This document shows positions 1 through 33,815 of a stretch of 33,815 nucleotides of DNA, piece after piece. Under the pieces are notes generated by a model, which did not search any database, was not told where the DNA came from, and saw nothing but the letters and a program-made list of their open reading frames with translations. The stretch is from the NCBI GenBank assembly GCA_020351995.1, contig CP070674.1, forward strand, positions 2,393,008-2,426,822. Reading direction: 5' to 3'. The position numbers and the translations under genes are program-made. The stretch's first letter is position 1. Every line of letters starts with the position of its first letter. Source of the stretch: Candidatus Zixiibacteriota bacterium. Its GTDB lineage: Bacteria; Zixibacteria; MSB-5A5; GN15; FEB-12.

Positions 1-78
1 GCCGGGTTCGTTGGCGAGAACCTCGTTAATAACGACCTGCGCCCGAAGTAACCCGGTACCCAACAGGAACAATGTCAC
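1..78 (-). CDS. Exported lamin-tail-domain protein, N-terminal fragment
   Basis: This is the first 26 codons of a gene that runs off the left edge. The GTG start overlaps the TGA stop of the upstream barrel gene as GTGA, the usual mark of translational coupling. The fragment reads as a short hydrophobic signal segment (TLFLLGTGLLRAQ) followed by VVINEVLANEPG. A VINEVLANEP-like string just after the signal peptide is how lamin tail domain (LTD) proteins typically begin, so an exported Ig-fold LTD protein is inferred. The signal peptide has no positive residues if GTG is the start. An Arg-rich stretch lies in frame upstream but has no standard start codon. The function beyond the cut cannot be seen. 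Confidence 0.55.
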   Translation of the reverse strand, partial: MTLFLLGTGLLRAQVVINEVLANEPG

Positions 79-1715
79 CAGCAGCAGGACAGATCGAACC
101 CGACGATGGTCCGGTGCTCCTGCTCTGAACCCGCGCTGTAAGTATGGCTGAGTTTCAGAGCCACCGACACTCCCCCCATAACCTCTATGCTGCTTCTTAC
201 AAAAGCGTACCAACGCTTAATCCTCCCCACGTTATGGTCGATCTCTGAAACATTCGACCACAACTCCATCTTACCGTAGGAGTCAAAATTGTATTTGAGA
301 TCGACAAAAAACGATGTGAAATCCCTCTTCACCCTATGCGAATTATAGCCTATATATGTTCTCAGGTAGAAGTTTCCCAGGCGCCACCTTGTAATCAGCC
401 TTGTCTGTCTGCGGGCAGATGAGAAATCACTTCGGGTCTGCCCGCGCGACAGAAAATCAATCCCAACCGAGACACAATCGAATTTTCTACTGACCTGAGC
501 CAGCCACTGGGTATTCGCCGTATCGGCATTGAACGAGGCGTATAGCAGGGAGTTGGCCAGTTCGATCTTATCCGACAGGTCAACTACCGTTTTGGCAAGC
601 AGCCCCTGTTGGCCAAACCGTTTCGATGTGTATTCGCGGTCCACCGTTTCAAAAGTCTGGTCATGGTATATGGCGGCCGCTTTGCTTCCCCCGCTCAGGT
701 CGATATAGCCATCGGAATAACTCCATCCGGCATACCTGATTTCAGCTTGCCGGAATCGATGGCGCCCTTCCGCGACGACCGCACCAAAAGTACTCCTCTC
801 ACCCCCCTGCCAGCATACTTCCACAGCACTGTAGCCGCAACCGTAGTCATGACGGCCGTTCAGAGCCAACTTGTTGTCAGCAACATATTCACCGGTGCGA
901 CGATTCTTAAGACGAGTGATACCCAGCACAACTGAAGGTTTGAACGGAAAGCTTGTCGCCTGTACCATAGCGCCCCATGAAAACAGCCGCGTAAATTCGC
1001 TTCGCACCACCGATCCCAAAGTCTGCACTTCATACCCGCGGAAAGATAAACGGGCCAGGCCACCATTCAACCCGCCGTAATCGGGATATAGAAAAGACTC
1101 ACCACTCAGGTCACGCGCGAGCCCGAACAACTTCCCCCGGTAGCCAAACACTGTCCCCAGGCCGAACCGCCGGGAGAAATTGCCCAAGACTACTTCTCGA
1201 ACCGGACCTCTACTGCTCCTGTATTGAATGGACCGCGAGACAAAACGGTCATCTCCGGTATACTCCCGGCGTATCTCGATATCGGCTGTGATGGTGTTGT
1301 TGATGTTCATCTGTACGGATGTCGATGACTTCGAACGGTCTTCATCTTCGGCGTATCGCCGGTATCTCTGACGAAATTGTCCTGTTACCATTCGCCGGGT
1401 TGGTGTCGGCCCCCGCCTGTCCTCAAATGGCGTTTCCTGCTCATTCTCCAATGAGGTCTTGAGTGCAAGAGAATCAACATTGAAGAAATTCAGGTTAGGA
1501 ATTTCGTCCAGCAGATGGTGGCTGGTCGAGTCTATGCCATCTATGGCAATTTCCCGAAGAATCAAATATTGCTGATAGGTTATCTCGCCGGAACGGAGGG
1601 CATCATATATCTCATCTTCAGACGGAAATATGTCGGTTGATATTTCTTGTGAACGCGGGGCCCCTCCCCCCAGCAGAACTACCAGCACCACGGCCGTTAG
1701 CGCTACTGTTTTCAT
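75..1715 (-). CDS. Predicted outer-membrane beta-barrel protein of unknown function
   Basis: The 546-residue product starts with a clear signal peptide (MKTVALTAVVLVVLLGGGAPRSQ). A short helical segment follows (about residues 33-60, EDEIYDALRSGEITYQQYLI), then a basic linker around 100-125. From about residue 130 to the end the sequence alternates short polar/aromatic strands with turns (for example VQMNINNTITADIEIRREYTG), and the last residues include an aromatic (SCCW). That pattern is typical of an outer-membrane barrel. No enzymatic motif is visible and I do not recognise a named family. It shares a transcript with the downstream lamin-tail-domain gene through a 4-bp stop/start overlap, so the two products may act together at the cell surface. 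A sigma-70-like promoter lies directly upstream and leaves almost no leader. Confidence 0.7.
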   Translation of the reverse strand: MKTVALTAVVLVVLLGGGAPRSQEISTDIFPSEDEIYDALRSGEITYQQYLILREIAIDGIDSTSHHLLDEIPNLNFFNVDSLALKTSLENEQETPFEDRRGPTPTRRMVTGQFRQRYRRYAEDEDRSKSSTSVQMNINNTITADIEIRREYTGDDRFVSRSIQYRSSRGPVREVVLGNFSRRFGLGTVFGYRGKLFGLARDLSGESFLYPDYGGLNGGLARLSFRGYEVQTLGSVVRSEFTRLFSWGAMVQATSFPFKPSVVLGITRLKNRRTGEYVADNKLALNGRHDYGCGYSAVEVCWQGGERSTFGAVVAEGRHRFRQAEIRYAGWSYSDGYIDLSGGSKAAAIYHDQTFETVDREYTSKRFGQQGLLAKTVVDLSDKIELANSLLYASFNADTANTQWLAQVSRKFDCVSVGIDFLSRGQTRSDFSSARRQTRLITRWRLGNFYLRTYIGYNSHRVKRDFTSFFVDLKYNFDSYGKMELWSNVSEIDHNVGRIKRWYAFVRSSIEVMGGVSVALKLSHTYSAGSEQEHRTIVGFDLSCCW

Positions 1716-1723
1716 TCGAGTGA

Positions 1724-1752
1724 AGTATATGCGTTCTGGGTTATATAATCAA
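1724..1752 (-). promoter_or_regulatory. Sigma-70-type promoter of the barrel gene
   Basis: Read on the minus strand: -35 TTGATT (1747-1752), 17-bp spacer, -10 TATACT (1724-1729). The expected transcription start (about 1717-1718) is within 2-3 nt of the ATG at 1715, and no Shine-Dalgarno sequence precedes that ATG. If this promoter is used, the message is essentially leaderless. Confidence 0.5.
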
Positions 1753-1926
1753 GTCCAAAGCCCGTCACTCCTCGTGATAACTTGGGAAAAACAGACGCAT
1801 CCGGGAAAAAGCCAACGAACGTACGGATGTTTTCGTAGTGTCAGAATTCTGAATCCCTATGCCGCGGACCATCTTGCCAACCACCTAGTTGAAACTTCTC
1901 ACACGTGATTCTTTAATCATCTGCTT

Positions 1927-1963
1927 TGTTCGCTGGCGAACAGCTCTTGTTCGGGTATGAACA
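1927..1963. promoter_or_regulatory. Tandem TGTTC-N6-GAACA operator pair (putative enhancer)
   Basis: Two 16-bp dyads of identical format are present: TGTTCGCTGGCGAACA (1927-1942) and TGTTCGGGTATGAACA (1948-1963). Their starts are exactly 21 bp apart, two helical turns, so dimers would sit on the same DNA face. They lie 54-90 bp upstream of the -24 element at 2018. Paired dyads on one face upstream of a sigma-54 promoter are the usual arrangement for an enhancer-binding protein. That the protein encoded at 4501-5922 binds here is inference. Confidence 0.65.
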
Positions 1964-2016
1964 CTTTACTATCTTGGGCGTACAATAAGCATCGCATAAA
2001 CAGTAACTTAAGGACA

Positions 2017-2032
2017 TGGCACCCCGTTTGCT
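2017..2032 (+). promoter_or_regulatory. Sigma-54 (-24/-12) promoter of the permease gene
   Basis: TGGCAC (2017-2022), 5 nt, then TTGCT (2028-2032). The invariant GG (2018-2019) and GC (2030-2031) are separated by exactly 10 bp, as RpoN promoters require. Transcription would begin near 2043, giving a short leader with AAGGAG at 2058-2063 and the inferred start at 2070. The good match, the spacing and the upstream dyad pair support one another. Confidence 0.7.
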
Positions 2033-2069
2033 GACCTAAAGCACGTCCAGTAGCCACAAGGAGAATGCG

Positions 2070-4430
2070 ATCCTTAAACACTATCTGAAAACCTCCCTGA
2101 GGAATATCACCAGGCAGAGGGGATATTCACTTCTCAACGTGCTTGGCCTGGCTATCGGGATAACCTGCCTGGGCCTGGCTATCCGTTATACCCAGCATGA
2201 ATTCAGTTTTGATAGATTTCATAAGGACGCAGACAGGGTTTACAGGGTATGCAGCAAAAGCTCGGGCGCGGCCACGCCAGGCGAGCTGGCACCGACGATT
2301 CTGGAAAGATCTCCGGCAGTAGAGTCGGCCACGCGCCTTCAGTATGGAAGCTTCGACCAGAACCGGGTACTATTTCACTACCGCGACAAATCTCTTTACA
2401 GCAGGGGCTACTACGCTGACGAGCACTTTTTCGAGATATTCCCATTTCCGTTCGTCCGGGGAGATCCCGGCAAAGCCCTGGCCGAACCGAACAGCATCGT
2501 TGTAACCGAGGACTTCTCGCGCAGGTATTTTGGCGATGAAAACCCCATCGGTGAAACCATCAACTTCGAAAACAAACATGATTTGACGGTGGTCGGGATC
2601 ATTGAGAACGTCCCCTCCAACTCACACCTTCAGTTTGACTTCCTTGTATCGTTTTCAACTTATGCCACGACAACATCCGGCCAGTCCTACTCGCGCTGCT
2701 GGGCCTGCTGTTGTTTCCTGACCTACGTTAAGCTAAATGAGAACGCGGCTGTCCGCGGAGTTGAAGACCAGCTCGACGCCTTAGTGATGGAAAAGACCAA
2801 TATTGCCTACACGTGGTTCCTTCAGCCTTTAGAGGATATCCGGTTATTCTCTGCCCTCAGCCATGAGCCAGGCACGCTCGCCGTGAGTGACATTTACTAT
2901 GTATACCTTGCGCTCTCGATTGCGGTGCTAATCCTGATTCTCGGATGCCTGAATTATATAAGCATCACCACGGCCCGAGCCGCCTCACGCGCCAGCGAAA
3001 TTGGCGTTCGCAAAGTGGTTGGCGCCAGGCGAAAAGATCTCATCGCTCAGCACATGGTAGAATCCTTGTTGGTGACGCTATTCGCTCTGCTGCTGTCTCT
3101 GATACTCATTGAGCTCCTGATACCGATGATAAACTCTTTTGCCCGCCTCGGAATCGGAAGCGAGTACCTGGGCAATTTCGCTTTTATGTCCTTCATGATA
3201 CTTCTGTGCGTTCTGGTGAGTCTGATTGCCGGCGGCTACCCGGCGCTGGTCCTGTCATCAATCAGGCCCTTGAGGGTGATCAGCAAGCTCTGGCACGCCG
3301 GCCGGGAGGGCGTTCGCCTGCGCCGGCTATTTGTAATCATACAGTTCGGGATGGCTATCTGTTTGCTGACTATCTCGCTGATAATTGATTCACAACTGAA
3401 TTATGTCGGTAGCGAGGATATAGGCTACGACAGGGAAAATGTCGTGGTGTTGAAACTAAAGGGTGATGACTTCGAGAACAACCGGCAAAACATCAAAAAC
3501 GAAATACTCGGGCACTCCAGAGTTATCAGTGCAACCTATTCGTCCCATCTCCCGTGCGCAATCAAGAGTTCAACTGAAGCCAGGCTGGCCGACAACAACG
3601 GCGACACGACTTACCTGATCATTCACTGTTGCGACGTAGATGAAACCTTCGCGGACGTCTATGATCTCGAATTCGTGAGCGGCCGGAATTTCTCGCAGGA
3701 CTTCAACGACACCTGGGAATCCTCGGTGATCCTTAACGAGGCCGCCGTAAAAGTAATAGACTGGGAAAATCGGGAAAACAAACGCTACACCATGTGGGGC
3801 AATATCGATGCCGAGGTTGTCGGCGTAGTGAAGGATTTCAATTTTCTATCCCTGCATAATAACATTGCACCTCTGGTTTTGTTGCGCGGCGAGGGTTCAT
3901 ATCTTTCGGTCAAAATTCAACCCGATGACATGCTAGGCACTATCGGGTATATGGACAAGGTCGTGAGCAAATTTATCCCCGACTATCCCTTCGAATACAA
4001 AATGTATGAAGATCACTATCAGGCGGCGTACACGACGGAGAATAATCTCAGCCTGGCCTTTAACGTTTTTGCGGGGATCGCCATATTCGTGGCCTGTCTG
4101 GGGCTGGTCGGGTTGTCAGCATATTCAACTGCGCAGAAATCGAAAGAAATTGCCATCCGCAAGATTCTCGGGGCGTCCGCCGCTGACAACATGTTGCTGC
4201 TCACCCGGGAATTCTTGTTACTGGTCGTGATAGCGAATGTGCTGGCCTATCCTGTCGCGTACTACATCATGAATCGGTGGCTGGAGAATTTCGTTTACCG
4301 TATCGATATCGGGATATCTTCCTTTATTTCGGCAGGTCTCGCGGCACTTATCGTTGCTTTGCTGACGGTCGGCTATCAGGCCGTCAAGGCCGCGTTCGCC
4401 AACCCTATTGATGGGATCAGGTACGAGTAA
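2070..4430 (+). CDS. FtsX/MacB-like ABC transporter permease
   Basis: The product is about 786 residues in the two-module layout of MacB/FtsX-type permeases: TM helix at about 18-40, a MacB-like periplasmic core to about 270, an FtsX domain with three TM helices (about 275-400), another TM helix (about 420-440), a second extracytoplasmic domain, and a C-terminal FtsX domain with three helices (about 680-780). The repeated motif EIGVRKVVGA / EIAIRKILGA marks the two FtsX units. Such permeases act with an ATPase to move substrates or transmit force across the envelope. No ATPase gene is adjacent. The family normally begins MLKxYLK.LRN; here that stretch is read as (ATC)-LKHYLKTSLRN, with AAGGAG 6 nt upstream and no ATG, GTG or TTG in frame until GTG 2139. 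I place the start at ATC 2070, a rare codon or a sequence error. An unusual RCWACCC cluster lies in the first periplasmic domain (near 2695-2715). Transcription is predicted to be sigma-54 dependent. Confidence 0.85.
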   Translation: MLKHYLKTSLRNITRQRGYSLLNVLGLAIGITCLGLAIRYTQHEFSFDRFHKDADRVYRVCSKSSGAATPGELAPTILERSPAVESATRLQYGSFDQNRVLFHYRDKSLYSRGYYADEHFFEIFPFPFVRGDPGKALAEPNSIVVTEDFSRRYFGDENPIGETINFENKHDLTVVGIIENVPSNSHLQFDFLVSFSTYATTTSGQSYSRCWACCCFLTYVKLNENAAVRGVEDQLDALVMEKTNIAYTWFLQPLEDIRLFSALSHEPGTLAVSDIYYVYLALSIAVLILILGCLNYISITTARAASRASEIGVRKVVGARRKDLIAQHMVESLLVTLFALLLSLILIELLIPMINSFARLGIGSEYLGNFAFMSFMILLCVLVSLIAGGYPALVLSSIRPLRVISKLWHAGREGVRLRRLFVIIQFGMAICLLTISLIIDSQLNYVGSEDIGYDRENVVVLKLKGDDFENNRQNIKNEILGHSRVISATYSSHLPCAIKSSTEARLADNNGDTTYLIIHCCDVDETFADVYDLEFVSGRNFSQDFNDTWESSVILNEAAVKVIDWENRENKRYTMWGNIDAEVVGVVKDFNFLSLHNNIAPLVLLRGEGSYLSVKIQPDDMLGTIGYMDKVVSKFIPDYPFEYKMYEDHYQAAYTTENNLSLAFNVFAGIAIFVACLGLVGLSAYSTAQKSKEIAIRKILGASAADNMLLLTREFLLLVVIANVLAYPVAYYIMNRWLENFVYRIDIGISSFISAGLAALIVALLTVGYQAVKAAFANPIDGIRYE

Positions 4431-4460
4431 TTCCGGTGCGCCAGGAAATTAATGGCCCTT

Positions 4461-4484
4461 GGCGGGCTCGAAGACGGACCCGCC
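4461..4484. terminator. Possible bidirectional hairpin between convergent genes
   Basis: GGCGGG (4461-4466) pairs with CCCGCC (4479-4484) around a 12-nt loop, between the convergent stops of the permease (4430) and the regulator (4501). There is no T-tract on either side, so efficient intrinsic termination is uncertain. Confidence 0.3.
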
Positions 4485-4500
4485 CCACGACACGATTCCC

Positions 4501-5922
4501 TCAACTGAGGTCATACTTCTTCAGCTTCCGGTATAGCGTCCGTTCCCCGATACCGAGCCGTCGCGCGGCCTCCTTGCGGTTGCCTTTGGTTTCATCGAGC
4601 ACCTGCTCAATCATGAGCTTTTCCATCTGCTCCATGCTCATCCCTTTAGTGGCCTCGGCGGTGTCGGACGGATACTCTTCCGGCGGCGTTTCCGACGGCA
4701 GGTGCGATGTAATCAAATCACGAAGCATTCGAATTTCGTTCCCCAGCGAGAGAATAGCATGATAGATAAGCTCTTGCCCGGCCTGCTCGACCGTCTTGCC
4801 CGTGGAAACGGGAAGGTTCAGAGCGGACGTATGCTGTTCCTCGATAAACCGCTCTACGTCCTCAACCTCTACCATCCCCTTCGGCTTGAGGGCAGCCATT
4901 CGGTCTGCGAAGTTTTTCAACTGGCGTACATTGCCCGGCCAGTCATATTTCATCAAAAGCTCCACCGCCGAGTCAGAATAAGTAAGGCCGGGATGACTGC
5001 GCGAAAAATGCTGAAGAAGTGGATAGATGTCATTGGCTCGCTCAAATAATGGCGGCAGGACAATCTTAACCACACCGATGCGGAAATATAAATCCTCCCG
5101 GAAAGCCCGTTCGCTGATAGCTTCGGTCAGGTCACGATTCGTGGCCGACACCACCCGCACATTGGCTCGCTGGGCGACCGACGACCCGACTGGATAATAA
5201 GTGCCGTCTTCGAGCACTCGCAACAGTTTCACCTGCATATCCGGTTTGGTCTCTCCTATTTCATCGAGAAATATCGTGCCACTGTCGGCCTTGTGAAAAA
5301 GACCGTCCCGCTTCGACACTGAGCCGGTAAAGGCTCCTTTCTCGTGACCGAAAAGCTCCGACTCTAAAACGCCTTCGGCTATTGCGCCGCAATTGATTGC
5401 TACAAACGGTTTCCCGGTTCGCTCGGAATTATCATGAATAGCCCGCGCGACCAGCTCCTTACCTGACCCCGATGGCCCAACGATCATGACCGGCACTTCA
5501 GTGGGTGCAATCCGGTGGATGGTTTCGGCGACAATCTTCATCTTGGTCGAACGACCGACGATTTTGAATTCGGCCAACAGCTCCTTCTGCCGCAGAATCT
5601 GTTTTACTTTCTTGGTGATCCCCTCCTGCCCCAGATCGCTGGATATATGGCCGTCGATGAAATCATCATCCGGTTCCATATCGTGACCGTCGGTTACCAC
5701 CCGCCAGATTTCAGTCAGACCGTTATAGCGACGGATACGAGCCGCCACGGCGTATTTGAGCGCCATCCGGGAATCATCGACCAGCACGATATCGATCAGA
5801 CTCTCTTTAACCGTCTGATAAAGCTCTGAAACCTGATTGACCACAATACCGATTTCCTGCCAGCGAATCTCACGGCTGCTCTCAGACGATGGATCGACCA
5901 AAATGACTACTCTGTTTTTCAT
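4501..5922 (-). CDS. Sigma-54-dependent transcriptional activator (NtrC/AtoC-type)
   Basis: The protein has 473 residues. Residues 121-360 form a complete AAA+ sigma-54 interaction domain: Walker A GPSGSGK (149-155), Walker B GTIFLDEI (215-222) and sensor II DWPGNVRQL (327-335). The sigma-54 contact loop reads GAFTGS (196-201) rather than the common GAFTGA. A Fis-type helix-turn-helix is at the C-terminus (about 436-470, GNRKEAARRLGI...RTLYRKLKKY). The N-terminal 110 residues look like a receiver fold but lack the normal acidic pair after strand 1 and a clear phospho-aspartate/lysine set, so a pseudo-receiver that does not use standard phosphorylation is inferred. The gene starts 22 bp after the rnr stop, suggesting cotranscription. 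The permease beyond its 3' end carries a sigma-54 promoter and is a plausible target. Confidence 0.93.
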   Translation of the reverse strand: MKNRVVILVDPSSESSREIRWQEIGIVVNQVSELYQTVKESLIDIVLVDDSRMALKYAVAARIRRYNGLTEIWRVVTDGHDMEPDDDFIDGHISSDLGQEGITKKVKQILRQKELLAEFKIVGRSTKMKIVAETIHRIAPTEVPVMIVGPSGSGKELVARAIHDNSERTGKPFVAINCGAIAEGVLESELFGHEKGAFTGSVSKRDGLFHKADSGTIFLDEIGETKPDMQVKLLRVLEDGTYYPVGSSVAQRANVRVVSATNRDLTEAISERAFREDLYFRIGVVKIVLPPLFERANDIYPLLQHFSRSHPGLTYSDSAVELLMKYDWPGNVRQLKNFADRMAALKPKGMVEVEDVERFIEEQHTSALNLPVSTGKTVEQAGQELIYHAILSLGNEIRMLRDLITSHLPSETPPEEYPSDTAEATKGMSMEQMEKLMIEQVLDETKGNRKEAARRLGIGERTLYRKLKKYDLS

Positions 5923-5944
5923 AACACAACGAATAATCTATGTT

Positions 5945-8125
5945 TTATCGTTTCTTCTTTTTCCTCTTATCGCGCCGGACAGGTTTCCCTTTGCCTTTCT
6001 TCGGCGGCGCCTCCTTACGTGGTGGGCTGACGAGATAAAGATCCATCTCGTTGGCCACGGTATCCACGCGTAAGATGCCCACTTTCACTTTCCCGCCTAA
6101 CTGAAAGACGCGTCCCGTGCGACTCCCCACCATTCGGTACCGCTTCGCGTCAAACCTGTAATAGTCGTCATCTATCGACGACATACGCACCATCCCCTCC
6201 ACACCCATGTTATCCAGCCTGACAAAAAAGCCATGCGGCATCACGCCCGATATAACCCCCGGAAAATGGTCGCCCAGATGACGTCCCATGTATGACAGTT
6301 GCTTGACCTTGATAGCGTCACGCTCGGCCGACTCGGCCACCCGCTCGGTGTCAGAACAATGACGCCCAACACTGTCGATAAGCGTTGTCGCGCGGCGGGC
6401 AAACGACGCCGGGTAACGGCCGTTTTTCATCTTTCGCAAAAGACGATGAACAATCAAGTCCGGGTAGCGGCGAATAGGCGAGGTGAAATGCGTGTAATGA
6501 TGAAAGGCCAGGCCGAAATGGCCGATATTCTGCCGCTGATAAACAGCCTTTTTCATCGAGCGTAACATCAACTCGTTGATGAAATCTTCTTCGGGGACAT
6601 CTTTCACTTTTTCGAGGAATTTCGCGAATGCGATCGGACGCATATTGGGCGACACCGGGAAAGTATATCCCAGCCGCTGCATCAAACTCGAAAACTCCTG
6701 AATTTTCTCTAGGTCGGGTTTGTCGTGCACCCGGTACAGAAAAGCCTGTCCGGCCCGGAACACCTCGAGCGCCACCGCCTTGTTCACCGCCAGCATGAAT
6801 TCTTCGACCAGACGATGCGACTCCAGCCTAACTTTGTGCCCCAGCTCAAGCACCTCACCTTTCTTATTCAAAATGATTTTGGATTCGGGGAGGTCAAAGT
6901 CGAGCGAGCCATCGGCGAAGCGCCGCTTATTCAAAAGCAATGCCAGGTGCCGGGCAATCCGAAGATTATCGGCCACTTTTTTGAGCTTGGGCGTGACCAC
7001 GCCGGTATCGAAAAATTCCTGAACCTCTTCGTAGGCCAGCTTCGCCCGCGACTTAATAACCGTATCGGCGAAAAACCATTGAAGAGCCTTGCCGGTTTTG
7101 TCAAAGTCTATAATAGCGGAATGGGCCAGCCGCCTGCGATTCACTTTCAACGAACAGACATCATTGGAGAGCACTTCCGGAAGCATGGGAATAACCATCC
7201 CCGGCAGATACACCGAGTTCCCCCGCCGGAACGCTTCCTTATCGAGGGCGGTGCCGTCATCGACAAAGTATGACACATCGGCGATATGCACCGACAGGCG
7301 AAAGCCATCGACTGTCTTCTCTACCGAAATAGCGTCATCATGGTCTTTGGCATCGGCCGGGTCGATCGTATAGACACACTGCCTGGTAAGGTCCCTCCGT
7401 CTGTTAAGCTCTTCGTCGGTAAGTTTGGCCGAAGCAATCTCCGCCTGCGAGAGAACATCATCCGGGAATTCCTCGGGGAGATCATAGCTCTTTATCACCG
7501 TGAGCATATCCACGCCGGGTTTGCCGGGGAAACCGATACGCTCGGTAATTTTGCCTTCGGGATTGAGATGCGGGTCATCCCAGTGGGTCAGCACCACCAC
7601 GACTTTCTCACCATCCTGCGCCGAGAGCGAATCCTTGGTGGGGATATACATATCACGATGGAGCCGTTTGCTGTCGGGCACGACAAAATTGAAATTGCGT
7701 CCTTTGTGGAAGACACCCACGATATTGCGTTTGGCTCGCTCGACGATTTTTATCACGGCGCCGGTGGAACGATCCACAATGCGCCCGGTGAGACGCACCA
7801 TGACGGTGTCACCGTCGAGCGCGGTATGCAGCCGTACTTCGGGGATATAAATATCTTCCTCTTCACCTTCGACAATCAGGTATCCAACCCCGCTTCTGGT
7901 GATGGAGATTTTACCCACGCGGATATCCATTTCGACCGCGAGGCCGATTCGACCGCGCTTGAGCCGGACCAGTTCACCGGCGTCGATGAGGTCTTTGACG
8001 GCCTGCCGGAAATAGCGGTACTCGGCGTTGGGTATAGCCAGGGCTTTGGCTAACTCCTTGATTTTCATGGGGTGGGCCGATTTTTCGCGGATAAAATCGA
8101 TGATTTTTTTGGCATCTTGTTTCAT
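5945..8125 (-). CDS. rnr: Ribonuclease R
   Basis: This is a processive 3'-5' exoribonuclease that degrades structured RNA, with a role in RNA quality control. From the chosen ATG (8125) the product is about 726 residues in RNase R order: winged-helix HTH (about 1-65), cold-shock OB domains (66-235), RNB catalytic domain (about 245-570), S1 domain (about 620-700) and a lysine-rich tail. The catalytic acidic set is intact at D255, D261, D263 and D264 (IDPADAKDHDDAIS). An in-frame TTG at 8149 would add eight residues (MEGRYFGH), but MKQDAKKIIDFI is the natural domain start. Neither start has an ideal Shine-Dalgarno. The regulator gene follows after 22 bp on the same strand. Confidence 0.95.
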   Translation of the reverse strand: MKQDAKKIIDFIREKSAHPMKIKELAKALAIPNAEYRYFRQAVKDLIDAGELVRLKRGRIGLAVEMDIRVGKISITRSGVGYLIVEGEEEDIYIPEVRLHTALDGDTVMVRLTGRIVDRSTGAVIKIVERAKRNIVGVFHKGRNFNFVVPDSKRLHRDMYIPTKDSLSAQDGEKVVVVLTHWDDPHLNPEGKITERIGFPGKPGVDMLTVIKSYDLPEEFPDDVLSQAEIASAKLTDEELNRRRDLTRQCVYTIDPADAKDHDDAISVEKTVDGFRLSVHIADVSYFVDDGTALDKEAFRRGNSVYLPGMVIPMLPEVLSNDVCSLKVNRRRLAHSAIIDFDKTGKALQWFFADTVIKSRAKLAYEEVQEFFDTGVVTPKLKKVADNLRIARHLALLLNKRRFADGSLDFDLPESKIILNKKGEVLELGHKVRLESHRLVEEFMLAVNKAVALEVFRAGQAFLYRVHDKPDLEKIQEFSSLMQRLGYTFPVSPNMRPIAFAKFLEKVKDVPEEDFINELMLRSMKKAVYQRQNIGHFGLAFHHYTHFTSPIRRYPDLIVHRLLRKMKNGRYPASFARRATTLIDSVGRHCSDTERVAESAERDAIKVKQLSYMGRHLGDHFPGVISGVMPHGFFVRLDNMGVEGMVRMSSIDDDYYRFDAKRYRMVGSRTGRVFQLGGKVKVGILRVDTVANEMDLYLVSPPRKEAPPKKGKGKPVRRDKRKKKKR

Positions 8126-8168
8126 ATGGCCAAAATATCGGCCTTCCAACGCCTCAAGTCAAGCAATT

Positions 8169-8192
8169 TTGGCAGATTTCCGCCAATTTGGC
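8169..8192. promoter_or_regulatory. Overlapping TTGGC/GCCAA dyads upstream of rnr
   Basis: TTGGC (8169-8173), GCCAA (8182-8186) and TTGGC (8188-8192) alternate in orientation, giving two overlapping inverted repeats within the short region before rnr. They could be a repressor site or a leader hairpin. No clear -35/-10 pair was found around them. Confidence 0.25.
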
Positions 8193-8226
8193 AGGAGTTG
8201 GCTGCTTACACGCGAATAATAGCAAG

Positions 8227-8250
8227 AAAAAATCCGGGCGGAAGCCCGGA
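8227..8250 (-). terminator. Rho-independent terminator of the dockerin/FG-GAP gene
   Basis: A 7-bp stem TCCGGGC/GCCCGGA (8233-8239 with 8244-8250) has a GGAA loop. Read on the minus strand it is followed by six U (8227-8232). It lies about 30 bp past the stop at 8282. Confidence 0.85.
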
Positions 8251-8281
8251 GTTTTTCAGTTTCAACCCGCTTGGGCTTAAT

Positions 8282-9607
8282 CTATGGACACTCAACAAAC
8301 ACACACGGGTTTCCTGTTGAGAACAGGTAACGGGCCATGCACCTGACATCTTCTTGCGTTAGCTCGCCATCTCCATCGATATCAGCTTCTTCAAAACAGG
8401 CTGGCGCCGGACCTTCCTTGTGCAAGTGTGCATTCAGGAACTGTATATCGAATAGATTGAACTGACCGTCGTCGTTCGCATCACCCGGCACCTGGCAGCA
8501 GGAAACAGGCTCCGTGACATTAATAAAAACCGATACGCCGTTTCCGGTCACGGCCAGATCACTATCCCCATCACCATCGAGGTCACCCGTACAAATTGCT
8601 TGCCCACTGCCTCCCGGTCCAAAACTTACGGATGGGGCAAAGGTGGCATCACCGTAGTTTTCGTGGATCGATACTCGCTCGAAACTCGGCACAAAGGAGT
8701 AAACAGGCGTGGCAATGTCGCAGTCACCGTCCCGATCAAAATCCGCACCGGTAATATCAAGGCCAAATTCCGCGGTATTATAATAGACAGGATTACCAAA
8801 TGCTGCGTTTCCTGCGTTGAGCAACACGCAAAACCCGGTCGGATAATCATGGGAAACGGCCAGATCGTTGTCGCCATCACCATCAAAGTCGGCTGAGAAG
8901 ATTCCTGTCGGCCCACCTCCTATGGGGCAAATGGATGGTGCGGCGAAAGTACCATCACCGTTGTTCAGTAGAATCGCAACATTGAATTGGGCGATGTGGA
9001 TAGATGCGGCCAGGTCGATATCACCATCGTTGTCAAAATCATCCGCGCAGATCTGCTGGGTCATATCATTAGCCACATAATTGACCGGGGACGCAAATGT
9101 CCCGCTGCCGTCATTGAGCAGCACTGCCACATATGCACCTATCGCCACAGCAATGTCATTGTCCGAATCGCTATCGAAATCAGCCGAAAGAACCGATCCG
9201 GGATAGCCGCCAACCCATATCGGAGTCGGTGCACCAAAGTTCCCGGCACCGTCGTTGAGTAAAATAGATATGATCTCAGACATGTAGTTTCCGACAACTA
9301 TGTCGCCGTCACCGTCGCCGTCGAAGTCAGCGGCACGAATTGAACGTGGTTTATCACCCGTTGGATAGTTGACTGCGGTCTGAAAAGTACCATCGCCGTT
9401 GTTGAGAAGGATGGACATGTTGTGGGAATTGTAGTTTGCAACAGCGAGGTCGTTGTTACCGTCTCCGTCAAGGTCAGTTGCGCAGACCGAGATGGCAAAA
9501 TCGCCCGTCGGATAACTTACGCCTGGCTCAAAAGCCATCTGACCCGTTGCGTTGCCGGCAATGCAGGTGAAAATCAGGATTGCGCTACATCGAATAAGCT
9601 TCTTCAC
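8282..9607 (-). CDS. Secreted seven-repeat FG-GAP (VCBS) protein with dockerin-like C-terminus
   Basis: The product has 441 residues and begins with a signal peptide (KKLIRCSAILIFTCIAGNATGQ). Seven repeats of about 45-50 residues follow (about 25-365). Each carries a calcium-loop core of the type DxDxDGxxDLAV and a downstream SILLNNGDGTF-like strand, which predicts a complete seven-bladed beta-propeller. The C-terminal 70 residues (after CCQVPGD) contain two EF-hand-like loops, DANDDGQFNLFD and DIDGDGELTQED, separated by a helix, as in type I dockerins. The start is GTG, with GGGAGG 6 nt upstream. Its promoter and terminator make it a single-gene unit. Propeller proteins of this kind usually bind other proteins or sugars at the surface; the ligand here is unknown, and no cohesin partner lies in the window. 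Confidence 0.88.
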   Translation of the reverse strand: MKKLIRCSAILIFTCIAGNATGQMAFEPGVSYPTGDFAISVCATDLDGDGNNDLAVANYNSHNMSILLNNGDGTFQTAVNYPTGDKPRSIRAADFDGDGDGDIVVGNYMSEIISILLNDGAGNFGAPTPIWVGGYPGSVLSADFDSDSDNDIAVAIGAYVAVLLNDGSGTFASPVNYVANDMTQQICADDFDNDGDIDLAASIHIAQFNVAILLNNGDGTFAAPSICPIGGGPTGIFSADFDGDGDNDLAVSHDYPTGFCVLLNAGNAAFGNPVYYNTAEFGLDITGADFDRDGDCDIATPVYSFVPSFERVSIHENYGDATFAPSVSFGPGGSGQAICTGDLDGDGDSDLAVTGNGVSVFINVTEPVSCCQVPGDANDDGQFNLFDIQFLNAHLHKEGPAPACFEEADIDGDGELTQEDVRCMARYLFSTGNPCVFVECP

Positions 9608-9730
9608 AAGACACCTCCCGATAGAACATGTGAACTTACGCAGTTACATAAAGATGACACGATGGATGGGTAAATTGCGAAAATGTATCTGCTCTTACTT
9701 ATAATAATAGCAGGTACGGGGTGCAGCCTA

Positions 9731-9759
9731 AGTATATCCACAATTCCGCGTTTTGTCAA
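9731..9759 (-). promoter_or_regulatory. Sigma-70 promoter of the dockerin/FG-GAP gene
   Basis: Minus strand: -35 TTGACA (9754-9759), 17-bp spacer, -10 TATACT (9731-9736), close to consensus. The expected start near 9724 leaves a leader of about 115 nt before the GTG at 9607. Confidence 0.75.
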
Positions 9760-9782
9760 CCCTGAGCGCCAACTTGCACCGC

Positions 9783-9807
9783 AAAAAAGCCCCGCAAAGC
9801 GGGGCTT
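9783..9807 (-). terminator. Rho-independent terminator of the sigma/anti-sigma/Spy operon
   Basis: Stem GCCCCGC/GCGGGGC (9789-9795 with 9799-9805), extended by two A-T pairs, loop AAA. On the minus strand it is followed by a U-tract (9783-9788). It ends the operon about 50 bp past the stop at 9854. Confidence 0.85.
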
Positions 9808-9853
9808 CCGTAGTGAGAATAGAAGGAGGAACTATAGGTTTAGTTCCGATTCA

Positions 9854-10396
9854 TCATCCGTTAGGGTCACCGAAACCGGGGGCTAATCCCATTTTGCCCG
9901 GTTTACCCTTGCCATCGCACTTTCTGTCCTTGCGCAACTTCTTAAGCTGGTCCTTCTGCTCGTCAGTAAGTACCGACATCACCTGATGCCGGTGTGCATA
10001 GCGAGCTTTCTGCATGTCCGCTTTCAACTTCGACACTTTATCAATAGCGGCGTTGACAGCGTTCAGGTCGGCTTCATCACGCTCAAGGGCTTTCAGCTCA
10101 ATCTGCGCCTTTTCGAGAGCGGCTCTACGGTCAACCTGGGCCAGCCGGAACTCCGTCATCAGGCTTTCGAGTTTGTCGCGCTGTTCATCGGTAAGATTGA
10201 TCTGATCAGCGTGAGCAAGAATCCCCCGAACACCGGGATTACCGTGGTGTCCGCCCATGCGCATGCCCTGACGTTCTCCCATAGGACCGCAACAGGGTCT
10301 GTCGCAGCAGCCTCCGCCGCGCGGGGCCGGTTGAGCCGCTGCCGCCAAGGCCGTCGCCAGGGTCAGAATAAGTGCGAGAGTAAGTAACCGTTTCAT
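9854..10396 (-). CDS. Exported Spy/CpxP-like LTxxQ protein with Cys-rich N-terminus
   Basis: The product has 180 residues with a signal peptide (MKRLLTLALILTLATALAAAAQ). Two LTDEQ motifs (68-72 and 143-147) frame a helical, highly charged domain, the hallmark of the Spy/CpxP/ZraP superfamily of periplasmic chaperones and metal-responsive proteins. Just after the signal peptide are paired cysteines (C30, C31, C35, C36) and HH (50-51) among Gly, Arg and Met residues, which could bind metal; that is inference. It is the last gene of the operon, 21 bp after the other LTxxQ-like gene, and is followed by a strong terminator. A role in envelope or metal stress downstream of the sigma/anti-sigma pair fits the context. 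Confidence 0.8.
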   Translation of the reverse strand: MKRLLTLALILTLATALAAAAQPAPRGGGCCDRPCCGPMGERQGMRMGGHHGNPGVRGILAHADQINLTDEQRDKLESLMTEFRLAQVDRRAALEKAQIELKALERDEADLNAVNAAIDKVSKLKADMQKARYAHRHQVMSVLTDEQKDQLKKLRKDRKCDGKGKPGKMGLAPGFGDPNG

Positions 10397-10417
10397 GGTT
10401 GTCTCCTTTTGTTTTAT

Positions 10418-11059
10418 TTAAATCGAATCATCTTCCACTATCTGTTGTCCGGGAGGCGGGGGATTTCCCGCGCCGCCGCGATGCCGTCCCCCGCGGCGAA
10501 ACTTATTGAGCCGGTCGAGCACCCGGGCCTCAAAGCGGTGCTCGAACACGACAAACTTGGCATACTGGTAAGGAGTTAGCAGAGGTTTGACTTCTTCCCG
10601 GAAGTCCCGGCGAAGCCGGGTCTGGCTAGTTTCCAACTCATCCAGCCGTGTGATAAGCCGTTCGATATCCTGTTCATTGAGCTTTTCTTGCCGCAGCCCG
10701 GTTGCCAGGCTGTCGACGGTCGCCCGGTGGGATCGAAACGACTCCATGCGAAGGTCGCGATATTTCCTGGCGATATCCATAAAGGCAACCTTCTGCTCAT
10801 CGTTTAGCTTAAGCAACTCAAGCAACTTTCTCATGCGCAGGCGCTCAAATCGCTCGGGGTCGGACCGGGCTTCATCGGGTTGGTCAACCTTGTCCGGGGG
10901 CATCGCCTCAGCCGCCGGCACTCTGACCGTATCCTGCTCAGGCTGAGCCGGACTTACGGTGCTATCGGTTGGCGAACTGGCCTTCCGTTCTATCGACACA
11001 GCCGTTCCACTCAAGACCAGGACCGGCGCAATGATAAGTATCATCAGTTTCAAACCCAT
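10418..11059 (-). CDS. Exported Spy/CpxP-like helical protein
   Basis: The product is about 213 residues with an N-terminal hydrophobic export segment (LKLMILIIAPVLVLSGTAV) and a low-complexity Pro/Asp/Glu linker. A long helical region follows (about 70-190), containing LNDEQKVAFMDIARKYRD and LTPYQYAKFVVFEHRFE. The paired L-x-x-x-Q turns with charged helices match the CpxP/Spy and CnrX-type 'heavy-metal resistance' fold. The tail is Gly/Arg/Pro-rich. The ATG at 11059 overlaps the anti-sigma TGA by one base (TGATG); a GTG one codon earlier is an alternative. Being coupled to a transmembrane anti-sigma factor makes it a candidate extracytoplasmic sensor or modulator of that factor, by analogy with CnrX. 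Confidence 0.75.
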   Translation of the reverse strand: MGLKLMILIIAPVLVLSGTAVSIERKASSPTDSTVSPAQPEQDTVRVPAAEAMPPDKVDQPDEARSDPERFERLRMRKLLELLKLNDEQKVAFMDIARKYRDLRMESFRSHRATVDSLATGLRQEKLNEQDIERLITRLDELETSQTRLRRDFREEVKPLLTPYQYAKFVVFEHRFEARVLDRLNKFRRGGRHRGGAGNPPPPGQQIVEDDSI

Positions 11060-11616
11060 CACAGTATCTCTCCCACATCAAAGTTTTCTTCGAGGTACTG
11101 AAGTTCTTCCTCGGTGAGGTTTTCATAAAACAGTTCGCCCGATGTTGTCTGATTCATGGTCGCGGACCGGTACATAACGTAATCAATACTGCTCTCCTCG
11201 ATTGCATCAATGTCGCCGTTTTCAAGACTCAACCATACCGTATCCTGCGAACCTGCGGTGGACGGATCCTCACCATTGCTAAACCAGCCCAGCATATAAG
11301 CCATAAACGAGATACCCAGCAGCAGAACCACGGCAGCGGCGGCCGGCACGTGCGACAGCCAGGCAGAACGAACGTCGGTAACCTTTTCCAACTCCAGTCG
11401 GTCGATACGTTCTTCGACGCGAGCGATTGAGGATTCAAGCTCCGTTTTGTCCAGATAGAAATCTTCTTCGCTGCCGAGGTTTTCTGTTGTTGTGGTGAGA
11501 TCCAGCCAGTAGTCGCGGCACTCGGGGCAGGTATCCAGATGTCGCTGAACGTCATCGGGAAGCCTCTCGGTACCGGCCATCAGCAGTAACTCGTCTTGAA
11601 TATTCTGACAATTCAT
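11059..11616 (-). CDS. Transmembrane zinc-finger anti-sigma factor
   Basis: The product has 185 residues. The cytoplasmic N-terminus carries the ZAS zinc-finger pattern C3...H26-x3-C30-x2-C33 (HLDTCPEC), which holds ECF sigma factors inactive. A predicted coiled-coil linker (about 55-80) follows, then one TM helix (about 89-112, PAAAAVVLLLGISFMAYMLG), and a 70-residue acidic extracytoplasmic domain (113-185). The start ATG overlaps the sigma factor stop by 4 bp (ATGA), so the pair is made in a coupled ratio. The outward domain could sense envelope state directly or through the two exported LTxxQ proteins encoded next. Confidence 0.88.
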   Translation of the reverse strand: MNCQNIQDELLLMAGTERLPDDVQRHLDTCPECRDYWLDLTTTTENLGSEEDFYLDKTELESSIARVEERIDRLELEKVTDVRSAWLSHVPAAAAVVLLLGISFMAYMLGWFSNGEDPSTAGSQDTVWLSLENGDIDAIEESSIDYVMYRSATMNQTTSGELFYENLTEEELQYLEENFDVGEIL

Positions 11617-12167
11617 TTATTCCATCCTTCTTTGACGGCTGTCTGGCGAAGTTTCTTGATGGCTTCCCGGTACAGGGTCTTGACCGTTCCCACTGCCTTG
11701 CCGGTTACTTCGGCCATTTCCTCAAAAGATAGCTGTTTATAAAAGCGCAACTCAAAGGCCAGTCTTTGTTGAACCGGAAGTTGTGCTGTAAAATCGAGAA
11801 CGCGTTTCCTGAGTTCTTTCTGGTCGAACTCTCGCTCCAGATTCTGATTCGATGCGTATTCAGCAATGGAACTGTCATTAGCCCGCCGTTTTTTCCTGTT
11901 GATATAATTCAGCGTTCGATTGGTGGCGATCCGGTAAAGCCATGCTTCGAATTTGGCATCACTTTTGAAATCGCGCAGGTTCTCCCAGGCGGCAACAAAA
12001 GTATCCTGGGCCAAATCAAGAGCGGCGTCTTTGTCACGGGTCATTTTGTATGTCAGTGCTACCACGGGGCTCATCATTATCCTCACGATTTCTGAGAAAG
12101 CCTGACGGTTTCCTTCTCTGGCCTGCTTCAGCAGGCTGCTGATGCGCTCACTGTCGATTCTTACCAT
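11613..12167 (-). CDS. ECF-family RNA polymerase sigma factor
   Basis: The product has 184 residues, the normal size for a group 4 sigma factor. Region 2 is visible at about 22-90 (ALDLAQDTFVAAWENLRDFK ending in YRIATNRTLNYINRKKR, the -10 recognition helix). Region 4 is at about 125-178 (LPVQQRLAFELRFYKQLSFEEMAEVTG...TVKTLYREAIKKLR, the -35 helix-turn-helix). It is the first gene of a four-gene operon with its anti-sigma factor and two Spy/CpxP-like proteins, a layout seen in envelope- and metal-stress systems. Autoregulation is likely for this class, but no clear ECF-type GAAC -35 element could be picked out upstream. Confidence 0.93.
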   Translation of the reverse strand: MVRIDSERISSLLKQAREGNRQAFSEIVRIMMSPVVALTYKMTRDKDAALDLAQDTFVAAWENLRDFKSDAKFEAWLYRIATNRTLNYINRKKRRANDSSIAEYASNQNLEREFDQKELRKRVLDFTAQLPVQQRLAFELRFYKQLSFEEMAEVTGKAVGTVKTLYREAIKKLRQTAVKEGWNK

Positions 12168-12232
12168 TCATCTGCTTTCTGATATTAAGACACCCTGGGG
12201 CAGAAAAGGATTAATCGGACCCGAAGACAAGC

Positions 12233-12260
12233 AAAAAAGGCCGGAGGAGTCTCCGGCCTT
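12233..12260 (-). terminator. Rho-independent terminator of mreB
   Basis: An 8-bp stem GGCCGGAG/CTCCGGCC (12239-12246 with 12251-12258) with loop GAGT is extended by A-T pairs and, on the minus strand, followed by six U. It lies 24 bp after the mreB stop and separates mreB from the ECF sigma operon. Confidence 0.88.
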
Positions 12261-12283
12261 AAAAATCTATGTCAATGAAAGAT

Positions 12284-13312
12284 TTAGTCTTTGCGGCTCC
12301 GTTCGACCACCTTGGCATAGGCGGCGAAGTCCGACAGAACCTTGCCACAGCCGCGCACTACGCAGGTCAGTGGGTCATCGGCGGCATTTACGGGAAGGTT
12401 AGTCTCTTGCCGCAACCGCTTGTCCATTCCGCGGAGCAGGGCACCGCCGCCGGTCAGGATGATTCCCCGCTCGAGGATATCGGACGCTAACTCCGGCGGG
12501 GTTCGCTCGAGAGCCTGGCGGACAGCTTCCACTATGATATCGATGGTTTCCGAAAGAGCCTCCCTGACCTGTACCGAAGAGAGTTTCAGATTTTTCGGTA
12601 CTCCGGCCACAAGGTCGCGACCCTTGATTTCCATCGACAGCTCTTTATCCAGTGGAAATGCCGAACCGATATTTATCTTGATGTGCTCGGCGGTAAGTTC
12701 GCCGATGAGCAGATTGTAGTTCTTCTTCAGGTACATGATAATGGCTTCATTGAGCTCATCACCGGCCACACGAATGGAGGTATCGTTGACGATACCGTTG
12801 AGAGCGATCACCGCGATCTCTGAAGTCCCACCGCCAACATCGATGATCATGCTTCCCGAAGGCTGCTCAACGGGCAAGCCCACACCAATCGCGGCCGCCA
12901 TTGGTTCCTGGATCAGGTAAACCTCGCGCGCCCCGGCGTTTTCGGCCGAATCACGAACGGCGCGCTTCTCAACCTCGGTAATGCCCGACGGCACTGAAAT
13001 CACCACCCGGGGCTTCATCAGGAAACGATGTTTGACCACCCTGGTCAGAAAATCGTGAATGAGCCGCTCCGACATTTCGAAGTCGGCAATAACACCGTCC
13101 TTGAGGGGTCGGATAGCGACGATTCCGCCGGGGGTGCGGCCGGTCATTTCTTTGGCTGCCGAACCGATCGCGAGATGCTTACCGGTTGATTTTTCAACGG
13201 CGACTACGGATGGTTCGTTGAGGACTATTCCCTGGCCGCGAACATAAACCAGCGTATTGGCGGTTCCAAGGTCGATTCCGATGTCATTGGAAAGTGCGTC
13301 GAAGATTCCCAA
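12284..13312 (-). CDS. mreB: Rod shape-determining protein MreB
   Basis: This actin-like ATPase forms membrane-associated filaments that guide lateral wall synthesis. The 342-residue product is full length for the family. Visible motifs are phosphate 1 [14 protein letters not shown] (about 11-24), [19 protein letters not shown], phosphate 2 [15 protein letters not shown] (about 154-168) and the adenosine motif [15 protein letters not shown] (about 288-302). The start is TTG (13312), with AAAGGG about 7 nt upstream. No mreC, mreD, pbp2 or rodA is beside it. A strong terminator follows directly, so it appears to be a single-gene unit. The lack of mreCD next door leaves open whether it is the main MreB or a second copy. 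Confidence 0.97.
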
Positions 13313-13467
13313 AGTAAATCCCTTTAGTCTTTATCCCGTATCCGTGGGCAATCAAACCACTATTTCTGTTATCGAAGCAAATCGCCTAAAGTTTATCGCC
13401 TCAGGCGAAAAAGAGCAATAAAAATCTGCCCCACAGGTACTCTTGGCGACAGTCACGGCTCAAAGGT

Positions 13468-14598
13468 TCAGCCGGCCAGCAGGGTCAAGAACACTCCTGC
13501 CGCCACCGCGGACCCGATCACCCCGGCCACATTCGGCCCCATAGCGGGCATCAGCGGATTAACCTTACCCCTGGTTTCATCGGAAACGAATTTCTGCACC
13601 ACACGGGCCGCCATCGGCACCGCCGAAACTCCCGCGGCGCCGATACAGGGATTTATCTTCTTACCCGCCGGCAGGATCAGATTAAGCAACTTGGCAAACC
13701 AGATGCCCCCGGCCGTGCTGAAAGCAAAGGCCACCGCACCCAGAACCAAAACCAATAATGTGCGATAGTTCAAGAAATCGGGGCCATCCATCGTGGCACC
13801 CACCACCAGACCGAGAAAGAGCGTTACGATATCAATGAGCGAGCCACCGGCCGTCTTCCGAAGCCTTTCGGTAACGCCGCATTCGCGAAGAAGGTTACCG
13901 AACATAAGCATACCGATCAATGGAGCGGCTGAAGGAATAGCCAGGGAAGCCAGAATCCCGGTTACAATCGGGAACAAAATGGCCGCGGTTTTAGATACCG
14001 GGATGGCCTGGGGCATATCGATAGCACGCTCCTTTTGAGTAGTAAAAGCTCGCAGTATGGGCGGCTGAATTATCGGTACCAGCGACATATAACTGTAAGC
14101 GGCGACGGCCACAGGGCCAAGCAGATGCGGAGCCAGTTGAGCCGTAAGGAAGATCGATGTCGGACCGTCCGCCCCACCGATGATCCCGATACAGGCAGCT
14201 TCCTTAAAGTTGAAATTAAGGAGATAGGCGGCTCCGAGCGCCGCGACAAAAATCCCCAGCTGGGCCGCAGCCCCCAACAAAAACGTGAGGGGGCGTCCAA
14301 GAAGCGGTCGAAAATCAGTCAGAACACCGATACCAAGGAAGATAATAGGCGGAAGAAGCTCTGTCTTGATACCGCTGTCATAAATCAGAGCAATGATGCC
14401 GTTACCGTGCGAACCCATCTCGGCCAGGGGAAGATTGGCGAGGATAATCCCGAAACCTATCGGAATGAGAAGGAGAGGTTCGTAGTGCTTGGTAATGGCC
14501 AGGTATATCAGAATCCCGGCCACGGCGAACATAACCCAGTTGCTCCAGCTAAGGTGAGCGAAGCCGGATTCCTGCACCAACTGAAATAGAGCATCCAT
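13468..14598 (-). CDS. oadB: Na+-transporting carboxylic acid decarboxylase, beta subunit (OadB-like)
   Basis: The product is a 376-residue polytopic membrane protein with about nine or more hydrophobic segments. The hallmark motifs of the OadB/GcdB/MmdB family are intact: IGIIGGADGPTSIF (about 137-150), which holds the Asp essential for sodium coupling, and YSYMSLVPIIQPP (about 168-180). It decarboxylates carboxybiotin delivered by the alpha subunit and exports Na+. Start ATG 14598 has AAGGAG 8 nt upstream, overlapping the end of the alpha-subunit gene. It is the last gene of the oadG-oadA-oadB-like operon. The family does not distinguish oxaloacetate from methylmalonyl- or glutaconyl-CoA decarboxylases, so substrate depends on the alpha subunit. 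Confidence 0.93.
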   Translation of the reverse strand: MDALFQLVQESGFAHLSWSNWVMFAVAGILIYLAITKHYEPLLLIPIGFGIILANLPLAEMGSHGNGIIALIYDSGIKTELLPPIIFLGIGVLTDFRPLLGRPLTFLLGAAAQLGIFVAALGAAYLLNFNFKEAACIGIIGGADGPTSIFLTAQLAPHLLGPVAVAAYSYMSLVPIIQPPILRAFTTQKERAIDMPQAIPVSKTAAILFPIVTGILASLAIPSAAPLIGMLMFGNLLRECGVTERLRKTAGGSLIDIVTLFLGLVVGATMDGPDFLNYRTLLVLVLGAVAFAFSTAGGIWFAKLLNLILPAGKKINPCIGAAGVSAVPMAARVVQKFVSDETRGKVNPLMPAMGPNVAGVIGSAVAAGVFLTLLAG

Positions 14599-14610
14599 GT
14601 ATCCGGCTCC

Positions 14611-16452
14611 TTATGAAATAGTCATTATCGGCTTAGAGGCATCGATTTCATCACCAATCTGGACGTGGATGGCAGCAATCGTGCCACTGCACGGAGACTT
14701 GATCTCATGCTTGGCCTTCATGGCTTCCACGGCGGCGATGACGTGTCCTTTGCTGACCGTCTCTCCTTCCTTAACGAGAATATCCACAACTTCCACGAAG
14801 CCCGCGAAGGTCGAAAAGACTTTCGTACCGTTAGCGGACGGTGCAGGTGCCGCTACCGCAGCGGCGGGCGTTGGAGCGGCCGCGCCGGTAGCCGGTTCAA
14901 CCGTAACGACGAAGTTGCGTCTGACACCGTCCTCCTCAACAGTGCACCGGGTGGTGACGGGACCGGTGACCCCACCTGACGGGGCAGCGGCCGCGGGAGC
15001 GGCGGCCGGGGCCGGCTCCTCCTTTTTCTTCAATGGTATGTCAATCTTGGATTTGCCGGTGAGAAGCCGAATACCTTCGTTCAGTTCCATCTTCTTTCCC
15101 GGAACCATGGCCGCCATAACGAGGAATATATTGTTCTCGTTGACCGGTAGCCCTCGCTCCTCAAGAGCTTTCCTGGCCGGCTCGATGTTCTTGGGGGCGG
15201 CTTCCAGCGGGTCACCGTCAAAGACCGGCAGATCGAGTTGCTTCGCAGCAGCCTCGACCACCTTTGGATCGGGAGGCAGAGGCGTCTTACCGAAATAACC
15301 CAGCACAGCCTTCCCGAAACCGGCGTCTATCTTCTCCCAGCGCCCGTACAGAACATTATTGAAAGCCTGCAGCCAGTACTGCTGACTACCGGGAGTCACG
15401 CTTGTCCAGGCACCACCGGCTTCCACCACCACCGGGAACTCCGCCAGAACATCACTGTACTTATCCAGGATACCGGCCTTCACCATCATGTGAACATTGG
15501 GGCCAATAGCGCCACCCGGCATCGGGAAGCCCAGCACCCGGGCGTCGGCTGTGGTAGTGGTAGGATTGAAAGCATAGTCCTTGAGAGCCTCATCGAGCAT
15601 CTTCTCAAGTTCGCCCATCTTGGAGACATCGATATCCAGCGAATAGCCGGTGTCCTTGAGGCCATGAGCCAGCGAGCGAACATCCGGCTGAACCGTACCG
15701 CTGGCCATCGGCCGTAGCGACAGGTCAACGCCGTCTACACCCGCGGCGATACCGGCCATGTAGCAGGATACGGCTGTGCTGGCAGTGTCGTGGGTGTGAA
15801 GCCAGAGAATCATCTCCGGCGGCATGAGCTTCCTCAGCCCGAGAGCAGAATCGTAAATCGTCTTGGGATCGGTTGTACCGCTGGCATCCTTCAGACAGAT
15901 CGAATCAATATGCATGCCGCTATCGAGCAGACGCTTGCCGATGTTTATGTAAAACTCGGGCGTGTGAACTTTGTCCGATTTGAAAGGAAGTCCCATCAGG
16001 GCGATACAGACCTGGTGATGCATTCCGGCATCGATAATCGGTTTGCCAGTCTTTATCAGGTTGTCGACGTCGTTCATGTAGTCGAAGTTGCGATCCCAGG
16101 TCGTACCGGCTTCTTTCATCAGTTTGGCCTGCAGGGTAAGTCCTTCGAGTGACTGCGTCGTCAGCGTCACGCCGGAAACGGAACGGGTGAGAATCTGCAG
16201 ATCTACATCCGGCCCAACCGCCTCGCGCATCTTTTTCATATTATCGAATGGATCTTCGCCAAGGTAAAAATACGGAGCCTGATACCGGGCACCACCGCCG
16301 AACTCGAAATGCTTGATGCCCATCTCGGCGCTGGCTTTCATAACCGGAAGAATATCATTAAGACGGACTTTTCCACCAAAGGAGCTTTGAAGACCGTCAC
16401 GGAAAGGGGTGAACATCACCCTGATTTTCTTGGGCGTGCTGGTGAAAATCAT
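14611..16452 (-). CDS. oadA: Biotin-dependent decarboxylase alpha subunit / pyruvate carboxylase subunit B-like
   Basis: The product has 613 residues: an HMGL-like TIM-barrel carboxyltransferase (about 5-290) with RDGLQS near the start, CLKDASG carrying the active lysine and LHTHDTAST carrying metal-binding histidines; then a PYC/OADA domain to about 465; an Ala/Pro linker; and a biotinyl domain with EAMKA, whose Lys579 lies 34 residues from the end. It transfers CO2 from a 2-oxo acid to biotin. Some barrel motifs differ from classic OadA: the usual RGxN.VGY region reads RSVSGVTL, and RDAHQS reads RDGLQS. The substrate is therefore probably, but not certainly, oxaloacetate. GAGGAG precedes the ATG by 5 nt, and the start overlaps the gamma-like subunit stop by 4 bp. 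Confidence 0.9.
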   Translation of the reverse strand: MIFTSTPKKIRVMFTPFRDGLQSSFGGKVRLNDILPVMKASAEMGIKHFEFGGGARYQAPYFYLGEDPFDNMKKMREAVGPDVDLQILTRSVSGVTLTTQSLEGLTLQAKLMKEAGTTWDRNFDYMNDVDNLIKTGKPIIDAGMHHQVCIALMGLPFKSDKVHTPEFYINIGKRLLDSGMHIDSICLKDASGTTDPKTIYDSALGLRKLMPPEMILWLHTHDTASTAVSCYMAGIAAGVDGVDLSLRPMASGTVQPDVRSLAHGLKDTGYSLDIDVSKMGELEKMLDEALKDYAFNPTTTTADARVLGFPMPGGAIGPNVHMMVKAGILDKYSDVLAEFPVVVEAGGAWTSVTPGSQQYWLQAFNNVLYGRWEKIDAGFGKAVLGYFGKTPLPPDPKVVEAAAKQLDLPVFDGDPLEAAPKNIEPARKALEERGLPVNENNIFLVMAAMVPGKKMELNEGIRLLTGKSKIDIPLKKKEEPAPAAAPAAAAPSGGVTGPVTTRCTVEEDGVRRNFVVTVEPATGAAAPTPAAAVAAPAPSANGTKVFSTFAGFVEVVDILVKEGETVSKGHVIAAVEAMKAKHEIKSPCSGTIAAIHVQIGDEIDASKPIMTIS

Positions 16453-16661
16453 TTTATCTCCTCAACCTTTGTAATTTTTGTCCCCGGGAATAACGTTGAC
16501 ATAACCGACGCGATAGCGGCCACGTATGCGCTGTCCGACTGTAAGATCTTTTCGGGGAAAACAGCCATGATGAGCCGCATAACCAGGGCCAACATTGCCA
16601 AAAGAAAAAACACAACCACAATTGCTGATATACAGACGAACAGTAGTTCATATGACGGCAT
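16449..16661 (-). CDS. oadG: Small membrane subunit, OadG/gamma-like
   Basis: The product has 70 residues with one N-terminal TM helix (about 7-35, LFVCISAIVVVFFLLAMLAL). A short cytoplasmic tail contains AYVAAIASVMSTL, resembling the small gamma subunits that assemble sodium-pumping decarboxylases. Gamma subunits are poorly conserved, so the call rests on size, topology and being the first gene of the operon with a 4-bp overlap into the alpha gene. GGAGG lies very close to the ATG. Confidence 0.72.
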   Translation of the reverse strand: MPSYELLFVCISAIVVVFFLLAMLALVMRLIMAVFPEKILQSDSAYVAAIASVMSTLFPGTKITKVEEIK

Positions 16662-16755
16662 ACATGCCCTCCTGTAGATCGGTTATTTACCTAAACAGCG
16701 TAAGATACTTCAAAGTAAAGTCTGCCCGCTCACCGGGCGGAATTAATAAAACTTA

Positions 16756-16784
16756 ATTATACAGAAACCGGCCCGGAGTATCAA
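16756..16784 (-). promoter_or_regulatory. Sigma-70 promoter of the oadG-oadA-oadB-like operon
   Basis: Minus strand: -35 TTGATA (16779-16784), 17-bp spacer, -10 TATAAT (16756-16761), a perfect -10. The start near 16749 leaves a leader of about 88 nt before the ATG at 16661. Confidence 0.8.
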
Positions 16785-16823
16785 GAGCCAATTTCGGTTC
16801 CGCTTTCGCCGCCGCAGCCTGTT

Positions 16824-16843
16824 GTGGTACTTGCTTGTACCAC
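16824..16843. repeat. Perfect 7-bp dyad GTGGTAC-N6-GTACCAC
   Basis: The arms are 16824-16830 and 16837-16843 with spacer TTGCTT. It lies about 40 bp upstream of the oad operon -35 and about 85 bp past the malic enzyme stop. There is no T-tract, so a protein-binding site is at least as likely as a terminator. Confidence 0.35.
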
Positions 16844-16890
16844 GAGCCTTAGAAGTCCCTACCCCGCCACAGGTGTCGAACAACAATGAA

Positions 16891-16905
16891 CCCCGCATTG
16901 CAGGG
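16891..16905 (-). terminator. Weak hairpin after the malic enzyme gene
   Basis: CCCCGC (16891-16896) pairs with GCAGGG (16900-16905), with one G-U pair when transcribed from the minus strand. It lies 23 bp past the malic enzyme stop. The following U-rich stretch is poor, so this is only a candidate. Confidence 0.3.
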
Positions 16906-16927
16906 CTTTATTATTACCAAGCCGATG

Positions 16928-19174
16928 TCACTTCGACTGGGCGTCAACAACGGCGATAGCCGCCATGTCAACTATCTCGTTGACATCCAGAGTCGGATGC
17001 AGAACGTGCACCGGCTTGGACAGACCCATCAAAATCGGTCCAACTGCTTCCAATCCGCCCATACGTTGGGCAAGCTTGTAGGCGATATTACCGGCGTTCA
17101 GACACGGGAAAATGAAAACATTAGCCGCTTCCTGTAACTGTGAGAAGGGATAACGCTGTTTCATGTAATCGGGCATCAGGGCAGTATCGAGCTGCATCTC
17201 ACCGTCAACGATCAGATCCGGGGCTTCCTTCTTCAACAGCGCCGTAGCTTTCGCGACCTTGATCGATTCCGGAGCTCTGGCGGAACCAAAGTTCGAGAAC
17301 GACAGCATGGCGACTTTTGGCGTCATGTTGAACCGGCGAGCCATACTGGCGGCACACATCGCGATCTCTGCCAACTCCTCGGCGGACGGGTTGATATTGA
17401 CAGTAGTATCGGCGAAGATATACACTTTGCCTTTCTGGATCATAACAAACATTCCCGACACCCTGGTGATACCTTCAGCCAGATCGATAATCTCCAGCGC
17501 CGGCCTTATGGTGGTCGGATAATCCACGGTCACGCCCGCCAGAACAGCATCACATTCGCCCACCTCCAGCATCATGTATCCGAAATAGGTGCGGTCCCGC
17601 ATCAGCCAGATGGCCTTTTCCATCGTCATGCCTTTGCGCCGACGCTTCTCGTAATAGTACTTGGCATATTCCTGGCGACGCTCCGAATGGACATGGTTTA
17701 TGATGGTTATTCCTTCCAGACCAATTTCGTGCTGCGCGGCGATGCGCTTTATGGACTCAGGGTTACCCAGAACAATCGGCTGAGCGATACCTTCGATACG
17801 GACGATTCGCGCAGCCCGAAGAATCTTGGCCGAATCGCCTTCCGGGAATACGACCTTTTGCGGGTTGCGCCTAGCTTTGTCGGCGATAACGCGCATGATC
17901 GTGCGCCCCTGGCCGATACGCTCCTCGAGATCCTGTTTGTACTTTTCGATATCAATGACATTCTGGGCCACGCCGGTATCGATGGCTGCCTGAGCCACGG
18001 CCGACGCCTCCCAGGTGAGAATGCGATGATCGAACGGCTTCGGAATCAGGTATTCCCGGCCGAATTTGAAATGATCGACACCATAGGCCTTGGCGACCTC
18101 TTCCGGTACATCCTGCTTGGCAAGATTGGCCAGGGCTTTGACCGCCGCGATTTTCATCTCTTCATTGATGGCGGTAGCGTGGACATCGAGCGCCCCCCGG
18201 AAGATAAACGGGAAACCCAGAACATTGTTCACCTGGTTAGGGAAATCGGAACGACCCGTGGCCATGATGACATCCTTACGGGCATCCAAAGCATCGGGAT
18301 AGGTAATTTCCGGATCAGGGTTGGCCATGGCGAAAATGATTGGATTCTTGGCCATCGACTTGACCATATCTTTCGTGACCAGATCCTTTACCGATACACC
18401 TACGAAAACATCAGCGTCTTTCATAGCGTCTTCGAGAGTGTGGCAGTCCGTCTTACGCACAAACTCCTGCTTGTACTTGTTGAAAGTGTCGCCACGCCCC
18501 TCGTACATGACACCCTTGGAATCGACCATCAGCAGATTCTCGTGCTTGACACCAAGGGCGCAATATAGTTTAGCGCAGGCAATGCCAGCCGCACCCGCCC
18601 CGGAGAAAACAACCCGTATCTTGCCAATGTTCTTCTTTACAATCTCCAACGCGTTCAGCAGGGCCGCCGCCGATATGATCGCTGTCCCATGCTGATCGTC
18701 ATGGAACACCGGGATATTCATCGTCTGTTTGAGGGTTTCCTCGATATAAAAGCACTCAGGTGCTTTGATATCTTCAAGATTGATACCCCCGAAAGTCGGC
18801 TCCAGAAGCTGGCAGCACTTGATCAACTCATCAGGATCTTCGGTGTTCAGCTCGATATCGAAAACATCGATGTCGGCAAACCGTTTGAAAAGAACCCCTT
18901 TGCCTTCCATAACCGGCTTTCCGGCAGCGGCTCCGATATTGCCGAGTCCGAGAACAGCGGTGCCATTGGTGACGACGGCGACCAGATTACCCTTGGCAGT
19001 GTACTTGTAGACATCTGAAAAGTTCTTGTTAATCTCGAGGCAGGGCTGGGCTACGCCCGGTGTATATGCCAGCGACAGGTCACGCTGTGTTCGGCACGGT
19101 TTGGTTGAAGTCACCTCAATCTTACCACGTCTACCCATGGAGTGGTAATCGAGGGCTTCTTGTTTGGTAACCAT
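16928..19174 (-). CDS. maeB: MaeB-type malic enzyme with phosphotransacetylase-like C-terminal domain
   Basis: This enzyme carries out oxidative decarboxylation of malate to pyruvate, usually NADP-dependent in this family. The 748-residue product has the long MaeB layout. The N-terminal malic enzyme domain (about 15-160) has [11 protein letters not shown], the lysine-containing region near [12 protein letters not shown], and HDDQHGTAI. The nucleotide-binding domain (about 165-400) has [15 protein letters not shown]. The C-terminal phosphotransacetylase-like domain (about 430-748), in MaeB proteins, is regulatory and responds to acetyl-CoA rather than being catalytic. Start ATG 19174 has AGGAG 9 nt upstream. 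It is encoded beside the decarboxylase pump but with its own promoter; both make pyruvate from C4 acids. Confidence 0.95.
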
Positions 19175-19273
19175 CGTTTTTAACTCCTAAGCTTATTTGT
19201 CTAACAACAGGCTCAGCACTACAAAAACTACGGGCGCGCTGTTAGCCGAGATAGTTATTTTTTTCACAAGCGA

Positions 19274-19301
19274 TATATAGCAAGCCCGGTAAAAATGTCA
19301 A
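19274..19301 (-). promoter_or_regulatory. Sigma-70 promoter of maeB
   Basis: Minus strand: -35 TTGACA (19296-19301), 16-bp spacer, -10 TATATA (19274-19279). The predicted leader is about 93 nt before the ATG at 19174. Confidence 0.72.
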
Positions 19302-19680
19302 GAGCTTTTAGCAGAATATAAACATTTTACGCCCAAAACTAAGAGGTAATATCTCCTGTTTTAGGCGAGCCATTAATAACCCTTTCTGGCAGTTGTACCA
19401 CCCGCCAGCGGGCTAAATTTGATATGTGCCGCCGAGTAGGCCCAACACCACCATTGGTGAAATCGTAAAACCTATGCGGAGTGAGCCGGACTCCTTAGTG
19501 TCGAGCGCTGAAGTTTTGTGGATTGTTGCTCGTAACGCAGGAATTGGGTAAGAATTCCTTAGCTTGATTAGCTATATAATAGGCAAGGTCCCTGTATGCT
19601 CGATGAGTTCGGCTCTTTTTTTTGCACCTTCGGCCATGCTCTTGACAAACAGCCCACTATAATCTAAACAAATGTGATTC
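19302..19680. other. Long intergenic region upstream of maeB with imperfect dyad
   Basis: This is part of a gene-free stretch of about 505 bp (19175-19680). A long interrupted inverted repeat lies at 19330-19367: CGCC pairs with GGCG, AAAAC with GTTTT and GAG with CTC around GTAATAT. A T8 run is present near 19615-19622, but without a convincing stem. No tRNA, known RNA family or credible gene was recognised; a 21-codon frame on the minus strand near 19570-19640 has no ribosome site. Confidence 0.4.
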
Positions 19681-20400
19681 TCACCAGTCCATGCGGTAAA
19701 TACGCTGGCCTTCGCCCTGAACGGGCGGTATTCCCCCTTTACGCCGAAAAAGAATTCGCATTACCAGGTACCCGAAAACAAAGCCGCCGACGTGAGCCAT
19801 CCAGGCTACGCCGCCACCCGTGGAACTTCCAACAAAAGACATAAAAAGTTGGATAATGAACCAGATTCCCAGTACAACCTTGGCCGGTAGCACCACGAAC
19901 TGAATGAAGAAGAAGATTATCAACACGGTTATGCGTGCCCGTGGATGCAACACCATGTAGGCTCCCATCAGTCCGGCGATGGCTCCCGAAGCCCCAACCA
20001 GGGGTATATCGGAATTGGGGCCAAAGGCCGTGTACAGGGCTACCGCGGCCAGACCGGACAGGACATAGAAGAAGATGAATTTGACCGGCCCAAAATAGTC
20101 CTCGACATTGTTACCGTAAATCCACAGAAAGAGCATATTGCCAATTAGATGCATCCACCCGCCGTGCATGAACATCGACGTGAATGGCGTAAGATAGGTT
20201 GACGCGGCCAGCTGCGGGGTGATCTCAACACCGTGCACTAGTTCAAAAGGTATGTACCCGAACTGATAGACCAGATAGCGGAAGCCCTGCGGGCCCTGAA
20301 GGTATGACACGAGAAAGATCAGACTGTTTGCCACAATCAGTGCCACCGTCAGGTACGGTTTACGGTAGGTGGGGGCGTCATCTTTAATCGGAATAAACAA
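19681..20400 (-). CDS. Rhomboid-family intramembrane serine protease
   Basis: The product has 239 residues and six or seven TM helices. The rhomboid signature is complete: HLIGN (84-88), catalytic serine in VGASGAIAG (S139) and the histidine partner in MAHVGGFVFG (H203). Rhomboids cleave membrane proteins within or near the bilayer. The start is TTG 20400 (MFIPIKDD, a common N-terminus for this subfamily), with GGGAGA about 10 nt upstream. It follows the M23 peptidase gene by 24 bp on the same strand, so the two proteases are probably cotranscribed. The substrate is unknown. Confidence 0.92.
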   Translation of the reverse strand: MFIPIKDDAPTYRKPYLTVALIVANSLIFLVSYLQGPQGFRYLVYQFGYIPFELVHGVEITPQLAASTYLTPFTSMFMHGGWMHLIGNMLFLWIYGNNVEDYFGPVKFIFFYVLSGLAAVALYTAFGPNSDIPLVGASGAIAGLMGAYMVLHPRARITVLIIFFFIQFVVLPAKVVLGIWFIIQLFMSFVGSSTGGGVAWMAHVGGFVFGYLVMRILFRRKGGIPPVQGEGQRIYRMDW

Positions 20401-20424
20401 GCTTCTACGATCTCCCGTTCAACG

Positions 20425-22674
20425 CTAATTTTGCCTCTTCACGAAGAAGTGTAACTGCTTTTCGACTTCATTGCCGGCGCGATCGGTGGCCACGATTCTC
20501 AACTCATGTCGGCCATCGGCTAAGGGCTCCAGGGGTTTCGACTGGCTAATCTTGGTGTCAGGGTTATACTCGGGAATCATCCATTCACCATCCAGTTCAA
20601 TAAGGATGTTGCGATCATCCTCAAATCCCGAAAGGTCGTCGGTCAGAACGAAGCTGACTTCGTGGCTTGGGTTGAAATAGGTGAGGCCGTCTGTGATACT
20701 CAACTGACTGATATTCGGCTTTACCGTGTCAACGAGTATCTGGTAAGTTCCACCACCGCCCACACTCGATGAAATGCGAATCGAATCATAGACGTTGTCC
20801 AGCCACACCCATACGCTATCTTCATCATCCCACCAGCAGACACCTTCGGAGTTCGGCGGGTTCGCATCGGCACGTCGATCTACGTATAGTTCAAAATCGG
20901 CCCGGCAGGCGAACGCCTCTGGAAAAAGCTGAAGGAAACCCGGCCGGTCATCCGTTATCCGGGTCTCGATAAACCTTGGCTGGTACAGGTGCTCCTTGCC
21001 TACGCAAAAAGTAAAGCGGTCACCGACGTTTACCGTGTCGATCAGGCCGGCGCCGACAAGATTAATATTCACCGCTATGGAATCACCGGGGGCGGATTGC
21101 TCGTCGGAAAGGCGGGCGACAATCTGATCGATACGGGCATACTTCTCTGTCGGCGGGAGAAAAGTGGCGTATCGTTGCGGGCTATAAAAATCAAGCGTCT
21201 CTATTCCCAGAAGCGAATCCCGGTAGTACAGCTCGGCCACCGGGTCTGCCCGTCCGGAAACATCGCAGTCGACGGCAATCAGCAGGCCGTCATCCTTAAC
21301 CTCGTACTCGACCGAAGCCGTTCCATGCAATCCCTGAGAAGCTTCCGTAAGCAGACGGTCGGCAATGGTACACTTGCCGGAAAAGACGTGAACGCGCAGC
21401 ACACCGCGGGCCGGGTCGACCCGGTCGGTTTCAAAAAGAAGGCGAGCGTTTTCAAGGCGCGTCATCTTGCTCCCCGGCGGAGTTTCCCAGCCGCTGCCCA
21501 CATATTCGAGAACTACGACCGAGTCGATGGGAAAAAGGGCGGTCTCCCCACGCGGCGACAAATAATACAAACTTTTCCCGTTAGAGGTGGCCGTTGAGTC
21601 AAGGTCGTACAGATCATGCTCGGGGCCCCAGATGAAATCGAAAAACAACTCGGTCTTCTTGGCTCTCTGGTCCATGAGCACTACTCTTCCCTGGTGCCGC
21701 CCATAACTTATCGGCCCGTGAGTGCCAAAAATCCCCCCGCCGGGCGCCATGGCAGTGCTGCCCCTGAAGTTGTTACCTGAAACATGATACAGACGGCGCG
21801 TTTTCTTCATTCCCCTGGCGGCCCGGGCCAGGTCATATTCGAAATTCACCGAGCGCTGCCAGTCAAAATTCAGAGTGTCCATCTCCACTCTGTAATGCAG
21901 GCTGTCATCGTAAAACAAACCGATTATGAACGGTGTAATCTGCATTCCCCCGGTCCGGATGATATCGTAGCACGTCGCCAGGACACCGAACGGCTTATTG
22001 AAATAAAGCGCCGTATCAAGCCTGTACAGCGGCGAGTCATCGGCCTTGATAAGCGTTAACTCGAGCAGCCTATCCGCATTGCCGAGCAGGGAGTGACCGT
22101 CAACCATGCTGAAGACAACGTTCTCAAACACCGGATAACGGTAGTCCCCAAGGGGGAAATGGTGCATAAACGGATTCAACGGTAAGTTGTCAGGATTTCT
22201 TAATTCGAAATGGAGGTGGGGGGCCGTCCCGCCTGTACGTCCCGAGTAACCGATGAGTTCGTCTCTGGAAATCGGGATAGAATCGGGGGAAAAGTACAAA
22301 TCCTGGTAATAGCGTTTGGATGAAAGCTGGACGGCTTTGATCACGCTGTCAATCTTGGGTGAAAAGTCTTGCAGATGCCCAAAGACGTAGATGTGGCCGC
22401 TTGCGTTCTTGAGATATAGACCCTTTCCATAGCCTTCGTAAGACATCTTGATGCGCCAGACATAGCTGTTCACCGGTGAGTAGACCTTAGTTCCCGTTGT
22501 ACCCCCTGTGCGGATGTCGACACCGGCATGAAAGCGATTGAGCCGGTAATCACCGAACCCGCTGGAGAAGTCGACGGGTCCCCTTACGGGCCAGTCAACG
22601 GCTCTGGCCGTTATGGTAAGCGCAAGGGTCACAATGATTAAGCGAAGCGTCGGGGTGACTGAAAAGATACGCAT
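20425..22674 (-). CDS. Exported M23 (LytM-type) metallopeptidase with long C-terminal extension
   Basis: The product is about 749 residues from the chosen ATG, which has GAGGAA 7 nt upstream and starts a signal peptide (MRIFSVTPTLRLIIVTLAL). A longer frame begins 34 codons earlier, but its first residues are not signal-like. The M23 fold lies unusually near the N-terminus (about 30-165), with all four active-site residues: H49 and D53 (FHAGVDI), and H153 and H155 (PHLHFEL). Such enzymes cut peptidoglycan cross-bridges or stems. The remaining 580 residues look like several beta-sandwich modules; the last (about 660-745, SITDGLTYFNPSHEVSFVL...ATDRAGNEV) resembles an Ig-like domain. The rhomboid gene follows after 24 bp. 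Confidence 0.88.
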   Translation of the reverse strand: MRIFSVTPTLRLIIVTLALTITARAVDWPVRGPVDFSSGFGDYRLNRFHAGVDIRTGGTTGTKVYSPVNSYVWRIKMSYEGYGKGLYLKNASGHIYVFGHLQDFSPKIDSVIKAVQLSSKRYYQDLYFSPDSIPISRDELIGYSGRTGGTAPHLHFELRNPDNLPLNPFMHHFPLGDYRYPVFENVVFSMVDGHSLLGNADRLLELTLIKADDSPLYRLDTALYFNKPFGVLATCYDIIRTGGMQITPFIIGLFYDDSLHYRVEMDTLNFDWQRSVNFEYDLARAARGMKKTRRLYHVSGNNFRGSTAMAPGGGIFGTHGPISYGRHQGRVVLMDQRAKKTELFFDFIWGPEHDLYDLDSTATSNGKSLYYLSPRGETALFPIDSVVVLEYVGSGWETPPGSKMTRLENARLLFETDRVDPARGVLRVHVFSGKCTIADRLLTEASQGLHGTASVEYEVKDDGLLIAVDCDVSGRADPVAELYYRDSLLGIETLDFYSPQRYATFLPPTEKYARIDQIVARLSDEQSAPGDSIAVNINLVGAGLIDTVNVGDRFTFCVGKEHLYQPRFIETRITDDRPGFLQLFPEAFACRADFELYVDRRADANPPNSEGVCWWDDEDSVWVWLDNVYDSIRISSSVGGGGTYQILVDTVKPNISQLSITDGLTYFNPSHEVSFVLTDDLSGFEDDRNILIELDGEWMIPEYNPDTKISQSKPLEPLADGRHELRIVATDRAGNEVEKQLHFFVKRQN

Positions 22675-22807
22675 CAATACTTCCTCAGTGTTGTTAAATG
22701 CTTTAACAAAGTAGATATTAAATCGATTCAAAAAAGCAACCTTTTTGTAAAATAGTCTATAATGCGCTGTTGCCAAATGACCAAATTGGGTTATATTCTA
22801 AACTCGC

Positions 22808-22821
22808 GTTACCCGAGTAAC
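22808..22821. promoter_or_regulatory. Near-perfect palindrome in the divergent M23/PpiD intergenic region
   Basis: GTTACCCGAGTAAC has 5-bp arms with a CG centre. It lies between the divergent starts of the M23 peptidase (22674) and the PpiD-like foldase (22875), so a regulator bound here could affect both. No consensus promoter could be assigned with confidence on either side. Confidence 0.3.
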
Positions 22822-22874
22822 TTAAGTTAATCATAGTCGTTTGGTTCTTTTGCCTAATTTAGGAGAATTAAAGC

Positions 22875-24692
22875 ATGTTTGACTTTCTACGAAGAATGAT
22901 CGTTCCCATTATACTTATAGCCCTGATAGGATTCCTGGCCACCATCATTTTCCAGTGGGGAATGGACATAACTTCGCGCCGGCAATATATAAGTGAGAAT
23001 ACTGCGGCCATCATCAATGGTGAGGATGTTAGCTGGCAGGATTTCGATTACGTCTATAACAGTCTTTACCAGACGGCCGTTTATAACACCGACGAAGACC
23101 TCTCCGATTTCCGCAAACAGGAACTGCGCTCCGCCGCCTGGCAACAGATTCTGCACGATCGACTGATCATGCAGGAGGTTGAGAAATACGGCATCACTGT
23201 CTCGAATGAAGAACTTTATGCGTTCCTCAAGTACTCGCCTCCGCCGGACCTCCAGCAACATCCTGCCTTCCGGACCGACGGCGTTTTTGATCGACAGAAA
23301 TACATGTCCGCTATGGCTGATCCCAGCGCGGCTTCGTTCTGGGCGAGGCTTGAGCCGATCATTCGCCGGGAAATACTCAAACAAAAACTCCAGGAGTTGG
23401 TGATTCAGAGTGCTCAGGTCACCAATCAAGAAGTACGTGACGCCTTTTGGGCCGCCAATGAAAAAGTAAAGGTCGGCATGGTTAACGTATCTTTCAGCCG
23501 CTTCACACCGGCGCCGTCCGGTACCGAGGAGCAGCTGCAGAGCTACTTCCAGCAGCACGGTGAAGACTACCGTGTCGGTGAGCGGGCCGTATTGAATCTG
23601 GTAATGATTTCCAAGGAACCGCAGGCCTATGATTGGGAAGTTGACAGCAGCCGGGCCGTCGAAATATACGACTCGCTTGTAGCCGGCGCCGACTTCGCCG
23701 AAATGGCGCGGTACTACTCCGAAGACATGTCGGCCGAAGACGACGGCGACCTGGGCTGGTTCCGCCAGGGTCAGATGGTACCGCCCTTTGACGAAAAAGT
23801 CTTCAGTATGAAAGCGGGCGAATTCTCCGAGCCGGTGAAAACCCGATTCGGGTGGCACCTGATAAAAGTGCACGAGTTCCGGGATGCCGAAGGTGCTGAA
23901 AAAGTCCGCGAGGCCCATGCTTCTCACATACTGTTCAAGGTCACCGCCTCAACCGAGACTCTCGACCGTGTTCACAATCGTCTCGACGAGTTTCGCTCGA
24001 ATGCCGGGGAGTACGGTTTTGCCCAGACCGCTGAGAATTTCGAACTGGAATTTCTGACGACGGCCCCGTTTGAAAGAGGTTCAGTCATCGAGCACATCGG
24101 ATACAGTCCGGAGGCCAGTGATTTTGCGTTCACCGAGGAAATTAACGCCATTTCGAACGTGCTGGAGAATCAAAGCTATGCCTTCGTGCTCGAACTGGCC
24201 GAGCGGCTTCCCGCCGGCATAGCCCCGTTTGAATCCGTCAGGGAACTCGTCAAGAAAGACTACGACCGCGAGGTCATCAAAGAACTGTGTCACGATACCG
24301 CGATGGCCATTTACTCCGAGATTCAAAATGGCACCGACATTAACCGGACCGCCGCTAAGTACGGCGCCGAGTATACAGTCGCTGATGAATTCACCCGCAA
24401 TGCCAGCATCCGGGGACTTGGGATCGCGCCGGAAGCAGTTGGCGCCGCTTTCGGGCTCACCGAGCCCGGAGAAGTTTCCGAACCGGTAGATTACGAAAAC
24501 GGCACGGTGATCCTCAAACTGGTAGAGCGCATACCTGCCGACACGACGCGATTTGCTGCAGTTCGTGATTCCGTATATTACGTTCAGTTGACCACCAAAC
24601 AGCAGGAACTGTACGGCAACTGGTTCGACTATCTTGTCGAGCATTCCGAGATACTCAACAATATCGAAGCGGTATATCAGGGAACAGAATAA
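22875..24692 (+). CDS. PpiD/SurA-like membrane-anchored periplasmic peptidyl-prolyl isomerase
   Basis: The product has 605 residues. An N-terminal signal anchor (about 8-30, MIVPIILIALIGFLATIIF) is followed by a helical chaperone domain (about 35-190, including IINGEDVSWQDFDYVYNSLY and QILHDRLIMQEVEKYGI, as in SurA_N). A parvulin-type rotamase domain comes next (about 225-340, ending in DLGWFRQGQMVPPFDEKVF...SEPVKTRFGWHLIKV). A second degenerate parvulin-like segment begins at AHASHILFKV (about 350). It helps fold exported or outer-membrane proteins. AGGAG lies 9 nt before the ATG. The gene is divergent from the M23/rhomboid operon and ends at a strong terminator. Confidence 0.9.
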   Translation: MFDFLRRMIVPIILIALIGFLATIIFQWGMDITSRRQYISENTAAIINGEDVSWQDFDYVYNSLYQTAVYNTDEDLSDFRKQELRSAAWQQILHDRLIMQEVEKYGITVSNEELYAFLKYSPPPDLQQHPAFRTDGVFDRQKYMSAMADPSAASFWARLEPIIRREILKQKLQELVIQSAQVTNQEVRDAFWAANEKVKVGMVNVSFSRFTPAPSGTEEQLQSYFQQHGEDYRVGERAVLNLVMISKEPQAYDWEVDSSRAVEIYDSLVAGADFAEMARYYSEDMSAEDDGDLGWFRQGQMVPPFDEKVFSMKAGEFSEPVKTRFGWHLIKVHEFRDAEGAEKVREAHASHILFKVTASTETLDRVHNRLDEFRSNAGEYGFAQTAENFELEFLTTAPFERGSVIEHIGYSPEASDFAFTEEINAISNVLENQSYAFVLELAERLPAGIAPFESVRELVKKDYDREVIKELCHDTAMAIYSEIQNGTDINRTAAKYGAEYTVADEFTRNASIRGLGIAPEAVGAAFGLTEPGEVSEPVDYENGTVILKLVERIPADTTRFAAVRDSVYYVQLTTKQQELYGNWFDYLVEHSEILNNIEAVYQGTE

Positions 24693-24715
24693 CTTATCCG
24701 AAAATTGTCAGAGTC

Positions 24716-24748
24716 GGGCTCTCTTCTTACGCAAGAGAGCCCTTTTTT
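24716..24748 (+). terminator. Rho-independent terminator of the PpiD-like gene
   Basis: A 10-bp perfect stem GGGCTCTCTT/AAGAGAGCCC (24716-24725 with 24733-24742) with a 7-nt loop is followed by six T (24743-24748). The opposite strand encodes the last residues of the convergent small membrane protein, so the terminator and that gene's 3' end overlap. Confidence 0.9.
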
Positions 24749-24972
24749 GTGACCAGAATCAGGCGGACCAGAGCCGTAAGGGCCCATACCAGCTCCAGGA
24801 TGACAAACGGAATAACTCCGCCGTCATAGGCATACCAGGCCGCCGCCGACGCCCCGGTTACATTCATAACCAGGTAAACCGGGCTCGATTCCGAAAGACA
24901 CTTCGTCAGATTCAGAGCGAAGGCCGCAAGTAAAAGTCCTACCCCAATCGAGCCAATCAGAAGCGATGACAT
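24727..24972 (-). CDS. Small three-helix membrane protein, CBU_0592-like family
   Basis: The product has 81 residues and three hydrophobic helices (about 3-23, 31-50 and 52-74). The arrangement is small helix with Gly/Leu/Ala, then ...PVYLVMNVTGASAAAWYAYDGGVIPFVILELVWALTAL split across two helices, which matches the CBU_0592-type family. The function of that family is unknown. AGGTAAG lies close to the ATG. The last codons overlap the terminator stem of the convergent PpiD-like gene. It sits 128 bp after the ETF-QO stop on the same strand and could share its transcript. Confidence 0.65.
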   Translation of the reverse strand: MSSLLIGSIGVGLLLAAFALNLTKCLSESSPVYLVMNVTGASAAAWYAYDGGVIPFVILELVWALTALVRLILVTKKGSLA

Positions 24973-25100
24973 ATCTTACCTCACAGGCTGGATTTCATTC
25001 GGATTTGCTGTGAAGATAGGCGTGTTCCGGCCAAACAAACACAATAAAAACCGGTTCGGATGTCGACCGATTCCAGACCAGGTTATGACCTAACGATATA

Positions 25101-26777
25101 TCACAGATTCTCGTAGTTGGGCCCCTCGCCCCCCTGCGGTGTAACCCATCGAATTACCTGATAGGGATCAGCGATGTCACAGGTTTTACAGTGAACACAG
25201 TTCGAGGGTGTTAGCTGGAGTTTTGTTCGCCCCGGTCGGTCTGAGTCCTCAACCATCTCATACACCTGGGCCGGGCAGAAATGCTGGCAGGGGTTGCCAT
25301 ACTCCTCGGTACAGCGATTGTTGCATATATCGTAGTCGGTGATCTGAAGGTGCGGTGGTTGTTCCTCTTCGTGGGCGGTGCCGGATTTATAAACATCGGT
25401 AAGCTTGTCATAGCTGAACTGGTTATCGAACTTTATCGTCGCCTTATGTGGTTCCGCGCCGAACCGTGCCCGGTATCGCTCTCGAGTCAGCATGTACTCA
25501 TGGTCCGGCTTCTTTGGCCGACGGTCAAACAGGCCCCGCCCGCCGGTGACCATCTGAACTCCGGCATGGAAGATCCCGGCCCACATTCCACCGTGAAAAC
25601 CGGCATGGAAATTACGCGACTTATACAACTCCGCTTTCGCCCAACTGTTTTCGAATTTCCCCTGATAGGCTCCTAATGTATTGGCGCTGAAGTCATCCTT
25701 CTTGAGCGCCTCCATGATAGTCTCCGCGGCCATGATCCCCGACTTTATTGCCAGATGGATTCCCTTGAGTTTTTGAGGGTTGAGCATCCCGGCCGAATCG
25801 CCGCACAACAGCAGCCCATCATGATAAAGTTTCGGCATGGAATAGTAGCCGTTGTCGGGAATCGTCTTGGCGCCATAATGCAGCATTTTGCCACCGTCGA
25901 GAATCTTCTTTATCAGCGGATGCGCCTTGTAGAGTTGGAACTTCATATGTGGGTCATTGGTGGGATCAGGCGAATTCAAACCTACGGCATACCCAACGGA
26001 GACCGGATTCTTGTCCATACCGTAAACCCAGCCACCGCCGTATTCGCGGGACGGCTGAGGATATCCTACCGTGTGAATAACCTGACCGGCCTCGATTCTC
26101 CCCTGCGGGACTTCCCACACTTCCTTCACACCCGTCAGATAAGCCTGCGGCAGACTGTTAGCCGTAAGCTCTGGAATCTTTTCGAAGGCATGCCGGGTGA
26201 GAGACCCGTGGACACCCTCGCAAAGCACGGTCACCTTCGCTTTTACCAGTGAACCCGGTTCAAAGTTCGACCTGGGATTACCTTCCTTATCCAATCCCAT
26301 ATCAACCGTCTGCACACCCGTTACCCGACCATCTTCAACGAGCAAATCATATCCGGCCAATCCGGCGTAAACATCAATGCCGACCGCTTCGACCTGCTCG
26401 GCCATCCATCCCACGAACTTGTTCAGGGAAACAACGTAGTTCCCGTGATTACCGAACGACGGCGGCAAATATGGAAACTTGAGCGCCCCGGTCGGCTTCA
26501 ACAGGTACATGGCATCGCCCGAAACGGCCGCTTCGAGCGGTGCCCCGCGTTCTTTGTAATCGGGGATGAGTTCGGCGATGCCGCGTGGATCCATCACGGC
26601 CCCGGAGAGGGAGTGAGCACCCGCATGAGAGCCCTTGTCCATGAGCATGACTTCGGGCATATCCATCCCGGAGTCATCGCCAATGAGCCCGGCCAGTTTA
26701 TAGGCCAGCGCCAGGCCGGCCGGACCGGCACCTACAATCAATATATCAGTATCGAGAGTTTCGCGCTGAATATCCAT
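25101..26777 (-). CDS. Electron transfer flavoprotein-ubiquinone oxidoreductase (ETF-QO)
   Basis: This protein passes electrons from electron transfer flavoprotein to the quinone pool. From ATG 26777 it has about 558 residues, the usual length. The FAD site GAGPAG lies at 16-21. The C-terminal ferredoxin-like domain carries the four [4Fe-4S] cysteines C501 (HFCPAQVYE), C527, C530 and C533 (CVHCKTCDIADP), and ends in the family's GGEGPNY. An upstream extension (40 residues to 26897) would overlap the ArsC-like gene and is not homologous in style, so it was not used; no strong Shine-Dalgarno was seen at the chosen ATG. No etfAB genes are in the window. Confidence 0.95.
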   Translation of the reverse strand: MDIQRETLDTDILIVGAGPAGLALAYKLAGLIGDDSGMDMPEVMLMDKGSHAGAHSLSGAVMDPRGIAELIPDYKERGAPLEAAVSGDAMYLLKPTGALKFPYLPPSFGNHGNYVVSLNKFVGWMAEQVEAVGIDVYAGLAGYDLLVEDGRVTGVQTVDMGLDKEGNPRSNFEPGSLVKAKVTVLCEGVHGSLTRHAFEKIPELTANSLPQAYLTGVKEVWEVPQGRIEAGQVIHTVGYPQPSREYGGGWVYGMDKNPVSVGYAVGLNSPDPTNDPHMKFQLYKAHPLIKKILDGGKMLHYGAKTIPDNGYYSMPKLYHDGLLLCGDSAGMLNPQKLKGIHLAIKSGIMAAETIMEALKKDDFSANTLGAYQGKFENSWAKAELYKSRNFHAGFHGGMWAGIFHAGVQMVTGGRGLFDRRPKKPDHEYMLTRERYRARFGAEPHKATIKFDNQFSYDKLTDVYKSGTAHEEEQPPHLQITDYDICNNRCTEEYGNPCQHFCPAQVYEMVEDSDRPGRTKLQLTPSNCVHCKTCDIADPYQVIRWVTPQGGEGPNYENL

Positions 26778-26853
26778 CGTCAGTCTGCTCTGAACACAGT
26801 CGGGCGAAAGATAGCAAGGCCGTTGAAAAAGCGCAACAAAGAAAAGAAATCGA

Positions 26854-27303
26854 TTACTTACCGGTCGAGGCCGCCGGCTGGTGATTATTGCGGGCACGCT
26901 TGTTGTTCATGCCGTTGACATCATCCCGAGGCTGACTGCCGTTAGGACTGATCTGCAACATCTCCGCAATCTTCCTTTTGTCGCATCCAACCGTTAGCAA
27001 TCGGGCGGTCTGAACTATCGGGCGCCTGATTAGCGTATGATCCTGCGCCATCAGTTCAAGGATCTTTTCCCTTGGAGGAAGATTCTTGTCGAGCCGGTAT
27101 TTTTCGTACGAATCCGAGAACGTGTTCAAAAAGTGTTTGATATCGATATGTTTGAACAACTGCTGCAACTCGTCCAGGCTCAGCGGTTGCTTCTCGATAT
27201 CGCGTACCTCAAGAAGAACACCGGCATTCTCGATGAACTGCTTAGTTTCAACGCACATTGTATCCTGACCGTAGGTGTAAAATCGTGCGCACTTGGGAGC
27301 CAT
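26854..27303 (-). CDS. ArsC/Spx-family thioredoxin-fold protein
   Basis: The product has 149 residues. The ArsC-like signature is present: a single redox cysteine at C17 (YGQDTMCVETKQFIENAG), the conserved D-x-x-x-x-P after strand 2 (DIEKQPLSLDEL), and LIRRPIV (91-97), which in arsenate reductases supplies the anion-binding arginine. The C-terminal 35 residues (about 115-149) are a polar extension unlike the core. GGAGG is well placed before the ATG. It precedes ETF-QO by 76 bp on the same strand. No arsB or arsR genes are present, so arsenate reduction in particular is not supported; a general thiol/regulatory role is possible. Confidence 0.8.
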   Translation of the reverse strand: MAPKCARFYTYGQDTMCVETKQFIENAGVLLEVRDIEKQPLSLDELQQLFKHIDIKHFLNTFSDSYEKYRLDKNLPPREKILELMAQDHTLIRRPIVQTARLLTVGCDKRKIAEMLQISPNGSQPRDDVNGMNNKRARNNHQPAASTGK

Positions 27304-27467
27304 GTTTCCTCCAATAAATCACATGTTTTTATGCCGCGTTGACCGGACGCGATTAGGTCATTAGTACTATCTGAGATTCTGCAGGTAACGTCCTTGTGAG
27401 GTCAATGACCAACTCACGGCCTCAAAGTCCGCACCCAGATACTTAAATCGAAATCAGAAGCAATCCT

Positions 27468-27496
27468 TTTAAAACCAATTTGAACCGGTTTGTCAA
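27468..27496 (-). promoter_or_regulatory. Sigma-70-like promoter upstream of the ArsC-like gene
   Basis: Minus strand: -35 TTGACA (27491-27496), 17-bp spacer, -10 TTTAAA (27468-27473). The start would be near 27461, leaving a leader of about 158 nt that contains the nested dyad at 27396-27417. Confidence 0.45.
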
Positions 27497-27753
27497 TAAC
27501 AATTTCGTTTCCGTTTTGCCGACCCCACATTTTTCTTCGCGAGTCGCGCGCCTGACCGATCCAATAACCAGTGGAACAACCCCTCCTCTGCACTAAAACC
27601 CACCAGAAGCGCCTTCGGCCCGGATATTTGCGAATTATGGACCTTATCTAGAAATTCTCGAAGAGTTGACTTGACCGTTATATCGGAACAAGCGTGCTCA
27701 GACTTTACCAGTCTTCTCAAGTTTAAACGAACGAGACCGTCCGTTTGTTTCAT
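27493..27753 (-). CDS. Doubtful small ORF, unrecognised
   Basis: An 86-codon frame starts MKQTDGLVRLNLRRLVKSEH and ends in a basic tail. No Shine-Dalgarno precedes its ATG, its 3' end coincides with the -35 of the downstream promoter, and its composition resembles no family I know. It is kept only because the surrounding stretch is otherwise empty. Confidence 0.2.
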   Translation of the reverse strand: MKQTDGLVRLNLRRLVKSEHACSDITVKSTLREFLDKVHNSQISGPKALLVGFSAEEGLFHWLLDRSGARLAKKNVGSAKRKRNCY

Positions 27754-27848
27754 ACTATTTGAGCCGGAGCAACAACATTCGCCGTTTCGGTCGTCGTGCC
27801 ACCCCGAACCGAGACCGACTCTTATCGGCCGCAGTGAAATCAGATCCC

Positions 27849-28466
27849 TTAGAGTCGCACCGAAATACTCACACCATCACGAATCGGCATTACGGTCGTG
27901 AAAAAGCGACCGTCCCGATATAAACTCTCGGTGAAGTCAACGATGGCACGGGTTGTCCTATCCCGTTTCTTGTCACAGACTTTGCCCGACCAGATGATGT
28001 TATCGGTTATAAACAGACCTCCCTTTCGCAATTTCGCGGCAGCCAGATCAAGCGTCTTGGGATAGTCTTCCTTGTCGATATCATTTAGAATTATGTCAAA
28101 CGGCCCATCTAACCTTCGGGCCAGATTAACAGCGTCGCCAACCTTGAAAACAAACTGGCTGAGCAGCCCGGCACGCTTAAAAAAGTCGAAAGCCAGGGAT
28201 TTGTTCTTCTTATCCCGATCGGTCATGACAATATTGCCTTTTCCGCCAACAGCGAGCGAGAACCAGAACGCGGAGTAGCCAAATCCGGAACCCAGCTCGA
28301 GTATTTTCCGGGCCCTGGTAAGCAGGGCCACTTGATACAGAAAACGGCCAACGAGCGGTCCGACGATGGGGAAACTTTGCTCGGAAGCATAGAGCTCCAT
28401 CTCACGAAGCACCACCGGGCGCTCCGGAATCAGATCCTCGAGATAGCTGTGAACTTCTTGAAACAT
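27849..28466 (-). CDS. SAM-dependent O-methyltransferase (Methyltransf_3 type)
   Basis: From ATG 28466 the product has 205 residues. It begins MFQEVHSYLEDLIPERPVVL, as this family does, followed by FPIVGPLVGRFLYQV, the SAM motif ILELGSGFGYSAFWFSLAV (about 54-72), TDRDK after strand 2, DIILNDIDKEDYPKTL with the metal-binding acidic residues (about 122-137), and GLFITDNIIWSGKV. The relatives methylate catechol-like or other hydroxyl substrates; the substrate here is unknown. The frame stays open upstream to a GTG at 28640, but those 58 residues look non-coding and have no ribosome site. The chosen ATG also lacks a clear one, so the start is uncertain. Confidence 0.85.
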   Translation of the reverse strand: MFQEVHSYLEDLIPERPVVLREMELYASEQSFPIVGPLVGRFLYQVALLTRARKILELGSGFGYSAFWFSLAVGGKGNIVMTDRDKKNKSLAFDFFKRAGLLSQFVFKVGDAVNLARRLDGPFDIILNDIDKEDYPKTLDLAAAKLRKGGLFITDNIIWSGKVCDKKRDRTTRAIVDFTESLYRDGRFFTTVMPIRDGVSISVRL

Positions 28467-28795
28467 ACGTTCTGGTACTGTTAAGGTGTCGACAAAAGCC
28501 CCGGGGCCCGTGCCCTTCGCGACAAACGTTCCGGCGGTTCGGCTGACAACAGGACATTCATAATGCCGTGCAGCCCTAGAAAAAGTAATGCATACTGCTG
28601 AAGAATCTGACAAATGTGTCACGGTGCAGTAGCTGGACACTTCTGGCCGATGCTGGTAAACGCTTCAGCGCGTCAGACATTTTAAAATAATAAACGTGAA
28701 AGAAAAATCAACTGATTTCTTTCAACGCGATTCCCTTTTTGCGTCATACTCGAGGGAACTCATTCTGTCGGGCGAGCGTGTCTTCTGATTCTGCG
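28467..28795. other. 329-bp stretch between the O-methyltransferase start and ispH
   Basis: The part from 28467 to 28640 is open in the O-methyltransferase frame but does not look coding. From 28641 to 28795 it is AT-rich and holds the hairpin at 28697-28724. No promoter near consensus was found for the methyltransferase outside that hairpin. Confidence 0.35.
28697..28724 (-). terminator. AT-rich hairpin, candidate terminator after ispH
   Basis: TGAAAGAA and ATCA pair with TGAT and TTCTTTCA, leaving a 2-nt A bulge and an AC loop (about 12 bp). On the minus strand it is followed by a U-rich stretch (TTTATTATTTT). It lies about 72 bp after the ispH stop. The stem is AT-rich, so strength is doubtful. 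Confidence 0.4.
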
Positions 28796-29686
28796 TTACT
28801 GGTCGGGAAGAATCACTTCGGCCGTTTGCCCGGAGATCTCCATCAGGCGTTCGATTACTTCCGCGACCAGGAAATCCGGGGTTGAAGCTCCCGCTGAAAT
28901 ACCCACCGCCTCCGCCCTCTGATTCCCGCTAAACCATTCGGGATCAATGTCGGCCGCCGAACTGATGAGAACTCCCCGGCCACATATGGCCCCCGAGATT
29001 CTCGCCAGACGTCTGGAATTGGCCGATGACTTCGAACCCACCACGAGAATAATGTCAACTTGCGGAGCCAGATCCATAATCGCGTTCTGACGCTTGGTGG
29101 TAGCGTTACAAATCGTGTTGAAAATCTCTATATGCGGCCATTTCTGTTTGGCGAGCTTTTCAACTTCGGCGAAATGCTCCAGGTGGGCGGTCGTTTGCAC
29201 CGTAAGACCCAGTTTGCGGTCTTTCCAGTCCGGCAGCGCCAGAAGTTTCTCACGGCTCGATGCGACCGTGATGTGGTCCGGAGCCTGACCTACAATCCCA
29301 TGAGTCTCATCATGGTTGGGATCACCGTAGTGAACAATATAGTAACCGTTAGCCACTATCTTATTGATGATAGTATAGATTCGCGTTACCAGCGGACAGG
29401 TGGCGTCTACCACCTTGAGGCCCTTGGCGCGGGCGTCTCTGATGATGTTGGGCGCTATCCCGTGCGCCGAAATAATCAAAGTGCCTTCCGGAACATCATC
29501 CACTGAAAAAGCCTGCCCCACCCCCTGCTGGTTGAACCTGTCCACCACCGCTTCGTTGTGAACGATTTCATTGAGAATGGTGACCCGGCCGGTTTCTTCC
29601 TGGGCTGTTTCCTCGGCTATCTTTATAGCACGCTTAACACCCATGCAGAAACCGTGGTGACTGGCGATTACTATTTTCTTCAGCAT
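28796..29686 (-). CDS. ispH: 4-hydroxy-3-methylbut-2-enyl diphosphate reductase
   Basis: This enzyme catalyses the last step of the MEP isoprenoid pathway, making IPP and DMAPP. The product has 296 residues. The three Fe-S cysteines are C14 (HHGFCMGV), C97 (VDATCPLV) and C193 (NTICNAT). The substrate-binding histidines H43, H75 and H125 and the catalytic glutamate E127 are present, the last in HDE rather than the usual HPE. The start ATG overlaps the lipA stop by 7 bp, so expression is coupled to lipA. No other MEP genes are in the window. Confidence 0.97.
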   Translation of the reverse strand: MLKKIVIASHHGFCMGVKRAIKIAEETAQEETGRVTILNEIVHNEAVVDRFNQQGVGQAFSVDDVPEGTLIISAHGIAPNIIRDARAKGLKVVDATCPLVTRIYTIINKIVANGYYIVHYGDPNHDETHGIVGQAPDHITVASSREKLLALPDWKDRKLGLTVQTTAHLEHFAEVEKLAKQKWPHIEIFNTICNATTKRQNAIMDLAPQVDIILVVGSKSSANSRRLARISGAICGRGVLISSAADIDPEWFSGNQRAEAVGISAGASTPDFLVAEVIERLMEISGQTAEVILPDQ

Positions 29687-30642
29687 GCGTTACCCAATAA
29701 TTTGCTCGACTGGTTAAAAGCCTTATATGAGCTTCTAACAAGCGGACCGGCCTCAACGTGCCCGAAGCCAATCGAGCGACCGATCTCGGCAAGCTTCTCG
29801 AACTCCTCCGGATGATAATACTTTTCAACCGGTAAGTGAAGTAAAGATGGCCTCAGATACTGCCCAATTGTCACAATATCGCATCCGGTGGCCCGAATCT
29901 GATGCATAAGCTCGATAAGTTCGTCAATGGTTTCCCCCAGTCCAACCATAAAGCCGGTTTTAACAACCGGCCGGGGATTATGCCCGGCAGCCCGGCGCAA
30001 TACCTGAAGTGAACGGTCGAGCCTGGCGGCCCCCCGCACCCGCTTGTGAAGTCGGCCGACTGTCTCAACATTGTGCCCCAGCACATCCACGCCGGAGTCG
30101 AGAATGATTTTCAATGCATCAAACGAACCGCGCAAGTCGGGAATCAGGAATTCCACCTTAATATCTTCATCCTGCCTTCGGAGGAGCTCTATAGTCCGGG
30201 CAAAAATAGAAGCTCCCCCATCCGGCAGGTCATCTCTTGTCACCGACGTAATGACTACCTGTTTCAGCTTAAGTTTAGCCACCACTTCCACCACCCGTCG
30301 GGGTTCATCCTCATCGAGACCTTCCGGCTTACCGTGAAGCACATCGCAGAAGTTACAATCGCGCGTACAATGCTTACCAAGAATCATAAATGTCGCCGTA
30401 CCTTCATCCCAGCACTCGCGAATATTGGGACAGGCCGCCTCCTGGCATACGGTGTGAAGCCCGTGCCCGGACAAAATCGACCTGATTCGGTCGTAGTTAG
30501 GTCCATGCCTGACCGTGGTCTTCATCCAGGGAGGCAGCTTCGCGTGAGGCACCGATACCCGTTCACTCTTCTTGGGAGCTTTGGGGCGGGCAGCGTACGC
30601 CGAATACTCACCGACCGACTGGGTATACAGGACTTTATACAT
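29680..30642 (-). CDS. lipA: Lipoyl synthase
   Basis: This radical-SAM enzyme inserts two sulfurs into protein-bound octanoyl groups. From ATG 30642 it has 320 residues. The auxiliary cluster motif C66-x4-C71-x5-C77 (CQEAACPNIRECW), the radical-SAM motif C92-x3-C96-x2-C99 (CTRDCNFC) and the C-terminal RSSY serine are all present. A TTG at 30678 overlapping the pdxT stop (TTGA) would add 12 residues; neither start has a good Shine-Dalgarno, and ATG was preferred. It is between pdxT (32 bp upstream) and ispH (7-bp overlap). No lipB or lipM is adjacent. Confidence 0.96.
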   Translation of the reverse strand: MYKVLYTQSVGEYSAYAARPKAPKKSERVSVPHAKLPPWMKTTVRHGPNYDRIRSILSGHGLHTVCQEAACPNIRECWDEGTATFMILGKHCTRDCNFCDVLHGKPEGLDEDEPRRVVEVVAKLKLKQVVITSVTRDDLPDGGASIFARTIELLRRQDEDIKVEFLIPDLRGSFDALKIILDSGVDVLGHNVETVGRLHKRVRGAARLDRSLQVLRRAAGHNPRPVVKTGFMVGLGETIDELIELMHQIRATGCDIVTIGQYLRPSLLHLPVEKYYHPEEFEKLAEIGRSIGFGHVEAGPLVRSSYKAFNQSSKLLGNAC

Positions 30643-30674
30643 CCACTTAATATACGATGTTACCGGGAATCGAA

Positions 30675-31265
30675 TCAAAAAAACTTTGTCAAAAAGAACT
30701 TCAGCAGGGTTGTGTCGTCGTCGAGTTCGGTATGAAACGAGCTGGCCAGCAGGTTTCTCTCCGCCACCAGCACCGGTGTATCGTTGTAGTAACCAAGAGG
30801 TTTGACGTTTTCTCCCATCCGGGTTATGATCGGCGCCCGGATGAAGGTGGCTTTAAGTTCAGTTTCCTGGTCATTCAGGCGAGCCTTAATCGTCTCCTCG
30901 AACGAGAAAACCTGTCTGCCATAGCCCGTCCGAACAATATCGATATCCATCAGACCCAGCGGCTGAACCGCCGCCTGATTATCCGTTATCGCTTTAGCCA
31001 ACATAATCATACCCGCGCAGGTTCCCCAGACCGGTTTAACTCGCCCGAATTCGTATAGCGGCTGCCGCAGGTGGAAACGGTCGATAAGGTTATCCATGGT
31101 GGTCGACTCACCGCCGGGGATAATCAAACCGTCCAGGCGACGCAGATCTTCCGGCAGGCGCACCAGGGTGACATCGGCACCGAGCGAAACTAACTGGTAC
31201 TGGTGCCGCTCGAAATCACCCTGAAGGGCGAGCACACCGACTCTCAAATCACTGAACTTTGCCAT
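30675..31265 (-). CDS. pdxT: Pyridoxal 5'-phosphate synthase glutaminase subunit
   Basis: This subunit supplies ammonia to PdxS for PLP synthesis. From ATG 31265 (MAKFSDLRVGVLALQGDF) it has 196 residues, the usual size. The oxyanion motif PGGEST is at 50-55, the nucleophile C83 is in WGTCAGMI, and the catalytic pair H178/E180 is in SFHTEL. A TTG seven codons upstream (31286) is an alternative start. It is the first gene of the pdxT-lipA-ispH cluster. pdxS, its obligate partner and usual neighbour, is not in the window and must lie elsewhere. Confidence 0.95.
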   Translation of the reverse strand: MAKFSDLRVGVLALQGDFERHQYQLVSLGADVTLVRLPEDLRRLDGLIIPGGESTTMDNLIDRFHLRQPLYEFGRVKPVWGTCAGMIMLAKAITDNQAAVQPLGLMDIDIVRTGYGRQVFSFEETIKARLNDQETELKATFIRAPIITRMGENVKPLGYYNDTPVLVAERNLLASSFHTELDDDTTLLKFFLTKFF

Positions 31266-31371
31266 AACAGACTGGAAAATAAGCAATAAAGTCCCGCAAG
31301 TATATGGGAAAAATTAATCGGGTAGAGGTGGAGGCAGACGTCGACATCTACGCCCGCCCCTTAGACCAATG

Positions 31372-32880
31372 CTATCTGGCCCAGTTGTTGCTCAGGACTG
31401 ATACCGTACCCGACAGGCTGTTGGCCACCGCTATATCGCTGTCACCGTCGCCGTTAAAGTCGGCGATGCAGATTGACCTGGGGCCATCGGCAGCACCCTT
31501 TTCTCCAAAGGTGAAAGTCGACAGATCGCCCACAGGATAATAGTCGCGGTCCGCGAAATCGCTGAAAGTCCCATCGCCTCTGTTCATGAGGACAACAAGG
31601 CAGTCGTGGACGTAGTCCGCGATAACCAGGTCGTGATAATAATCGCGGTCAAAATCGCCGGCACCGACAGAATAAGTACCTGCTTCCACCAAATAATCCT
31701 CCGGATCCTGAAAAGTACCGTCACCATTGTTACGCAGGACCGAACAGTAGCTGGCGTTTATCACGGCATGGTCGACATCTCCATCATTCTCAACATCCCT
31801 CGCGAAAGCCGCTCTGGGATAATCGCCAACCGAGTAAGTCCCGGAAGTTTGGAAATCGCCGCCACCGTTATGGAGAAGAACTTGAATGTTATCCATCGGT
31901 TTACTGCTAATCAAGGCCAGGTCGGCGTACGTACTGTTGGGGGCTGCATTATCGTCAAAATCATGGCCAACGGCGAATACCACCATGTCCCCGTACAGAC
32001 TGTCGCCCTGTTGAAAATTGCCGCCGCCGTCATTGAACCAGATAGAAACCTTGCCATCGTACAACGGGAATGACTCAGGCTGATTTGCCGTAACTGCCAG
32101 ATCATTATCGCCATCCCAGTCAAAGTCCGCCGCTATAACTGACCTTATTCCCTCAACCGCGTACGAAACAGCTGATTGAAAAGTACCGTTATGATTGTTG
32201 AAAAGTACGGAAAAAGTCTCGGACGAAACATCGGCCGTTACCAGGTCGATATCGCCGTCGTCGTTCAGATCGGACGCAAAGACACAGCTGGGTCCTTCGC
32301 CCACGTTATAATTTACTGCTGTAACGAAAGAACCGTTGCCGCTGCCTATTAGAACGGACACATCGTTGGACATTTCATTGGCTGTCACCAGATCAAGATG
32401 ATTGTCACCATTAACGTCGGCCGACACAACGCACACAGGCTCTGAGCCGACGCTGTAATTGACCGGCGGTTCAAACATAATATTCTGTTCGACCAGAATT
32501 GTATCCGGAGGGTCATCAATGCCGGAAGGTGTCACTATCACCCTGGCGTACCTGTGGAAATAACGGCGATGCGGAGTGGCCGTCATGGTAAACTCGAAGG
32601 GCGTGAAACCTGCGGTGTCAGAAAGACTCAGCCACTCCTCGCCGATGACACCGTAGTATTCAACCTCAGCGGACCACTCAATCGAGCCGGTGTAGCTACT
32701 ATCGTAAAGTCCCACAAACGGACTGACTCCCCCCGACGGAGGCGCCTCCCAGTCGTATGTAGTAATTGCCATGGTCCGGTAATCCGGCTCCGGTTCGTTG
32801 GGTGAATCCGAACATTGTAACGTCATGAGCGACAATATTGAAACCAATGTTAAGGTGAAACTCTGGAAGGTCCTGCGCAT
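31372..32880 (-). CDS. Predicted FG-GAP repeat lipoprotein
   Basis: The product has 502 residues. The N-terminal signal ends in LSLMTLQC, a lipobox-like site at C23 with an unusual Gln at -1, followed by the flexible SDSPNEPEPD typical after a lipidated cysteine. Residues about 40-135 form a beta-rich domain (EWSAEVEYYGVIGEEWLSLS...RVIVTPSG), similar in style to BACON/Ig-like modules. Seven FG-GAP repeats follow (about 140-500). The loops are partly degraded: repeat 4 reads DFDDNAAPNSTYADLAL, and repeats 5 and 6 lack some Asp residues. A seven-bladed propeller on a surface or periplasmic anchor is inferred. It is a paralogue in style of the 8282-9607 gene but lacks the dockerin. Confidence 0.85.
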   Translation of the reverse strand: MRRTFQSFTLTLVSILSLMTLQCSDSPNEPEPDYRTMAITTYDWEAPPSGGVSPFVGLYDSSYTGSIEWSAEVEYYGVIGEEWLSLSDTAGFTPFEFTMTATPHRRYFHRYARVIVTPSGIDDPPDTILVEQNIMFEPPVNYSVGSEPVCVVSADVNGDNHLDLVTANEMSNDVSVLIGSGNGSFVTAVNYNVGEGPSCVFASDLNDDGDIDLVTADVSSETFSVLFNNHNGTFQSAVSYAVEGIRSVIAADFDWDGDNDLAVTANQPESFPLYDGKVSIWFNDGGGNFQQGDSLYGDMVVFAVGHDFDDNAAPNSTYADLALISSKPMDNIQVLLHNGGGDFQTSGTYSVGDYPRAAFARDVENDGDVDHAVINASYCSVLRNNGDGTFQDPEDYLVEAGTYSVGAGDFDRDYYHDLVIADYVHDCLVVLMNRGDGTFSDFADRDYYPVGDLSTFTFGEKGAADGPRSICIADFNGDGDSDIAVANSLSGTVSVLSNNWAR

Positions 32881-32958
32881 TGCTGATCCCCTTTCCCCGA
32901 AGAGTGGTTTATAAGTGCCTATTGTTTATACAGAGAGCCCTGATGACTCGCTCACTGG

Positions 32959-32987
32959 AAAATATACTATTTAACCTGATTTGTCAA
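32959..32987 (-). promoter_or_regulatory. Sigma-70 promoter of the FG-GAP lipoprotein gene
   Basis: Minus strand: -35 TTGACA (32982-32987), 17-bp spacer, -10 TATTTT (32959-32964). The start near 32952 leaves a leader of about 70 nt with GGGG 8 nt before the ATG at 32880. Confidence 0.6.
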
Positions 32988-33031
32988 AGATGGCCTTAAT
33001 AGGCTGCGGATTTGAGGCTAGGCCGGTACCC

Positions 33032-33775
33032 TCAAAACAGCGACACCTGACCGGATTCGAATTGCGGACACGTCGGCATCTCGTCGTAGATTTTTCCCTT
33101 AAGAAGCCGCCCCGTCTTTTTCTTGTTAACCCCACCCCACTGCTTGAAAAAGAACGCCGTACCCGCCTTGCGGCACTGGTCCTTCAAATCTAGCACACAT
33201 TCTTCCTTCATGGGTCTTGCCCCCGGCCCCGATTCTCCCCCGACTGCCACCCAGCCGATACCGGCTAAGTCTAAATCCGGCAGAGGCCCGAGAAATGGTT
33301 CGACCGAAAGAAATTTGATGAAAGCGGGTGTTGCCCGAAGATCTTCGATACGATACTTGTAGTGCGCGTTCTCGACCGTCACGCCCATCCAGACATTATT
33401 AGGCCACGGAATTTCGGATTGAATCCTCCTCAAACGAGCCGACCGTTTCGTCAGAACCTGAAAGACATGCTGCGGGCATTTTGTCATAACACTAAACACC
33501 TGTTTTATGAACACATCAGGAACCTTGTCATGAAACAAGTCGCCCATAGAGTTGACGAAGATTATCTGGGGCTTGGGAAGTCGTCTAGGCACATTCAGGA
33601 CATCGGGGTGCGTAGTCACATCAAAACCATACCGGTACTTGTCAACCCCCATGCCCTGCAAGCGCAAGGCCATGCGATTGGCGTAACAGTGTGTGCAACC
33701 GTCACTGATCTTGTTGCACCCGGTGACCGGGTTCCAGGTAACCCAGGTCCATTCTATATTCGAACGTCTCGTCAT
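33032..33775 (-). CDS. Gp37/Gp68 (DUF5131) family protein with three-cysteine motif
   Basis: The product has 247 residues. The N-terminus carries the family core IEWTWVTWNPVTGC and the cysteine set C20-x6-C27-x2-C30-Y (CNKISDGCTHCYA), which suggests an iron-sulfur or zinc site. Further motifs are FVNSMGDLFHD, QVLTKRSARL, WMGVTVEN and SVEPFLGP. The C-terminal part holds VAVGGESGPGARPM and FFFKQWGG. The family was first named from phage genes but is widespread in bacteria, often next to the 'three-Cys-motif partner' TcmP; the biochemical role is unknown to me. The ATG overlaps the TGA of an upstream frame as ATGA. No phage genes are nearby. Confidence 0.9.
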   Translation of the reverse strand: MTRRSNIEWTWVTWNPVTGCNKISDGCTHCYANRMALRLQGMGVDKYRYGFDVTTHPDVLNVPRRLPKPQIIFVNSMGDLFHDKVPDVFIKQVFSVMTKCPQHVFQVLTKRSARLRRIQSEIPWPNNVWMGVTVENAHYKYRIEDLRATPAFIKFLSVEPFLGPLPDLDLAGIGWVAVGGESGPGARPMKEECVLDLKDQCRKAGTAFFFKQWGGVNKKKTGRLLKGKIYDEMPTCPQFESGQVSLF

Positions 33776-33815
33776 AGTTCCATTAACAGGTACGCTAAGT
33801 TCAGCGAAAGGTAAA
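33772..33815 (-). CDS. C-terminal end of an unidentified upstream gene
   Basis: An open frame entering from the right edge ends ...YLSLNLAYLLMEL with TGA overlapping the ATG of the DUF5131 gene by 4 bp. Such an overlap is typical of a cotranscribed partner. Only 13 residues are visible, too few to identify it; a TcmP-like partner is a guess from family context only. Confidence 0.35.
   Translation of the reverse strand, partial: YLSLNLAYLLMEL

Follow-up and report, generated by a model that had tools for sequence, protein, structure and literature searches.

Two-component sigma-54 regulons of the NtrC, AtoC and ZraR type unite a response regulator of REC-AAA+-Fis HTH architecture, an adjacent kinase, paired palindromic upstream sites and a -24/-12 promoter. 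One dimer of an NtrC-type activator occupies each dyad, dyads situated two helical turns apart nucleate the AAA+ oligomer, and a loop contacts sigma-54; by the spacing rule of sigma-54 promoters, transcription begins some 12 nt downstream of the GC in the -12 element. On the side of the targets considered here, sigma-54 promoter enrichment at FtsX-like permeases of COG0577 was reported in 2025 and called first evidence (PMC12316311). This link is a statistical one and concerns the same permease class in Bacteroidia, Opitutia and Gammaproteobacteria; the sections of that paper considered here do not mention Zixibacteria and name no operator or activator for COG0577 permeases, and the main text contains no match for palindrome or UAS. 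It was the only work in the open-licence literature found to touch this target class, and no earlier description of the operator or of the response regulator presented below was found there; the operator, the regulator assignment and the design based on scattered paralogues appear to be new within that literature. An operator and a predicted regulator are now assigned to a large permease group, for which the literature searched had provided just statistical sigma-54 enrichment.

The window analyzed in this work, a stretch of 33,815 nucleotides from the genome of a Candidatus Zixiibacteriota bacterium, contains, before an FtsX/MacB-type permease, a complete control region for sigma-54 with a pair of upstream sites, in agreement with the first-pass annotation. 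Two dyads of the form TGTTC-N6-GAACA, regarded as putative upstream activating sites 1 (TGTTCGCTGGCGAACA, 1927–1942) and 2 (TGTTCGGGTATGAACA, 1948–1963), are located on the forward strand (family consensus TGTnCG-N4-CGnACA), their starts being 21 bp, that is two helical turns, apart. A sigma-54 -24/-12 element with the GG-N10-GC spacing (ATGGCACCCCGTTTGCT, 2016–2032, forward strand; GG at 2018–2019, GC at 2030–2031) follows 54 bp beyond the second dyad and 89 bp past the start of the first one. It is succeeded on the same strand by a transcription start predicted at 2043 from the distance of ca. 12 nt past the GC, and by a sequence match to the Shine-Dalgarno motif AAGGAG (2058–2063) in the permease leader. 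The genome encodes RpoN (PF04552 match, E 1e-58). No further TGTTC-N6-GAACA matches occur in the window, and shuffled sequences contained 0.04 matches on average and never two; base composition predicts about 3 single dyads per 3.6 Mb and about 3e-6 pairs with the fixed spacing. The genome scan for dyad pairs 21 bp apart, proposed together with the original claim, returned 10 dyads and one exact pair, that of the window. The dyad pair with the sigma-54 promoter before the window permease is real and did not arise by chance. The eight other single matches were rejected as regulon members: most of them reside inside long open frames, and none was matched by the control-region model described below.

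The gene downstream (2070–4430, forward strand) encodes a duplicated ABC permease of the MacB/FtsX type without its own ATPase. Its family assignment proved correct, with a MacB_PCD domain and two FtsX stretches recognized (MacB_PCD and FtsX scores of 106 and 83 bits, exceeding the gathering score), but its start is problematic, as no ATG, GTG or TTG is in frame near 2070. The start codon is either the ATC at 2070–2072, which occupies the position of ATG in the paralogues and is located 6 nt past AAGGAG, or the next in-frame GTG at 2139; the ATC may be a rare start codon, a mutation or a sequencing error. Ahead of the permease, an ATG in another frame (2065) begins a stretch of 7 codons. Thirteen long paralogues of this permease are encoded in the genome (the window's copy being included in the regulon counts), and those outside the central operon introduced below have no related ATPase nearby, except for a single copy with 29% identity, located ca. 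5 kb off on the other strand. With its duplicated FtsX permease, many paralogues per genome and no adjacent ATPase, this set resembles the acidobacterial duplicated orphan permeases (ADOP, TIGR03434), yet membership of the window permease in this family was rejected (246 bits vs the cut-off of 622). The best NCBIfam relatives of the adaptor and the ATPase are DarC and DarD of the darobactin exporter DarBCD, and DarB is the second-best one of the window permease; however, the scores of adaptor, ATPase and permease are all far under the equivalog cut-offs (for DarB, NF038008, 157 bits vs 700, and this assignment was rejected as well).

The whole-genome search with the sequence model of the control region revealed exactly seven sites in the 3.6-Mb genome, scoring 45.9–60.7 bits, while the next match, at 20.5 bits, covered the 3' half of the model only, where the sigma-54 element sits. 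Six of the seven sites, the window's included, precede the paralogous MacB/FtsX-type permeases, and the seventh one, at 2810499, precedes an HlyD-ATPase-permease-permease-ATPase-permease operon (the central operon); within the genome, the targets of the element are confined to this permease family, that is to six permease units and the central operon. Upstream of the five other paralogues (L012, L013, L014, L016 and L017), a degenerate form of the 37-bp dyad pair was found with the -24/-12 element at a distance of 88–92 bp, counted from where site 1 starts, and the same range holds for all six other sites of the genome. Altogether, 10 of the 13 permease genes stand behind the element: five are single genes, the window's among them, three belong to the central operon and two form the tandem pair L013/L020; the six scattered transcription units encode 7 of the 13 permeases. 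On Markov-shuffled sequence, the composite site score gave one match at the lowest threshold in 0.9 Mb. The first-pass annotation regarded a lack of conservation of the dyads and the -24/-12 element as a refutation of its claim; both are conserved at these sites as well as in related genomes (see below). Partial matches to the model at G000:C1:681050, 2949190 and 362306 comprise its sigma-54 half only and are candidates for unrelated sigma-54 promoters.

Just beyond the permease and convergent to it, a gene for an enhancer-binding protein (EBP; 4501–5922, reverse strand; AAA+ with a GAFTGS loop and Fis-type HTH) is indeed present. Its nature and its position directly past the permease would fit the earlier idea that it is the cognate activator and that both genes constitute a self-contained regulator-target pair, but distribution and synteny do not support such a pair. 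The EBP is near-universal in the order (54 of 61 genomes, and 37 of 37 high-quality ones), most of its carriers possess neither the permease family nor the operator, and its presence is not correlated with that of the permeases (p = 0.33). Its conserved neighbour is RNase R (5945–8149 in the window, reverse strand; of interest for context only), which adjoins it in 28 of 30 loci examined, whereas the permease does so in the source genome only and was found within ~1.5 kb of the EBP in none of the 29 loci of relatives. Across phyla, the operator accompanies another regulator. The GAFTGS loop is kept in nearly all relatives examined, and a Pfam receiver domain is absent from the protein. The EBP was rejected as the permease activator on distribution and synteny; the operator tracks the response regulator encoded at 2808897–2810273 instead, and we consider a local regulator-target pair very improbable. 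On present evidence, this EBP belongs to the core genes, is linked to RNase R and stays outside the system; in the present case, genomic adjacency misassigned the regulator.

The response regulator (G000:C1:2808897–2810273, 458 aa) is encoded 416 kb from the window, divergently from the central operon, and is of the NtrC type, with REC (PF00072), Sigma54_activat (PF00158) and Fis-type HTH_8 (PF02954) domains. A gene for a histidine kinase with two predicted transmembrane helices adjoins it, and the closest named relative of the regulator comes from Zixibacteriota. The locus shares with the NtrC, AtoC and ZraR systems all of the traits listed at the outset, and differs from them in the loop motif (GSFTDA here rather than GAFTGA), in the operator TGTnCG-N4-CGnACA and in the targets, which are a paralogous permease family; the protein scores well below the cut-offs of the NCBIfam models of NtrC, AtoC, ZraR and the PEP-CTERM regulator. 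The loop reads GAFTDA in the other orthologues, FTDA being invariant across the ten, and GAFTDA is listed among the functional variants of GAFTGA, compatible with activation (PMC4641369).

Co-occurrence of the regulator, the operator and the permeases was analyzed in a sample of 61 genomes, comprising the source genome and 60 relatives. Orthologues of the response regulator were found in 10 of them, and the divergent promoter region of all ten contains a dyad pair with a sigma-54-like element. This regulator, with the operator in its divergent promoter in all ten carrier genomes, is the likeliest activator. Another of the ~20 full EBPs of the genome, possessing a similar Fis-type HTH, might act in its place or as a second activator, and EBPs with overlapping motifs have a precedent in DVU0110 and DVUA0057 (PMC4641369); but this constancy of the operator at the regulator gene, and the whole-genome search, which found no full site beside any EBP other than the central response regulator, make such an arrangement improbable. 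To avoid circularity, a second model (R2) was built from the regulator promoter regions of the nine other genomes, with the source genome excluded. It recovered all seven source-genome sites at ranks 1–6 and 8, the sole interloper being a partial match; the window site was rank 8 of 14 (E 0.003). The relatives have 23 full-length sites distant from the regulator, and 22 of these are followed, 145–353 bp downstream, by a permease of this family (one of these permeases, L125, was assigned by its N-terminal residues ahead of masked bases). L127 (G030:C101:12464–12573) is a full operator/sigma-54 site before a gene for a lipoprotein-like protein, not a permease.

All 10 genomes with the regulator also possess the permease family, vs 2 of 51 without it (Fisher p = 7e-10; such p-values overstate independence, as the sampled genomes are related, yet even inside the genus the distribution is patchy). 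Of the two exceptions, G022 has the site and the permeases with no regulator orthologue detected in an assembly that is 81% complete and consists of 580 contigs. In G052 and G055, partial sites precede HlyD-ATPase operons, and a 43%-identical regulator is encoded on the same contig. Several members (L063, L059 and L060) have a degenerate second site. Comparison of the same-genus genomes G001 and G003 with G000 and G002 showed the regulator, the operators and the 13 permeases to be either all present or all absent, a pattern suggestive of joint gain or loss of the whole set despite the scattered position of the genes.

Across phyla, an alignment of the regulators retrieved homologues with 58–70% identity, mostly from Bacteroidota; other records are labelled as Zixibacteriota, KSB1, Latescibacterota, Acidobacteriota/Aminicenantes, Calditrichia, Ignavibacteria, Neomarinimicrobiota and Cloacimonadota. 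An element score of at least 20 was reached in 65 of 79 upstream regions of the regulator, compared with 1 of 790 shuffles; all 80 loci have a histidine kinase gene next to that of the regulator, and in about 70% of the loci with full flanks, genes for HlyD and an ATPase lie divergently from it. Dyads by themselves have a generic operator form, and could be viewed as sites of a repressor or of another palindrome-binding factor, the sigma-54 element near them being incidental. This is hardly credible, since the distance from the dyads to the -24/-12 element is fixed within the source genome and falls into clusters of 86–91 and 100–103 bp across phyla, and since dyads and -24/-12 element are inherited jointly beside a sigma-54 activator. 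The spacing clusters, a third one being 114–116 bp, are not whole helical turns apart.

Considering these data, we assume, with a probability of roughly 85%, that the seven promoters represent a two-component sigma-54 regulon in which the response regulator 2808897–2810273 is the activator and the duplicated permeases are the targets. The membrane histidine kinase would phosphorylate the adjoining response regulator, which in the phosphorylated state would bind both TGTnCG-N4-CGnACA sites on the same face of the helix and then oligomerise. The bound regulator could contact sigma-54 RNA polymerase at the -24/-12 element ~90 bp away, and in this manner would jointly switch on the divergent HlyD-ATPase-permease operon and the six scattered units, with a presumable role in export or envelope defence. 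It is plausible that the scattered permeases use the ATPase of the central operon. A tentative and rather doubtful extension is that one envelope-sensing two-component system commands a modular exporter, the ATPase/HlyD set of the central operon being common to many co-induced, scattered orphan permeases; if true, this would imply interchangeable permease subunits, with an exporter family assembled on one signal via a cross-phylum operator. From the sequence signature, regulon members can be predicted across whole genomes of several phyla, many of which are uncultured; since the regulator and, mostly, the element also occur in cultured Bacteroidota (Algoriphagus, Labilibaculum, Marivirga and others), the prediction is open to bench testing.

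Searched with a model of their own version of the element, eight Bacteroidales genomes gave 4–10 sites each. Apart from those at the operon of the regulator, the sites stand before genes for permeases, TolC-type outer membrane channels (five), an S46 peptidase and small proteins that are secreted or unknown; this range of genes suggests a regulon for export or envelope defence. The Bacteroidales loci with TolC, S46 dipeptidyl-peptidase and ~102-residue proteins as targets are L298, L299, L302, L307, L317, L309, L296, L304, L308 and L311. The one ~102-residue protein tested, L296, gave no Pfam match; these proteins recur behind the Bacteroidales element and begin with a sequence similar to MVVDLKANELVLKAG.

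Follow-up and report, generated by a model that had tools for sequence, protein, structure and literature searches.

What does a sigma-factor switch with two exported helical partner proteins respond to, metal ions or the state of the envelope? The question is raised by four genes, all on the minus strand at 9854-12167, which encode an ECF sigma factor, a zinc-type membrane anti-sigma factor and two exported LTXXQ proteins, here called A and B. They lie in a 33,815 nt stretch of DNA from Candidatus Zixiibacteriota bacterium (GCA_020351995.1, CP070674.1 positions 2,393,008-2,426,822), hereafter the window, and all coordinates are positions within it.

Layout and neighbourhood of the locus

The following features were assigned.
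12284..13312, minus strand: mreB, the upstream neighbour, in a conserved position
12231..12260, minus strand: terminator-like GC-rich inverted repeat with T-run, separating mreB from the sigma gene, as read in the sequence
12189..12214, minus strand: predicted autoregulatory promoter, with -35 TTAATC (12209-12214), 16 nt spacer and -10 TGTC (12189-12192)
11613..12167, minus strand: ECF sigma factor gene, 184 aa (Pfam and TIGR02937 matches)
11059..11616, minus strand: membrane anti-sigma factor gene, 185 aa (zinc ligands, hydrophobic segment, C-terminal tail)
11062..11130, minus strand: codons for residues 163-185 of the anti-sigma factor (FYENLTEEELQYLEENFDVGEIL), its conserved tail on the periplasmic side and a proposed docking peptide (conservation in 47 orthologues)
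10418..11062, minus strand: protein A, exported LTXXQ protein with a CnrX-like helical hairpin (PF07813, AF2, Foldseek)
9854..10396, minus strand: protein B, exported Spy/CpxP-like LTXXQ/Metal_resist protein (PF07813, PF13801)
10289..10309, minus strand: CC-x3-CC codons of protein B, a motif present in 1 of 46 B proteins
9781..9807, minus strand: terminator-like GC-rich inverted repeat with T-run after protein B, read in the sequence
5945..8149, minus strand: rnr (RNase R), the downstream neighbour, in a conserved position

The sigma and anti-sigma genes share 4 bp, as do the anti-sigma and protein A genes, and protein A, which has a GTG start, is followed by protein B after a gap of 21 bp. 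The four-gene order was intact in 46 of 48 related regions, which had been fetched around anti-sigma matches, so the arrangement is not due to chance; the overlaps, the short gap and this order bear out the single coupled operon described in the earlier note. Within the wider class, sigma, anti-sigma and A were in order in all 22 further regions with a sigma match, taken from genomes selected for having a protein A match, and B was also in place in 20 of them. The window's whole genome contains 21 Sigma70_r2 matches but only two LTXXQ matches, A and B. No RNA element was matched in Rfam at the gathering score between 9500 and 12700.

The surroundings were conserved as well. Of the 45 orthologous regions that extend over 200 bp upstream, 44 have mreB there, at a distance of up to about 4 kb; of the 44 that extend 1 kb or more downstream, 39 have rnr there, and in all these cases the neighbour is on the operon's strand. 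A mobile metal-resistance cassette was ruled out by this neighbourhood. Searching genome contigs with protein A gave 12 loci, 10 of them in Zixibacteria and the other two matching loci of the same relatives, while A was not detected in 40 of 132 genomes of the phylum. Since the order in 46 of 48 loci, the location between mreB and rnr and the recurrence across the class agree, the operon is, judged by its genomic setting, a core locus of Candidatus Zixiibacteriota.

The sigma factor, the anti-sigma factor and the exported proteins

ECF-type regions 2 and 4 of the sigma factor both scored above the curated cut-offs, with 60.4 bits for Sigma70_r2 (cut-off 24, E 1.5e-16) and 47.5 bits for Sigma70 r4_2 (cut-off 25.7, E 1.4e-12), and TIGR02937 gave 98.5 bits (cut-off 42.9). 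The zf-HC2 match of the anti-sigma factor reached 17.8 bits, below the cut-off of 22.2, and covered profile positions 20-35 only. The ligands of a zinc-type domain, C3, H26, C30 and C33, are present; H26, C30 and C33 each occur in 45 of 47 orthologues and C3 in 44, and the protein carries the Hx3Cx2C signature given for class I zinc-type (ZAS) anti-sigma factors (PMC7406223).

This domain is followed by a membrane segment (hydrophobic at about 87-110 by eye; an AF2 helix at 85-107 in a relative), a periplasmic linker and the conserved C-terminal tail. Across the 47 orthologues the last 23 residues are the most conserved part of the protein, with a mean of 2.45 bits per column compared with 1.87 for the domain, 1.54 for the membrane segment and 1.15 for the linker. 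In one sigma/anti-sigma pair that lacks A and B (L064, n = 1), the tail is absent. We infer that the tail is the expected dock for protein A. When the anti-sigma factor and A were modelled as a fused read-through product, the pTM was 0.40 and the tail continued as a single helix into the signal peptide of A.

Protein A matched LTXXQ (PF07813) with 26.2 bits (cut-off 24.3), and Metal_resist (PF13801) was not among its matches. The AF2 model of its core, residues 71-180, has a pLDDT of 90-98. The comparison with CnrX drawn in the earlier note agrees with the Foldseek ranking of solved folds, in which CnrX chains came first and filled 14 of the top 17 rows, though at weak E-values of 0.057 or worse (prob 0.98-1.00, TMt 0.64-0.77); NccX stood at rank 30. 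In VIA-align, too, CnrX was near the top, with Z 10.5, 106 positions aligned and an rmsd of 3.5, but designed bundles and unrelated helical proteins tied with it, and the best PDB sequence match of the A profile was CpxP (E 3.5e-4). Protein A is a separate family with invariant residues, R/K and RFE residues being among those conserved in it, and its AxA-Q-like leader makes it look soluble rather than anchored. Among 47 sequences no column apart from the initiator has a His/Cys/Met majority. We propose that A is a brake and sensor acting on the anti-sigma tail.

Protein B scored 43.0 bits for LTXXQ (PF07813, cut-off 24.3) and 37.4 bits for Metal_resist (PF13801, cut-off 29.2); with A and B both above the PF07813 cut-off, the operon does contain two different LTXXQ proteins, as had been noticed earlier. 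The NCBIfam Spy model gave 41.4 bits, below its cut-off of 174, and the best PDB sequence match was Spy, a weak one (E 0.012). As for the metal-like patch that had been pointed out in B, its CC-x3-CC and HH residues are present, but the CC-x3-CC is not conserved. His135 is conserved in 40 of 46 sequences, together with Met-rich columns, and metal binding by B is possible. We propose B as an effector chaperone, and a division of A and B into sensor and effector chaperone is plausible.

Predicted promoter and regulon

Every one of the 46 order-level operons for which upstream DNA was available is preceded by the motif TT[A/G][A/G]TC-N16/17-[T/G]GTC (45 from one search and L056 added from another). 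In the form TTAATC-N16/17-TGTC it has a single match within the window, upstream of the sigma gene. Among the other class-level operons, TTAAAC-N15-18-[T/G]GTC was upstream of 21 of 22, compared with 3 of 1100 shuffles. Autoregulatory ECF promoters are described as bipartite, generally with AAC at -35 and CGT at -10 (PMC4153023); the order-level -35 differs from this AAC, while the class-level TTAAAC holds it. The conserved motif is probably the promoter of the operon's own sigma factor, which would make the operon autoregulated. A shared ECF-type promoter motif, which the earlier note had recommended looking for, was found both before the operon and elsewhere.

The -35 element and the recognition helix of the sigma factor vary together across relatives. 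The -35 is TTAATC, TTAGTC or TTGGTC in the window's order, once TTCGTC, and TTAAAC in the rest of the class; the recognition helix takes the forms K[A/S][N/S]YxQA, KTxYREA, KT[N/H]YQKA and KTx[F/Y]AEA.

Relatives have the motif at further places, before murA and before genes for an OmpR-type regulator, RND-type efflux adaptors (NCBIfam rows include CzcB/NccB, below cut-off) and a lipoprotein-like family whose tail is rich in Gly and Met. The genomes of family f1 contained 63 motif sites, while the pattern in reverse matched 11 times. Of the 41 f1 sites outside the operon, 25 are located before genes of six recurrent families, which were chosen from these same matches, and 16 precede none of them. 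With the strict f1 pattern, 12 of 43 genomes having A gave no site at all. Sites in f4 and f2 serve as independent tests of this f1-derived regulon. Family f4 has its own -35 (18 matches, 9 in the reversed control), and six of its seven non-operon sites lie before the same families, the seventh being before another HlyD-type adaptor; the f1 promoter form had 4 matches in 13 f4 genomes, none before the operon or the six families. In f2, three of five non-operon sites precede the lipoprotein and one precedes an outer-membrane efflux protein. Lipoprotein upstream regions exceeded the 99% null in 19 of 25 cases in operon-bearing genomes; the six misses include one locus (L172 in G020) that starts at a contig edge with no upstream DNA and two (G086, G032) that nevertheless beat all 100 of their own shuffles. 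A site before the lipoprotein was also present in 2 of 5 genomes in which the operon was not detected (72% and 81% complete).

The lipoprotein family is absent from the window's own genome, and the best match to the OmpR-type regulator there has 24% identity and a locus with no promoter site above score 8. Two weak extra candidate sites scored 11.2 before a lipoprotein gene and 7.7 before murA, where the null per region was 6.3 at 95% and 10.7 at 99%, a lenient measure for a whole-genome search. A regulon in this genome is weakly supported. Five other sites (L084, L085, L088, L090, L091) are inside genes or off gene starts and one (L086) adjoins a CIRCE-like repeat; all were taken as chance. 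A further site (L087) is found some 110 nt upstream of a frame that resembles a glycosyltransferase.

Proposed mechanism and related systems

We propose, with a probability of about 0.6, that the operon encodes an envelope-stress response, core to Zixibacteria, which is driven and autoregulated by its sigma factor, restrained by a CnrX-like brake and equipped with a Spy-like chaperone, and that it does not serve metal resistance. Zinc-type anti-sigma domains are known to hold ECF sigma factors. In the off state, this domain would keep the sigma factor at the membrane, and periplasmic A, a CnrX-like hairpin free of metal ligands, would dock on the C-terminal tail and hold the inhibitory state. 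Misfolded or damaged envelope material may then pull A off, and the anti-sigma factor would free the sigma factor for transcription from TTAATC-N16/17-TGTC promoters, a motif that is observed and whose use is predicted. Transcription of its own operon would raise the amounts of sigma factor and of the effector B, and the additional A would return the switch to its off state; the lipoprotein-like family, the RND-type adaptors, the OmpR-type regulator and murA would be further targets in relatives.

The likeliest of the competing explanations, itself improbable, is a simpler operon of the cirYZ-spy kind, in which the anti-sigma factor itself senses stress and A and B are only effector chaperones. 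It agrees with the LTXXQ membership of both proteins and with Phocaeicola vulgatus, where spy shares a transcript with a sigma/anti-sigma pair whose regulon includes putative peptidoglycan-acting genes (PMC13114119). However, in each of the 46 intact regions the gene of A stands between those of the anti-sigma factor and B, and in most it overlaps the anti-sigma gene; this separate family co-occurs with the tail that the one A-less pair lacks. Less probable still is the opposite sign, with A as an activator that, once loaded with damaged parts of the envelope, would take hold of the tail and cause the anti-sigma factor to be destroyed. A conserved tail predicts a partner and not the sign of its effect; mutations inactivating CnrX or CnrY derepress CnrH targets (PMC4803752), so by analogy a brake is favoured for A. 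The metal sensing suggested in the earlier note, in which A as in CnrYXH would bind metal and pull the anti-sigma factor off the sigma factor, inducing efflux and a metal-binding chaperone B, could draw on the CnrX ranking, on the Metal_resist score, His135 and Met-rich columns of B and on the CzcB/NccB rows, but it is quite unlikely and was rejected as the main explanation because A has no conserved ligands, where CnrX signalling needs the conserved Met123 at its metal site (PMC7689651), and the CC-x3-CC of B is unique to the window, while the locus lies at mreB-rnr and not by metal efflux genes and murA recurs with the lipoprotein, adaptors and regulator as a predicted target.

The envelope-stress reading can be extended, tentatively, to a phylum-wide system in which a metal-site-free CnrX-fold brake would read folding state on a dedicated 23-residue anti-sigma tail with a Spy-like effector, and in which the -35 may have drifted from TTAAAC to TTAATC, TTAGTC and TTGGTC (once TTCGTC) with the recognition helix while the shared targets (lipoprotein, adaptors, regulator, murA) kept pace, forming a natural series of sigma/promoter co-evolution. 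This matched drift could supply candidate orthogonal sigma/promoter pairs, and comparing the families would directly test how an ECF factor can change its promoter specificity and still keep its targets; a largely uncultured phylum gains a concrete envelope-stress pathway with a predicted switch, promoter and regulon.

The general kind of system is already known, and no description of the present version in Zixibacteria was found among open-licence papers, which is weak evidence of absence. In Escherichia coli, CpxP and Spy are a periplasmic feedback inhibitor and chaperone of the Spy/CpxP fold; CpxP/CpxA belongs to a two-component system, whereas the present locus has a sigma/anti-sigma pair. 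The autoregulated CirY/CirZ pair with its Spy-like gene, and its paralogue, in P. vulgatus are alike by description, and the order and overlaps of the genes here, with one conserved promoter motif upstream, would fit a single transcription unit; one Spy gene is in the transcription unit there (PMC13114119) and two distinct LTXXQ proteins are here. CnrYXH/NccYXH of Cupriavidus metallidurans likewise encode an ECF sigma factor and a membrane anti-sigma factor together with a periplasmic partner, there of the CnrX fold, and CnrH transcribes its own cnr locus (PMC4803752). The present operon differs from CnrYXH in its order (sigma, anti-sigma, A and B, where Cnr has Y, X and H), in the lack of conserved metal ligands in A, in its second LTXXQ protein and in having mreB and rnr as neighbours instead of efflux genes. 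This comparison suggests that metal sensors of the CnrX type and folding sensors of the Spy/CpxP type may both be forms of a single device that exerts control through an anti-sigma tail.

The operon and its conservation

The four genes follow one another with 4 bp overlaps at both the sigma/anti-sigma and the anti-sigma/A junctions and a gap of 21 bp between A and B, the two exported LTXXQ-family proteins.

Features of the operon
12167 down to 9854, minus strand: operon of four genes, in order ECF sigma, anti-sigma, A and B
12189-12214: predicted operon promoter
Minus strand: ECF sigma factor, 184 aa, placed safely by Pfam and NCBIfam
Minus strand: anti-sigma factor, 185 aa, with Hx3Cx2C plus an N-terminal Cys
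Minus strand: protein A, 214 aa, above the LTXXQ cut-off
Minus strand: protein B, 180 aa, above the LTXXQ and Metal_resist cut-offs

Since the gene positions, overlaps and family matches agree, the earlier observation of four coupled genes was confirmed, the anti-sigma factor falling under the zf-HC2 cut-off of Pfam though its Cys/His motif is present. The whole genome of the window gave two LTXXQ matches, A and B, against 21 Sigma70_r2 matches.

The window's own genome and 60 relatives were searched with the anti-sigma factor, which was matched in 48 of the 61 genomes, and one region per genome was examined. All four genes were present in unchanged order in 46 of the 48 regions; one region ended at a contig edge after A, and in the other (L064) neither A nor B is present, the sigma/anti-sigma pair being a different one. 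With a cut-off of E 0.001, a profile of A matched 92 of 132 phylum genomes; six matches are weak (E 1.7e-11 or worse) and perhaps B-like or fragments. No match was obtained in 40 of the 132, including several assemblies more than 95% complete and 4/4 genomes of f3, a family of the same order. Strong A matches (E 1e-24 or better) were obtained in 23 genomes from other families of the class. A sigma match was found in 22 of their regions, the remaining one being cut at its start; sigma, anti-sigma and A stood in order in all 22, with B in 20, and in one region (L222) the sigma frame runs out into unrelated sequence.

The flanks are also stable within the order. mreB lies upstream, at up to about 4 kb, in 44/45 orthologous regions whose upstream DNA exceeds 200 bp, and rnr downstream in 39/44 regions with at least 1 kb of downstream DNA; the operon appears to be a core locus passed on by vertical descent. 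Between operon and rnr, the window carries at 8282-9607 a repeat protein whose segments resemble, by eye, FG-GAP and dockerin sequences. It looks like a local insertion, since rnr begins about 225 bp past the operon in the sister genome G001 (L023). Upstream of mreB, at 13468-16452, a carboxylase beta-subunit-like membrane protein and a pyruvate-carboxylase-type subunit were recognized by eye, the former also preceding mreB in the sister genomes G001 and G002. In one congeneric genome, G003, the sigma gene and promoter lie at 2182 kb, where a stretch reads N with other sequence after it, and A and B at 1519 kb (L148, L238), so the operon there is split or misassembled.

Predicted promoter and regulon

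The bipartite motif TT[A/G][A/G]TC-N16 or N17-[T/G]GTC was detected upstream of the operon in 45/47 order-level loci. In one apparent miss (L056) the start codon had been set too far upstream, and TTGGTC-N16-TGTC is present (L199); the other (L046) has 64 bp of upstream contig only. A candidate for the shared ECF-type promoter that the earlier note proposed to look for was thus found in 46/46 order-level loci with upstream DNA. The -35 element is TTAATC in f1 (28 loci), TTAGTC in f4 (11 loci; TTCGTC in a further genome, L239) and TTGGTC in f2 (6 loci; TTAGTC in L068). TTAAAC occupies this position in 21/22 class-level loci, against 3/1100 shuffles, and in 0/47 order-level loci. The -35 of ECF promoters generally contains AAC (PMC4153023), a rule from which the order-level form departs. 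The sigma recognition helix reads K[A/S][N/S]YxQA in 18/22 class-level sigmas, KTxYREA in most f1 sigmas (variants YRQA, YRES), KT[N/H]YQKA in f4 (KTNYQRA in L239) and KTx[F/Y]AEA in f2 (KTNFSEA in L068). That element and helix vary in step is suggestive, the few evolutionary events involved giving no statistic.

In f1, the pattern ATTAATCNTT-N13/14-TGTC gave 63 sites in 34/54 genomes, against 11 with the reversed pattern, and 22 of the 63 precede the operon's sigma gene. All 41 others were inspected, and downstream families were assigned by phmmer: 25 precede one of six families, namely VDGxxxDW lipoprotein-like (12), other lipoprotein-like (4), OmpR-type regulator (3), RND-type adaptor (3), small exported protein (2) and murA (1), and 16 precede none of the six. 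Since the families were picked from the same hits, 25/41 shows recurrence, and the tests in f4, f2 and lipoprotein upstreams are independent. The TTAGTC pattern gave 18 sites in 12/13 f4 genomes (reversed pattern, 9): 11 operons and 7 others. Six of these seven precede members of the lipoprotein, regulator, adaptor or murA families, and the last precedes a further HlyD-type adaptor. The TTGGTC pattern gave 10 sites in 5/7 f2 genomes (reversed, 3), before 5 operons, 3 lipoproteins, 1 outer-membrane efflux protein and, once, nothing. Lipoprotein upstreams scored with a matrix from operon promoters alone exceeded 99% of the null (3000 shuffles) in 19/25 cases in operon-bearing genomes, one of the six misses being without upstream DNA, and in 2/5 in genomes without a detected operon, those two being 72% and 81% complete. 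The f1 form gave 4 sites in f4, none at the operon or the six families. The site was carried by 31/43 f1 genomes with A, the operon's own included, and by none of the five f1 genomes that lack A at a completeness of 90% or more (G075, G015, G076, G019, G021).

VDGxxxDW members are exported or lipoprotein-like; besides the VDGxxxDW-like motif they have a Gly/Met-rich tail (L191, L192, L201-L203, L149-L178). The two lipoprotein-like families had no Pfam match in five members scanned and no NCBIfam match in two (VDGxxxDW alone: three and one). In at least two genomes (L157, L164), the VDGxxxDW family lies directly upstream of murA.

In the window's genome TTAATC-N16/17-TGTC gave 9 sites against 1 reversed, and besides the operon's site one is close upstream of a gene, which encodes a predicted lipoprotein at 178036 (score 11.2); murA has TTAGTC-N17-TGTCTAA, beginning some 97 nt ahead of the murA start (score 7.7). 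Because the VDGxxxDW family is absent and gene-proximal sites are few, these sequences hint only weakly at a regulon there. One TTAATC-N16-TGTC site (L086) adjoins an inverted repeat, seen by eye, which we take to be CIRCE-like.

The anti-sigma tail and proteins A and B

Among 47 orthologues, conservation of the anti-sigma factor peaks in its last 23 residues, at 2.45 bits per column; the anti-sigma domain reaches 1.87, the membrane segment 1.54 and the periplasmic linker 1.15. A similar ending was visible by eye in class-level families, and the single L064 pair, with its last residues masked, showed no such tail. A short conserved periplasmic tail behind a variable linker resembles a docking peptide, and A, encoded next door, would be its natural partner. 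In a model of a fused anti-sigma/A read-through from a relative, the tail and the A signal peptide form one helix (pTM 0.40).

The core of A was predicted as a hairpin (residues 71-180, pLDDT 90-98). With Foldseek, CnrX filled 14 of the top 17 rows at E-values of 0.057 or worse, CpxP ranked 19 and NccX 30; a second structural comparison tied CnrX with unrelated helical bundles, and the best PDB match by sequence profile was CpxP (3.5e-4). A has no column with a His, Cys or Met majority except the start. The CC-x3-CC of B, read as metal-like in the earlier note, is not conserved (1/46 B proteins). His135 is conserved in 40/46, together with Met-rich columns, and B may accordingly have a role involving metals.

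Relation to known systems

CnrX signalling depends on a metal site requiring Met123 (PMC7689651). As conserved ligands were tested and none was found in A, the operon is not classed with CnrYXH in the metal-sensing sense. In its workings it appears to parallel Cpx/Spy signalling, as a sigma-based counterpart assembled from CnrYXH-like parts. No literature on the Zixibacteria version was found among open-licence papers. The closest described type is the sigma/anti-sigma/spy operon of Phocaeicola vulgatus, for which PMC13114119 gives strong induction in colitis and putative peptidoglycan-acting targets; to this arrangement the Zixibacteria operon adds a second, CnrX-like LTXXQ protein and a conserved anti-sigma tail.
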